48,508 nucleotides of DNA from Marinitenerispora sediminis (GTDB lineage: Bacteria; Actinomycetota; Actinomycetes; Streptosporangiales; Streptosporangiaceae): NCBI RefSeq assembly GCF_003336425.1, contig NZ_QEIO01000089.1, forward strand, positions 1-48,508. Reading direction: 5' to 3'. The translations under genes and the position numbers were made by a program. The notes beneath the pieces are model-generated. The model was given only the letters and a program-made list of their open reading frames with translations. It searched no databases and had not been told where the DNA came from. This document shows positions 1 through 48,508 of this stretch, piece after piece. The first letter of the stretch is position 1; each line of letters opens with the position of its first letter.

Positions 1-1
1 C

Positions 2-313
2 CCGCCCGCCCTGTGGCAGGCACTGCGGGTACTGCGCCCCCGTGCACGCGCGGTCGTCGTCGGCCAGGCGCCGCCCAGCGTGGACGGGCTGCCGCTGGCC
101 CACCTGCAGCGCTGGGAGATCGACCTGGTGACCTCCTTCCGCTACGCGCACGCCTTCCCCACCGCGATCTCTCTGGTGGACTCCGGCCGCGTCGACGTCG
201 CCGCCCTGGTCACCGGGCGGTTCCCGGTGGACCGCACGGCCGAGGCCCTCCGCGCCGCGGCGGGCGACCCCGCCCACCTCAAGGTCCTGGTCCGCCCCCG
301 CGACGCCCTCTGA
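2..313 (+). CDS. Zinc-type medium-chain alcohol/polyol dehydrogenase, C-terminal fragment
   Basis: The frame is open from the window edge, so the N-terminus with the zinc-ligand region and most of the Rossmann fold lies outside. The visible 103 residues include the last strands of the nucleotide-binding fold (ARAVVVGQ) and the C-terminal catalytic-domain return (SFRYAHAFPTAISLVDSGRV, then DRTAEALRAAAG and HLKVLVRP). This is how sorbitol, L-idonate and threonine-type members of the MDR family end. The reaction would be NAD(P)-dependent oxidation of a secondary alcohol or polyol; the substrate cannot be read from this part. A metabolite:H+ symporter gene follows 53 bp downstream on the same strand, so uptake and oxidation of one compound is possible, but this is inference. 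Confidence 0.75.
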   Translation, partial: PPALWQALRVLRPRARAVVVGQAPPSVDGLPLAHLQRWEIDLVTSFRYAHAFPTAISLVDSGRVDVAALVTGRFPVDRTAEALRAAAGDPAHLKVLVRPRDAL

Positions 314-366
314 GCGTCCGCCCCGTCCTCCCGGCCTTCGCCGGGCCCGATCCCGTGGAGGGACCC

Positions 367-1734
367 ATGAGTCACGACACCGCTCACCCGGCGCCGGGGA
401 CCGAACCGCCCGCGCCGCCGGCGCAGCCGGAGGCCGACCCGCGCGCCATCCGGCGCGCGGCCTGGGCCGGCTTCGTCGGCACCACGCTCGAACAGTACGA
501 CTTCGTCATCTACGGCACCGCCTCGGCGCTTGTCTTCAGCCAGCTCTTCTTCCCCAACGTCTCCCCGGCCGCCGGGATCCTGGCGAGCTTCAGCGCCTAC
601 GCCGTCGGCTTCGCCGCCCGGCCGCTCGGCGGGCTGTTCTTCTCGCGCTACGGCGACCGGCTGGGACGCAAGTGGATCCTCGTCGCCACGCTCATGCTCA
701 TGGGCGGGTCGACGCTGCTCATCGGGCTGCTGCCCACCTACCAGCAGATCGGCATCGCCGCGCCGGTGCTGCTGGTCGCCTGCCGCTTCCTCCAGGGGTT
801 CGGCGCCGGGGCCGAGCAGTCCGGCGGCGCGACACTGCTCACGGAGACGGCGCGCACGGGCCGCCGGGGCCGGCTCGCCTCCGTGGTGATGATCGGAGCC
901 GCGCTGGGCACCGCGCTCGGCGCCGTCGCCTGGATCCTCGTGCAGCTGCTGCCGGACGAGCAGGTCATGTCGTGGGGATGGCGGCTCGTCTTCCTCAGCA
1001 GCATCCTGGTGACGGTCGCCGCGATGGTCATCCGCCGCAAGCTCAACGAGAGCCCGGTGTTCGAGGAGCTCAAGGAGCAGCGCAGGGCGCCGGCGACGCC
1101 GGTGCGCGACGTCTTCCGGCACGGCCGCCGCCCCATGCTCCTGGTGCTGTTCATGAACGTGGGGATCAGCGCGCAGTCCTACACCTACCAGGTGTTCATG
1201 GCCTCCTACCTGATCACCGTGGTCGGCACCGACCCCGACCTGGTGCCCAAGGTGCTGCTCATCGGCGCGCTGTGCGGCGGGGTCGCCGCGTTCGGGTTCG
1301 GGGCGCTGTCCGACCGGTTCGGCCGCCGTCCCGTCTACACCCTCATCCTGAGCGCCCTCGTGGTGCTGCCGGCGCCGTCGTTCGTCGCCCTGAACACGGG
1401 ATCGACGCTCGCGATCGTGGTCGTGATCATCCTCGGCTTCGTGCTGGCCGGCCAGGGGGCCGTCGGCGTGCAGATGAGCTACTTCCCGGAGATGTTCGGA
1501 ACGCGGTACCGCTACGCCGGCGTCACGCTGGGGCGCGAGTTCTCCTCCGTCGTCGGCGGCGGCGTCGCGCCGCTGATCTGCACGGCACTGCTCACGGCGT
1601 TCTCCGAGTCGTGGGTGCCGGTCGCGGTGTACATGATGCTCGTCATGGCCGTGAGCCTGGTCGCCACGCGGATGGCGCCCGAGACCCGCGACCGCGACCT
1701 GACCACCGTGGAGGACGCCGGCGTGTCCCGGTGA
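367..1734 (+). CDS. MHS-family (metabolite:H+ symporter) MFS transporter
   Basis: A 455-residue polytopic membrane protein of the major facilitator superfamily. The N-terminal GTTLEQYDFVIYGTASAL stretch, the loop 2-3 motif GDRLGRKWIL (about residues 97-106), RFLQGFGAGAEQSGG in TM4-5 and a second GALSDRFGRRPVY motif in the C-terminal half are typical of the ProP/ShiA/KgtP metabolite:H+ symporter group. The ATG at 367 follows a GGAG-type ribosome-binding site. An open frame extends further upstream, but it overlaps the preceding dehydrogenase gene and encodes only low-complexity Arg/Pro/Gly sequence, so I reject the longer start. Substrates of this family are small organic acids or osmolytes; the exact one is not readable. 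It may be co-transcribed with the dehydrogenase upstream. Confidence 0.88.
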   Translation: MSHDTAHPAPGTEPPAPPAQPEADPRAIRRAAWAGFVGTTLEQYDFVIYGTASALVFSQLFFPNVSPAAGILASFSAYAVGFAARPLGGLFFSRYGDRLGRKWILVATLMLMGGSTLLIGLLPTYQQIGIAAPVLLVACRFLQGFGAGAEQSGGATLLTETARTGRRGRLASVVMIGAALGTALGAVAWILVQLLPDEQVMSWGWRLVFLSSILVTVAAMVIRRKLNESPVFEELKEQRRAPATPVRDVFRHGRRPMLLVLFMNVGISAQSYTYQVFMASYLITVVGTDPDLVPKVLLIGALCGGVAAFGFGALSDRFGRRPVYTLILSALVVLPAPSFVALNTGSTLAIVVVIILGFVLAGQGAVGVQMSYFPEMFGTRYRYAGVTLGREFSSVVGGGVAPLICTALLTAFSESWVPVAVYMMLVMAVSLVATRMAPETRDRDLTTVEDAGVSR

Positions 1735-1814
1735 CCGCCCACCCGGTCCGCGGCCGGCCGCGGGCGGCGGGGATACGCTGTGCGCGACGGCTACGCGGGA
1801 ACGATGGGTGGGCG

Positions 1815-2534
1815 ATGGTCGACGAGCAGTCCGGTCCCGGCGCACCGGCCCTGCTGCCCTGGGAGAGTCCGGACGAGGTGCGGGTGGTGGACCGCACGGT
1901 CGGACGCACCGGCGGTGAGCTGGTCCTGCGCCGGGCCGGGAGCCACTGGGAGGTCGTCAGCAACGGCGTGTTCCTCATGGACACCCGCGACGGCGCCTCC
2001 GAGCGGGAGATGGTGCGGGCCGCCCTGGCCGGGGTCGCGGTCGGGCGGCGCGACGCCGCGGTCCTCATCGGCGGCCTGGGGGTCGGGTTCTCCGCGCGGG
2101 AGGCGCTGGACGACCCCCGCGTCGCTCGGGTCCGCGTCGTCGAACTGGAGCCCCGGGTCGTCGAGTGGCACTCGGGGCCGCTCGCCCCGGTCGCGGGGCG
2201 GCTGGCGGAGGACCCGCGCTGCCAGATCGACTGCGCCGACGTCGTGGACTGGCTCGCCGCCACCGCCGAGACGTTCGACGCGGTCTGCCTGGACGTCGAC
2301 AACGGCCCCGACTGGACCGTGGTCGAGGGGAACGGGCGGCTGTACCTGCCGGAGGCCCTCGGCCACATCCGGCGGGTGCTGCGGCCGGGTGGGGCGGTGG
2401 CCTTCTGGAGCGCGATGCCGGCCCCGGGCTTCGCCGATCTGCTGGCCCGCCGGTTCGGCCGGGTGCGGACCGTCGAGGTCCCGGCCCGGCGCGGTGGGCC
2501 GGACGTCGTGTACCTGGCGCACACCGCCCCCTGA
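1815..2534 (+). CDS. Spermidine synthase-like class I methyltransferase-fold protein
   Basis: A 239-residue soluble protein with a Rossmann-type SAM-binding core. The glycine-rich motif I is AVLIGGLGVGFSAREAL (about residues 80-96), an acidic end of strand 2 is RVVELEPRVVEWH, and DAVCLDVDNGPDW occupies the position of the spermidine synthase acceptor loop. LRPGGAVAFWSA forms the later strands. This is the compact actinobacterial group annotated as spermine/spermidine synthase domain proteins. It lacks the N-terminal beta-domain of true SpeE, so aminopropyl transfer is not shown and methyl transfer is equally possible. The ATG at 1815 follows GGGTGGGCG. It sits alone, convergent with thioredoxin. 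Confidence 0.75.
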   Translation: MVDEQSGPGAPALLPWESPDEVRVVDRTVGRTGGELVLRRAGSHWEVVSNGVFLMDTRDGASEREMVRAALAGVAVGRRDAAVLIGGLGVGFSAREALDDPRVARVRVVELEPRVVEWHSGPLAPVAGRLAEDPRCQIDCADVVDWLAATAETFDAVCLDVDNGPDWTVVEGNGRLYLPEALGHIRRVLRPGGAVAFWSAMPAPGFADLLARRFGRVRTVEVPARRGGPDVVYLAHTAP

Positions 2535-2588
2535 CGGGCGCCTGCCGCTCCCCGTACCGGGGCGTGCCGCCCCGCACCCGGACACCGC

Positions 2589-2620
2589 GCGGGGGCCGTG
2601 CCGGCCGGCACGGCCCCCGC
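2589..2620. terminator. Perfect 32-nt palindrome between convergent genes
   Basis: Two 16-base arms (2589-2604 and 2605-2620) are exact reverse complements with no separating loop bases, so the hairpin would close on its central bases. It lies between the rightward methyltransferase-like gene and leftward trxA and could terminate transcription from the left. There is no clear T-tract, which is common for actinobacterial terminators. Confidence 0.6.
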
Positions 2621-2641
2621 ATGCGGTGCCCCGGGGAACCG

Positions 2642-2670
2642 CCCGCCGCGGACCGGACGTCCGCGGCGGG
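2642..2670 (-). terminator. Terminator hairpin of trxA
   Basis: CCCGCCGCGGAC at 2642-2653 pairs perfectly with GTCCGCGGCGGG at 2659-2670, giving a 12-bp GC stem with a 5-nt loop. It directly follows the trxA stop codon on the minus strand, where a leftward transcript would end. Confidence 0.65.
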
Positions 2671-2671
2671 G

Positions 2672-3055
2672 TCAGCCCTCCTCGGGCCCGCCGTTGGCCT
2701 GCTGCTTGGCGATCTCCCGGCGGACCTCCTCCATGTCGAGGTCGCGCGCCTGCTTGATCAGGTCCTCCAGCGCCTCCTCGGGCAGCGCTCCCGGCTGGGC
2801 GTAGATGACCGTCTTGTCGCGGACCACCATGAGCGTGGGGATGGACTGGATGTCGAAGCTGGCGGCGAGTTCCTGCTGAGCCTCCGTGTCGACCTTCGCG
2901 AAGGTGAGGTCGGAGTGCCGGTCCGACGCCTTTTCGAAGACCGGGCCGAACATCTTGCAGGGACCGCACCACGACGCCCAGAAGTCGATGAGGACGAAGT
3001 CGTTCTCGGTGAGCGTGTCGTTGAAGTTGTCCTTGGTCAGTTCGATGGTTGCCAC
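2672..3055 (-). CDS. trxA: Thioredoxin
   Basis: A 127-residue thioredoxin, a cytosolic protein-disulfide reductase that takes electrons from thioredoxin reductase. The fold reads in order: ELTKDNFNDTL, FVLIDFWASWCGPCK with redox cysteines at about residues 30 and 33, the buried-charge strand TFAKVDTEAQ, and the cis-proline SIPTLMVV. The tail after GALPEEALEDLIKQARDL carries about 20 extra charged residues beyond the usual 108-residue fold, as in several actinobacterial TrxA. The ATG at 3055 starts a typical N-terminus. It is monocistronic, with its own terminator downstream, and diverges from the DUF202 pair. The reductase gene is not in the window. Confidence 0.95.
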   Translation of the reverse strand: MATIELTKDNFNDTLTENDFVLIDFWASWCGPCKMFGPVFEKASDRHSDLTFAKVDTEAQQELAASFDIQSIPTLMVVRDKTVIYAQPGALPEEALEDLIKQARDLDMEEVRREIAKQQANGGPEEG

Positions 3056-3262
3056 GAAGTCTCCCGGGAGCGGATCGATGCCTTGCCTCTCGTAGAGCGG
3101 TCCTGCCCGCTGATTTGTTCCGCAAGCCTCCCGGGGGCGGTCAAAGTGGCGGCCGGTGCCACGGAACCCGACAAAACGCCCGGTGTCTACCGGCTTGGGC
3201 GGAAAACCGGATCCCGGCTAACCTCGATGCTCCAGGTCGGAACGGGGGGAGGCGGCGGTTCG

Positions 3263-3646
3263 ATGGCAGGAGGGCGGCCCTCGGCGGGCGGGGCGCCGGA
3301 CCGGGCGGCGGGCGCCGGCGGCCGGGAGCCCGACTACCGGTTCACGCTCGCCAACGAGCGCACCTTCCTCGCCTGGATCCGCACCGCGCTGGCACTGGTC
3401 GCGGGCGCCGCGGCGGTGCTGCACCTCGTCCCGCTCCAGTGGAGCACGGGCGCCCGCGTCACGGTCGGGGTGGCGCTCACCACGCTCGCGGTGATCATCG
3501 CCGTGTACGCGCCGCTGCGCTGGCTGCGGGTCCAGCGGGCGATGCGGCATGACCAGCCGCTCCCGCTGAGCGCACTGCCGCTCGTCACCACGATCGGGAT
3601 CACGGTGGTCTGCGTGGCCCTGCTGGTCGGGTACTACTGGCCGTGA
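3263..3646 (+). CDS. YidH-type DUF202 inner-membrane protein
   Basis: A 127-residue small membrane protein. After a disordered Gly/Ala/Pro-rich leader comes the DUF202 signature FTLANERTFLAWIRTALALVAGAAAVLHL (about residues 27-55), followed by two more hydrophobic helices (VGVALTTLAVIIAVYAPL and LVTTIGITVVCVALLVGYYW), three transmembrane segments in total. The ATG at 3263 follows a GGGGGAGG ribosome-binding site. The stop codon overlaps the GTG of the next gene by four bases, so the two are translationally coupled. The family is conserved (E. coli YidH is a member), but no biochemical role is firmly established. Confidence 0.85.
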   Translation: MAGGRPSAGGAPDRAAGAGGREPDYRFTLANERTFLAWIRTALALVAGAAAVLHLVPLQWSTGARVTVGVALTTLAVIIAVYAPLRWLRVQRAMRHDQPLPLSALPLVTTIGITVVCVALLVGYYWP

Positions 3647-4005
3647 ACCGCCGCGCCGCGACCGACCGGGACCCCGGGCTGCAGCCCGAACGCACCCTGC
3701 TCTCCTGGCAGCGCACGGTCGTCCTCGTCCTGGGCGTGGCCCTGCTGTTCCTGCGCGACCCCTTCGTCGGCACCGTGGCCGCCACCGGCGCGCCGGTCGC
3801 GTCGGCCGACCGGCTGCTCCCGGTGCTCGCCACGACGCTGCCCCTCCTCGTCGTCACGGTGCACGTCCGCCGCCGCTGGCGGCGGGTCCACGGCCGGCGG
3901 GGCACCGGCGCGGTCGGCGCGCCGCTCGCCCGGTTCTGGGCGATGGCCCTGCTCAGCGCCTCCGTGGTCGTGCTGGCCGTCGCGGTCGTGGTCACGGCGT
4001 TGTGA
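3643..4005 (+). CDS. Second DUF202 membrane protein, coupled to the YidH-type gene
   Basis: A 120-residue protein starting at GTG 3643, which overlaps the TGA of the preceding DUF202 gene (GTGA). It has the same family pattern: DPGLQPERTLLSWQRTVVLV at residues 10-29, then a helix ending LLFLRDP, a second (LLPVLATTLPLLVVTVHV), a basic loop, and a third (MALLSASVVVLAVAVVV). The tandem arrangement of two divergent DUF202 paralogues is common in actinobacteria and suggests a hetero-oligomer, though this is inference. Function is unknown. Confidence 0.83.
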   Translation: MNRRAATDRDPGLQPERTLLSWQRTVVLVLGVALLFLRDPFVGTVAATGAPVASADRLLPVLATTLPLLVVTVHVRRRWRRVHGRRGTGAVGAPLARFWAMALLSASVVVLAVAVVVTAL

Positions 4006-4032
4006 GCCGGGCGGGACGCCCCGCGCGGCGGT

Positions 4033-4060
4033 CCGGGCCGCCGGAGCGGCGGCGGCCCGG
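4033..4060. terminator. Hairpin between convergent DUF202 and epimerase genes
   Basis: CCGGGCCGCCG (4033-4043) and CGGCGGCCCGG (4050-4060) form an 11-bp perfect stem with a 6-nt loop. It lies in the 61-bp gap between the stops of two convergent genes and could serve as a shared terminator. Confidence 0.5.
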
Positions 4061-4066
4061 CAGCCG

Positions 4067-5053
4067 TCAGGCGACCGCTGCCCGCGGCGCCGCGGCCGTG
4101 CGGCGGTGCTGCACGATGGAGGCGATGATGTCGTCCAGCCGCCGCCGCGGCCGGAACCCGGTGAGCCGGTGCGCCAGCGTGATGTCGGGCATGCGGCGCC
4201 GCATGTCCTCGTATCCGGCTCCGTAGGCGTCCTCGTAGGACACGTAGCGGATCTCGCTCGACGAACCCGTCAGCGCGACCACGCGGTCGGCCAGCTCGCG
4301 GATCGTGACCTCCTCTGTGCCGCCGAGGTTGACCGCCCGGCGGTGGGCCTCCGGGGTGTCCAGCAACCGGACCGCCGCGGGGACGACGTCGAACACCGAG
4401 CCGAAGCAGCGCCGCTGGTCGCCGGAGCCGTAGACCGTGATCGGCTCACCGGCCAGCGCCTGGTCCACGAAGCGGGGCACCACCATGCCGTACCGCCCGG
4501 TCTGGCGCGGTCCGACGATGTTGAAGAAGCGGGTGATGACGCAGGGCAGGCCGGTGTGCACGCTGTGGACGTAGGCGACCAGCTCGTCCAGCCCCTTCGC
4601 GGCGGCGTAGGACCAGCGGCTCTTCAAGGGGGAGCCGTAGACCCGGTCGGCGTCCTCGGTGAGGCCGTCGGCGTCGTTCTTGCCGTACACCTCGCTGGTG
4701 GAGGCGATCAGGAACCGGGCTCCGTGCGCGGCGGCGGCCTCGACGACGTTCTCGGTGCCGTGCAGGTTGGTCCGCAGCGAGCGCAGCGGGTCGTCCACGA
4801 TGGTGTGGACGCCGACCGCCGCCGCGAGGTGGAAGACCGTGTCGCACCGGCTGACCAGGTCGCCGACCAAGCCGGCGTCCAGGATCGACCCTCTGACCAG
4901 GGTGAACGCCGGATTCCCCCGCAGCTGCGCGAGGTTGGCCTCGGACCCGGTCGACAGGTCGTCCAGCGCGACCACCTGGTGGCCGTGCGCGATCAGGTGG
5001 TCGCACAGATGCGAACCTATGAAACCGGCACCGCCGGTGACTACCGCCTTCAA
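4067..5053 (-). CDS. NAD-dependent sugar-nucleotide epimerase/dehydratase (SDR family)
   Basis: A 328-residue extended short-chain dehydrogenase. It starts with the NAD-binding loop VTGGAGFIGSHL, then ALDDLSTG (ribose-binding acid), FHLAAAVGVHTIVDDP, the Ser/Thr of IASTSEVYGKN and the catalytic YAAAK (Tyr and Lys). TRFFNIVGPRQTGRYGMVVPRF and the late VYGSGDQRRCF stretch are typical of UDP-glucose/UDP-GlcNAc 4-epimerase and related enzymes. I place the start at TTG 5053 because a strong GGAGGGGGAGG ribosome-binding site lies just before it. A TTG 18 bp upstream would place that site inside the gene. It is the last gene of a leftward operon with PIG-L and WbqC genes, so it probably supplies an epimerised or dehydrated sugar nucleotide; the exact substrate is not resolved. 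Confidence 0.85.
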   Translation of the reverse strand: MKAVVTGGAGFIGSHLCDHLIAHGHQVVALDDLSTGSEANLAQLRGNPAFTLVRGSILDAGLVGDLVSRCDTVFHLAAAVGVHTIVDDPLRSLRTNLHGTENVVEAAAAHGARFLIASTSEVYGKNDADGLTEDADRVYGSPLKSRWSYAAAKGLDELVAYVHSVHTGLPCVITRFFNIVGPRQTGRYGMVVPRFVDQALAGEPITVYGSGDQRRCFGSVFDVVPAAVRLLDTPEAHRRAVNLGGTEEVTIRELADRVVALTGSSSEIRYVSYEDAYGAGYEDMRRRMPDITLAHRLTGFRPRRRLDDIIASIVQHRRTAAAPRAAVA

Positions 5054-5122
5054 CGTCGCCTCCCCCTCCAAGGGTGGTGGTGAACTCCGGCGTCCCGGAC
5101 GGACGCCGGGGCCGTCCCCCGC

Positions 5123-5836
5123 TCAGGCAGACCAGCGCAGCACGTGGAAGCCCTCGGCGAAGGAGAACCCGCCCTGCATCCCGCGCAGCGCGGCCAGGCT
5201 GCGCAGGGTCAGCTCGGACCGGGTGTGCGGATGGTCGTGGATCTGCGTCCCGTACAGCCGCATGGCGGCCACCTTGTCGTCCACGTGGCTCTCCGCGAGC
5301 CGCACCAGCAGGTTGGGCGCGGGGGCCGGTTCGAGGCGCCACTGGTCCGCGGCCTCCTCGTAGGCGAGCACGAGGGCGGGGTGGTGCCGCAGTGCGGCGT
5401 TGGACGGGCGCAGCGCCGTGTGGGCCGCCTCCGCGGTGACCTGGTGGTCCTGGTTGTAGCTGGTGCGGTGCGGAGCGATCAGCGTGGTCGGCCGCAGTTC
5501 GGCGATGGACAGGGCGCTGTGGCGCTCGATCATGTTGGCCAGCTGGAAGCGGGGCAGCCGGTCGAGCTTGAGATGGAACTCGTCACCGGGGAAGGCGACC
5601 TCCCAGCCGTCCCACCGGTAGAACTCCGCCACCCGCTTGATCTCGCCGTAGCGCTCGGCGGCCGTGGAGACGCCCTTCGGTGAGCTGTCAGCGGTGTCGC
5701 CCACCGTCATGAACTGCACGTACACCTCGGCGCCGGCGGCCTTGGCCTTGCTCATCAGGCCGCCGCAGCCCAGCGTCTCGTCGTCGGGATGCGGCGCCAG
5801 GATGAGAATGCGCTGCTGGGACCAGTCGATCGTCAT
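5123..5836 (-). CDS. PIG-L/LmbE-family zinc-dependent deacetylase
   Basis: A 237-residue protein of the MshB/BshB/PIG-L family, which removes N-acetyl groups from GlcNAc-containing substrates. The zinc and catalytic motif APHPDDETLGCGG is at residues 14-26, and the second metal-ligand motif appears as YNQDHQVTAEAAH (about residues 128-140). The ATG at 5836 has a GAGG site upstream. It lies between the WbqC-like gene (113 bp upstream) and the epimerase (about 70 bp downstream), all leftward. That setting argues for a role in carbohydrate assembly and against the mycothiol enzymes MshB and Mca, which usually sit elsewhere. Substrate is unassigned. Confidence 0.86.
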   Translation of the reverse strand: MTIDWSQQRILILAPHPDDETLGCGGLMSKAKAAGAEVYVQFMTVGDTADSSPKGVSTAAERYGEIKRVAEFYRWDGWEVAFPGDEFHLKLDRLPRFQLANMIERHSALSIAELRPTTLIAPHRTSYNQDHQVTAEAAHTALRPSNAALRHHPALVLAYEEAADQWRLEPAPAPNLLVRLAESHVDDKVAAMRLYGTQIHDHPHTRSELTLRSLAALRGMQGGFSFAEGFHVLRWSA

Positions 5837-5949
5837 GGCATGTCCTCACCGGGAGCGATACGGAGCGGGGCGCGGGGCCGCCGCACGGCGTGGTCCGCGG
5901 GGGCTGCGGGACCTTCGGGATGATTGCCGTGCGGTGCCGCGGCCAACCG

Positions 5950-6663
5950 CTATCCGGCGCCCCCGGTCCGCCCGGCGCGCACCAGGTCGATGCCCCCGGG
6001 ACCCGCGTTCATCAGCAGGTCGAGCGCCGACATGCGGGGGAGGAAGGGCAGGCCCGCGCGGCCGTGCTGCCGGTACTCCGGATGCCGGAAGCCCTGCCAC
6101 TCGACCCGCACCCCGTAGCGGCGGAGCACGTCGTGGTCGAGGTAGTCGCGGGCGCCGTCACCCGACAGCAGCGTGTCGGCGCCGACCTTGGCGGCCACCT
6201 GCGCGAGGAGTTCGCTCTTGCGTCCGGGGAACTCGCCGAGCGCGCCGGCGCGCACCACGGGAGTGCGGACGCCGAAGCGGTCGAGCAGCAGCCGGGTGGT
6301 GGCCATCGCGAGGTCGGCCAGCCGGTCCCAGCGGGTCTGGTAGAGCCGCAGAATTTCCGGACCGAAGTCCGGCCAGAACGGCGCTCCGCGATAGCAGTGC
6401 TCGGCGATGGTCCGCCGGTGTTTCTCGCGCCACGGACGCGATTCGTCGATCGACTTGTCGGCGACCAGTTCGTCCCGGCTCCGCTGGCGGACCGGGACGG
6501 TGAGAAGCACCGGGCCGTTTCTCGACGCCACGTAGTTCCGGTTCTGCCACCCTTTTCGGTCGTACTGCACATTGTCCAGAACGACGAAGAGATCGCAGCG
6601 GTCGATCTTGTCGATGAGGCCCAGCCACGGCAGGTAGTGCGGCTGGTGCATGGCGACACGCAC
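5950..6663 (-). CDS. WbqC-like family protein
   Basis: A 237-residue protein of the WbqC-like family, found in O-antigen, exopolysaccharide and antibiotic sugar clusters. The diagnostic N-terminus MHQPHYLPWLGLIDKIDRCD is present, followed by FVVLDNVQYDRKGWQNRNYV, TVPVRQRSRD, KHRRTIAEHCYRGAPFW and the C-terminal FRHPEYRQHGRAGLPFLP. I choose GTG 6663 because AAGGAGC precedes it by five bases; an internal ATG 12 bp later is possible. It is the first gene of the leftward operon with the deacetylase and epimerase. Some relatives are proposed to join amines or acyl groups to sugars, but no activity is established, so I name only the family. Confidence 0.85.
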   Translation of the reverse strand: MRVAMHQPHYLPWLGLIDKIDRCDLFVVLDNVQYDRKGWQNRNYVASRNGPVLLTVPVRQRSRDELVADKSIDESRPWREKHRRTIAEHCYRGAPFWPDFGPEILRLYQTRWDRLADLAMATTRLLLDRFGVRTPVVRAGALGEFPGRKSELLAQVAAKVGADTLLSGDGARDYLDHDVLRRYGVRVEWQGFRHPEYRQHGRAGLPFLPRMSALDLLMNAGPGGIDLVRAGRTGGAG

Positions 6664-7036
6664 GGTGCTCCTTCCCGAGGCGCTGTCCGGGCGCTCCGCG
6701 GCTGCCGATATGTGGGATTCGATCACCCGCGGCTGTTCGGCTGCGTAGGGCCGGTTTCGTGGTCGATTCCTGAATCCGCCAGGACATTCTTCGACGATTC
6801 CGCGCGCGGGTGATCGGAAAATCGGCGGAGAATGCGCGGTGGTCGTGAAAGCCCCTTCGGGTATTGCACCAACACGGCACACTGGTCAGCAAGCGCGTTG
6901 CGGTGATTCGGAGTGACCTCATCAGGTCGCTCGACGGCGTGAACTCGCTTCCCGGGTGGAACGTCAACACATCGCTGTCCTGTGCTGTTCTGTCGACTGC
7001 CGCTGGTCTGGGACCCACACGTTCGGAGGCTGCTCG
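6664..7036. other. Divergent regulatory region, WbqC operon and glycosyltransferase
   Basis: About 370 bp without a supportable gene. It has lower GC than its flanks and must hold the divergent promoters of the leftward carbohydrate operon and the rightward family 2 glycosyltransferase. The one clear structure is an inverted repeat at 6911-6932: GAGTGACCT, four bases, AGGTCGCTC, with one mismatch. It could be an operator or leader hairpin. I could not match a c-di-GMP or c-di-AMP riboswitch. Confidence 0.5.
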
Positions 7037-8602
7037 GTGCGCACGGCGCGTCTCATCGGAAGCTGGCTGACCGGCCTGATCGCCCTCACCCTCGCCGTGG
7101 CGCTGTTCACGTGGTGGGTCCGCTACGTCCTGGACGCTCCGGCGGCGGGCATTCCGGCGCCGCTGCTGCTGTGGTCGGCGTTCGGCGTCAACCTCCTGGT
7201 GTGGAGCGCCGTCGGCCTGGTCCGGCTCGCCGACGACACGGTCCGCGCCGCACGGCGGCGCGCCGAGGCCCGCGCCGCCGCAGCCGTGCGGCGGGCACGC
7301 GCCGAGACCGTCGACCTCGTCGAGGCGCCGGTGGACCGCGTCCTGGTCCCTCCGCGCGTGGGCGGGGACGCCGCCGGCGGTGCCGAAGCGGCGCCCGCGG
7401 TGGCCCCGCCCGGCACCGCCGCGGCCCGCCTCCGGCCGCGGACCGTGGGGGCCGGGTCCGGGGACGCCGGCGCCTTCCGGATCGCGGTCGTCATTCCCGC
7501 CCACAACGAGGAGCCGGTCATCGGGGCGGCCATCACGTCGGCGCTGCGGCTGTTCGACCGCTGGGACGTCTACGTCGTCTCGGACAGCTCCAACGACGCC
7601 ACCGCGGAGATCGCGGCGCGCACCGGTGTCAACGTCCTGGAGCTGCTCAGCAACCGCGGCAAGGCGGGGGCGATCGAGACGGTGATCCAGGAGTTCGACC
7701 TGGTCGGCCGCTACGACGCCGTGGTCATCCTCGACGCCGACACCGAACTCGACCCCGGCTACGTGGCGGGTGTCCGGCGCCAGTTCGCCGATCCTGGCGT
7801 GGCCGCCGTCGCGGGGTTCGTGGTGGCGGAGTGGAAGCCGCGGGAGCGGACCGTCGTCGGACGGCTCATCGCCGCCTACCGCGACCGGCTGTACTGGATG
7901 CTGCAGTACCTCGTCCGCTACGGCCAGACCTGGCGGCGCACCAGCGTCACGTTCATCGTGCCGGGGTTCGCGAGCGCCTACCGCACCAGCGCGCTGCGGC
8001 ACATCGACGTCAACCCGCCGGGGCTGGTGATCGAGGACTTCAACATGACCTTCGAGGTGCACCACAAGCGGCTCGGCCGGATCAGCATGAGCCCCGACAC
8101 CCGGGCGTTGTGCCAGGACCCCTTCACCCTCGGCGACTACGCGCGGCAGGTGCGGCGCTGGACGCTGGGCTTCTGGCAGACGGTGCGCCGCCACGGCGCC
8201 TGGCCGAGCCTGTTCTGGGTGGCGCTGTTCGGCTACATCGTCGAGATCGTGCTGGTCGCGGCGCTGCTGCTGGTCGTCGCGGCGCTCGGGCTCTTCCTGC
8301 TGCTGCCCCCGCTGACCGGTGGCGCGGTCCTCGCCGTGGCCGCCTACGCCGACGGCTACGCGGCGGTGGGCGCGGTGCTGCCGCTCGCCACGATCGCCGT
8401 CGGCGTCTTCGTCCCGGACTACGCGCTCACCTGCCTGATGGCGCTGATCCGGCGCCGGCCGGGCTACCTCGTCTACGGCCTGTTCTTCCTGCCGATGCGG
8501 CTGGTCGACGCCTACCTGACCCTGCGGACCATCCCGCAGGCGTGGACCGCGGCCTCAGACGGCCGCTGGCGCAGCCCCGAGCGCAGCGGCCGGCCGCTCT
8601 AG
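7037..8602 (+). CDS. Processive family 2 glycosyltransferase, membrane-bound
   Basis: A 521-residue membrane glycosyltransferase of the PgaC/IcaA/hyaluronan synthase type. Two N-terminal transmembrane segments (SWLTGLIALTLAVALFTWWV; LLLWSAFGVNLLVWSAVGLV) precede an Ala/Arg-rich linker. The GT-A domain then shows VVIPAHNEEPVIGAAI, the DXD-like VVILDADTELDPGY (about residue 232), the catalytic-base region LVIEDFNMTFEVH and the acceptor motif QVRRW (about residue 370). Three or four C-terminal helices would form the export channel. The GTG at 7037 follows GGAGGC. It diverges from the WbqC/deacetylase/epimerase operon and may polymerise a hexosamine or related sugar; substrate and product are not shown. 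Confidence 0.86.
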   Translation: MRTARLIGSWLTGLIALTLAVALFTWWVRYVLDAPAAGIPAPLLLWSAFGVNLLVWSAVGLVRLADDTVRAARRRAEARAAAAVRRARAETVDLVEAPVDRVLVPPRVGGDAAGGAEAAPAVAPPGTAAARLRPRTVGAGSGDAGAFRIAVVIPAHNEEPVIGAAITSALRLFDRWDVYVVSDSSNDATAEIAARTGVNVLELLSNRGKAGAIETVIQEFDLVGRYDAVVILDADTELDPGYVAGVRRQFADPGVAAVAGFVVAEWKPRERTVVGRLIAAYRDRLYWMLQYLVRYGQTWRRTSVTFIVPGFASAYRTSALRHIDVNPPGLVIEDFNMTFEVHHKRLGRISMSPDTRALCQDPFTLGDYARQVRRWTLGFWQTVRRHGAWPSLFWVALFGYIVEIVLVAALLLVVAALGLFLLLPPLTGGAVLAVAAYADGYAAVGAVLPLATIAVGVFVPDYALTCLMALIRRRPGYLVYGLFFLPMRLVDAYLTLRTIPQAWTAASDGRWRSPERSGRPL

Positions 8603-8764
8603 GCGTGTCCGGCGCCACCTGGGCACCCGCCCGGCGCGTGGCGCCGCCCCGCCGGGCGGTCGCGCGGAACAGCGCTTAGGCTCGGAAACGAAAGATCGGT
8701 CCCCGGGGTCGGCGCACGTCGGTCCGGAGGCCGGCGCGTCCGTCTTCGTCCGAGGGTGCCCTCT

Positions 8765-9127
8765 GTGGATAAGAAGCGTCTCCCGTTCACGCTGTACCGT
8801 GTGCTCGCCTACGTGACCGGTGTCTGGCTGCTGCTGCTCGCCTTCGTCGCGATGCCGATGAAGTACTTCGTCGACCCCGACACCTGGGTGATGCCGGCCA
8901 TCGCCATCCCGCACGGCTACATCTACATGGTGTACGTGCTCGCCGTGCTGTGGCTGTCGCTGGACCGCAAGTGGGCCGCGGGCAAGACGCTCGGCGTCAT
9001 GATCGCCGGCACGATCCCGTTCGTGGGATTCGTCCTCGAGCACCGGGTGGCCAAGCAGGAGAAGGCGGCCATGGACGCGGAGGCGGCCGCCGCCCCCGCT
9101 CAGTCGGCGCCCACCGCCGAGGGCTGA
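8765..9127 (+). CDS. DUF3817 integral membrane protein
   Basis: A 120-residue membrane protein. It begins DKKRLPFTLYRVLAYVTGVWLLLLAF, continues with AMPMKYF and AIPHGYIYMVYVLAVLWLSL, and has a third helix (LGVMIAGTIPFVGFVLEHRVAKQE), the DUF3817 pattern of actinobacterial proteins. The tail is Ala/Glu-rich. I choose GTG 8765 because GAGGG lies eight bases upstream; GTG 8756 would add three residues but has no such site. The gene overlaps the 3' end of the convergent SURF1 gene by 28 bp. The family is often found beside SURF1-like genes in actinobacteria. Function is unknown. Confidence 0.85.
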   Translation: MDKKRLPFTLYRVLAYVTGVWLLLLAFVAMPMKYFVDPDTWVMPAIAIPHGYIYMVYVLAVLWLSLDRKWAAGKTLGVMIAGTIPFVGFVLEHRVAKQEKAAMDAEAAAAPAQSAPTAEG

Positions 9128-9945
9128 GCCCCGTCGGTCCCGTTCCGCGCGCCGCCGGACTCCCCGGTGGCGCGCAGCTCGGCGAGCTCCCGACGCACGA
9201 GCGAGACCCAGAACACGATCGCGGCGACGCCGAACACCGCCCACTGGGCCGCGTAGCTGACGTTGCGGAAGTTCCACTGGATACCGGCCGGGGGTTCCGG
9301 CGGCGGAACGATCCGCAGCCCGGCGTCAGCCGCCGCCTCCACACCGGCCGCACCGTCGGCGGCGGCCTGCTCGCCCAGCACCACGTAGCCGTCGTAGAGC
9401 CGGTACGGCCAGGCGTTCACCAGCACGGCGGGCGCGATCCGCTCCACCTCGCCGTCCGGCACCGACATCGCGCTGTACCCCTTGGTGTTCTCGGCCTGCG
9501 GGGGGCGCAGCCATCCCGTGACCGTCACCGCCCCCTCCGGCGGCGCCGGCGCCGCCCGGTCGGGCCCCACCTGCTCCTCGGGCAGCCACCCGCGGTCCAC
9601 GGCGACCGCCGCGCCGTCCGCCGTCACCAGCGGCGCCACGACGTTGTACCCCTCCTCGCCCTCGGGCGACAGCGCCGGGACGACCACCTGCCCCTCGGCG
9701 TCGAACGTCCCGCTGACCCGCACCGCCTCGTTGGCCAGGTCCTGCCCCACGTAGTCGCCCGGGCCGAGTACCGTCGCCAGGTCCACCGCGCTGGCGAGCT
9801 CCTCCACCGGGTTGGTGATCACCTCGCGCGAGGGTTCCTGCGCACGGATGAACTGCCAGTAGCCCAGACCGAAACACCCGAGCACGACGACGACGGCCAG
9901 CAGGTGGATACCCAGCCAGCGGGGTTGCAGAAGCGGGAAGCGCAC
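9100..9945 (-). CDS. SURF1 family cytochrome oxidase biogenesis protein
   Basis: A 281-residue protein with the SURF1 layout: an N-terminal membrane helix (WLGIHLLAVVVVLGCFGLGYWQF), an extracytoplasmic beta-rich domain with VRVSGTFDAEGQVVVPA, VDRGWLPEEQ and VTVTGWLRPPQ, and a C-terminal helix after WNFRNVSYAAQWAVFGVAAIVFW. SURF1 proteins assist maturation of haem-copper cytochrome c oxidase, probably haem a insertion. Translation starts at GTG 9945, with only a weak ribosome-binding site. The last 28 bp overlap the convergent DUF3817 gene, so antisense pairing of the two mRNAs is possible. No oxidase subunit genes are in the window. Confidence 0.88.
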   Translation of the reverse strand: MRFPLLQPRWLGIHLLAVVVVLGCFGLGYWQFIRAQEPSREVITNPVEELASAVDLATVLGPGDYVGQDLANEAVRVSGTFDAEGQVVVPALSPEGEEGYNVVAPLVTADGAAVAVDRGWLPEEQVGPDRAAPAPPEGAVTVTGWLRPPQAENTKGYSAMSVPDGEVERIAPAVLVNAWPYRLYDGYVVLGEQAAADGAAGVEAAADAGLRIVPPPEPPAGIQWNFRNVSYAAQWAVFGVAAIVFWVSLVRRELAELRATGESGGARNGTDGAQPSAVGAD

Positions 9946-10041
9946 GCGGTCCAGGCTATGTCCGCCTCGCCGACCCGCGTAGCTGACCCCCCGTTGGCGT
10001 CGCCACCGCGTACTTGGTCAGGAGTAGAGGCGCAGGTGGTG

Positions 10042-10056
10042 ATTACTTTAAGTAAT
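10042..10056. promoter_or_regulatory. Perfect 15-bp AT-rich palindrome, operator candidate
   Basis: ATTACTT, one central T, then AAGTAAT. An exact AT-rich palindrome is improbable in this GC-rich sequence. It lies about 97 bp upstream of the GTG of the SURF1 gene and just left of a promoter-like sequence facing the small-RNA locus. It could bind a MarR- or TetR-type regulator; none is identified. Confidence 0.4.
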
Positions 10057-10072
10057 TCGCCGTGACGGACGG

Positions 10073-10101
10073 TTGTTTCGCCAGGTGGGTGTGGGTAATC
10101 T
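10073..10101 (+). promoter_or_regulatory. Sigma-70-like promoter facing the small-RNA locus
   Basis: TTGTTT (10073-10078), a 17-bp spacer, then TAATCT (10096-10101). Spacing is ideal and both hexamers partly match the principal-sigma consensus. It would start a rightward transcript near 10108 that runs through the two hairpins ending at 10237. Confidence 0.35.
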
Positions 10102-10142
10102 ATGTACCAGCGCGAGAGGAAAACGCGCTTCGCGAGCTTTCA

Positions 10143-10239
10143 GAGGCCGCGACTCCAGGGGGGAGGAGTCGCAGGCCGTTCCCAAGGCGAGGGCCGTCTC
10201 CGTGATTTTTGAGGGGGGACACGGAGGCGGCCCTCGCGT
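10143..10239 (-). ncRNA. Two-hairpin small RNA candidate resembling 6C RNA
   Basis: Read on the minus strand, two stable hairpins each carry a loop with exactly six cytosines. The first has an 18-bp stem (arms 10237-10220 and 10204-10187, one A/C mismatch) around C6 at 10218-10213. The second has an 8-bp perfect stem (10172-10165 with 10156-10149), extended by GGCC/GGCC, around C6 at 10163-10158. Two C6-loop hairpins define 6C RNA, a conserved actinobacterial sRNA. A short CGCG-AAG-CGCG hairpin with TTTT follows at about 10134-10120. The strand is uncertain: read rightward, the mismatch becomes a G-U pair, the long stem is followed by GTTTTCCTT like a terminator, and a promoter-like sequence lies upstream. 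I assign the minus strand only because of the C6 loops. Confidence 0.5.
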
Positions 10240-11058
10240 TTTCCTTGTTATGGGCATCGCCGCTGGTGGACGCCGTGTCGCTGCCCGGTGAGTCGCTCGC
10301 AAGGGCCCTGCTCACACGTTTCTGATACGTGTGCGTCGCTGGGCGGCGAGGACCAGGGCGCCGTCGCGGTCATCCCGCCAAGGCCGGCGGCGGCGCGGTG
10401 TGCTGCCCGCGGCCCCGGCGGCGCGTGGTCGGGGCGGGCCCTTCTGGGGGGCTCGCTTCCCGGTGTGGTCCGGCGGCCCCTGTACGCCGGACATGCCCGG
10501 GTCGCGGTGGCGGGCCCGGCTCGGCGGGTGCGTGCTCGGGGAGCCGGGCCGACCGCCGGGGATCCTCCCCGTGCGCCGGCCGGCCGCGTCCCAGGGATGC
10601 CCGGTGGCCGAGCGTCCCGCCGAAGCCCTCCAGGGAAACGTAGATCGGTGTTCCGGGAAAGGAAAGGGGGTGGGGCGCTGTTTCGGCGGTGCCCGAAAAA
10701 CGCAGGTCCCGGCTCCGCCGGAACGGCTCGGGCGGGAGGGCGCGAGCGATTCGCCCGGGAGGGTGCGCGGGGCGGATGCGGACCACCCGCTGGGCAGGAT
10801 CCGCCGGGAGCGCTTGTACGTCAAAGGAAGGCGCGCCCGCGCGCACCGGGATGGCCGGGCCCGGTCAGCAGATTGACATGTGGCGCGAATTCGATCGAAA
10901 GTGGGCGATGCGGACTGCTTGGTATCCAACAGCGCACGATCGGGATGCTGCCGGAGGAAACCCACCCATCTCCTCCGCTGCCGCCACCAGATCGTGACCC
11001 CCCGCTCCAGCGGCCCGCCTTTCTGCATGTTCCACGACACAGCGGAACGGAATGCACG

Positions 11059-12030
11059 ATGCTGCGTATCCACTTTTCTCCCTGGGACTGGGGAAAGGTG
11101 CGGGTCATCTCTCGACCGGAACCCATGTGGGAGATCGTGCTCAGCCTCTACATGCTGGCCGAGGCCTCCGACGAGCTCGTCTTCGGGCAGTGGCGGCAGC
11201 GCGTGCTGTCCCAGTTGCCGCCCAACGCCCGCATGCTCCTCGACCTCGTGCCCGCGGTGGGCTACTCTCCGGACTTCCTCAGCCCGATCCTGGCGGGCCA
11301 CGACCTGTCGGACGGGATCGACGGCGTCCTCGGCACGCCCCGCGCGCGCATCGGTGACGAACTCGGGCTGCGCTTCGGCGACGCCCGGCGCCCCGCGTGG
11401 ACCATGGGCCTGCTCCGCAAGGAGAGCGCGTCCGTGCGCGCGCTGGGCCATGCCCTGCGTGACTACTTCGACGTCGCCCTCCGGCCGTACTGGGGCTACA
11501 TCTCCCACCTGGCGCAGCGCACCTCCCGGTCCGTCGCCGAGGGCGGCACCGGGCCGGCGGCCGCCATCGCCCAGGCGGCCACCCGCGGCCCGCGCCTCAC
11601 CACGGTGGAGCTCGCCTTCGGGGCCGACCAGGACCTGCACCTCGGCGGGCGCGGGCTGCTCCTGATCCCGGCGTTCTTCTGCGCCACCAACCCGGTGACC
11701 TTCTACGACCCCTCGCTGCCGCCGGTGGTGATGTACCCGGTCGACCACCCGCCGGTGTCCTTCCTGGCGCGGGCCACCGAGTCCGGCCGGCCCTCGGGGG
11801 ACGTCCTGGCCCGGCTGCTCGGCCGCACCCGCGCGGCCGTGCTCCGGACCCTGACCAGCGCCCACACCACCGGCGAACTGGCGCGGACCCTCGACATCTC
11901 CCTGCCGTCCGCGAGCGAGCACACCTCCCTGCTGCGCGCCGCCGGGCTGGTGTCCAGCGAGCGCCGCGGGAACAGTGTCCGGCACCACCTCACGCCGCTG
12001 GGGCTGGAGCTCCTGCACCCCGCGCACTGA
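11059..12030 (+). CDS. ArsR-type winged-helix transcriptional regulator with long N-terminal domain
   Basis: A 323-residue regulator. The first 240 or so residues form a domain typical of actinobacterial ArsR-like proteins (start MLRIHFSPWDWGKVRV, then MWEIVLSLYMLAE and VVMYPVDHPPVSFL). The C-terminal winged helix-turn-helix reads ARLLGRTRAAVLRTLTSAHTTGELARTLDISLPSASEHTSLLRAAGLVSSERRGNSVRHHLTPLG. The cysteine pair that binds metal in ArsR/SmtB is not visible, so a metal sensor is unlikely. The ATG at 11059 was preferred over upstream in-frame starts because residues before it are low complexity; its ribosome-binding site (GGAACGGAA) is weak. The target is unknown; the hydrolase gene downstream is a candidate. 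Confidence 0.75.
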   Translation: MLRIHFSPWDWGKVRVISRPEPMWEIVLSLYMLAEASDELVFGQWRQRVLSQLPPNARMLLDLVPAVGYSPDFLSPILAGHDLSDGIDGVLGTPRARIGDELGLRFGDARRPAWTMGLLRKESASVRALGHALRDYFDVALRPYWGYISHLAQRTSRSVAEGGTGPAAAIAQAATRGPRLTTVELAFGADQDLHLGGRGLLLIPAFFCATNPVTFYDPSLPPVVMYPVDHPPVSFLARATESGRPSGDVLARLLGRTRAAVLRTLTSAHTTGELARTLDISLPSASEHTSLLRAAGLVSSERRGNSVRHHLTPLGLELLHPAH

Positions 12031-12242
12031 CCGCGTGACCCGCTAGTCCGGGGTGGGAGGGCGCCCGCTGGCCGCGGCCCGGCCGGTCCGGGACGGAGCA
12101 CGCGAGGCCACAGCGGTGATGCGGGATCATGGAGGGGAGAAACCGCGGTATCGGGCCACCGCGGAGCTGGGATCGCGAGAATTCCTGCTGGATTCTCGGA
12201 CATCCGGGTACGCTTTTGGCCTGCTGTCCCAGGAGGTCCCAC

Positions 12243-13010
12243 ATGGCCGTCGTTCCCCTTCAATACCGGTTTGACGGGCCGAGGCACGCGCCGGTGGTGC
12301 TGCTGCTGCCCGCGCTCGGCACGAAGTGGTCGATCTGGGAACCGCAGATGCCCGAACTCACGCGCGAGGCGCGGGTGCTGCGCGTCAACCACCGGGGGCA
12401 CGGCGAGTCGCCCGCCCCCGAGGGCGCCTACACAATCGCCGAACTCGGCGGCGACGTGCTCGCGCTGCTGGACCGCTGCGAGGTGGACCGGTGCGCGGTG
12501 GTGGGAGTCGGACTCGGCGGCATGACGGCGACCTGGCTCGCCGCCCGCGAGCCCGAGCGTGTGAGCCGGCTGGCGCTGCTGTCCACCGCGGCGCAGCTGC
12601 CCCCCGCGGCCCGCTGGCAGCGGCTCGCGGCGCTCGCCCGCTCCAGCGGGACGGTCTCGGTGGTCAGCGAGTACACCCGGAGCTGGTTCACTCCCGGCTT
12701 CGCCGACCAGCGCCCCGACATCGTCTCCCGGCTCGCCGACGAGCTGGAGGAGGTCGGCGCCACCGGATACGCCGGATGCTGCGATGCCGTCGCCACCGTC
12801 GACCAGCGCGCCCTGCTCGCCCGGGTCCGGGCGCCCACGATGGTGGTCTCCGCGGTGCACGACCCCGAGACGCCTCCCGGCTACGGGCAGCGGATCGCGG
12901 CGGGCATCCCCGGAGCCCGGTTCGAGACCGTCGCCGGAGCCGCCCACCTGGTCAACATCGAGCGCGCCGACCGGGTGAACGAGCTCCTCGTCGAGCATCT
13001 CGGCATCTGA
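12243..13010 (+). CDS. Alpha/beta hydrolase-fold protein lacking the nucleophile serine
   Basis: A 255-residue protein with the layout of the PcaD/haloperoxidase-like alpha/beta hydrolases: VVLLLPALGTKWSIWEPQMP (oxyanion region), RVNHRGHGESPAP, the nucleophile elbow, TMVVSAVHDPETPPG (acid) and FETVAGAAHLVNIERAD (His). The elbow is VVGVGLGGM, where relatives have G-x-S-x-G: residue 90 is Gly (GGA at 12510-12512), not Ser, Asp or Cys. The acid and His positions are kept. The ATG at 12243 has an AGGAGG site about seven bases upstream. It may be a non-catalytic binding protein or use another mechanism; it is not a clear 3-oxoadipate enol-lactonase. The neighbour upstream is an ArsR-type regulator. 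Confidence 0.82.
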   Translation: MAVVPLQYRFDGPRHAPVVLLLPALGTKWSIWEPQMPELTREARVLRVNHRGHGESPAPEGAYTIAELGGDVLALLDRCEVDRCAVVGVGLGGMTATWLAAREPERVSRLALLSTAAQLPPAARWQRLAALARSSGTVSVVSEYTRSWFTPGFADQRPDIVSRLADELEEVGATGYAGCCDAVATVDQRALLARVRAPTMVVSAVHDPETPPGYGQRIAAGIPGARFETVAGAAHLVNIERADRVNELLVEHLGI

Positions 13011-13022
13011 CCTGCGCCGGGC

Positions 13023-13070
13023 GGCCCCACCACCGGGCCGGCCGGTAGCATCACCGGTGGCGGTGGGGCC
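13023..13070 (+). terminator. Imperfect hairpin after the hydrolase gene
   Basis: GGCCCCACCACCGG (13023-13036) can pair with CCGGTGGCGGTGGGGCC (13054-13070) with a 3-nt bulge. It lies 12 bp after the hydrolase stop and before the fluoride-channel genes. Confidence 0.4.
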
Positions 13071-13206
13071 CGCCAGCGCGCCGGTCTCCCCGAATGCCGT
13101 ACCTGCGGACGCCGGCGCGCGAACCGCGGCGACGTCGCCGCCGACGGTCCCTGCCAGTCAGTCGAGTCGCGCGAGACGCCGGCACCGCCGCTGGTAGGAG
13201 ACAGCC

Positions 13207-13713
13207 ATGTCGCACCCGCCCGAAGTCCCGGAGGGCCCGCCTCCCGAGCCGGTCGACCCCGACGTCGACCTGCACGTCGCCGGACAGCGCCGGGAGCTCC
13301 GCGACGCGCCGTGGGCGGTGCTCGGCGCGATCTCCCTCGGCGGCGCCATCGGTGCGGGCGCGCGCCATGCCCTGGCCCTGGCCGTGCCGGATCCGCCCGG
13401 CGGGTTCGCCTGGTCCACCTTCACCGTCAACGTCACCGGCTGCCTCCTCATCGGCGCCCTGATGGTCCTCGTCACCGACGTCTGGCCCGACCGCCGGCTG
13501 CTCCGGCCGTTCGTCGGGGTGGGCATCCTGGGCGGGTACACCACCTTCGCCACGCACATCGTCGACGCGCAGTCGATGCTGGCCGCGGGGAACGCCGCGA
13601 CCGCCCTGGGGTACCTGGGTGCCACGCTCGCCTGCGGGCTGACCGCCGTCGCCGCCGGCGCCGCGCTCACCGCCCGGCTCGCCGGGCTGCTCCGCGGTCG
13701 GCGGACGACGTGA
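13207..13713 (+). CDS. crcB: Fluoride channel subunit FluC/CrcB, first copy
   Basis: A 168-residue membrane protein of the FluC (CrcB) family, which exports fluoride as a dual-topology dimer. An acidic Pro-rich N-terminal extension of about 35 residues precedes four helices. Key motifs are GGAIGAGARHALAL (helix 1), FTVNVTGCLLIGALMVL (helix 2, with the conserved Asn) and GILGGYTTFATHIVD (the helix 3 break with its Thr/Phe box). The ATG at 13207 follows TAGGAG. The stop overlaps the GTG of the second copy, so the subunits are coupled and probably form a heterodimer. I could not recognise a fluoride riboswitch upstream. Confidence 0.92.
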   Translation: MSHPPEVPEGPPPEPVDPDVDLHVAGQRRELRDAPWAVLGAISLGGAIGAGARHALALAVPDPPGGFAWSTFTVNVTGCLLIGALMVLVTDVWPDRRLLRPFVGVGILGGYTTFATHIVDAQSMLAAGNAATALGYLGATLACGLTAVAAGAALTARLAGLLRGRRTT

Positions 13714-14075
13714 CCGCGCTCCTGCTCGTCGCCCTCGGCGGCGCGGTGGGGGCGCCGTTGCGCTACCTCGCTGACCGGTTCGTCCAGGCGCGGCACGACT
13801 CGGTCTTCCCGTGGGGCACCTTCGCCGTGAACGCCACGGGCAGCCTGCTGCTCGGCCTGCTCGCCGGGCTGGCACCGCCCGGATGGGCGGCCGCGCTGCT
13901 GGGCACGGGGCTGCTCGGCACGCTCACCACCTATTCGACGTTCGGTTACGAGACGGTGCGGCTGGCCCGCGAGGGCGGATGGTTCCTCGCCTACGCCAAC
14001 GTGATGGGCAGCCTGAGCGCCGGTCTCGGTGCCGCGTACGTGGGGCTGGCCGTCGCCCAGGCGCTCACCGGCTGA
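13710..14075 (+). CDS. crcB: Fluoride channel subunit FluC/CrcB, second copy
   Basis: A 121-residue FluC/CrcB protein starting at GTG 13710, overlapping the previous stop by four bases. Family motifs are LGGAVGAPLRYLADR (helix 1), FAVNATGSLLLGLLAG (helix 2) and GLLGTLTTYSTFGYETVRL (helix 3 break). It has no N-terminal extension. Paired crcB genes usually encode antiparallel partners of one channel, with opposite positive-inside bias; the paired-gene layout supports that here. It faces the ABC exporter operon after a 125-bp gap. Confidence 0.92.
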   Translation: MTALLLVALGGAVGAPLRYLADRFVQARHDSVFPWGTFAVNATGSLLLGLLAGLAPPGWAAALLGTGLLGTLTTYSTFGYETVRLAREGGWFLAYANVMGSLSAGLGAAYVGLAVAQALTG

Positions 14076-14127
14076 CCGGCGCCGCCCCCCGCTCGGTGCG
14101 GAACCGGAACCACCGCCATCCTGGCGG

Positions 14128-14162
14128 TAGTACGTGCTGTGCGGAATGTAGTACATGTGCTA
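14128..14162. promoter_or_regulatory. Two tandem near-palindromes before the ABC exporter
   Basis: TAGTACGTGCT begins at 14128 and TAGTACATGTGCTA spans 14149-14162. Each is a near-perfect palindrome with one mismatch, and their TAGTAC half-sites start 21 bp apart, two helical turns. They lie 39-73 bp upstream of the ATPase ATG, a fitting place for an operator. A hairpin (ACCGCCA-TCC-TGGCGGT, 14112-14128) lies just before and could end crcB transcription. Confidence 0.45.
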
Positions 14163-14200
14163 TCAATGGTTGTAGAACGCGGTTGAAACGAGGAAGTTCT

Positions 14201-15172
14201 ATGACGGTGGCGAAAGAGGTGAGCGCCGTGTCCCCGCCGGCTCCGCCCCCCGAGCACGACAACGTGCTGCGGGTCCACGACATGCGCATGCGCTACGGGC
14301 AGCGGGACGTCCTGAAGGGCGTCGGATTCACCGCCCGGAAGGGCGAGGTGCTGACCCTGCTCGGTCCCAACGGTGCGGGCAAGACCACGACCATCGAGAT
14401 CCTGGAGGGGTTCCGGACGCCCTCGGCCGGCGAGATCGAGGTGCTGGGAGTCGACCCGGCACGCGGCGACGAGCGGTGGCGTTCGCGCCTCGGGGTGGTG
14501 CTGCAGTCCTGGCGGGACCACGGCAAGTGGCGGGTGCGCGAGCTGCTCGGGCACATGGGCCGCTACTACGCGCCCTACAGCACCCCCGAGCGGCGCCGGC
14601 CGCGCGACCTCGACGAACTCATCGAGACGGTCGGCCTGACCGAGCATGCCGACAAGCGCGTCTCCACCCTGTCGGGCGGCCAGCGCCGCCGGCTGGATGT
14701 CGCCATCGGCATCATCGGCCGTCCCGAGCTGCTGTTCCTCGACGAGCCCACCGCAGGATTCGACCCCCAGGCGCGCCGGGACTTCCACGACCTGGTGCAC
14801 CGCCTCTCCGACGAGGACGACACCACCATCCTGCTCACCACACACGACCTGGACGAGGCCGAGAAGCTCGCCGACCGCATCCTGATCCTCGCCGGCGGCC
14901 GCATCGTGGCCGACGGCAGCGCGGACGAGCTCGCCCGGCAGGTGCGGCGGGAGGCCGAGGTGCGGTGGACGCGCGACGGCCAGCGTTTCGTCCACGCGAC
15001 CCCCGACGCCACCCGCTTCGTCCGGGAGCTGTTCGCCCAGCACGGCGACGACGTCGCGGACCTGGAGGTGCGGCGGGCCAGCCTGGAGGACGTCTACATG
15101 GACATGGTGCGGCGGCACGAGAGCGGGCACGCCGACGCGGCTACCGGCGGTTTCGAGGAGGCGGCCCGATGA
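14201..15172 (+). CDS. ABC transporter ATP-binding protein (ABC-2 exporter type)
   Basis: A 323-residue ATPase of the DrrA-like drug/lipid exporter class. The nucleotide-binding domain shows the Walker A motif LGPNGAGKTTT (about residues 57-67), the Q-loop VVLQSW, the signature STLSGGQRRRLDVAIG, the Walker B motif LLFLDEPTAGFDP and the switch TTHDLDEAEKLADR. A C-terminal domain of about 90 residues follows (RQVRREAEVRWTRDG to ASLEDVYMDMV), usual for this class. The ATG at 14201 follows CGAGGAAG. The stop overlaps the permease start (ATGA). The cargo is unknown; a drug, lipid or peptide are options. Confidence 0.9.
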   Translation: MTVAKEVSAVSPPAPPPEHDNVLRVHDMRMRYGQRDVLKGVGFTARKGEVLTLLGPNGAGKTTTIEILEGFRTPSAGEIEVLGVDPARGDERWRSRLGVVLQSWRDHGKWRVRELLGHMGRYYAPYSTPERRRPRDLDELIETVGLTEHADKRVSTLSGGQRRRLDVAIGIIGRPELLFLDEPTAGFDPQARRDFHDLVHRLSDEDDTTILLTTHDLDEAEKLADRILILAGGRIVADGSADELARQVRREAEVRWTRDGQRFVHATPDATRFVRELFAQHGDDVADLEVRRASLEDVYMDMVRRHESGHADAATGGFEEAAR

Positions 15173-16020
15173 ACACGCTGTTCACCATCCGGCTCGGACT
15201 GGCCCGCGGCTGGATCGAGTTCCGGCAGACGTTCACCAGCGCGCAGGACCTGTGGTCCTACCTGGGCAACAGCGTGGTCTTCCTCGCGGTCCTGGTCTTC
15301 TTGCGCGGCGGCACGGTCGAGGGGACGCCGATCTCGGTGGCCGCGATGTCGATGCCGGGCGTGCTCGGCATGCTGCTCCTCTTCGGCGGCGTGCTGGCGA
15401 CGATGCAGCTCCTCACGACCGAGCGGGAGGACGGCACGCTGCTGCGGGCCAAGGCGATGCCGCACGGCATGGGCGGCTACCTCGTCGGCAAGCTGCTGCA
15501 CGTGTCGCTGATGACGATCGCGAGCATGGCCATCGTGCTGCTGCCCGGCCTGTTCGTCCTCGACGGGCTGATGGAGCGCGGGCTGTCCGGGATTCCCACG
15601 CTGGTGTGGGTGACGCTGCTGGGCCTGCTCGCCACGCTGCCCTACGGAGCGATCCTCGGTTCGCTGTTCGGCAGCCCGCGGGCGGCGGTCGCCGCGGTCA
15701 TGCTGCCCCTGATGGGGCTCATCGTCATCTCGGGCATCTTCTTCCCGATCAGCGTCCTGCCGGAGCCGGTGCAGTGGACCGCCCAGGTTTTCCCGCTGTA
15801 CTGGCTGGGGCTGGGCCTGCGGTCCGCGTTCCTGCCGGACACCGCGCTGCCGGCCGAGATCGGCGAGTCGTGGCGGCACCTGGAGACCGCGGGGGTGCTG
15901 GGTCTGTGGGCGGTCGTGGGGCTGCTCATCGCGCCGGCCGTGCTGCGCCGGATGGCGCGCCGGGAGTCCGGGACCGCGCTGGAGCGGCGCCGGCACCGTG
16001 CGATGCAGCGCGTCGGCTGA
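15169..16020 (+). CDS. ABC-2 type transporter permease
   Basis: A 283-residue membrane protein, six predicted helices, of the ABC-2 permease family. The N-terminus ARGWIEFRQTFTSAQDLWSYLGNSVVFLAVLVF leads into SMPGVLGMLLLFGGVLATMQLLTTEREDGTLLRAKAMPHG, the conserved cytoplasmic coupling stretch. LPLMGLIVISGIFFPISVLPEPVQWTAQVFPLYWLGLGLR is the usual late loop-helix region. The start at 15169 overlaps the ATPase stop by four bases, so the two are one exporter of 2+2 stoichiometry. Confidence 0.9.
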   Translation: MNTLFTIRLGLARGWIEFRQTFTSAQDLWSYLGNSVVFLAVLVFLRGGTVEGTPISVAAMSMPGVLGMLLLFGGVLATMQLLTTEREDGTLLRAKAMPHGMGGYLVGKLLHVSLMTIASMAIVLLPGLFVLDGLMERGLSGIPTLVWVTLLGLLATLPYGAILGSLFGSPRAAVAAVMLPLMGLIVISGIFFPISVLPEPVQWTAQVFPLYWLGLGLRSAFLPDTALPAEIGESWRHLETAGVLGLWAVVGLLIAPAVLRRMARRESGTALERRRHRAMQRVG

Positions 16021-16109
16021 TCCCGCGGGCCGCCGACCCATCCCGTGGCCGGACGCTGCCGCCTGCGGCGGTGTCCGGTGGGCGGGCCGGAAATCTAGGA
16101 TGGAGCGCC

Positions 16110-16388
16110 GTGGTGGACACACGGGAGCCGGGCACGCAGCGGAGGTCGAAGGCCGGGGTGGCGAGCGAGACGATCTACAACCGGATCGCCGTGCTGCGCA
16201 CGGAGCGCGGGATCTCCCGCCGGCAGCTCGCCGAGGCGCTCGGTGTGCACTACCAGACCGTGGGCTACCTGGAGCGGGGCGAGTACAGTCCGAGCCTGCA
16301 CCTGGCGCTGCGGATCGCGGCGTACTTCGAGGTGCCGGTCGAGGTGGTGTTCTCGACCGCTCCGTTCCCCCGGATCGGCAGCGCGTAG
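16110..16388 (+). CDS. Small XRE-family transcriptional regulator
   Basis: A 92-residue protein with one Cro/CI-type helix-turn-helix: IYNRIAVLRTERGISRRQLAEALGVHYQTVGYLERGEYSPSLHLALRIAAYFEVPVEVVFS. This compact form often follows ABC-2 exporter genes, as here 89 bp after the permease. GTG 16110 is chosen because GGATGGAG lies five bases upstream; GTG 16113 is an alternative. It is a candidate ligand of the tandem near-palindromes before the ATPase gene, but this is inference. Confidence 0.83.
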   Translation: MVDTREPGTQRRSKAGVASETIYNRIAVLRTERGISRRQLAEALGVHYQTVGYLERGEYSPSLHLALRIAAYFEVPVEVVFSTAPFPRIGSA

Positions 16389-16412
16389 CCGGGCGGACGC
16401 AGCCGGCCCGCC

Positions 16413-16453
16413 GCTGCTCCCGTGCCCGGTGCCGGACCGGGCACGGGAGCAGC
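16413..16453. terminator. Strong bidirectional terminator hairpin
   Basis: An 18-bp perfect stem, with arms at 16413-16430 and 16436-16453 around a 5-nt loop (GCCGG). It separates the rightward XRE gene from the leftward aldolase gene and could end both transcripts. Confidence 0.7.
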
Positions 16454-16492
16454 GCCGTGCAGGGGAGTCTGCCCGACCGTCCGTGAGCAGCA

Positions 16493-17140
16493 CTACGGCC
16501 AGATGTCCGGCCCGCCCCAGCCGTAGCCGTCGCGCCGCCGGACCTCGGCCAGTTCGTCCTCCGACAGCACCCGGGGCTCGCCGATGGCCCGGGCGCGGAC
16601 GTACACGCCGCACAGCCACTCCAGCAGCCGGGCGTGCTCCAGCGCCTCACCGAGGTCGCGGCCGATCGCGACCCCGCCGTGGTTGGCGAGCAGCGCCGCG
16701 CGCTTGGCCTTGAGCGCCTTGCACACCTGGTCGGACAGCTCCGCCGTCCCGTAGGTGGCGTACGGGGCGACCGGGACCGCGCCGCCGAGCGCGGCGGCGC
16801 GGTGGTGGACGGGCGGCAGTTCGGCCAGCACGGCCGACACGGCGGCGGTGTTCTCGCCGTGCGCGTGCACCACGGCGCCGGCGTCGGTGGTGCGGTAGAT
16901 CCCCATGTGCAGCGTGGTCTCGGCGGCGGGCTCCCGCCGGCCCTCCAGCAGCCGGCCGTCGAGGGCGAGCACCGGGCAGTCCCCGGGGTCCAGCCGGTCG
17001 AGGGCCACCCCGGCGGGGGTGAGCACGACGAGGTCCCCGGCCCGGGTGCTGACCGTGCCGGCCCCGCCACCCGCGATGCCGGCGTCGACCAGGCGGCGCG
17101 CGGTCAGGCAGACATCCCTGCGTTCTTGCTCCAGCAACAT
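16493..17140 (-). CDS. Class II aldolase/adducin family protein (FucA-like)
   Basis: A 215-residue class II aldolase-fold protein, related to L-fuculose-1-phosphate aldolase and L-ribulose-5-phosphate 4-epimerase. Metal ligands and catalytic residues are visible: the acid in EPAAETTLHMG (about residues 71-81), the pair in VVHAHGENT (about residues 90-98) and the third His in LANHGGVAIG. The phosphate-binding loop reads AGGGAGTVSTRAGD. It has the usual length for the family. The ATG at 17140 follows CGAGGGATC. A possible iron box lies 38-56 bp upstream. Substrate is unknown; phosphorylated pentose or deoxyhexose is typical. Confidence 0.85.
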   Translation of the reverse strand: MLLEQERRDVCLTARRLVDAGIAGGGAGTVSTRAGDLVVLTPAGVALDRLDPGDCPVLALDGRLLEGRREPAAETTLHMGIYRTTDAGAVVHAHGENTAAVSAVLAELPPVHHRAAALGGAVPVAPYATYGTAELSDQVCKALKAKRAALLANHGGVAIGRDLGEALEHARLLEWLCGVYVRARAIGEPRVLSEDELAEVRRRDGYGWGGPDIWP

Positions 17141-17488
17141 GATCCCTCGAACGGTCGCCGGGCGGGTCAGGGCTCGGTCAGGTTAGGCTCGCCTGCCCAC
17201 GGTAACCCGGCAGGGCGGGGGTTCGTCCAGTCGGATCCGACGACGGATGCGCTCGGCCGGGCACTGCTCCCCGCGACGGTGGGCATCGGGCGCACGGCGG
17301 CCGGATTCCGTCCCGGCGATGGCCACGTTGGGTAGCCGCCTCCGGCGAGCGGGTGGGAAGCCGACCATCACCCTATATGCGGCTTATTGGCGTTCGTGCA
17401 GGTCATCGGGCAAGTTGTGAAAGATGTCGGAAATGTAAAAGAAAGTAGGCTTTCGTTTGTTGTGACTTTCCACGGGCAGACCCGTTCC
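17141..17488. other. Divergent regulatory region, aldolase and betaine genes
   Basis: About 350 bp without a gene. The left third contains the iron-box-like sequence; the stretch 17370-17465 is strikingly A/T-rich for this genome, with TATATG at 17374 and TTGTGA at 17415, and probably holds the promoter of the choline oxidation genes. A small hairpin (ACGGG-CAGA-CCCGT, 17472-17485) directly precedes the GTG of the aldehyde dehydrogenase gene. Confidence 0.45.
17178..17196 (-). promoter_or_regulatory. Possible iron box (IdeR/DmdR type)
   Basis: The plus-strand 19-mer TCAGGTTAGGCTCGCCTGC matches the actinobacterial iron-box consensus TTAGGTTAGGCTAACCTAA at 14 of 19 positions, including the whole AGGTTAGGCT core and the CCT of the right arm. 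It lies 38-56 bp upstream of the aldolase ATG, where a repressor would block transcription. Confidence 0.45.
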
Positions 17489-19015
17489 GTGACGCAACCG
17501 TACGTAACGCTTCCCGCTCGGCCGTACCTGTCACCGCCCGGGGCGGCGCAGGCCGCGAGCCTGTACGTCGACGGCGCCTGGCGCGGCGCGGCCGCCGGCG
17601 GGTTGCGGGAGATCCGCAACCCCTACGACGCCTCGGTCCTCACCGTGGTGAGCGAGGCGGACACCGAGGACGCCGCCGCGGCCGTCGCGGCCGCCCGCGC
17701 CGCGTTCGACGGGGGCGACTGGCGGCGCCGGCCCGCCGCCGAGCGCGGTGAGGTCCTCACCCGCATCGCCGACCTGCTGCAGCGCGACCGCGCCGAGATC
17801 GCGCTCATGGAGTCCCTGGACACCGGCAAGACCCTGCCCGAGGGCGAGATCGACGTCGACGACGTCACCGCCGTCTTCCGGTACTACGCCGGCCTCGCCG
17901 ACAAGGACGCTGGCCGGGTCGTCCCGGCCCCCGAGGGCATCCTCAGCCGGGTGGTCTACGAGCCCGTGGGCGTCTGCGCCATGATCACGCCCTGGAACTA
18001 CCCCCTGCTCCAATTGGCCTGGAAGATGGCGCCCGCCCTCGCCGCCGGCAACACCATGGTGGTCAAGCCGAGCGAGGTCACCCCCGTCACCACGGCGAAG
18101 CTCGTCGACCTCGCCACCGAGGCCGGGGTGCCGCCCGGAGTCGTCAACCTCGTGCTCGGCGCGGGCGGGACCGTCGGTGCCGCGCTCGTGGAGAGCCCCG
18201 GCGTCGACCTCGTCTCCTTCACCGGCGGACTCGCCACCGGCCGGCGCATCATGGCGAGCGCCGCCGCGACCGTCAAGAAGGTGGCGCTGGAGCTGGGCGG
18301 CAAGAACCCCAACATCGTGTTCGACGACGTCGACCTCGACACGGCGGTCGACTACGCGCTCAGCGCCGCGTTCTTCCACTCCGGCCAGGTGTGCTCCGCC
18401 GGCGCCCGGCTCATCGTGCACGAGTCCGTCCACGACGCGTTCACCGCGGAACTCGCCCGGCGGGCCGACCGGATCCGCATCGGATGCGGCCAGGAGAAGG
18501 GCGTCCAAGCCGGCCCGCTGGTGTCGGCCGAGCACCGCGCCAAGGTCGAGGCCGCCGTGGCCCGCGGCGTCGAGGAGGGGGCCCGGCTGCTCGCGGGCGG
18601 TGTCCGGCCGGCGGAGCCGGAACTCGCCGACGGGTACTTCTTCCGCCCCACCGTCTTCGTCGACTGCGACCGCGGCATGGACATCGTGCGCCAGGAGGTC
18701 TTCGGCCCGGTCGTCACCGTCGAGAGGTTCCGCACCGAGGCCGAGGCGGTCGAACTCGGCAACGACACCGAGTACGGGCTGTCCGGCGGCGTGTGGACGA
18801 ACGACCCCGCGCGCGGCGAACGCGTCGCCGCGGCGCTGCGGCACGGCACGGTCTGGATCAACGACTACGGCCCCTACTTCCCCGGGGCCGAATGGGGCGG
18901 CTTCAAGCGCTCCGGCGTCGGCCGCGAACTCGGCCAGGCGGGGCTGGACGAGTACCGGGAGGCCAAGCACATCTACCGCAACTTCGAGCCGCGGCCCCAG
19001 GGCTGGTTCTCCTGA
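17489..19015 (+). CDS. betB: Betaine aldehyde dehydrogenase-like aldehyde dehydrogenase
   Basis: A 508-residue NAD(P)-dependent aldehyde dehydrogenase that probably oxidises betaine aldehyde to glycine betaine. Motifs are ITPWNYPLLQLAWKMAPALAAGNT (nucleotide site), VSFTGGLATG, the general base in LELGGKNPNIVFDD (about residue 267), the catalytic Cys in HSGQVCSAGARL (about residue 301), RQEVFGPVVTVE and FPGAEWGGFKRSGVGRELG. The start is GTG 17489, in front of TQPYVTLPARPYL; the ribosome-binding site is weak and an earlier in-frame start exists in the A/T-rich leader. The role rests mainly on context: a choline-dehydrogenase-type GMC gene and a glycine betaine ABC transporter follow on the same strand. 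Confidence 0.85.
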   Translation: MTQPYVTLPARPYLSPPGAAQAASLYVDGAWRGAAAGGLREIRNPYDASVLTVVSEADTEDAAAAVAAARAAFDGGDWRRRPAAERGEVLTRIADLLQRDRAEIALMESLDTGKTLPEGEIDVDDVTAVFRYYAGLADKDAGRVVPAPEGILSRVVYEPVGVCAMITPWNYPLLQLAWKMAPALAAGNTMVVKPSEVTPVTTAKLVDLATEAGVPPGVVNLVLGAGGTVGAALVESPGVDLVSFTGGLATGRRIMASAAATVKKVALELGGKNPNIVFDDVDLDTAVDYALSAAFFHSGQVCSAGARLIVHESVHDAFTAELARRADRIRIGCGQEKGVQAGPLVSAEHRAKVEAAVARGVEEGARLLAGGVRPAEPELADGYFFRPTVFVDCDRGMDIVRQEVFGPVVTVERFRTEAEAVELGNDTEYGLSGGVWTNDPARGERVAAALRHGTVWINDYGPYFPGAEWGGFKRSGVGRELGQAGLDEYREAKHIYRNFEPRPQGWFS

Positions 19016-19115
19016 CCCGTCCCCTCCCAGACCGCCCGCCCGCTCCGGGCGACCGCGCCGCGGCCCGCCCGCGCCTGACCGCCGCGCCGCCGCCCCCACC
19101 CGAAAGGAGAGCTGC

Positions 19116-20654
19116 GTGTCCGCAGCGGAGACGTTCGACTACGTGATCGTCGGCGGAGGCACCGCCGGCTCCGTGCTCGCCAACCGGCTGACCGAGGACC
19201 CGGGCACCACCGTCTGCGTGATCGAGGGCGGCCCCTCCGACGTCGGGCTGGAGCGGGTGCTCCGGCTGCGGAACTGGCTGGACCTGCTGGGCGGCGACCT
19301 CGACTACGACTACCCCACCGTCGAGCAGCCGCGCGGCAACTCCCATATCCGGCACTCCCGCGCGCGTGTGCTGGGCGGCTGCTCCTCGCACAACACGCTG
19401 ATCAGCTTCCGGCCGTTCGCGCGCGACCTCGACGAGTGGGTCGCCGCCGGCGCGGCCGGCTGGGACAACGCCACCGTGCAGTCCTACGCCGACCGCATCC
19501 GGTGCAACATCGTCCCCGTCGCGCCGAAGGACCGCAACGACCTGGTCAAGGACTGGATCACCGCGTCCGCGAAGGCCACCGGCGTCCCGATCGTCGAGGA
19601 CTTCAACGCGCTCACCTCGCACGGCGGCGGGTTCCACGACGGGGTCGGCTTCCTGTCTGTCGCCTACGACCCCTACAGCGGCCACCGCTCGTCGGCGTCG
19701 GTCGCCTACCTGCACCCCGTCATCGGCCGCCGCGCCAACCTCACCCTGCTCACGGAGACGTGGGCCGGCCGGCTCGTCCTCACCGGCGACCGCGCCACCG
19801 GGGTGGAGGTGCGCACCCCGTCCGGTGAACGCAAGGTGGTGGCCGCCGAGCGGGAGGTGGTGCTCTGCGCCGGAGCGATCGACACGCCGCGGCTGCTGCT
19901 GCACTCCGGGATCGGCCCCGCGGCCGACCTGCGCGCCGTCGGCGTCGGTGTCCGGCACGACCTGCCGGGCGTGGGGGAGCACCTGCTCGACCACCCCGAG
20001 TCGATCATCATGTGGGAGACGCACGGCCCGGTGCCCGAGAACACCGTCATGGACTCCGACGCCGCCCTGTTCGTCCGCCGTGACACCCGGGATCCGCGCC
20101 CGGACCTGATGTTCCACATCTACCAGATCCCCTTCGCCGACAACACGGCCCGGCTCGGCTACGACGTGCCCGAACACGCCATCTGCATGACGCCGAACAT
20201 CCCCCGGTCCCGCTCGCGCGGCCGCCTGTGGCTGACGAGCTCCGACCCCGCGGTCAAGCCGGCGCTGGACTTCCGCTACTTCACCGACCCCGACGGCTAC
20301 GACGCCCGGACCATCGTGGACGGGTTGAAGATCGCGCGGGAGATCGCGGCCACCGAGCCGTTCCGCTCCTGGCTGAAGCGCGAGGTGGCCCCCGGGCCGG
20401 CGGTCACCGGCGACGAGGCGCTGTCGGAGTACGGCCGCCGCGCCGCGCACACCGTCTACCACCCCGCCGGCACCTGCAAGATGGGCGCCGCCGACGATCC
20501 GACCGCGGTGGTCGATCCAGAACTCCGGGTGCGCGGTCTGCGCGGCCTCCGCGTCGCCGACGCGTCGGTCTTCCCGACCATGCCGTCGCCGAACCCCATG
20601 GTCACCGTACTCGCGATCGGCGAGCGCGCGGCCGACCTGATCCGAGCGGGGTGA
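19116..20654 (+). CDS. betA: GMC-family FAD oxidoreductase, probable choline dehydrogenase
   Basis: A 512-residue flavoprotein of the glucose-methanol-choline family. It has the N-terminal ADP-binding motif YVIVGGGTAGSVLANRL (about residues 9-25), the flavin-contact VLGGCSSHNTLI, the GMC signature GAIDTPRLLLHSGIGP, and the C-terminal active site with VYHPAGTCKMGA followed by VRGLRGLRVADASVFPTMPS. It probably oxidises choline to betaine aldehyde for the enzyme encoded 100 bp upstream. The GTG at 19116 follows AAGGAGAG. GMC enzymes are hard to assign by motif, so another alcohol is possible. Confidence 0.82.
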   Translation: MSAAETFDYVIVGGGTAGSVLANRLTEDPGTTVCVIEGGPSDVGLERVLRLRNWLDLLGGDLDYDYPTVEQPRGNSHIRHSRARVLGGCSSHNTLISFRPFARDLDEWVAAGAAGWDNATVQSYADRIRCNIVPVAPKDRNDLVKDWITASAKATGVPIVEDFNALTSHGGGFHDGVGFLSVAYDPYSGHRSSASVAYLHPVIGRRANLTLLTETWAGRLVLTGDRATGVEVRTPSGERKVVAAEREVVLCAGAIDTPRLLLHSGIGPAADLRAVGVGVRHDLPGVGEHLLDHPESIIMWETHGPVPENTVMDSDAALFVRRDTRDPRPDLMFHIYQIPFADNTARLGYDVPEHAICMTPNIPRSRSRGRLWLTSSDPAVKPALDFRYFTDPDGYDARTIVDGLKIAREIAATEPFRSWLKREVAPGPAVTGDEALSEYGRRAAHTVYHPAGTCKMGAADDPTAVVDPELRVRGLRGLRVADASVFPTMPSPNPMVTVLAIGERAADLIRAG

Positions 20655-20671
20655 GGCGGAGGGGAGAGACA

Positions 20672-20775
20672 GCCTCCGTGGCGTGAACGGATAAGCGGCC
20701 TCCGTGGCGTGAACGGACGAGCGGCCTCCGTGGCGTGAACGGATAAGCGGCCCTCGTGGCGTGAACGGAGAGCCC
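20672..20775 (+). repeat. Four direct 26-bp tandem repeats
   Basis: Copies start at 20672, 20698, 20724 and 20750, exactly 26 bp apart. The conserved core is CTCCGTGGCGTGAACGGATA with few changes (GACGAG in copy 2, CCTCG in copy 4). They begin 18 bp after the GMC gene stop and contain no unique spacers, so this is not a CRISPR array. The period is not a multiple of three, which argues against a coding repeat. Confidence 0.85.
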
Positions 20776-20844
20776 GACGGCCGCCCGCATACTCCACGGC
20801 CAGCTCCCGCGTTCCCCCGATCCACCCGCAACGCAGAGGCCTCC

Positions 20845-20940
20845 CCGCTCACTGTTCCCCAGGGAATCACCCGTTCACTGCCACGCAGCCAATTTCCCGT
20901 TCACCGCCACGCAGCCGGTTTCCCGTTCACCGCCACGCAG
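20845..20940 (-). repeat. Inverted counterpart array of 26-bp repeats
   Basis: CCGTTCACCGCCACGCAG recurs at 20871 (one change), 20897 and 20923, with a degraded copy at 20845, again every 26 bp. Its reverse complement, CTGCGTGGCGGTGAACGG, is closely related to the core of the array at 20672-20775. The two arrays therefore face each other about 70 bp apart, ending 38 bp before the transporter ATPase ATG. Confidence 0.8.
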
Positions 20941-20978
20941 GCTTCACCCGCACCCGCAGCGGCCCAGAGGAGAGCAGC

Positions 20979-22121
20979 ATGACGTTACCCACCGCCGGCC
21001 TGGCCGACCGACCGCCCACCGGTCGGCCGAAGATCGCCGTCCGCCACCTCTGGAAGGTCTTCGGTCGCGGTGCCGACGCGGTCGTCGGCTCCGAGACCGC
21101 GGGGCTGGACCGCGACACCATCCGCGCGCGCACCGGCTGCACCGTGGCGGTGCGCGATGTCTCCTTCGACGTGCTCCCCGGTGAGATCTTCGTGGTGATG
21201 GGGCTGTCCGGCTCCGGAAAGTCGACCCTCGTCCGGTGCGTGACCCGCCTGATCGAGCCCACCTCCGGGCAGGTCCTGCTGGACGGCGCGGACATCGGCG
21301 CCGCGGGGCCCAAAGAGCTGCGCGAGCTGCGCCGGCACAAGCTGGCCATGGTCTTCCAGCACTTCGGTCTGCTGGCCCACCGCAGGGTCATCGACAACGT
21401 CGCCTACGGCCTGGAGGTCCGCGGCATGCCCCGGCCGCGGCGCTACGAACGGGCCCGGGAGATGATCGAGATGGTCGGGCTGGCCGGCTACGAGGACTCC
21501 CGCCCCGGGCAGCTCAGCGGCGGCATGCAGCAGCGGGTCGGCCTCGCCCGGGCGCTCGCCGTCGACCCCGAGGTGCTGCTGTTCGACGAGCCGTTCAGCG
21601 CGCTCGACCCGCTCATCCGGCGGGACATGCAGCAGGAGGTGCTCAGGCTGCAGCGCGAGCTGCGCAAGACCGCCGTCTTCATCACCCATGACCTGTCCGA
21701 GGCGCTGCGGCTGGGCGACCGGATCGCCATCATGCGCGACGGCGAGCTGGTGCAGGCCGGTACCGCCGAGGAGCTCGTCGGCCGGCCGGCCGACGACTAC
21801 GTCCGCGACTTCGTGCGCGACGTCGCGCGCACCGACGTGCTCACCGCGGGCTGGCTCATGCGCCCGCCCCGCCCGGACGAGCCGCTGGACGGACCGGTGG
21901 CCGCGCCCGGCACCGTGGTCCGCGAGATCGTCCCGATGCTCGCCTCGGGGGGCGCCCCGGTGCGGGTCGTCGCCGGGGAGAGGCTGCTCGGCGTGGTCGG
22001 CGGCGCTGATGTGCTGCGGGTCATCGCCGAGGACCAGGCCGACGAGGTCGGCAGGACCGGACCGGTCCCGACCGCCGGCGCCTCCGGCCCGCCGGGTGCC
22101 GAGCGGCCCGTGGAGGCGTGA
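20979..22121 (+). CDS. Glycine betaine/quaternary amine ABC transporter ATP-binding protein
   Basis: A 380-residue ATPase of the ProV/OpuAA type. The N-terminus [17 protein letters not shown] has the long insert that marks this family, then Walker [15 protein letters not shown] (about residues 74-87), Q-loop [12 protein letters not shown], signature [16 protein letters not shown], Walker [14 protein letters not shown] and switch [15 protein letters not shown]. The C-terminal region (DVLTAGWLM to [15 protein letters not shown]) looks like a single, short CBS-type domain, where ProV/OpuAA have two, used for osmotic sensing. The ATG at 20979 follows AGAGGAGAGC. With the permease and binding protein it forms an importer for osmoprotectants. 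Confidence 0.9.
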
Positions 22122-22122
22122 C

Positions 22123-24081
22123 ATGGCCACCGCATATCCCGGCACCGCGCCCGCGGCGGCCGGCGGCCCGGCGGGCCGCGTCGTCGGACGGCTCGCCTGG
22201 GGGCTCGGCGTCCTCGCCGTCCTGCTCACCGGCTACGCGGCCCTGCACGGCCGCTTCCCCTTCCCGGACGTCTACGCCGCACTTCCCGACCGCTACGCCT
22301 GGGTGGAACCGGCCGCGCTGTTCGACCGCGCGTACGCGTGGGTGGTCGCCAACCGCAACACCAGCCCGCTGTTCCTGTACGGCTTCAACTACCTCTCCGT
22401 CGGCCTGGGATCGGCCGTCGTCCTCATCAACCAGGCGCTCACCCTGCTCGCCTGGCCCGGTGTCGTGCTGCTCGGCGTGCTCGCCGCGTGGCGGGTCGCC
22501 GGCGGGCGGGTCGCGCTGCTCGTCCTCGCCGCCTTCGCCGTCTTCGGCCTGACCGGGCTGTGGAACGAGGCGATGACGACGCTGGCGCTCATCACCACCT
22601 CCGTGCTGATCGCACTGCTCGTCGGCATCCCGATCGGCATCGCCGCCGGGCGCAGCGAGCGGGTCGAGCGGCTGACGCGCCCGGTCCTCGACTTCATGCA
22701 GATCATGCCGGCGTTCGCCTACCTCATGCCGATGCTGCTGCTGTTCGGCATCGGCAACCCGGCGGCGGCGGTCGCCACGGCCGTCTACGCGGTTCCGCCC
22801 GCCGTGCGCATCACCGCCATGGCGGTCCGCGACGTGGATGCCGGGGCGGTGGAGGCCACCACGTCGCTGGGGTCCACCCCCTGGCAGCTGCTCACCAAGG
22901 TGCGGCTGCCGCTCGCCCGGCGCACCATTCTGCTCGGGGTCAACCAGACGATCATGCTCGCGACGTCCATGGTCGTCATCGCCTCGGTCATCGGCGCCGG
23001 CGGTCTGGGCGACGCCGTCTACCAGGCCCTGAACAAGGTCGACGTGGGCCGTGCGTTCGAGGCCGGGGTCGCGATCGTGCTGATGGCGATCGCCCTGGAC
23101 CGGGTGACCGCCGCCGCCGGGAGCGGCGGGGCCGCGCGGGAGCTCCCGCCCGGGCCGCGGCGGTGGCGCCGGGCGGTGCTCGGTGCGGGCACGCTGCTCG
23201 CGCTGGGCGCCGCCGCCGGCCGGCTGGCCGGGGTCGGCTGGCTGGCGGGCTGGCCGGACGCGCTCACCGTGAGCGCTGCCGGCCTGGTCAACGCCGCGAA
23301 CGACGGCGTTCAGGCGCTGGTCGGAACGTGGGCGGCCGGCTTCGCCGCCGCGTTGCTGGCCGTGGTGCTCGACCCGCTGCGCACCCTGCTCACGGACTCG
23401 CCGTGGTGGCTGGTCGTGCTCGCGGCCGCGGCGATCGGGCACGCGCTGGGCGGCGTGCGGACCGCGCTGGTCGGCGGCGCGGCGATACTGCTCACCGGGC
23501 TGCTGGGGGTGTGGGAGTTCGGCATGGACACCCTCTCGCAGGTCATCGTGGCGGCCCTGGTGACGGTGTCGGCTGGGTTCGTGGCCGGCGTCCTCGCGGC
23601 GCGCAGCGACCGGCTGGCCGCGGTACTGCGCCCGCTCCTGGACGCGATGCAGACCCTGCCGCCGTTCGTCTACCTGATCCCGGTGGTGGCGCTCTTCGGG
23701 ATCGGCCGCGTCCCGGCGCTGGCCGCGGCGGTGGTGTACGCGCTGCCGCCGGTCATCCGGCTGGTGAACGACGGCATCCGCGGCTGCTCCGCGGGTGCGG
23801 TCGAGGCCGCGGTGTCGCAGGGGTCCAGCCGCTGGCAGCTGCTCACCAAGGTGCAGCTCCCGCTGGCCCGCTCGTCGCTGCTGCTCGCCGTCAACCAGGG
23901 GATCATGATGGTCCTCGCGATGGTGGTGATCGGCGCCCTGGTCGGCGCGGGGGCGCTCGGCTACGGCGTGGTGTTCGGGATGGCGCAGAACCAGCTCGGG
24001 CTGGGCATGACCTCCGGCCTCGCCATCGTCTGCCTCGGCCTACTCCTCGACCGGATGACCCAGAGCGCGGCCCGGACGTGA
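22123..24081 (+). CDS. Glycine betaine-type ABC permease, fused tandem duplicate
   Basis: A 652-residue membrane protein with two ProW/OpuAB-type permease domains in one chain. Each half carries the same sequence pattern: LDFMQIMPAFAYLMPMLLLFGIG with GSTPWQLLTKVRLPLAR in the first (about residues 190-265), and LDAMQTLPPFVYLIPVVALFGIG with GSSRWQLLTKVQLPLAR in the second (about residues 507-590). Both include the EAA-type cytoplasmic loop that contacts the ATPase. The start at 22123 is one base after the ATPase stop (TGACATG). The fusion gives the two permease subunits at 1:1 and allows them to differ. Confidence 0.9.
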   Translation: MATAYPGTAPAAAGGPAGRVVGRLAWGLGVLAVLLTGYAALHGRFPFPDVYAALPDRYAWVEPAALFDRAYAWVVANRNTSPLFLYGFNYLSVGLGSAVVLINQALTLLAWPGVVLLGVLAAWRVAGGRVALLVLAAFAVFGLTGLWNEAMTTLALITTSVLIALLVGIPIGIAAGRSERVERLTRPVLDFMQIMPAFAYLMPMLLLFGIGNPAAAVATAVYAVPPAVRITAMAVRDVDAGAVEATTSLGSTPWQLLTKVRLPLARRTILLGVNQTIMLATSMVVIASVIGAGGLGDAVYQALNKVDVGRAFEAGVAIVLMAIALDRVTAAAGSGGAARELPPGPRRWRRAVLGAGTLLALGAAAGRLAGVGWLAGWPDALTVSAAGLVNAANDGVQALVGTWAAGFAAALLAVVLDPLRTLLTDSPWWLVVLAAAAIGHALGGVRTALVGGAAILLTGLLGVWEFGMDTLSQVIVAALVTVSAGFVAGVLAARSDRLAAVLRPLLDAMQTLPPFVYLIPVVALFGIGRVPALAAAVVYALPPVIRLVNDGIRGCSAGAVEAAVSQGSSRWQLLTKVQLPLARSSLLLAVNQGIMMVLAMVVIGALVGAGALGYGVVFGMAQNQLGLGMTSGLAIVCLGLLLDRMTQSAART

Positions 24082-24092
24082 GAGAGGAAGCG

Positions 24093-25100
24093 ATGGGAAC
24101 ACGATCCGCACGACCCGCCCGGCCGACACGGCCGGCCGCGCGCCGACCCCGCGGCACCGGCCTGCTCCGCACGGTGGTGCTCACCCTCGTCCTCGTCCTG
24201 GCCACCTCCTGCGCCGTGCGCACCACGTCCGTGCTGCGCGACCCGGACACGGTGCGCATCGCCCTGAACGCGTGGGTGGGCTACGAGGCCGACGCGGCCG
24301 TGGTCGGGTACCTGCTGGAGCACGAGCTGGGCTACCAGGTGCAGCTCGTGCAGATCGACGAGCAGCCGGCGTGGCAGGCCCTCGACCAGGGCGCCGTCGA
24401 CGTGATCCTGGAGAACTGGGGGCATGAGGACCTCATGCGGACCTACGGGCCCGAGGGCAACGGCACGGTCGTCGACGGCGGGCCGACCGGGAACGTCGGC
24501 CAGATCGGCTGGTACCTGCCGCGCTACCTGGTCGAGGAGTACCCCGGCATCGACACACCCGAGGGCCTGCGGGAGCACGCCGACGTGTTCCGCACGCCCG
24601 AGAGCGGCGATCGCGGGCAGTTCCTGGCCGGCGCCCCCGGCTTCGTCACCAGCGACCAGGGGCTGATCAACCACTTCGACCTGCCGTTCGAGATCGTCTT
24701 CGCCGGTTCCGAGGCCGCGCAGCTCACCGAGGTCCGCAACCGCTACGAGCGGGGGGACCCCGTCCTGTTCTACTCGCAGGACCCCAGCTGGGTGCAGAAC
24801 GACCTCGACCTGGTGCGGGTCCGGTTCCCGGAGTGGACGCAGGGGTGCGACACCGACCCCGAGGACGTCTCCTGCGACTACCCGCGCTACGAGCTCAACA
24901 AGGTCTTCCGCGCCGGGTTCGCGCGCGACGGCGGGGCCGCCTACGAGCTGATCCGCGACTGGACCTGGAGCAACGCCGACCAGAACGCCGTCGCCCAGCT
25001 CATCGCCGACGACCGGCTCGACCCCGAGGACGCCGCGGCGCGCTGGGTCGCCGAGCACCCCGACGTGTGGCGGCCCTGGATCCCGGAGGAGGCCCGCTGA
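24093..25100 (+). CDS. Glycine betaine/proline-type substrate-binding lipoprotein
   Basis: A 335-residue periplasmic-type binding protein (OpuAC family). The signal peptide ends in the lipobox LATSC (Cys about residue 41), anchoring it to the outer face of the membrane. The mature part shows DTVRIALNAWVGYEADAAVVGYLLE, DQGAVDVILENWGHED, VGQIGWYLPRYLVEEYPG and VLFYSQDPSWVQNDLDLVRV; Trp residues in such stretches commonly form the aromatic box for quaternary amines, though I cannot map them exactly. The ATG at 24093 follows AGAGAGGAAG; GTG 24078 would overlap the permease stop. It completes the transporter. Confidence 0.9.
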   Translation: MGTRSARPARPTRPAARRPRGTGLLRTVVLTLVLVLATSCAVRTTSVLRDPDTVRIALNAWVGYEADAAVVGYLLEHELGYQVQLVQIDEQPAWQALDQGAVDVILENWGHEDLMRTYGPEGNGTVVDGGPTGNVGQIGWYLPRYLVEEYPGIDTPEGLREHADVFRTPESGDRGQFLAGAPGFVTSDQGLINHFDLPFEIVFAGSEAAQLTEVRNRYERGDPVLFYSQDPSWVQNDLDLVRVRFPEWTQGCDTDPEDVSCDYPRYELNKVFRAGFARDGGAAYELIRDWTWSNADQNAVAQLIADDRLDPEDAAARWVAEHPDVWRPWIPEEAR

Positions 25101-25144
25101 CCTGCGGGGCGGGCGGCAGATCGGGCCGGTCCGCCCCCGGCCGG

Positions 25145-25169
25145 GTTTCGCAGGTCTCAGCGAGGTAAC
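25145..25169 (+). promoter_or_regulatory. SigB/SigF-type promoter candidate
   Basis: GTTT (25145-25148), 15 bp, then GGTAAC (25164-25169), close to the actinobacterial SigB/SigF pattern GNNT-N14-16-GGGTAY. It lies about 135 bp upstream of a gene for a sigma factor of this same family, so autoregulation is plausible but unproved. Confidence 0.35.
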
Positions 25170-25304
25170 AACAGGAGGACTAGACTCGGAGAGATACCGG
25201 GGCCGGAGCGGGTCGTGCGACGCGGAGCCGGTGCACGGCCCAGTGGACCTCCGGGCGGCCGGTGCTTCGGGTGCACACCGCTGGACCGTTCCCAGGAGTC
25301 GGCC

Positions 25305-26066
25305 ATGCCCGTCACGGACATCAGAACCAGTGCGTCGGTCCCCACCACCCGATCGGCGCGCCGCCGCACCGAGAAGCGGCCCACATCACGGGCGCACGCG
25401 GAGCGCGACGCCGAGGTCGCCGAGCTCTTCGCGCGGCTGCGCCGGGTGCCGGAGGAGCAACCGGAGCACCTGGAGCAGGCCGCCCTCCTCGGCCTCGTCA
25501 AGGCCATCAACGGCTTCGACCCCGACCTCGGACACGACTTCATCGCCTATGCGATGCCCATGATGACCGGTGAGGTCAAGCGGCACTTCCGCGACCGCAC
25601 GTGGGCGGTCCGCGTCCCGCGCCGCCACCAGGAGCGCCGCACGGAACTCAACCAGACCATCCGCCGCCTCACCCAGGACCTCGGCCGCTCGCCCACCAGC
25701 CGCGAGCTCGCGGTGGAGATGCGGATGTCGGTGGACGACCTGTCCGAGCTCATGGAGGCGTCCGCCGCCTACAGCGCGCTGTCCCTGGACTCCCCCGCCG
25801 GCGAGGACGAGAACGACAGCGGCAACCTCGGCGACACGCTCGGCTCCGTCGACACGGCGCTGGAGTCGGTGGTGGACCGCGAGTCGCTGCCTCCGCTGCT
25901 CAACTCCCTGCCAGAGCGCGAGCGCCGCATCATCCTGCTGCGCTTCTTCGGCAACAAGACGCAGAGCCAGATAGCCGAGGAGATCGGCGTCTCGCAGATG
26001 CACGTCTCCCGGCTGCTGTCCAGCGCGCTGGCCCGGCTGCGCGAGGGCATGCTGGGTGAGGAGTGA
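25305..26066 (+). CDS. SigB/SigF-family sigma factor with a deletion in region 2
   Basis: A 253-residue group 3 sigma factor. Region 2.2-2.4 reads LLGLVKAINGFDPDLGHDFIAYAMPMMTGEVKRHFRDRTWAVRVPRR (residues 61-107); region 3 reads LTQDLGRSPTSRELAVEM, followed by YSALSLDSPAGEDE; region 4 reads LPERERRIILLRFFGNKTQSQIAEEIGVSQMHVSRLLSSALARLR. What is odd is the start of region 2: relatives have about 30-35 residues, with a pattern like HLPLVRYLARRF, between the LFARLRRVPE-type helix and EQAALLGL. Here these join directly near residue 55 (about 25455-25475). That segment contributes to core-polymerase binding. The frame is intact. The ATG at 25305 follows CAGGAGTC. Confidence 0.85.
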   Translation: MPVTDIRTSASVPTTRSARRRTEKRPTSRAHAERDAEVAELFARLRRVPEEQPEHLEQAALLGLVKAINGFDPDLGHDFIAYAMPMMTGEVKRHFRDRTWAVRVPRRHQERRTELNQTIRRLTQDLGRSPTSRELAVEMRMSVDDLSELMEASAAYSALSLDSPAGEDENDSGNLGDTLGSVDTALESVVDRESLPPLLNSLPERERRIILLRFFGNKTQSQIAEEIGVSQMHVSRLLSSALARLREGMLGEE

Positions 26067-26072
26067 GCGGGC

Positions 26073-26348
26073 TCAGCGCTCGTGGCGGATGCGCTGGCTC
26101 ACCCAGTAGATGTTGAGCCCCGTCGCGACCACCCCGGCCGCCAGGACGACGGTCAGTGCCGCGGAGTGCGCCCAGGTCACGGCGAGCACCGCCCCGACCA
26201 GGCACACGAGGGCACCGAAGACCGCCAGCACCAGCCGGAAGTGCAGCGGACTCGCCGGACGCTCGATGCTTCCCAGCGGCCCCTTCACCCGGCCGCGCCG
26301 CAGGCCCTTCCGGTCCCGGGGGACCCGCCGGGGTGGTCGATCGCTCAC
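26073..26348 (-). CDS. Small membrane protein resembling DUF6343
   Basis: A 91-residue protein. A basic N-terminus (PRDRKGLRRGRVKG) is followed by SPLHFRLVLAVFGALVCLVGAVLAV and ALTVVLAAGVVATGLNIYWVSQRIRHER, two transmembrane helices. The first stretch resembles DUF6343 proteins of actinobacteria; I am not certain of the family. Translation starts at GTG 26348, which overlaps the stop of the upstream Vms1/baeRF gene (GTGA), so the two are coupled. It converges with the sigma factor, leaving only six bases between stops. Function unknown. Confidence 0.7.
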   Translation of the reverse strand: MSDRPPRRVPRDRKGLRRGRVKGPLGSIERPASPLHFRLVLAVFGALVCLVGAVLAVTWAHSAALTVVLAAGVVATGLNIYWVSQRIRHER

Positions 26349-27448
26349 GCCTCCATCGTAAAACGCAGCAGGGCGCCGACATCCTCGCTCTCGCCGTCCG
26401 CGGGCGGCAGCAGCGTGAGGTCCGCCCCCTGGGCGTGCGCGGCCCGGATGAGCAGCGCGCTCGCCGGCCCCGCGACCGCCTCACCGGGGTCGGTGAGCGC
26501 ACCGCGGTCCGCGGCGACCTGCCGCGGGTCGTCGAGGGCCGCCCACAGCTCCTTCTCGACGGGGCGGTCGGCCTGCAGCAGCAGGGTGCGGACCTGGCCG
26601 GCCCGCAGCGCGGCCATGGTGGCCTCCAGCCCCTCCACGGCCCGGCCGGCCCGGCCCACCTCGTCGCGGAACTCCGCGACGACCGTGTCCCGGAACAGCA
26701 CGGCCGTCTCCTCCAACCGCCGCTGGACGGCATCGCGCAGGCTGGCCATCGCGTCGGCGTCCGCCCGGCCGCCGCCCGGCAGGTCCACGAGCAGTCCGCG
26801 GGTCCGCTCGTCCAAGTGGCCGCGCAGCTTGCCCAGCGCCCGCTCGTCGCCGCCGACGAACACCGCCACCGCGTTGACCTCGGCCACCGCGTCCGCCACG
26901 TCCGCCGCCACCTCGGCCGCGTTGGCGTCCCACAGCTGCTCGGAGCGGCGCTGGTACCTGCGGTGGGCCATACCGCCGCCCCGGACCTTCTGGACGTGCA
27001 GCGATCCGCCGCTGAACGACCGCTCCTCGGCGAGTCCGCCGTACCTGCCGTAGGCGGCGACGTCGGCGCCCAGCCGGTCGGCGGCCACCACCACGTAGGG
27101 CATCGCCTCCTCAAGGTCCGCCACCAGGTCCAGGGGGTCGGGGACCGGTAGCCACGAGGCATGGTTGCGCCGCGGCGGCCGGCTCAGGGTGTGCGCGGCC
27201 AGCACCCGGCCGCCGCGGGCGAACAGCGCCTCCCCCTGCGGCCCCGGCAGCCCGGTGGACTCGCCGACGGCGCCGTCCAGCGCCCGCAGCGTCTCCGCGT
27301 CGGCTCCCTGCTCCGCCAGCTCCTCCCGCAGCCCCCGCCAGCGGAGTTCGACCTCCTTCGCGGTGTCCTCCGTTGGAGAGGCGTCCAGATAGACCGAGGC
27401 CATCGGTCCCGATCCGGTGTACAGCGCATCGAGAAATCGCAGATCCAT
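26345..27448 (-). CDS. Vms1/Ankzf1-like (bacterial eRF1, baeRF) family protein
   Basis: A 367-residue soluble protein similar to M. tuberculosis Rv2629 and to actinobacterial proteins named Vms1/Ankzf1 family peptidyl-tRNA hydrolases. It starts MDLRFLDALYTGSGPMASVYLDASPTEDT and continues with ELRWRGLREELAEQGAD, LEEAMPYVVVAADRLGADVAAYG, MAHRRYQRRSEQLWDANAAEVA, AVAVFVGGDERAL and the late ALLIRAAHAQGADLTLLPP. These are eRF1 domain 2/3-like elements; relatives act on tRNA in stalled ribosomes or have proposed release-factor-like functions. I do not see a clear GGQ motif. ATG 27448 is the only plausible start. Its overlap with the DUF6343-like gene suggests a joint role. Confidence 0.7.
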   Translation of the reverse strand: MDLRFLDALYTGSGPMASVYLDASPTEDTAKEVELRWRGLREELAEQGADAETLRALDGAVGESTGLPGPQGEALFARGGRVLAAHTLSRPPRRNHASWLPVPDPLDLVADLEEAMPYVVVAADRLGADVAAYGRYGGLAEERSFSGGSLHVQKVRGGGMAHRRYQRRSEQLWDANAAEVAADVADAVAEVNAVAVFVGGDERALGKLRGHLDERTRGLLVDLPGGGRADADAMASLRDAVQRRLEETAVLFRDTVVAEFRDEVGRAGRAVEGLEATMAALRAGQVRTLLLQADRPVEKELWAALDDPRQVAADRGALTDPGEAVAGPASALLIRAAHAQGADLTLLPPADGESEDVGALLRFTMEA

Positions 27449-27652
27449 GGTCCCGGGTCCGCGCCGGCGGCGCGCCCCGACTCACCTCCACCCGAAACTC
27501 GCGGTCGTTCTTCCTGTCCCCGTCCGCTGCCCAGCCGGCGGCGTCCCATGCACCTTCGGCCGCGCAGCGGCAGGGCCGTTTCGCGCCGCATGGCGCCGGG
27601 TAGCACGAGGGACCGCACGGTCCCAGTCGAGTACCGCGAGGAGGACCCCGCC

Positions 27653-27838
27653 ATGGAACGCGGCAGCGCCAAGCACGGACCGAAGCTCGACGACCAGATG
27701 CAGACCGAGGTGGAAGGCGCCCTGCGCGGCAACAAGCCCACCCGGGCCCACGAGGAGCTGGAGCCCGAACCCGTCACCGACATGTCGGAGCCCTCGGACG
27801 AGGAGCCCGGAGAGGAGCGCCCGGACCGGAGCGGCTAG
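27653..27838 (+). CDS. Small acidic conserved actinobacterial protein
   Basis: A 61-residue hydrophilic, strongly acidic protein: MERGSAKHGPKLDDQMQTEV, then NKPTRAHEELEPEPVTDMSEPSDEEPGEE. Short proteins opening with the same SxKHxPxxDD pattern are widespread in actinobacteria; their function is not known. The ATG at 27653 follows a strong CGAGGAGGA site, and a hairpin terminator lies 12 bp after the stop. It diverges from the Vms1/baeRF gene across about 200 bp. Confidence 0.7.
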   Translation: MERGSAKHGPKLDDQMQTEVEGALRGNKPTRAHEELEPEPVTDMSEPSDEEPGEERPDRSG

Positions 27839-27849
27839 CGGTCCGCGAA

Positions 27850-27891
27850 ACACCGGTGGCCCGACCCCGAGCGGGGCCGGGCCACCGGTGT
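27850..27891. terminator. Bidirectional hairpin between the acidic protein and purL
   Basis: ACACCGGTGGCCC (27850-27862) pairs exactly with GGGCCACCGGTGT (27879-27891), with an inner CCCC/GGGG stem. It is positioned to terminate both the small gene and the leftward purine operon. Confidence 0.65.
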
Positions 27892-27908
27892 GCTGTACGG
27901 CCTCCGGA

Positions 27909-30209
<2,301 letters not shown>

Positions 30210-30264
30210 GGGATTTCCGTTCGGGATGCGGGCGTGGCGTGGCGGATGCGGGAAGCGGACGCGG

Positions 30265-30741
30265 TCAGGCCGGCGCGCTGGCGTGCGCCAGGACCAGGCC
30301 GGCCGTGGAGCCCTCCGTGTAGGGCTGGACGCTGCCCTGCACGATCACCGAGCCGTCGGTCAGCGCGGAGTCGGCGAGCGGCACGTCGGCGGGGTCGGTG
30401 GCGCCCTGCGGCAGCAGCCGCCCCCACCCCTGGTCGAGCAGGTGGTTGTACACCGCCTCGACCGCCTGCTCGCCCTCGACCGAGTCGCTGGTCAGGGCCA
30501 CCGGGCGGTAGCACTCGGCGGTGTCGCACTGCTGGCCGAGGTCGGTGTACTCGACACCGTCCGGGGCGGCGCCGAGCACCTCCATCTCCGGGGCGGGCGC
30601 CGCCGAGTCGGCGGCACCCTGGCTCGCCGGCGCCGGCCCCCAGCCGTTGAGCAGACCGACGGCAGAGGTGGCCACCAGTCCGACAGTGACCACGGCGACC
30701 AGGACGAGCATCGCCGTCCTGGAGCGCAGCAGCGCCATCAT
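30265..30741 (-). CDS. Hypothetical secreted or membrane-anchored protein between purQ and purL
   Basis: A 158-residue protein I do not recognise. One N-terminal hydrophobic helix ([23 protein letters not shown], about residues 9-31) would anchor it or act as a signal peptide; no lipobox Cys is present. The extracytoplasmic part has two Cys ([11 protein letters not shown]) that could form a disulfide, then [21 protein letters not shown] and VIVQGSVQP. Start could be ATG 30741 or the adjacent 30738; GGGGAGGG lies upstream. It sits 43 bp after purQ and 55 bp before purL, so it is probably co-transcribed, though no purine role is evident. Confidence 0.7.
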
Positions 30742-30784
30742 CGGGAAACGCCCTCCCCGGGTGGTGTGGTGGTCCGGCCCATGC

Positions 30785-31492
30785 TCACCGGGCGGTGGCC
30801 GCCGCCGGCACGGGGCCGGCCGCCAGGTGCGCCAGGAGCGAGGTGAAGAAGCCGAGCCCGTCGACGGAGGGGCCGGTCAGCGCCTCCACGGCGTGCTCGG
30901 GGTGCGGCATGAGGCCCACGACGTTGCCGTGCTCGTTGGTGATGCCGGCGATGTCGCGCTGCGCGCCGTTCGGGGCGGCGCCGGCGTAGCGCGCGACGAC
31001 CCGCCCGTCGCGCTCGAGCTCGTCGAGCGTGGCGGGGTCGGCGACGTAGCTGCCCTCGCCGCTCTTCAGCGGGATCAGGATCTCCTGGCCGGTGTGGTAG
31101 TCCCCGGTCCACGCGGTGGCGGTGGACTCCACCCGGAGGAGCTGGTCGCGGCAGATGAAGTGCCGCGAGGAGTTGCGGGTGAGGGCGCCGGGCAGCAGGT
31201 GGCTCTCGCAGAGGATCTGGAAGCCGTTGCAGATGCCGAGCACCGGCAGCCGGCCCGAGCGGGCGGCCGGCACGAGTTCGCTCATGATCGGCGCGAAGCG
31301 CGCGATGGCGCCGCAGCGCAGGTAGTCGCCGTAGGAGAACCCTCCCGGCAGGACGACCGCGTCCACGCCCCGGAGGTCGGCGTCGCCGTGCCACAGGGCG
31401 ACCGGGATCGCGCCGGCGATCCGCAGCGCGCGCGCCGCGTCCCTGTCGTCAAGGGATCCGGGGAAGGTGACGACGCCCACACGGGCTGCCAT
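30785..31492 (-). CDS. purQ: Phosphoribosylformylglycinamidine synthase subunit PurQ
   Basis: A 235-residue class I glutamine amidotransferase, the ammonia-supplying subunit of FGAM synthase. It begins [23 protein letters not shown], with [20 protein letters not shown], the nucleophile Cys in [14 protein letters not shown] (about residue 88), and the His/Glu pair in [11 protein letters not shown]. The start at ATG 31492 has GGAGAG upstream; the frame continues further but without family sequence. It lies in the operon with purS upstream and purL downstream. Confidence 0.97.
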
Positions 31493-31652
31493 GGGCACTC
31501 TCCGTTGTGTCTCGCAGTGAGGAGCAAGGCCGGTGCGGGCCGTGACGTTCATGGCGGCCCCACCGCTCACGAGCGTACCCGCTGACCTCGCCGCCCGGTG
31601 CGATGAGCCGGTTCATCGGGCCGCGCCGCCGGACGCGGCCGGTCCGCGGCGG

Positions 31653-32093
31653 CTAGCCCACGCCGGCCGGGCGGCGCGGCTGGCGGCGCGCCGGGTGGCG
31701 CAGGCAGTCGAGGCGCTTGCGTAGCCGGACCACCGTTCCCGCGCCGTCGTGGCCGAACGTCACCTGGTCGACGAACGCCCGCATCAGAAGAATGCCCCTG
31801 CCGGATTCTGCTTCCAGATCCGGCAGGGGCACCTGCGCTGGGTCGAACCGTGGCCCGGTGTGCGCGATCTCCATCTCGCAGTACCGGGCCAGGACCCGTG
31901 TGACGACGTTGTAGCCGACGGCGGTGTGTCCGTGGTCGATCACGTTCGCGCACGCCTCCGACCCTGCGAGGAGGAGGTCGGAACGGCACCCGTCGCAGAC
32001 GTCGGTGCTCCGCAGCGCCTCGTCCATCACGTCGCGCATGACCGCGACGGTGTAGGCCTTCCGGGGCAGTGCGATCGCGAATCTCACGTCCAT
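31653..32093 (-). CDS. RsbW-like ATP-binding (GHKL) protein inside the purine operon
   Basis: A 146-residue HATPase-fold protein like RsbW/SpoIIAB anti-sigma factors and the many related small actinobacterial kinases. The N-box region is DLLLAGSEACANVIDHGHTAV and the G1 box is PDLEAESGRGILLMRAFVDQVTFGHDGAGTVVRLRKRL. ATG 32093 follows GGGGGAG closely; an earlier ATG (32105) would bury that site. It lies 82 bp after purS and about 160 bp before purQ on the same strand. No anti-anti-sigma gene is adjacent. It could bind the SigB-like factor at 25.3 kb, but that is inference. Confidence 0.8.
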   Translation of the reverse strand: MDVRFAIALPRKAYTVAVMRDVMDEALRSTDVCDGCRSDLLLAGSEACANVIDHGHTAVGYNVVTRVLARYCEMEIAHTGPRFDPAQVPLPDLEAESGRGILLMRAFVDQVTFGHDGAGTVVRLRKRLDCLRHPARRQPRRPAGVG

Positions 32094-32175
32094 CGGCTCC
32101 CCCATGCCCGGTCCGTACAACACGAGAGCCTTCCCGCGGCGCGGACGGCGAAACGGCGGCCCCGTGCGGCGGGCG

Positions 32176-32418
32176 CTACTCCACGCGCAGTTCGAAGTCC
32201 TCGATGACGGGGTTGGCCAGCAGCGTCTCGGCGAGCCGCCGGACGTCGGCCAGCTTGGCGTCGTCGACCTCGCCGTCGACCTCCACCTCGAACCGCTTGC
32301 CCTGCCGGACCTGGGCGACGCCCTTGAAGCCGAGGCGGTCGCACGCCCCGACGATGGCCTGGCCCTGGGGGTCCAGGATCTCCGGCTTGAGCATGACGTC
32401 CACCACGACGCGGGCCAC
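32176..32418 (-). CDS. purS: Phosphoribosylformylglycinamidine synthase subunit PurS
   Basis: An 80-residue PurS, the small subunit that bridges PurQ and PurL in FGAM synthase. The sequence is characteristic: VVVDVMLKPEILDPQGQAI, then LGFKGVAQVRQGKRFEVEVDG and the C-terminal ETLLANPVIEDFELRVE. I start at GTG 32418, preceded by GTGGAGGACC; an upstream ATG would add ten residues outside the family alignment. It is the first gene of the leftward operon, and its promoter must lie in the 266-bp gap shared with the divergent ECF sigma gene. Confidence 0.95.
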   Translation of the reverse strand: MARVVVDVMLKPEILDPQGQAIVGACDRLGFKGVAQVRQGKRFEVEVDGEVDDAKLADVRRLAETLLANPVIEDFELRVE

Positions 32419-32641
32419 GAGGTCCTCCACAGATATGCCGCACTTCACTTCTACGGACGGGCGGCTCCACCTACGCTGGTAGGGGAGAGCACGAAGAAGC
32501 GTACGGCACCCGCGCCGGACCGCGTGGCCGAAGGCGCTGGGGCGCGGTTATACCTGTTGATCGCCCCGAACGGGCCGTTTTCGACATCTCGTGATGTTCG
32601 TCACTCATGTGTCTGTCAACATGAAAGGGCTCTCCAAGCGT

Positions 32642-32656
32642 CTACCAACGTGGTAG
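32642..32656. promoter_or_regulatory. 15-bp perfect palindrome upstream of the ECF sigma gene
   Basis: CTACCA, three bases (ACG), TGGTAG. It lies 29 bp before the TTG start, within the likely leader or promoter. A related but imperfect sequence, CTACGCTGGTAG, lies near 32470, close to purS, so one regulator could act on both divergent genes. Confidence 0.4.
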
Positions 32657-32684
32657 CGAACCACGGTCGTCCCTAGGGGGAAAT

Positions 32685-33284
32685 TTGACGACCATCGAAC
32701 TCGAACGCCTTCCCGGGGCACCGGACGACATCGAGGAGCTGGACTTCGAGACGGCGGTCACGCCGTTCGCCGAGCAGCTCTACCCGGTCGCCCTCCGGAT
32801 GACCCGCAACTCCGCGGACGCCGAGGACCTGGTCCAGGAGACCTTCGCCAAGGCGTTCGCGAACTTCCACCAGTTCCGCGCCGGCACCAACCTGCGGGCG
32901 TGGCTGTACCGCATCCTCACCAACACCTTCATCAACGGCTACCGGAAGAAGCAGCGCGAGCCGCGCCAGGAGACCACGGACGAGATCAAGGACTGGCAGC
33001 TCGCCGCGGCCGAGGCCCACGCCTCCAGCGGATCGCGTTCCGCCGAGGCCGAGGTGCTCGACCACCTTCCCGACTCCGCGATCCGGCACGCGCTGGCGCA
33101 GCTGCCGACCGACTTCCGGCTCGTGGTGTACCTCATCGACATCGAGGGCTTCTCCTACAAGGAGGTCGCCTCTCGCATGGACACCCCGCTGGGCACCGTC
33201 ATGTCCCGGCTGCACCGGGCGCGCCGCCAGCTGCGCGGCCAGCTCGCCGACTACGCGCGCGAGCGAGGGCTCCAGCCCGCCTGA
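32685..33284 (+). CDS. sigR: SigR/SigH-like ECF RNA polymerase sigma factor
   Basis: A 199-residue ECF sigma factor. Region 2 reads [66 protein letters not shown] (about residues 28-93), a close match to the SigR/SigH oxidative-stress group. Region 4 reads [45 protein letters not shown]. The start is TTG 32685 after AGGGGGAAA. In relatives, the gene for the zinc anti-sigma factor RsrA/RshA follows directly; here none is found downstream. It would direct thiol-stress genes, such as thioredoxin, but I see no matching GGAAT/GTT promoter before trxA. Confidence 0.88.
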
Positions 33285-33729
33285 CCCGGTCGACGAGGCC
33301 CGGGTCCTCCGCCGGGCGACCCTGTGTGACGAAACCACCCGAGCAGGTCGCCCGTTCCGCCGCCCGCCCGTTGGGGCGCCGGGCTGACCAGCGGACATGC
33401 TCGACTACTCTCCGTAATCGATGGCTGGGTGGCGGGCTGCCGGCGCCGCGCCCGGTCCGCAGCGGCGCCGCGGGTTCCGCGCACGCGCGACGAGATCCTC
33501 GGATGGCCTTCTTTTTGCTAGGAAGCCCTGGTAGTTGGTGGTTTCGCGGTTCTGCGCAATCATGAGGCCTCAGCGAAAAGGTGTCGTTGGGGCTTGCGTC
33601 CTCGGTGGTGACTTCTGTCACGATGACGGTAGGGCCGCCCGCGCATACCCGTTACCCCGGGTGAGCGGGTGGAGAGCCGGCCGACCAGCGGTACCCCGCG
33701 CATCGGCCCCGATACCCGAGGAGCGACAG
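33285..33729. other. Intergenic region where an rsrA gene would be expected
   Basis: About 445 bp with no supportable gene. I looked for a small Cys/His-rich anti-sigma protein in all frames and saw none. A hairpin or operator candidate is GTGAC-TTCT-GTCAC at 33608-33621, about 110 bp before the E1alpha start. A TTTTT run near 33510 and several A/T-rich words suggest a promoter for the dehydrogenase operon nearby, but I cannot place it. Confidence 0.5.
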
Positions 33730-34845
33730 GTGTCCATCACCACCGCGCAAGAGGAACCGGAGCTCATCCAGCTCCTGACTCCTGACGGGGAGCTCAGAGA
33801 GCACCCCGACTACCCGCTGGACCTGACCGCGGCCGAGAAGCGCGGCCTGTACCGCGACATGGTGCTCGTGCGCCGCTTCGACTCCGAGGCCGTGTCGCTG
33901 CAGCGCCACGGCGAGCTCGGGCTGTGGGCCTCCCTGCTCGGGCAGGAGGCGGCCCAGGTGGGCTCCGGCCGGGCGCTCGGCGCCGACGACATGGCCTTCC
34001 CGTCCTACCGCGAGCACGGCGTGGCGTGGTGCCGCGGCGTGGCGCCCAAGAGCCTGCTGGCGCTCTTCCGCGGGGTGACCAACGGCGGGTGGTCGCCGGA
34101 CGAGCACGGCTTCCACCTCTACACCATCGTGATCGGCGCGCAGACGCTGCACGCCACCGGGTACGCCATGGGTGTGCAGCGCGACGGCGCCGTGGGTGAC
34201 GGCGGAAGCGCCGTCATCAGCTATTTCGGGGACGGCGCCACGAGCCAGGGCGACACCAACGAGGCGTTCAACTTCGCCGCCGTCAACAACGCTCCGGTGG
34301 TCTTCTTCTGCCAGAACAACCAGTGGGCCATCTCCGAGTCCAACGACCGGCAGACGCGGGTCCCGCTGTACCGGCGCGCGTCCGGCTTCGGGTTCCCCGG
34401 GCTGCGGGTGGACGGCAACGACGTCTTCGCCTCGCTCGCCGTCACCCGGGCCGCGCTGCAGCACGCCCGCGAGGGCCAGGGGCCGACCCTGATCGAGGCG
34501 TTCACCTACCGCATGGGCGCGCACACGACCACCGACGACCCGACCCGGTACCGGATCGCGGCCGAACTGGAGGAGTGGAAGCTCAAGGACCCGATCAGCC
34601 GGCTGCGCGCCCACCTCGCCGGCACCGGCGAGGGCGACGAGGAGTTCTTCGCCGCCGTGGACGCCGAGGCGGAGCGGCTCGGCGAGCAGGTCCGCCAGGA
34701 GTGCCGGTCGCTGCCCGACCCGCAGCCTTTGGACATCTTCCACGAGGTCTACGCGGAGCCGCACGCCCACATCGACCGCCAGCGGGCGGAGTTCGCCGAC
34801 TACCTCGCCTCCTTCGAGGGCGCGGGCGCGGAAGGAGGCCGGTAG
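33730..34845 (+). CDS. pdhA: 2-oxoacid dehydrogenase E1 component, alpha subunit
   Basis: A 371-residue thiamine diphosphate-dependent subunit that decarboxylates a 2-oxoacid. The TPP-binding motif is GDGATSQGDTNEAFNFAAVNN (about residues 167-187), followed by VVFFCQNNQWAIS. FPSYREHGVAWCRG and YRMGAHTTTDDPTRYR are typical of the PDH E1alpha subgroup found in Gram-positives. The GTG at 33730 is preceded by GAGGAGCG; the open frame continues upstream with non-family sequence. It is the first gene of an E1alpha-E1beta-E2 operon. Whether pyruvate or branched-chain 2-oxoacids (bkd) are preferred cannot be told by eye. Confidence 0.9.
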   Translation: MSITTAQEEPELIQLLTPDGELREHPDYPLDLTAAEKRGLYRDMVLVRRFDSEAVSLQRHGELGLWASLLGQEAAQVGSGRALGADDMAFPSYREHGVAWCRGVAPKSLLALFRGVTNGGWSPDEHGFHLYTIVIGAQTLHATGYAMGVQRDGAVGDGGSAVISYFGDGATSQGDTNEAFNFAAVNNAPVVFFCQNNQWAISESNDRQTRVPLYRRASGFGFPGLRVDGNDVFASLAVTRAALQHAREGQGPTLIEAFTYRMGAHTTTDDPTRYRIAAELEEWKLKDPISRLRAHLAGTGEGDEEFFAAVDAEAERLGEQVRQECRSLPDPQPLDIFHEVYAEPHAHIDRQRAEFADYLASFEGAGAEGGR

Positions 34846-34847
34846 CC

Positions 34848-35828
34848 ATGGCCGAGAAGACCACGATCGGCAAGGCGATCAACGAGGGTCTGCGCCGCGC
34901 GATGGAGGCGGACCCGAAGGTCCTCATCATGGGGGAGGACGTCGGCAAGCTCGGCGGTGTCTTCCGGGTCACCGACGGCCTGTACAAGGACTTCGGCGCG
35001 GACCGGGTCATCGACACCCCGCTGGCCGAGTCGGGCATCGTCGGCACCGCGATCGGCCTCGCGCTGCGGGGGTACCGGCCGGTCTGCGAGATCCAGTTCG
35101 ACGGGTTCTTCTTCCCGGCCGCCAACCAGACCTTCACCCAGCTCGCCAAGATGCACCAGCGCTCCGGGGGACGCATCCGGATGCCGGTCGTGCTGCGCAT
35201 CCCCTACGGCGGCGGCATCGGCGCCGTGGAGCACCACAGCGAGTCGCCCGAGGCCTACTTCGCGCACACCGCGGGGCTGCGGGTGATCACGGTGGCCAAC
35301 CCGCAGGACGCGTTCTGGATGATCCAGCAGGCCGTCAGCTGCGACGACCCCGTGGTGTTCTTCGAGCCGAAGCGCCGGTACCACGAGCGGACCGAGGCCG
35401 ACCTGTCCGGCACGCTCGACTCGGCCACCGGCATGGACGCCGCCCGTGTGGCGCGTTCCGGCACCGACGTCACGCTGCTCGCCTACGGGCCGATGGTGAA
35501 GACCGCGCTGCAGGCGGCCGAGGCCGACACCGAGCACTCGATCGAGGTGGTCGACCTGCGCTCGCTGTCCCCGGTGGACTACGGCACCGTCTTCGCCTCC
35601 GTCCGCCGCACCGGGCGGGCCGTGATCGCGCACGAGGCGCCGGTGAGCGCCGGCCTGGGAGCCGAGATCGCCGCACGCATCACCGAGTCCTGCTTCTACC
35701 ACCTGGAGGCCCCGGTCATCCGGGTCGGCGGGTTCGACACGCCGTATCCGCCCTCGCGGCTGGAGGAGCACTACCTTCCGGACCTGGACCGGGTCCTCGA
35801 CGGCGTCGACCGCGCCTTCGACTTCTGA
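34848..35828 (+). CDS. pdhB: 2-oxoacid dehydrogenase E1 component, beta subunit
   Basis: A 326-residue transketolase-like beta subunit. It starts KTTIGKAINEGLRRAMEADPKVLIMGEDVGKLGGVFRVTDGL; the TPP-contacting acid is in IDTPLAESGIVGTAIGLAL (about residues 54-72). PVVLRIPYGGGIGAVEHHSESPEAYFAHTAGLRV and the C-terminal VIRVGGFDTPYPPSRLEEHYLPDLDR are strongly conserved in E1beta. The ATG at 34848 is three bases after the E1alpha stop, with GGAGG overlapping the end of that gene. It forms the alpha2-beta2 E1 with the upstream product. Confidence 0.93.
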   Translation: MAEKTTIGKAINEGLRRAMEADPKVLIMGEDVGKLGGVFRVTDGLYKDFGADRVIDTPLAESGIVGTAIGLALRGYRPVCEIQFDGFFFPAANQTFTQLAKMHQRSGGRIRMPVVLRIPYGGGIGAVEHHSESPEAYFAHTAGLRVITVANPQDAFWMIQQAVSCDDPVVFFEPKRRYHERTEADLSGTLDSATGMDAARVARSGTDVTLLAYGPMVKTALQAAEADTEHSIEVVDLRSLSPVDYGTVFASVRRTGRAVIAHEAPVSAGLGAEIAARITESCFYHLEAPVIRVGGFDTPYPPSRLEEHYLPDLDRVLDGVDRAFDF

Positions 35829-35851
35829 CGAGAGCCAGGTGACCTGAGGGA

Positions 35852-37243
35852 ATGACGCAGCAAGGCGTGCAGCAGTTCCGGCTGCCCGACGTCGGAGAGG
35901 GCCTCGTCGAGGCGGAGATCCTCTCCTGGAACGTCCGGCCCGGCGACGAGATCACCGTCAACCAGATCATCTGCGAGATCGAGACCGTCAAGGCGGTCGT
36001 GGAGCTGCCCAGCCCGTTCGCGGGCACCGTCCGAGAGGTGCTCGTGGAGGCCGGCACCACGGTGGACGTGGGCACTCCCATCATCAGCGTGGACACCGGC
36101 GGCGGCGGGCCGGAGCCGGCCGCCGAGGAGGAGGCCGAGGACGAGGGCCGCCAGCCCGTGCTGGTCGGCTACGGCGCGAAGGCCGGTGCCACCCGGCGCC
36201 GACCGCGCCGCCGGCCCGGTGCCGCGCCCGACGGACCGGGCGGCGCGGCGCCGAACGGCGCGGCCGGACCGCGCGCCACACCGGCCGAGGCAGCGGCCGC
36301 GCCGCCGCCGCGGCCCGCCTCCGGCGGCCCGGCCGGGCGGCCGACCGTGCTGGCCAAGCCGCCGGTGCGCAAACTCGCCAAGGACCTGGGCGTGGACCTG
36401 CACACGGTCACGCCCACCGGCCCGGGCGGGACGGTCACCCGGGAGGACGTGCAGAGGAGGCATGGCGCGGCGGCGGAGCCGTCGGCCGCGGCGGCCCCCG
36501 AGGCGGCGCCGGTGCCGGCGGCCGCCCCGGACCGCGCGGCCCGTGAGGAGCGCATCCCCATCCGGGGCGTGCGCAAGCACACCGCCGCGGCGATGGTGGG
36601 CAGCGCGTTCACGGCGCCGCACGTCACCGAGTTCCTTCAGGTCGACGTCACCAAGACCATGAAGGCGGTGCGCCGGCTGCGCGAGCGTCCGGAGTTCGCC
36701 GGGCTGAAGGTCTCTCCGCTGCTCCTGGTGGCGCGGGCGCTGCTCACCGCGATCCGCCGCCACCCGGGCATCAACGCGACGTGGGACGAGGACGCCCAGG
36801 AGATCGTGGTGAAGCACTACGTCAACCTCGGCATCGCGGCGGCCACCGATCGCGGACTGGTGGTGCCCAACGTCAAGGACGCCGACCGCCTACCGCTGCC
36901 CGACCTGGCGCGGGCGCTGCAGGAGCTCGCGGAGACGGCGCGGGCCGGCCGGACGACGCCCGCGGCGATGGCGGGCGGGACCATCACGATCACCAACGTG
37001 GGGGTGTTCGGGGTGGACTCCGGTACGCCGATCCTCAACCCGGGCGAGGCGGCGATCCTGGCCGTCGGCCAGATCCGGGACATGCCCTGGGTGCACAAGG
37101 GGCAGCTCAAGGTGCGCAAGGTGACGACGCTGGGGCTGTCGTTCGACCACCGGCTGGTGGACGGCGAGCTCGGGTCGAAGGCGCTGCGCGACATCGGAGC
37201 GTGGCTCACCGACCCGGAGGCGACCGCCCTCGCCTGGGGGTAG
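35852..37243 (+). CDS. pdhC: Dihydrolipoamide acyltransferase (E2) of the 2-oxoacid dehydrogenase
   Basis: A 463-residue E2 core protein. One lipoyl domain is at the N-terminus ([15 protein letters not shown]; lipoyl Lys about residue 47 in [10 protein letters not shown]). A long Ala/Pro/Gly linker follows, then the peripheral-subunit-binding domain ([29 protein letters not shown]), another linker, and the catalytic acyltransferase domain from [15 protein letters not shown] to [12 protein letters not shown] (catalytic His in DHRLVDG, about residue 433). The ATG at 35852 follows TGAGGG. It is the last gene of the operon; E3 (lipoamide dehydrogenase) is not in the window. A strong terminator follows. 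Confidence 0.93.
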
Positions 37244-37258
37244 CGGGCGCCGGCAGCA

Positions 37259-37294
37259 CGAGGGCCCCGGCGACGAACGTCGCCGGGGCCCTCG
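37259..37294 (+). terminator. Terminator of the E1-E2 operon
   Basis: CGAGGGCCCCGGCGAC (37259-37274) pairs exactly with GTCGCCGGGGCCCTCG (37279-37294), a 16-bp stem with a GAAC tetraloop, 16 bp after the E2 stop. Confidence 0.75.
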
Positions 37295-37411
37295 CGCGGA
37301 TCTGGAACGGCCGTCCGCGGCGGCCGGGGTGCCGTGGTCCGGGACCGCCGGAGCGGCCCGGGAATGTCAGAGGCGCCCGCTACACATGGTGGGGACGGCG
37401 GGGCGGCCGGT

Positions 37412-37789
37412 TCAGGCCACCGAGAGGTTGGCGGCGTGGTGCCGCCCCCGCTGCGAGACGCGGCGCCGGGGGAAGGGGCGGAGCAGGGCGGCGGCGCCGG
37501 CCGGGTCGCAGGCCGGGTGGGTGACGAGGCCGCCGCCGAGGACGTCGCTCCAGATGAACTTGCCGTCCCGGCACCACACGTTGATGCCGCGCCGGACCGA
37601 GATGACCGCGACGTCGGCGCTGCCGGCCTGGTACATCGGCCGGGACGCGGCGGCGGTGGCCAGTTCGTTCCACAGGGCGGCGATCGCCCGGTCGGCCCGG
37701 AACGCGTGCCGGGGGGGACGCCTCACCCGCGCGGCCTCCGCCAACTTCACCCGGAACGCTCTGGGGTTGTTCAGTCGCGGATGACTCAA
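37412..37789 (-). CDS. Hypothetical actinobacterial protein
   Basis: A 125-residue soluble basic protein I cannot name. Features are an Arg-rich N-terminus, ADRAIAALWNELATAAASRP, and a conserved-looking core DVAVISVRRGINVWCRDGKF followed by IWSD, with HPACDPAGAAALLRP near the end. Similar short proteins with a VWCRDG-type core occur beside helix-turn-helix genes in actinobacteria, but no function is known. TTG 37789 is chosen because AGGAGACG lies seven bases upstream; ATG 37804 would include that site in the coding region. Start is therefore uncertain by five codons. Confidence 0.6.
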   Translation of the reverse strand: MSHPRLNNPRAFRVKLAEAARVRRPPRHAFRADRAIAALWNELATAAASRPMYQAGSADVAVISVRRGINVWCRDGKFIWSDVLGGGLVTHPACDPAGAAALLRPFPRRRVSQRGRHHAANLSVA

Positions 37790-38060
37790 GGGACGTCTCC
37801 TCATGTGGCTCGGGGGTCGCGGCGTGCGGGGCGGGGATTCCGCACCGCGGACGGGTGCCGCTACGGCCCGATCGCGGGCCTCATACTGCGCTGACGCCCG
37901 CGGGGGCGGGTGCCAGGGCCGCTGCCCGGGCAGGCGGCGACCAGCGATCTCTCCACCAAGATGAGAGGGGTACGAGGTCGGTTGTTACCTCGCGGTTATG
38001 CTTGCGAATCCGGATAGTAGCAGGAATTCCCGCGGGCAGGGCGCTCCGGTCAAATGTCGG

Positions 38061-38073
38061 CCATGTCACATGG
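38061..38073. promoter_or_regulatory. 13-bp perfect palindrome, operator candidate
   Basis: CCATGT, one C, ACATGG. It lies about 260 bp upstream of the FadR-type regulator gene and about 270 bp upstream of the divergent hypothetical gene. No regulator is assigned. Confidence 0.35.
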
Positions 38074-38124
38074 ACGGGCCGCGCGGGAGGAGTCTCCTCG
38101 GGTGCGTTTTCGCTGTTCACAGCA

Positions 38125-38145
38125 TTATCCACAACCTGTGGATAA
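38125..38145. promoter_or_regulatory. Inverted pair of perfect DnaA boxes
   Basis: TTATCCACA (38125-38133), three bases (ACC), then TGTGGATAA (38137-38145). Both 9-mers match the strict DnaA-box consensus, one per strand. A related TGTGGATTT lies at 38274-38282. No dnaA, dnaN or box cluster is nearby, so this is unlikely to be oriC. A DnaA-binding or titration site, or DnaA control of the flanking genes, is possible. Confidence 0.55.
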
Positions 38146-38318
38146 AGGGGTGCTTGCGGAGGGTGGCCGGCTCTGCTTCCGATCCGGTGGCTTGGGCGGG
38201 TCTCTGGGGGAGTGTCGGCCGCCTGCCGGGTGTGGTGTGTCACATCCCTCATGTTTGGACAACTCGATATCCGTGTGGATTTGGCCGCCATTCATCCCAT
38301 GTGCGGATTATGGGTGGT

Positions 38319-38324
38319 TAGCAT
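38319..38324 (+). promoter_or_regulatory. -10 element of a probable leaderless transcript
   Basis: TAGCAT, nine bases before the ATG at 38334. No Shine-Dalgarno sequence precedes the ATG, and transcription from this hexamer would begin at or within a few bases of it. An overlapping TAGATA (38324-38329) is an alternative. Confidence 0.4.
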
Positions 38325-38333
38325 AGATACAAC

Positions 38334-38978
38334 ATGCATCCCACGCCATCTGCCACTGACCGTACGTACCAGTTCACCAAGGAAGCGATCCTCAGCCGGC
38401 ACTACGCCGGCGGGGAGCTCATCAGCGAGGGGGACATCGCCGCCCGCGTCGGCGTCTCCCGCACCCCGGTCCGCGAGGCGCTGCTCCGGCTGGAGGCCGA
38501 GGGGCTCGTCCGGCTCTACCCCAAGCGGGGCGCGCTCGTCGTCCCCGTCTCCCAGCAGGAGGTCGACGACGTCATCGAGACCCGCCGGCTGGTCGAGGGC
38601 TTCACCGCCGAGCGCGCGGCCGCGGCGCCGACCGAGCGCCGCCGGGAACTCGTCGCCCGGCTCGGCGCGCTGCTGGAGCGCATGACCGAGCGGGCCCCCG
38701 CCGACCGCCGGGAGTTCGTCCTCGCCGACCGCGAGTTCCACCGCGCCATCGTCACGGCCGCGGGCAACCAGATCCTGACCGCCCTGTACGAGTCGCTGCG
38801 CGACCGGCAGCTGCGGATGATGGAGGAGGGGGTCCGCACCGCGGAGCGCATGCGAAGCAGCATCGAGGACCACGGCGCGATCCGGGCGGCCATCGAGGCC
38901 GGCGACGCCGCCCGGGCCCGGGCGGTCGTGCACTCCCACATCGACGCCGCCGCCGCACTGCTGGGGGCCCGCCGATGA
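38334..38978 (+). CDS. GntR-family (FadR/FCD subfamily) transcriptional regulator
   Basis: A 214-residue regulator. The N-terminal winged helix reads YQFTKEAILSRHYAGGELISEGDIAARVGVSRTPVREALLRLEAEGLVRLYPKRGALVVPVS (about residues 12-73). The C-terminal FCD ligand domain is all-alpha, with ETRRLVEGFTAERA, DREFHRAIVTAAGN (a metal-binding Asp/His pattern) and DHGAIRAAIEAGDAARARAVVHSHID. Relatives bind organic acids or sugar acids. The stop overlaps the start of an MFS transporter (ATGA), so it probably regulates that gene and itself. It is likely translated from a leaderless mRNA. Confidence 0.9.
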   Translation: MHPTPSATDRTYQFTKEAILSRHYAGGELISEGDIAARVGVSRTPVREALLRLEAEGLVRLYPKRGALVVPVSQQEVDDVIETRRLVEGFTAERAAAAPTERRRELVARLGALLERMTERAPADRREFVLADREFHRAIVTAAGNQILTALYESLRDRQLRMMEEGVRTAERMRSSIEDHGAIRAAIEAGDAARARAVVHSHIDAAAALLGARR

Positions 38979-40378
38979 GCTCGCGGACCGGCCGGCGCGC
39001 CGAGCGCGACGCCGGGAAAGCGCCCGTGCCCGCCGACCGCGGCCGGGCGGCCGCCCGCCGGAGTCCCGGCACGGCCTCGCGCGCCCCGGGGGACGGCACC
39101 GCCTCGGCCGATCGGCGGCCGACCGCGGCCGAACCACCGGGCGGCGCGCGCGCCTGGGCGGTGTGGGGCACCGCGGTCGTCGTCTACTTCATGGCGATGT
39201 TCCACCGCAACGGGATGAGCGCCGCGGCGCTCATGGCGCAGGAGCGGTTCGACGCCGGCGCCACCCTGCTGTCGATGCTCCCGGTGCTCCAGCTCGTCGT
39301 CTACGTGGCGTTCCAGATCCCCGGCGGGGTGCTCGCCGACCGGCTCGGGCCGCGCGGCTCGCTGCTGATCGGCCTCGGCGCGATGGTGGGCGGCAGTGCC
39401 CTCTTCGCCGTGGCGCCGACGATCCAGGTGGCGATCGCGGGCCGGGTCCTCATCGGGTTCGGTGACGCCCTCGTCTTCCTCAACGTCATCCGGCTCGGCG
39501 CCCTGTGGTTCCCCCGCCGCGAGTACGCGGTCGTCAGCGCGCTGACCGGCCTGGTGGGCGGTCTCGGCCAAGTGGCCAGCGTCGCGCCGCTGTCGGCGCT
39601 GCTGCGCGGCGTTGGCTGGACGCCGACCTTCCTCGCCGCCAGCGGGGTCACCGCGCTGCTCGTGGTGCTGGTGCTGCTGCTCGTGCGGGACCGCCCGGCC
39701 GGGTTCCCGGCTCCCGGGCGCGCCGAGCGCATCTCGGTGCGCGCGAGCATCGGCGAGGCGCTCCGAGAGCGCGGCCCCCGGGTCGGCATGGCGCACCACG
39801 CGGTGGCCATGACCCCCTTCACCATGCTCGCGGTCCTGTGGGGCTACCCCCTGCTGGAACGCGGAGCCGGGCTGGACCCCGGTACGGCGGGGATGCTGTT
39901 CACCGCCGCGGCGCTCGCTCCCATGGTGCTGGTGCCGTTCCTCGCGCGGCTGACCGGCGCGCGCCCCGGGCTGCGCAAACCGCTGGCCCTGACGCTGGCC
40001 TGGACCGTCAGCCTGGGCTGGCTCGCCGTGGTGGCGTGGCCGGGCGGGCTGCCGCCGCTGTGGGCCACCGCGACCGTCATCGTGGTGAGCGCCGCCGGCG
40101 CGGTGATCGCGCCGTCGGTCTCCTTCGACTACGCGCGGGACGGCATGCCCGCGCAGCGCACGGGAGTGGCCGCCGCGCTGGTGAACATGAGCGGGTTCGG
40201 GACCGTGGTCCTCGCCACGACGGCCGCTGGCGCGCTGCTGGACGCCCAGGGGGGTCCGACCGGCGGGCCGGCCTTCCAGGTCGCCTTCGTGCCGCTGGTG
40301 GCCATGGCGCTGACCGCGGCGGCGGTGCTGACCGTCCTGCTGCGGCGCTACCCCCGCCGGACCGCGGACGGCGGCTGA
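38975..40378 (+). CDS. MFS transporter coupled to the GntR regulator
   Basis: A 467-residue major facilitator protein starting at ATG 38975, which overlaps the regulator stop. About 55 disordered, Arg/Ala/Pro-rich residues precede the first helix (AWAVWGTAVVVYFMAMFHRNG). Further features are FQIPGGVLADRLGPRGSLLIGLGAMVGG (the loop 2-3 motif), GRVLIGFGDALVFLNVIRLGALWFPRREYAVVSALTGLVGGLGQ and a second half from MAHHAVAMTPFTMLAVLWGYPLLERG. The GDALVFLNVIRLGALWFP stretch recalls organic-anion and sugar-phosphate-type carriers. The substrate is not known; the FCD-type regulator suggests an organic acid. Confidence 0.88.
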   Translation: MSSRTGRRAERDAGKAPVPADRGRAAARRSPGTASRAPGDGTASADRRPTAAEPPGGARAWAVWGTAVVVYFMAMFHRNGMSAAALMAQERFDAGATLLSMLPVLQLVVYVAFQIPGGVLADRLGPRGSLLIGLGAMVGGSALFAVAPTIQVAIAGRVLIGFGDALVFLNVIRLGALWFPRREYAVVSALTGLVGGLGQVASVAPLSALLRGVGWTPTFLAASGVTALLVVLVLLLVRDRPAGFPAPGRAERISVRASIGEALRERGPRVGMAHHAVAMTPFTMLAVLWGYPLLERGAGLDPGTAGMLFTAAALAPMVLVPFLARLTGARPGLRKPLALTLAWTVSLGWLAVVAWPGGLPPLWATATVIVVSAAGAVIAPSVSFDYARDGMPAQRTGVAAALVNMSGFGTVVLATTAAGALLDAQGGPTGGPAFQVAFVPLVAMALTAAAVLTVLLRRYPRRTADGG

Positions 40379-40382
40379 GCGC

Positions 40383-40420
40383 CGCTGTGGGGGGCGCCCG
40401 CCCGGGCGCCCGCCACAGCG
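40383..40420. terminator. Bidirectional terminator between MFS gene and DUF6458
   Basis: CGCTGTGG plus GGGGCGCCCG (40383-40400) pairs with CGGGCGCCCG plus CCACAGCG (40403-40420) with a single mismatch, a stem of about 18 bp filling the whole gap between the two convergent stops. Confidence 0.7.
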
Positions 40421-40633
40421 TCAGACGCGGCGGTCGTCGCCGGGCAGCCGCTCCTCGGTCTCCCGGCCGCTGCGCAGCATCATGAGGATCAGCGTCAGCA
40501 CGACGACGGCGATGCCCGCCAGCATGAGGATGACCCCGATGGCCGCGAGATCGATCCCCTGGACGTCCGCGGTGATGCCGAACCTGAGCACGGCACCCAC
40601 GACGACCAGGAATATGCCGAGCCCGATGCCCAT
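40421..40633 (-). CDS. DUF6458 small membrane protein
   Basis: A 70-residue protein with two transmembrane helices: MGIGLGIFLVVVGAVLRFGI and AAIGVILMLAGIAVVVLTLILMML, then a charged tail (RSGRETEERLPGDDRRV). This is the typical form of the actinobacterial DUF6458 family. The ATG at 40633 follows a GGAGG site. Its function is unknown. It stands alone, converging with the MFS transporter gene. Confidence 0.85.
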   Translation of the reverse strand: MGIGLGIFLVVVGAVLRFGITADVQGIDLAAIGVILMLAGIAVVVLTLILMMLRSGRETEERLPGDDRRV

Positions 40634-40798
40634 CGGTTACCTCCGTGACGCGACGTTGACCAGGGCGAAGGATTGCTGCCTAGCTCCTACCCCGTTCGCG
40701 TGCGGGCATTACCGGATTCCGCCGTTCTCTTGGGGAACCCCTGCTGGCGGGCGGCCGAAGCCGCCCGCCAGCAGGTGCCTGTCCCGGTTCAGCCGCAA

Positions 40799-42622
40799 TC
40801 AGAAGGCCGACTCGGGCAGCTCCATGAGGTCCAGCGTGACGCGCTGCGCGACGACACGCTCGGCGGACAGCCGCGGCAGCACCTGGTCGGTGAAGAACCG
40901 CGCCGCCGCCACCTTGCCGGTGTAGAAGTCCCGGTCCGCCCCGCTCGCACCGTCGAGGCGGGCCAGCGCCACCTCGGCCTGGCGCAGCAGCAGCCACGCC
41001 AGCACCAGGTCGCCCAGTGCCAGCAGCAGCCGCGTGGTGTTCAGGCCGACCTTGTACAGCTCACGCGGCTCCTCGGCCGAGCGCAGCGCGTCGCCGACCA
41101 TGCTCTCCACGATCGCCTGGACGTCGGCGGCGGCCTCGGCGAGCGCGGCGCGCTCGGACTTCAGCTGCCCGTTCCCCGCGTCGCCGGCGGCGAACGCCCC
41201 GATCTCGGTCATCAGCCGGCCGAGCGCCTGCCCGTTGTTCTTCACGATCTTGCGGAAGAACAGGTCCTGCGCCTGGATCGCGGTCGTGCCCTCGTAGAGC
41301 GTGTCGATCTTGGCGTCCCGGATGTACTGCTCGATCGGGTAGTCCTGCAGGTAGCCGGAGCCGCCCAGGGTCTGCAGCGACTCGGCCAGCAGGGCGTAGG
41401 ACCGCTCGGAGCCGACTCCCTTGACCAGGGGCAGCAGCAGGTCGTTCAGCGCCTCGGCCTCGGCGGCGTCCTCGCCCCGGTGCCGGGCGATCTGCACCGC
41501 GTCCTGCTGCGTGGCGGTGTAGACGACGAGCGCGCGCAGGCCCTCGGCGTAGGCCTTCTGGTACATCAGGCTGCGCCGGACGTCCGGGTGGTGCGTGATG
41601 GTGACCCGGGGCGCGGTCTTGTCCGCCTGGCGGGTGAGGTCGGCGCCCTGTACGCGCTCCTTGGCGTAGGCCAGGGCGTTGAGGTAGCCGGTGGACAGCG
41701 TGGCGATGGCCTTCGTGCCGACCATCATCCGTGCGTACTCGATGACCCGGAACATCTGGCGGATACCGTCGTGCCGGTCGCCGACCAGGTAGCCGACCGC
41801 CGGGTGCCGGGCGCCGAACGTGAGCTCGCACGTGGTCGACGCCTTCAGGCCCATCTTGTGCTCGACGTTGGTGACGTAGGCGCCGTTGCGCTCGCCGAGC
41901 GTCCCGTCCTCGTTGACCAGGAACTTGGGGACCAGGAACAGCGACAGCCCCTTGGTGCCGGGGCCGGCCCCCTCGGGGCGGGCCAGCACGAGGTGGAAGA
42001 TGTTCTCGGTCATGTCCTGCTCACCCGAGGTGATGAAGCGCTTCACGCCCTCGATGTGCCAGGTGCCGTCCTCCTGCTGGACGGCGCGGGTCCGGCCGGC
42101 GCCGACGTCGGATCCGGCGTCGGGTTCGGTGAGCACCATGGTGGCGCCCCAGCCGCGCTCGATCGCCTGCTCGGCGAACCAGCGCTGCCACTCGTTGCCC
42201 TCCTGCCAGAGAATGTTGGCGAAGCCCGGGCCGCCGGCGTACATGTGCACCGCGGGGTTGGCGCCGAGCACGAGCTCGGACGCGGCCCAGACCAGTGAGC
42301 GCGGTGCGCCCACGCCGCCCAGCTCGCGGGGGAGGTCCAGCTGGTACCAGCCGGCGTCCATGTACGCGTGGAAGGAGCGCTTCAGGCTTTCCGGAATCGC
42401 CACCGTGTTCGTCTGCGGGTCGAAGACCGGGGGGTGGCGGTCGGAGTCCTCGAAGGACTCGGCGATCACTCCGGTGGCGAGCCGCTCGACCTCTTCCAGA
42501 ATGGTGCGGGCCGTGTCCTCGTCCAGCTCCTCGAACGGGCCGGTACCCAGCACGTCCTGGCGCGTGAAGACTTCAAAGAGGTTGAATTCGAGGTCACGGA
42601 GGTTGCTCTTGTAGTGCGTCAT
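40799..42622 (-). CDS. Acyl-CoA dehydrogenase (FadE5-like)
   Basis: A 607-residue flavoprotein of the long acyl-CoA dehydrogenase group (like mycobacterial FadE5), for the first step of fatty-acid beta-oxidation. It contains an extra N-terminal helical domain ([17 protein letters not shown]), [20 protein letters not shown] (FAD/substrate loop), [65 protein letters not shown] (the last containing the Glu region of the active site) and a C-terminal helical extension. The ATG at 42622 follows CGGAGCG. A double palindrome upstream suggests TetR-type control. It is monocistronic. Confidence 0.92.
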
Positions 42623-42666
42623 GGCGCGCTCCGCTGTGTCCTGGCCGCAGTGTGTGCACACGCGAT

Positions 42667-42704
42667 CTACTGGCTAGTAACAAATTCAGGTTACTACCCA
42701 GTAG
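42667..42704 (-). promoter_or_regulatory. Double palindromic operator upstream of the acyl-CoA dehydrogenase
   Basis: CTACTGGCTAGTAAC (42667-42681) and GTTACTACCCAGTAG (42690-42704) are reverse complements with one mismatch. Each half is itself a TACT-N4-AGTA palindrome (42668-42679 and 42692-42703), 24 bp apart. This suits two regulator dimers, for instance of a TetR-type repressor of fatty-acid genes. It lies 45-82 bp upstream of the ATG. Confidence 0.6.
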
Positions 42705-42735
42705 GGGGTGTGCGCCAGTGCGGGGCGCCGCGGGC

Positions 42736-43257
42736 TCAGGTGCCGATCGCCATCACCCGCGCGATGGCGTCCAGCAGCGCGCCCACCTCGGGCAGGGGCC
42801 CCTCGCCCAGTTCGAGGCGGCGGCCGTCGCGCGTCCAGCGCGCCAGCCGCGTACGGCGCACGGTCCGCGGACCGCGGACGGTGCTGTCGGCCTCCAGCAG
42901 GAAGAAGTCCGGGTCGGAGGGCCCCAGGAACGGGTCGGCGATCCGGGTGCCGCACACCAGGTACGCCTCACCGGTGCGCATCGGCTGCGGCAGCACCACC
43001 ACGGCCGCCTCCAGGGAGCCGCGCTCGGCGTACAGCGCCGACAGCCCGGTCGGCGGCAGCCGGTCCGCCTCGGGCAGGCTCGCGCCGGCCCGGTGCCACG
43101 CGCCGCGCAGCCCATCGGCGAGCTGCCCGTCGTGCGCCAGCGTGAGGAAGCGGTGGCCCAGCTGGAAGGTGATCGCGCGCAGTACCACGTGGGTGAACTC
43201 GTCGTGATGCCGACGGGGCACGTCGTCATTCCGACCCCGACCGTGCCCGACCCGCAT
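42736..43257 (-). CDS. Hypothetical protein
   Basis: A 173-residue soluble protein not recognised as a known family. It begins MRVGHGRGRNDDVPRRHHDE, with FTHVVLRAITFQLGHRFLTLAHDG, an apparent beta-rich middle (AAVVVLPQPMRTGEAYLVCG) and DPDFFLLEADSTVRGPRTVRRTRLARWTRDG, then a short helix (VGALLDAIARVMAIG). The ATG at 43257 was selected because GGAGG lies about seven bases before it; residues upstream in frame are low complexity. It faces away from the glycosyltransferase gene to the right. Confidence 0.6.
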   Translation of the reverse strand: MRVGHGRGRNDDVPRRHHDEFTHVVLRAITFQLGHRFLTLAHDGQLADGLRGAWHRAGASLPEADRLPPTGLSALYAERGSLEAAVVVLPQPMRTGEAYLVCGTRIADPFLGPSDPDFFLLEADSTVRGPRTVRRTRLARWTRDGRRLELGEGPLPEVGALLDAIARVMAIGT

Positions 43258-43725
43258 TCGTCCGCCTCCGCATCGACATGGCGCCGCACGCACCGCTGCG
43301 ATTGTCACAGAATCACGGCACCGCGGAATGGGGGACCGCGCGCGCTCCGTCCGTAACGTGATCATTTCGTGCTCGGCGCCGCCGACCGGAGCGGGCTCCC
43401 CGATCGAGGGGCGACCGCTCCGCGACCGCAGGGGCCCTTCGGCGCCCCGGTTCCCCGGGGCCCGCACCGCCGGAGCGGCCGCGGCGGCGGCGGGTGTGTC
43501 GGCGCGTGGTGGCCGGAACGCCGGCACGAAGATCATCTGCGGTTGATTGTACGAAAGTCCCGAATTGCAGGAGAAATCGATAGCTCATCGGAGACGGTGA
43601 CAAAAGGCCGTAATGTGAGGCTGTTTGCGTTTTGTGGCGGTCCCTCCGGGGGCGATCTAATGATCCGGAACCAACTTGTATCGTTTCGTCGGAAACAACT
43701 GACGACGGCGGGCGGAGGCCGGTTC
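43258..43725. other. Intergenic region before the UGT gene
   Basis: About 470 bp without a supported gene. The right part (43540-43720) is clearly lower in GC than its surroundings, with words such as TTGATTGTACGAAAG. This may be promoter DNA or a remnant of foreign sequence. An in-frame ATG at about 43661 would extend the glycosyltransferase by 22 residues of non-family sequence. No hairpin or tRNA is evident. Confidence 0.45.
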
Positions 43726-45033
43726 ATGGACGAGCGGAGACTGACAGTGCTCTTCCTCCCGGAGAGCGCCTACGGTCCCACGAGCAACTGCGTGGGCATC
43801 GGCGACGTGCTGCGCGAACGCGGGCACCGGGTCGTGTTCGCCTCCGAGCGGTCATGGGCCGGGCACCTCACCGCCCGCGGCTTCGAAGAGGTCGTGGTCG
43901 ACATCGAGTCCGCGCCCGAGGGAAGCGGCCCCGAGCCGGACCCGTTCTGGCGGGGGTACGTCGACACGCTCGCGCCCGAATTCCGCCGGAGCACCTACGA
44001 GCAGCTCGAAACGGTCATCGCCCGCATGTGGGCGACCCTGATCCAGGGCGTCAAGCGCGCCGAGCCGCAGCTCAGGCGGGCCGTCGCGGAACTGCGGCCG
44101 GACATCGTCGTCGAGGACAACGTGGTGCTGTTCCCCGCGCTGGCCACGGCCGGCGTGCCGCTCGTCCGCATCGCCTCGTGCAACCCCCTGGAGGTCCCCG
44201 GGACCGACGTCCCGCCGATCTTCTCCGGGTACCCGTCCAACGACCGCAGCCAGTGGAGCCGGTTCCGCGCGGAGTTCGAACGCACCCACCGCCGGCTCTG
44301 GGAGGACTTCGACGCGTGGGCGCAGCGCCAGGGCGCCGCCCCGCTGCCCTACCTGCGGTTCATGCCCGAGGCCGACGTCAACCTCTACCTCTACCCGGAG
44401 GTCGCCGACTACGTGGACCGGCGGGAGATGAACCCCAACTGGATCCGACTGGAGTCGTCGGTCCGCCGCGCCGACGAGCCGTTCGAGGTCCCCGAGAAGA
44501 TCGCCCACGGCGAGGGCTCGCTGATCTACTTCAGCCTCGGCACCCTCGGTGCCGGGGACGTCCGGCTCATGCAGCGCCTGATCGACATGCTGGAGCACAC
44601 CGTCCACCGCTACATCGTCGCGCTGGGCCCCCGGCACGCCGAGCTGCGGCTGCCGCGCAACGTGTGGGGCGCGGAGTTCGTCCCGCAGACCTCCATCCTG
44701 CCGCTGGTCGACCTGGTGATCACCCACGGCGGCAACAACACGGTCACCGAGGCGTTCCACTTCGGCAAGCCGATGGTCGTGATGCCGCTGTTCTGGGACC
44801 AGTACGACAACGCCCAGCGCGTCCAGGAACTCGGCTTCGGCGCGCGGCTGGACCCGCACCGGGTCACCTTCCGGGAGCTGCACGAAGCGGTCGAACGGCT
44901 GCTCGGCAACGCCTGGATGCGCCAGCGGCTCCGCGAGATCGGTGCGGAGATCCGCGAGCGGGACGGACTCGGCCGGGCCGCCGACGAGATCGAGCGGGCC
45001 GGCATCGCGCACGTGACCGGCACGAGGGTCTGA
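43726..45033 (+). CDS. UDP-glycosyltransferase-like (GT1/MGT family) glycosyltransferase
   Basis: A 435-residue GT-B enzyme of family 1. The N-terminal acceptor domain starts RLTVLFLPESAYGPTSNCVGIGDVLRERGHRVVFASE. The C-terminal donor domain carries LIYFSLGTLGAGD and the PSPG-like nucleotide-sugar motif VPQTSILPLVDLVITHGGNNTVTEAFHFGKPMVVMPLFWDQYDNAQRV (about residues 320-367). ATG 43726 follows GGCGGAGGCC. Enzymes of this type glycosylate macrolides, flavonoids or other hydrophobic aglycones, and some give resistance to a macrolide. No biosynthetic genes lie beside it, so a detoxification role is as plausible as a tailoring one. Confidence 0.85.
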   Translation: MDERRLTVLFLPESAYGPTSNCVGIGDVLRERGHRVVFASERSWAGHLTARGFEEVVVDIESAPEGSGPEPDPFWRGYVDTLAPEFRRSTYEQLETVIARMWATLIQGVKRAEPQLRRAVAELRPDIVVEDNVVLFPALATAGVPLVRIASCNPLEVPGTDVPPIFSGYPSNDRSQWSRFRAEFERTHRRLWEDFDAWAQRQGAAPLPYLRFMPEADVNLYLYPEVADYVDRREMNPNWIRLESSVRRADEPFEVPEKIAHGEGSLIYFSLGTLGAGDVRLMQRLIDMLEHTVHRYIVALGPRHAELRLPRNVWGAEFVPQTSILPLVDLVITHGGNNTVTEAFHFGKPMVVMPLFWDQYDNAQRVQELGFGARLDPHRVTFRELHEAVERLLGNAWMRQRLREIGAEIRERDGLGRAADEIERAGIAHVTGTRV

Positions 45034-45039
45034 TCTGGC

Positions 45040-45080
45040 GCCGGGCGCGGCGCGGCCGGACGCCGCTGGCCGCGCCCGGC
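45040..45080. terminator. Hairpin between the UGT gene and its convergent neighbour
   Basis: GCCGGGCGCGGC (45040-45051) pairs exactly with GCCGCGCCCGGC (45069-45080), a 12-bp stem with a 17-nt loop that could pair further inside. It begins 7 bp after the glycosyltransferase stop. Confidence 0.55.
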
Positions 45081-45090
45081 CTGTTCGGCG

Positions 45091-45507
45091 TCAGGCGGGC
45101 CGGATCGGGCGGAACCGCGTCTCCGGGTCGGGGTCCCGGTAGGGCGGCGACTCCACCCACAGCGCCAGGCTCGTGCCGTCGCGGCGGATGAGTGCGGTGT
45201 AGCGGTACCCGTCGGCCGGGTCGCTCGCCTCGGCGTCCCCTCCGCCGTCGGGGAACCGGCGCAGTGAGCCGTCCCAGCCGCGCTCTCGCCAGGCGGTGTG
45301 CAGGGCCTCCAGCACCGGCGTCGCGGCGGCCCCGAGCCGGCAGACGTAGGTGGCCGAGGCCGTGAAGGCGGTGCCGCCCGCGGCCGCCGGGTCCGCCTGC
45401 GCGGTGTCGGCGACCACGAACTCCAACGGGGCGGGCAGCAGCCCGCCGAGGGCGGCCCCCCGTTCCATGGCCTGCCGGGCCGCCGCGGCCTTCTCCCTGG
45501 TCTCCAT
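45091..45507 (-). CDS. Hypothetical protein downstream of the DUF1023 gene
   Basis: A 138-residue soluble protein I cannot assign. An N-terminal helix (REKAAAARQAMERGAALGGLLP) is followed by a beta-rich part: LEFVVADTAQADP, TYVCRLGAAATPVLEALHTAWRERGWDGSLRRFPDGGG, YRYTALIRRDGTSLALWVESPPYRDPDPE. The pattern of a helix plus strands with RDGTSLALWVE recalls small accessory or immunity-type proteins found near DUF1023 genes, but I have no firm match. The ATG at 45507 follows GGAAGGAG. It is 32 bp after the DUF1023 gene and likely co-transcribed. Confidence 0.65.
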   Translation of the reverse strand: METREKAAAARQAMERGAALGGLLPAPLEFVVADTAQADPAAAGGTAFTASATYVCRLGAAATPVLEALHTAWRERGWDGSLRRFPDGGGDAEASDPADGYRYTALIRRDGTSLALWVESPPYRDPDPETRFRPIRPA

Positions 45508-45539
45508 CGGACTCCTTCCGTCCCCTCCTCGCCCGGCTT

Positions 45540-46679
45540 CTATAGTCGCGGCCGCCCCGACCGCCCGCGCGGGCGGTGCGCGCCGCGTCCCGGTGGGCGG
45601 GGCCGCGCCCCGGCGTCGGCGGCGGTTGCCTGCTCCGGGTCCGAACGGCGGCCGACCCTGCTGCCGAACCAGTCGCCGAGCCGCGCCACCTGGGTGCCGG
45701 CGGCCCGCGCGGCCGGGACCTTCGTCACCCGGTCCAGGTCGCCGGTGACGATGTAGACGGCGTTGAGGAACGCGGGGGTCCCCTCCGTCCCGTACCCGAG
45801 ATGGCCGATGGTCCCGGTCTCGACCAGGGTGGCGCGGAAGGAGGGGTGCGCCGGGTTCGTCCCGTGCACGAACGAGGGAGTGCGGACGACCGGGTCGATC
45901 GGTGATGCCGCGACGAGGAACCGGTCGGGGGTGAATCCGAGGTCCTCGACGCTGCGGATGTGCCGACCGAGCCCCGGGCTCCCGGCGATGAGGACGGTGT
46001 CGACGACCTTGGTCAGGTCGGCTGCCGCGGCGGCGTGGCCGACCACGGTGGAGCCGTAGCTGTATCCGATGAGCGTCGTCGGACCGCGCTGCTCTCCCCG
46101 GACGTTGGCCGCCCTGAGCCCCCCCAAGAAGCTGGTGAGGGCGGCGTGGCCATCGCGCGCGTAGCGGGCCGACATCGCGTCCGGGACCAGCAGGTCGGGG
46201 CTCTTGTAACCGAGCCAGAAGACGGCCGCGTTGTCGCCGAGGTCCGTGTAGGAGTCCGCCCGGTCCCGCAGCCGCCGGACGAAGTCGAGCGCGTGGTTCA
46301 GGTACTTCGGGCTGCGGGTGTTGGTCGCCGTGCCCGGCACGAGCACGGAGGTGGCGACAGCGTGGTCGGGGTCGTTGTAGGAGATGGCGACACGGGTGTC
46401 GGTCCCGCCGACCGTGCTCGGCGGGACGAAGAGCAGCAGCAGGCCGCCGCTGGCGCGGAACTCCTCGCGCAGCCGGACGGCGTCGAGGTCGCCCGTGCGC
46501 TCGATGTAGGCGTCGAGCAGGCGGGTGTTGGCGTAGTGCCGGGCCAGCGAGGGGACGCCGTCGAGGCCGCCGATGGCGGCTGGCATGTCCTCGACGTAGT
46601 GCCTGCGCTCCTCGTCGCCGAGTCCCGCCCACCAGGTGCGGACCTGGTCGGGCGTCCCTGCGGGCGGGGTCGGTGCCAT
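45540..46679 (-). CDS. DUF1023 alpha/beta hydrolase-fold protein
   Basis: A 379-residue protein with an N-terminal WXG100-like helical region (QVRTWWAGLGDEERRHYVEDMP) and a DUF1023 hydrolase domain. The nucleophile elbow is TLIGYSYGSTVVG (Ser within GYSYG, about residue 211). Other parts are LLLLFVPPSTVGGTDTRVAISYNDPDHAVATSVLVPGTATN, DNAAVFWLGYKSPD, VDTVLIAGSPGLGRHI and VHGTNPAHPSFRATLVETGTIGHLGYG, near the His position. DUF1023 proteins are common in actinobacteria and often linked to ESX-type secretion; here no ESX genes are nearby. ATG 46679 is preceded by a G-rich site (GGGGGGC). The tail is Arg/Pro-rich. Confidence 0.83.
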   Translation of the reverse strand: MAPTPPAGTPDQVRTWWAGLGDEERRHYVEDMPAAIGGLDGVPSLARHYANTRLLDAYIERTGDLDAVRLREEFRASGGLLLLFVPPSTVGGTDTRVAISYNDPDHAVATSVLVPGTATNTRSPKYLNHALDFVRRLRDRADSYTDLGDNAAVFWLGYKSPDLLVPDAMSARYARDGHAALTSFLGGLRAANVRGEQRGPTTLIGYSYGSTVVGHAAAAADLTKVVDTVLIAGSPGLGRHIRSVEDLGFTPDRFLVAASPIDPVVRTPSFVHGTNPAHPSFRATLVETGTIGHLGYGTEGTPAFLNAVYIVTGDLDRVTKVPAARAAGTQVARLGDWFGSRVGRRSDPEQATAADAGARPRPPGRGAHRPRGRSGRPRL

Positions 46680-46854
46680 GGAAAGCCCCCCGGGGGTCGG
46701 GCCGCGCTCGGATGACCGGCGCCTGCCGACGCCGGCACCATCATGCCAGGGGAGGCGAACATGAATGCGAACAGTTGCCCATCTACCGGGCATCTGGCGT
46801 GGAACTACCATCGTTGGCGGCGACGGCGGTGACGAGGGTGGCGGAGGGACGCGC

Positions 46855-47485
46855 GTGGCGGACGAGGACGATGAGGTACTGCGCAGGGCGCTGGACGCCG
46901 CGCGGAGACTACCGACCGAGGAGGAGCGCCAGGCGGCGATCGACCGGGCGGGGCGCGCCTACGCCCGCAAGGGGGGTCGTCAAGCTCGGCGCCTTCATGG
47001 GGCTGTTCGGGATCCCCGTCGTGCTCGCCCTCATCGAGAGCGTGGGGTTGCTCCCCCAGGCGTTCACCACCCAGCCGCTCGCGACCGTGGGCGCGATCGC
47101 GGCGACGCTCGGCGGCGTCTACGGGTGGGCCTACGGTGCGAAGCAGTTCTTCCGGGTGAAGGACCGGATCACCGACCGCCGCGCCGAGCGCCGCCGCGCT
47201 CCGCGCCCGGCTCGCGCGCAGACGCCCGAGCGGGTGGCCGCGCCCCGGGAGGCCCCGCGCACGGCCACCGCGGCCGCCGCGGCCGCCGCCAGGGGGCGCG
47301 GCACCGCGGCCGCGGCCGCGGCGGCGGACACCGCCCCGCGGGCGGCGCGGGCGGCCGCGGACCTTCCGGCGCAGGGGGTCGCCGCCGCCGTGACCGGCCG
47401 CACGGGGGCGGGGCCGGCGACGGCCGGCCCGGCGTCCGGCCGGAAGGTCGACCTCGTCAAGCGGGGAGCGCCGCGCCGCCGGTGA
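46855..47485 (+). pseudogene. Membrane protein gene interrupted by a frameshift in a G run
   Basis: GTG 46855 follows GGCGGAGGGAC and opens VADEDDEVLRRALDAARRLPTEEERQAAIDRAGRAYARKG. That frame then degenerates into Arg-rich sequence at a run of six G (46971-46976), while the next frame carries on with VVKLGAFMGLFGIPVVLALIESVG, a second helix and a long Ala/Arg tail, ending at 47485. Removing one G would join them into a single protein of about 209 residues with two membrane helices (GLFGIPVVLALIESVGLL; ATVGAIAATLGGVYGWAYG). It could be a true mutation, a phase-variable tract or a sequencing error. The family is not recognised. Confidence 0.65.
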
Positions 47486-47518
47486 CCCGGGTGCCGCGCG
47501 CCCTTCCCGCGGTGCCTG

Positions 47519-48505
47519 TCAGTCCTCCCGCGCGGGCAGCCCCGGCGGGTTGATCTCCGACTCCGGGATGGTGTCGGCCTCGATGCCCCACCGCGCCAGC
47601 ACCTCGGCGTACCGGCCGTTCTCGATGACGGTGTTCAGCGCCTGGCTGAGCGGCTCGACCAGGCCGTTGCCCTTCTGGGTGGTCGCGGCGATCTCGGCGG
47701 GCAGGTCGCCGCCACCGGGCACCTCGCCCACGATCGTGCTCTCCTGGGCGGCGGCCACGTGGTAGGACACCATCGGCGTGGGCCCGAAGTGCAGGTCGAT
47801 GCGGCCGGACCGCAGGGCGAGGTAGTAGTCCGACGGGTTGGTGTAGTACTGGAAGTCGACCGGCTCCAGGCCGTCCGCCTGGTTCTCCTCGTCCCAGCCG
47901 ACCAGGATCTCCTCCTGGTTGGTGCCCGCGTCCACCGCGATCGAGAGCCCGGCGACGTCCGTGCGGTCCCGGACCGTGATGTCGCTGTCCGCACGGGCCT
48001 CGAAGGACAGCGAGTCCACGCGGTAGGTGGCGAAGTCGAAGATCTCCTTGCGCTCCTCGGTCACCGTGATGTTGGAGATGCCGACGTCGTACTGCCCGCT
48101 CTCCACCGACAGCAGCAGGTTGTCCCACGAGGTGACCTCCAGCCGGAGGTCGAGGTCCAGCACGTCGGCGACGAGCTGCGCGATGTCGGGCTCGCTGCCG
48201 ATGATGGTCTCGTCGTCGTCGGCGAAGAACGCGAGCGGCACCCCGCCGGTGCCGGACACCCCGACCACCAGCTCGCCGGACTCCCGGATCTCCTCGGGCA
48301 CCAGTTCCGCGATCTCCGGCACGGCCTGCGCGCGGACCCGGTCCTGCTCGGGACTGGTGTTGATGGCGAACCCCTCGGCCTCGCGGGAACCGGCGGAGTC
48401 CCCGGTCGCGGGTTCACCTCCGCAGGCGGTGAGCGCTAGCAGCGCCGCTGCGGCAAGGGCGGCGAGGCGGACGGGCCGAGCGGGGGCCGGGGGAAGGGAC
48501 GGCAT
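47519..48505 (-). CDS. Polar amino-acid ABC transporter substrate-binding lipoprotein
   Basis: A 328-residue family 3 extracellular solute-binding protein. The signal peptide ends in the lipobox LTACGG (Cys about residue 28). The mature domain shows ESGELVVGVSGTGGVPLAFF, IIGSEPDIAQLVADVLDLDLRLEVTSWDNLLLSVESGQYDVGISNITVTEERKEIFDFATYRVDSLSFEA, VAGLSIAVDAGTNQEE, YLALRSGRIDLHFGP and a C-terminal VIENGRYAEVLARWGIEAD. It would bind a polar amino acid such as glutamate, glutamine or arginine. The ATG at 48505 is three bases from the window edge, so its ribosome-binding site and partner genes lie outside. Confidence 0.9.
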   Translation of the reverse strand: MPSLPPAPARPVRLAALAAAALLALTACGGEPATGDSAGSREAEGFAINTSPEQDRVRAQAVPEIAELVPEEIRESGELVVGVSGTGGVPLAFFADDDETIIGSEPDIAQLVADVLDLDLRLEVTSWDNLLLSVESGQYDVGISNITVTEERKEIFDFATYRVDSLSFEARADSDITVRDRTDVAGLSIAVDAGTNQEEILVGWDEENQADGLEPVDFQYYTNPSDYYLALRSGRIDLHFGPTPMVSYHVAAAQESTIVGEVPGGGDLPAEIAATTQKGNGLVEPLSQALNTVIENGRYAEVLARWGIEADTIPESEINPPGLPARED

Positions 48506-48508
48506 GGG

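Follow-up and report, generated by a model that had tools for sequence, protein, structure and literature searches.

What is the pair of hairpins that lies beside a SURF1-family gene in Marinitenerispora sediminis, on which strand is it an RNA, and what might such an RNA do? The window, that is, the whole stretch of DNA that was analysed (48,508 nucleotides, contig NZ_QEIO01000089.1), contains two hairpins, and the loop of each holds a run of exactly six identical bases, G on the plus strand and C on the minus strand, just as the preliminary description had it. That description left the strand undecided between a homologue of the actinobacterial 6C RNA read leftward, a G-loop RNA read rightward and transcription of both strands. 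The locus, called the G6 RNA here in anticipation of the answer, and its divergent neighbour are made up as follows.

Positions 9100 to 9945, minus strand: gene for a SURF1-family protein (cytochrome oxidase biogenesis; PF02104, 104 bits), the divergent neighbour of the G6 RNA.

Positions 10042 to 10056, no strand assigned: palindrome ATTACTTTAAGTAAT with core ACTTTAAGT, a probable (predicted) operator centred near -59 of the predicted transcription start; mean column identity 0.90 over 51 aligned rows.

Positions 10073 to 10078, plus strand: -35-like hexamer TTGTTT, 3 of 6 positions agreeing with the sigma-70 consensus; mean identity 0.86.

Positions 10096 to 10101, plus strand: -10-like hexamer TAATCT, again 3 of 6, TANNNT in relatives; mean identity 0.86 (10093 to 10101).

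Positions 10108 to 10246, plus strand: predicted G6 RNA transcript of about 135-140 nt, its start placed from the -10 hexamer and its end from the T run; the covariance match covers 10141 to 10246.

Positions 10145 to 10177, plus strand: hairpin 1, supported by the fold, G-U counts and covariation, with loop AGGGGGGA (A-GGGGGG-A) at 10157 to 10164.

Positions 10187 to 10237, plus strand: hairpin 2, stems 10187 to 10204 and 10220 to 10237 (18 pairs), terminator-like by eye.

Positions 10205 to 10219, plus strand: loop of hairpin 2, ATTTTTGAGGGGGGA, 15 bases, with the six G at 10213 to 10218.

Positions 10238 to 10246, plus strand: T-rich tail GTTTTCCTT directly 3' of hairpin 2, including GTTTTCC.

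On both strands the region folds better than 200 of 200 dinucleotide-shuffled sequences (z from -5.3 to -7.3), and folding energy therefore cannot pick the strand. A single hairpin with a C6 or G6 loop is not rare: when perfect stems of at least seven pairs and loops of at most 14 bases are counted, which leaves out hairpin 2 with its 15-base loop, the window holds one such tract (hairpin 1), and Markov shuffles hold 0.76 on average and 3 at most. The fold of the window sequence adds a long-range pairing of AGGAAAACGCG with CGCGTTTTCC, which is not conserved among relatives because the 5' region is variable. A small open reading frame was also considered and set aside; frames opening with ATG, GTG or TTG within the RNA reach only 29-38 amino acids, and relatives differ in the 5' region by insertions and deletions of various lengths.

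Comparison with relatives excludes chance as the source of the two-hairpin locus, which is both conserved and covarying. Among 341 genomes of the GTDB family to which the window belongs, a DNA query of positions 10060 to 10260 (E ≤ 0.001) matched 73; two of these (G064 and G180), with weak matches of only 35-41 bases, were dropped, which leaves 71 with the locus, own genome counted. The stems covary. Twenty-nine pairs were counted in an alignment of 51 distinct sequences, and 98.0% of their 1,478 cells are standard pairs. Two-sided changes occur in 80 cells, compared with a shuffled mean of 24.9, and at 9 pairs, compared with 5.3, in shuffles that ignore relatedness among the sequences. One of the five measures, the number of further pair types, is unexceptional (25 against 23.4, reached by 50 of 500 shuffles).

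The pattern of conservation indicates the direction in which the locus is read. Over the 51 rows, with gaps scored as differences, mean column identity is 0.49 upstream of the palindrome, where a few rows stop short. It rises to 0.90 over the palindrome and is 0.86 for each of the -35 and -10 elements; the 5' region has 0.66, the two hairpins have 0.93 and 0.87, the linker between them 0.75, the tail (10240 to 10246) 0.57 and the stretch from 10247 to 10275 0.51. From this profile the conserved unit runs rightward, from the palindrome to the terminator-like hairpin. The departures from Watson-Crick pairing are equally one-sided: in the same alignment 67 cells form a G-U pair on the plus strand and 4 on the minus strand. 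As a control, 41 sequences of 6C RNA gave 15 and 3, favouring the C-loop strand. Transcription of both strands is conceivable, but nothing supports a leftward promoter, and mean identity is only 0.51 just past 10247, where one would lie. The conservation of the promoter region, the direction of the G-U pairs and the loss of conservation just beyond 10247 together identify the plus strand, with loops of six G, as the right reading of the sequence. The suggestion of a G-loop RNA on the other strand is thus supported.

Two subsidiary claims for the rightward reading fared less evenly. The -35/-10 pair with its 17-bp spacer, TTGTTT to TAATCT, is there and conserved. Its hexamers are weak, at half of the consensus positions each, and a consensus promoter scan of positions 9800 to 10800 reported nothing; support for the pair comes from its conservation and not from its match to the consensus. 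A conserved GGGTA before the -10 hexamer would also fit a SigB/SigF-type site. In the window the long stem does contain a G-U pair and a T-rich tail does follow, but the tail is only partly kept across relatives and is weak in the Nocardiopsis-type rows.

The notion that the locus is instead 6C RNA read leftward draws on the two hairpin loops, each of which reads as six C on the minus strand, and there is a real likeness: 6C RNA, known as B11 in mycobacteria, also consists of two GC-rich hairpins with about six identical bases in each loop. As far as the accessible text of PMC12395582 goes, B11 of M. marinum further resembles the G6 RNA in having its last loop within the terminator hairpin. 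The covariance model of 6C (RF01066), the check proposed in the preliminary description, was run and gave no match. It stays below its gathering threshold throughout the window, where no Rfam family reaches gathering, and is not among the ten matches obtained at E up to 10 in 601 bases around the locus. The same search left five of five G6 loci of relatives unmatched and recovered RF01066 at four of five control 6C loci, that of genome G346 (L194) among them, which scores above the Rfam cut-off. The bias of the G-U pairs toward the plus strand and the low conservation at the would-be leftward promoter also speak against a leftward 6C RNA, as does the setting, since the G6 RNA lies beside SURF1 and not ssd, where true 6C RNA is found in these relatives. 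The G6 RNA thus differs from 6C in its loops, its covariance and its neighbourhood, and we regard a leftward 6C RNA as barely credible. The G6 RNA is an RNA without an Rfam entry. No RNA of this kind, and no sponge of 6C, was described in the literature within reach of our search, which took in few subscription journals and in part only portions of articles.

The invariance of the G loops in the 51-row alignment is circular, the rows having been picked by a pattern that demands the loops, and they were therefore rechecked in 50 loci (50 of the 71, own locus counted) chosen by similarity over the whole region. Loop 1 contains NGGGGGGA in 50 of 50, as AGGGGGGA in 43, TGGGGGGA in 6 and CGGGGGGA in 1, and loop 2 contains GAGGGGGGA in all 50. 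Every one of these loci thus displays GGGGGGA in both loops.

Such constancy bears on the most prosaic explanation, that the locus is an ordinary terminator or a DNA or leader element with no function in trans. Hairpin 2 has the appearance of a terminator, the consensus scan provided no promoter, and single hairpins with C6 or G6 loops occur at other sites. Set against these points are the conserved promoter-like region with its upstream palindrome, the 50 of 50 invariant loops and the apparent use of the 3' end of the RNA by an integrative element in one relative, described below. An element without a function in trans accordingly seems improbable to us. Hairpin 2 probably serves as a terminator as well. 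It was missed by the terminator scan because its loop exceeds the length which that scan allows, and the terminator-like hits reported near the locus (10185 to 10199 and 10223 to 10243) are other small stems. One of the single hairpins elsewhere, a strong one at about 1501-1556 of locus L117 in genome G008, has a loop with GAGGGGGGA or, on the other strand, C6. This hairpin may terminate transcription, or it may belong to a wider network of G-loop and C-loop RNAs.

Within the searches that were run, the G6 RNA is almost exclusive to the Nocardiopsidaceae. The covariance model R1, built from the 51 distinct sequences, matched 67 of 249 genomes drawn from the order and 17 of 296 drawn from the class, own genome counted, in samples whose share of genomes from outside the family is not given, and every listed match falls within the same GTDB family; its strict filters left only 13-16 candidates to be scored per genome, so that distant relatives may be missed. 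R1 also supplied one further, divergent copy, in Allonocardiopsis (L104 in G081). Each genome has a single copy, a second match in G142 being that same locus read on its other strand. When named genomes were scanned with a sequence pattern, 51 stretches emerged, from Nocardiopsis, Thermobifida (T. fusca and T. cellulosilytica), Streptomonospora, Marinactinospora, Murinocardiopsis, Allosalinactinospora, Actinorugispora and Allonocardiopsis, together with an unclassified Nocardiopsaceae strain, an "Actinomycetes" MAG, a record with the doubtful label Glycomyces fuscus and a Holophagales MAG. The structure is absent by eye from the match in the last of these (L170), which was judged to be chance. 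NCBI taxonomy places the genera with the G6 RNA under Nocardiopsidaceae, with the exception of Allonocardiopsis and Glycomyces.

The neighbourhood is constant as well. In all 18 loci that were examined, comprising 17 relatives with larger flanks and the Allonocardiopsis locus, the G6 RNA and SURF1 are divergent, and the SURF1 start lies 194-262 bases before loop 1; beyond SURF1 the 17 relatives have a DUF3817 gene and a glycosyltransferase gene. A SURF1 match was likewise found in 23 of 30 genomes that lack the G6 RNA. The 700 bases upstream contain neither an exact palindrome of the ACTTTAAGT type nor GGTTGTT in 26 of the 30 loci fetched from genomes without the RNA, and R1 applied to all 30 gave no convincing match (13.5 bits at best, compared with 66.6 for Allonocardiopsis L104). 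Since the SURF1 loci of genomes lacking the RNA show no palindrome, GGTTGTT or convincing model match, the G6 RNA seems to have arisen within this lineage. On its other side in the window, about 800 bases (10247 to 11058) separate it from the next gene with a recognised domain, which encodes an HTH_20 protein (11059 to 12030).

Integrative elements use the 3' ends of tRNA and small RNA genes as attachment sites. In one relative (L060, G175:C1:4730000-4744000) a 3.7-kb insert sits where the G6 RNA gene has its 3' end; it contains an open reading frame that resembles an integrase by eye (6747 to 8384), and a stretch of 57 bases, made up of the 3' arm of the hairpin and about 35 bases downstream, recurs on the far side of the insert. 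In this genome the RNA's 3' end looks like the attachment site of an integrative element.

What would an RNA with two constant G loops act upon? One candidate partner is 6C RNA itself. According to the accessible portions of PMC10470900, the C loops of 6C/B11 act on G tracts in 5' untranslated regions, and mutations in loop and leader compensate for each other. The example is eccB4 of M. abscessus, with six consecutive guanosines in its leader: B11 represses it, either loop is enough, and repression returns with compensatory mutations. Genes that contain long stretches of G are affected by B11 more often (PMC10470900). For M. marinum, the accessible part of PMC12395582 describes the C-rich loop of the terminator hairpin as the seed and a probable participation of RNase E. 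It is this published action of C loops on G tracts that makes a pairing of G6 RNA with 6C relevant.

Genuine 6C RNA is present elsewhere in the genomes of many relatives. A search of six genomes with RF01066 gave three above the cut-off and a best score of 26.6 bits, away from the ssd locus, in the own genome; this search is not fully sensitive, as Corynebacterium glutamicum was the sole one of 14 control genomes to reach E ≤ 0.001, with a score below the cut-off. A second model, R2, built from four of the 6C sequences found, matched 293 of 338 genomes of the family. Among 41 fetched 6C loci, ssd (TIGR03815) is adjacent in 38 and the gene of the other side in 39. Thirty-six of the 41 come from genomes with the G6 RNA, and their loops contain UCCCCCC or ACCCCCC(C); loop 1 has at least six C in all 36, and loop 2 as well in 25.

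The loops of 6C are perfectly complementary to GGGGGGA, a point that the preliminary description did not raise. In 14 genomes, for C tracts of at least six, the net predicted pairing energy is -9.5 to -14.3 kcal/mol; it derives from -13.5 to -14.3 for the duplex of GGGGGGA with the C tract and opening costs of 0 to 4.4 for the G loop and 0 to 1.4 for the C loop, in a calculation that skips tracts costing more than 8 to open, ignores the geometry of kissing loops and has no control RNA pair. Five-C loops and two stray tracts pair more weakly (-1.1 to -11.1). In silico, then, the seed complement of the 6C loops is accessible and perfect in all 14 genomes.

These observations make it most likely, as a tentative first choice among the readings, that the G6 RNA is an antagonist of 6C RNA, acting as a sponge or target mimic. 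A regulator, probably an activator, would bind the upstream palindrome and switch the G6 RNA on; the RNA would be transcribed rightward from its own promoter with sigma-70-like hexamers and would accumulate. Its two stable hairpins would display GGGGGGA, mimicking the G tracts of mRNAs targeted by 6C, and the G loops may engage the C loops of 6C in kissing (loop-loop) complexes. In that event 6C would be held off its targets, which would be released, and both RNAs might be sent to decay. The palindrome (ATYACTTTAAGTRAT) is a single site in the own draft genome at one mismatch or fewer, and a literature search on it gave no paper that appeared related by its title. A more specific form of the antagonist reading, that the G6 RNA is a dedicated, lineage-specific double-loop mimic of G tracts, that the two RNAs neutralise one another through kissing contacts that need no chaperone, and that the regulator reads a site unique in the window genome, is possible but somewhat more doubtful.

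Several observations count against an antagonist of 6C. 6C is present in lineages free of the G6 RNA. The five 6C loci fetched from such genomes have the same loops as those of G6-bearing ones, so that presence of the G6 RNA is not reflected in 6C. No loop-to-loop covariation between the two RNAs is apparent by eye; the G loops do not vary, yet loop 2 of the Nocardiopsis-type 6C mostly falls short of six C. The G tracts would, moreover, pair with C-rich mRNAs too. Nor is the presumed target recognised in every genome with the G6 RNA. A permissive search of 23 Nocardiopsis-type genomes that carry the G6 RNA placed 6C at the ssd locus in 11 (34-47 bits); G132 (30.9 bits) looks alike, and the remaining genomes, about half of the 23, gave no convincing 6C. 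The Nocardiopsis-type 6C sequences (L208-L218) are strongly diverged, and in 10 of 11 their loop 2 holds no more than five C.

In the window genome the 6C gene is broken. The site was reached through the neighbouring gene (L239, G000:C312:9000-16000), where 6C is cut short. Hairpin 1, C7 loop included, is present up to GGAGCC, the sequence reading ...ACGGCGCCGGCTCTACCCCCCCGGAGCC, and is followed by a fragment resembling an IS982 transposase (30 bits, where the cut-off of the model is 130). An ssd-like open reading frame, identified by eye, lies beyond the fragment, and the second 6C hairpin was not found in the stretch. R2 applied to the own assembly yielded ten weak matches, none of them a convincing 6C (best 27.1 bits, with 150 of 18,233 candidates scored). 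The G6 RNA is nonetheless intact. Either the loss of 6C is recent, or the draft assembly of 441 contigs is wrong at this point, or the G6 RNA has targets other than 6C. Both the broken 6C of the own genome and the Nocardiopsis-type genomes without a recognised 6C therefore weigh against the antagonist reading.

The last of these options corresponds to a small RNA that acts in trans on mRNA targets of its own. Its G loops would bind C-rich stretches (UCCCCCC) independently of 6C, as a mirror image of 6C. The loops are invariant and mostly accessible, as they would have to be, C tracts are common in genomes of high GC content, and such an RNA would have reason to persist both in the window genome with its broken 6C gene and in the Nocardiopsis-type genomes. 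On the other hand, two repeated loops that are complementary to a coexisting conserved small RNA need no further target to explain them. We consider independent mRNA targets rather unlikely, if worth bearing in mind.

Where G6 RNA and 6C lie on one contig, in 20 genomes, they are 37-72 kb apart in 16 and 79, 100, 395 and 400 kb apart in the others, as determined by hand. This linkage may be mere conserved gene order.

Repeated G-rich loops could also titrate a protein. In CsrB and RsmZ-type RNAs purine-rich hairpin loops are repeated in a comparable layout, and CsrB sequesters CsrA; the two invariant purine-rich loops of the G6 RNA would suit a decoy for an RNA-binding protein of this kind. 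CsrA (PF02599) was, however, found in none of the eight genomes searched, compared with three positives among 14 control genomes. This removes the obvious protein partner and weakens the analogy with CsrB, and a protein-binding decoy has, in our judgement, a low probability.

An antagonist of 6C would have recognisable company. Enterobacterial sponges and target mimics base-pair with the seed of another small RNA, and the G6 RNA would do likewise. It would differ in acting through loop-loop contact and in presenting the seed complement twice. GsrN of Caulobacter is a small RNA that acts through a C-rich loop on a G-rich RNA; in such a pair the G6 RNA holds the G-rich side.

Our searches on 6C together with sponges, which extended to titles and the openings of abstracts, gave no antagonist of 6C. 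The word sponge occurs nowhere in the accessible text of PMC10470900 and twice in that of PMC12395582, one place being the title of a reference. 6C/B11 is a widely conserved actinobacterial small RNA, and the B11 papers, in the portions available, describe the repression of targets through its C loops (PMC10470900, PMC12395582). If the antagonist reading is true, the existence of a natural counterpart with G loops would reveal how 6C gets switched off. Such a pair would also serve as a model for loop-loop regulation in which no chaperone is known, as well as a tool to probe the targets of 6C, and the G6 RNA is present in a culturable species, Thermobifida fusca.
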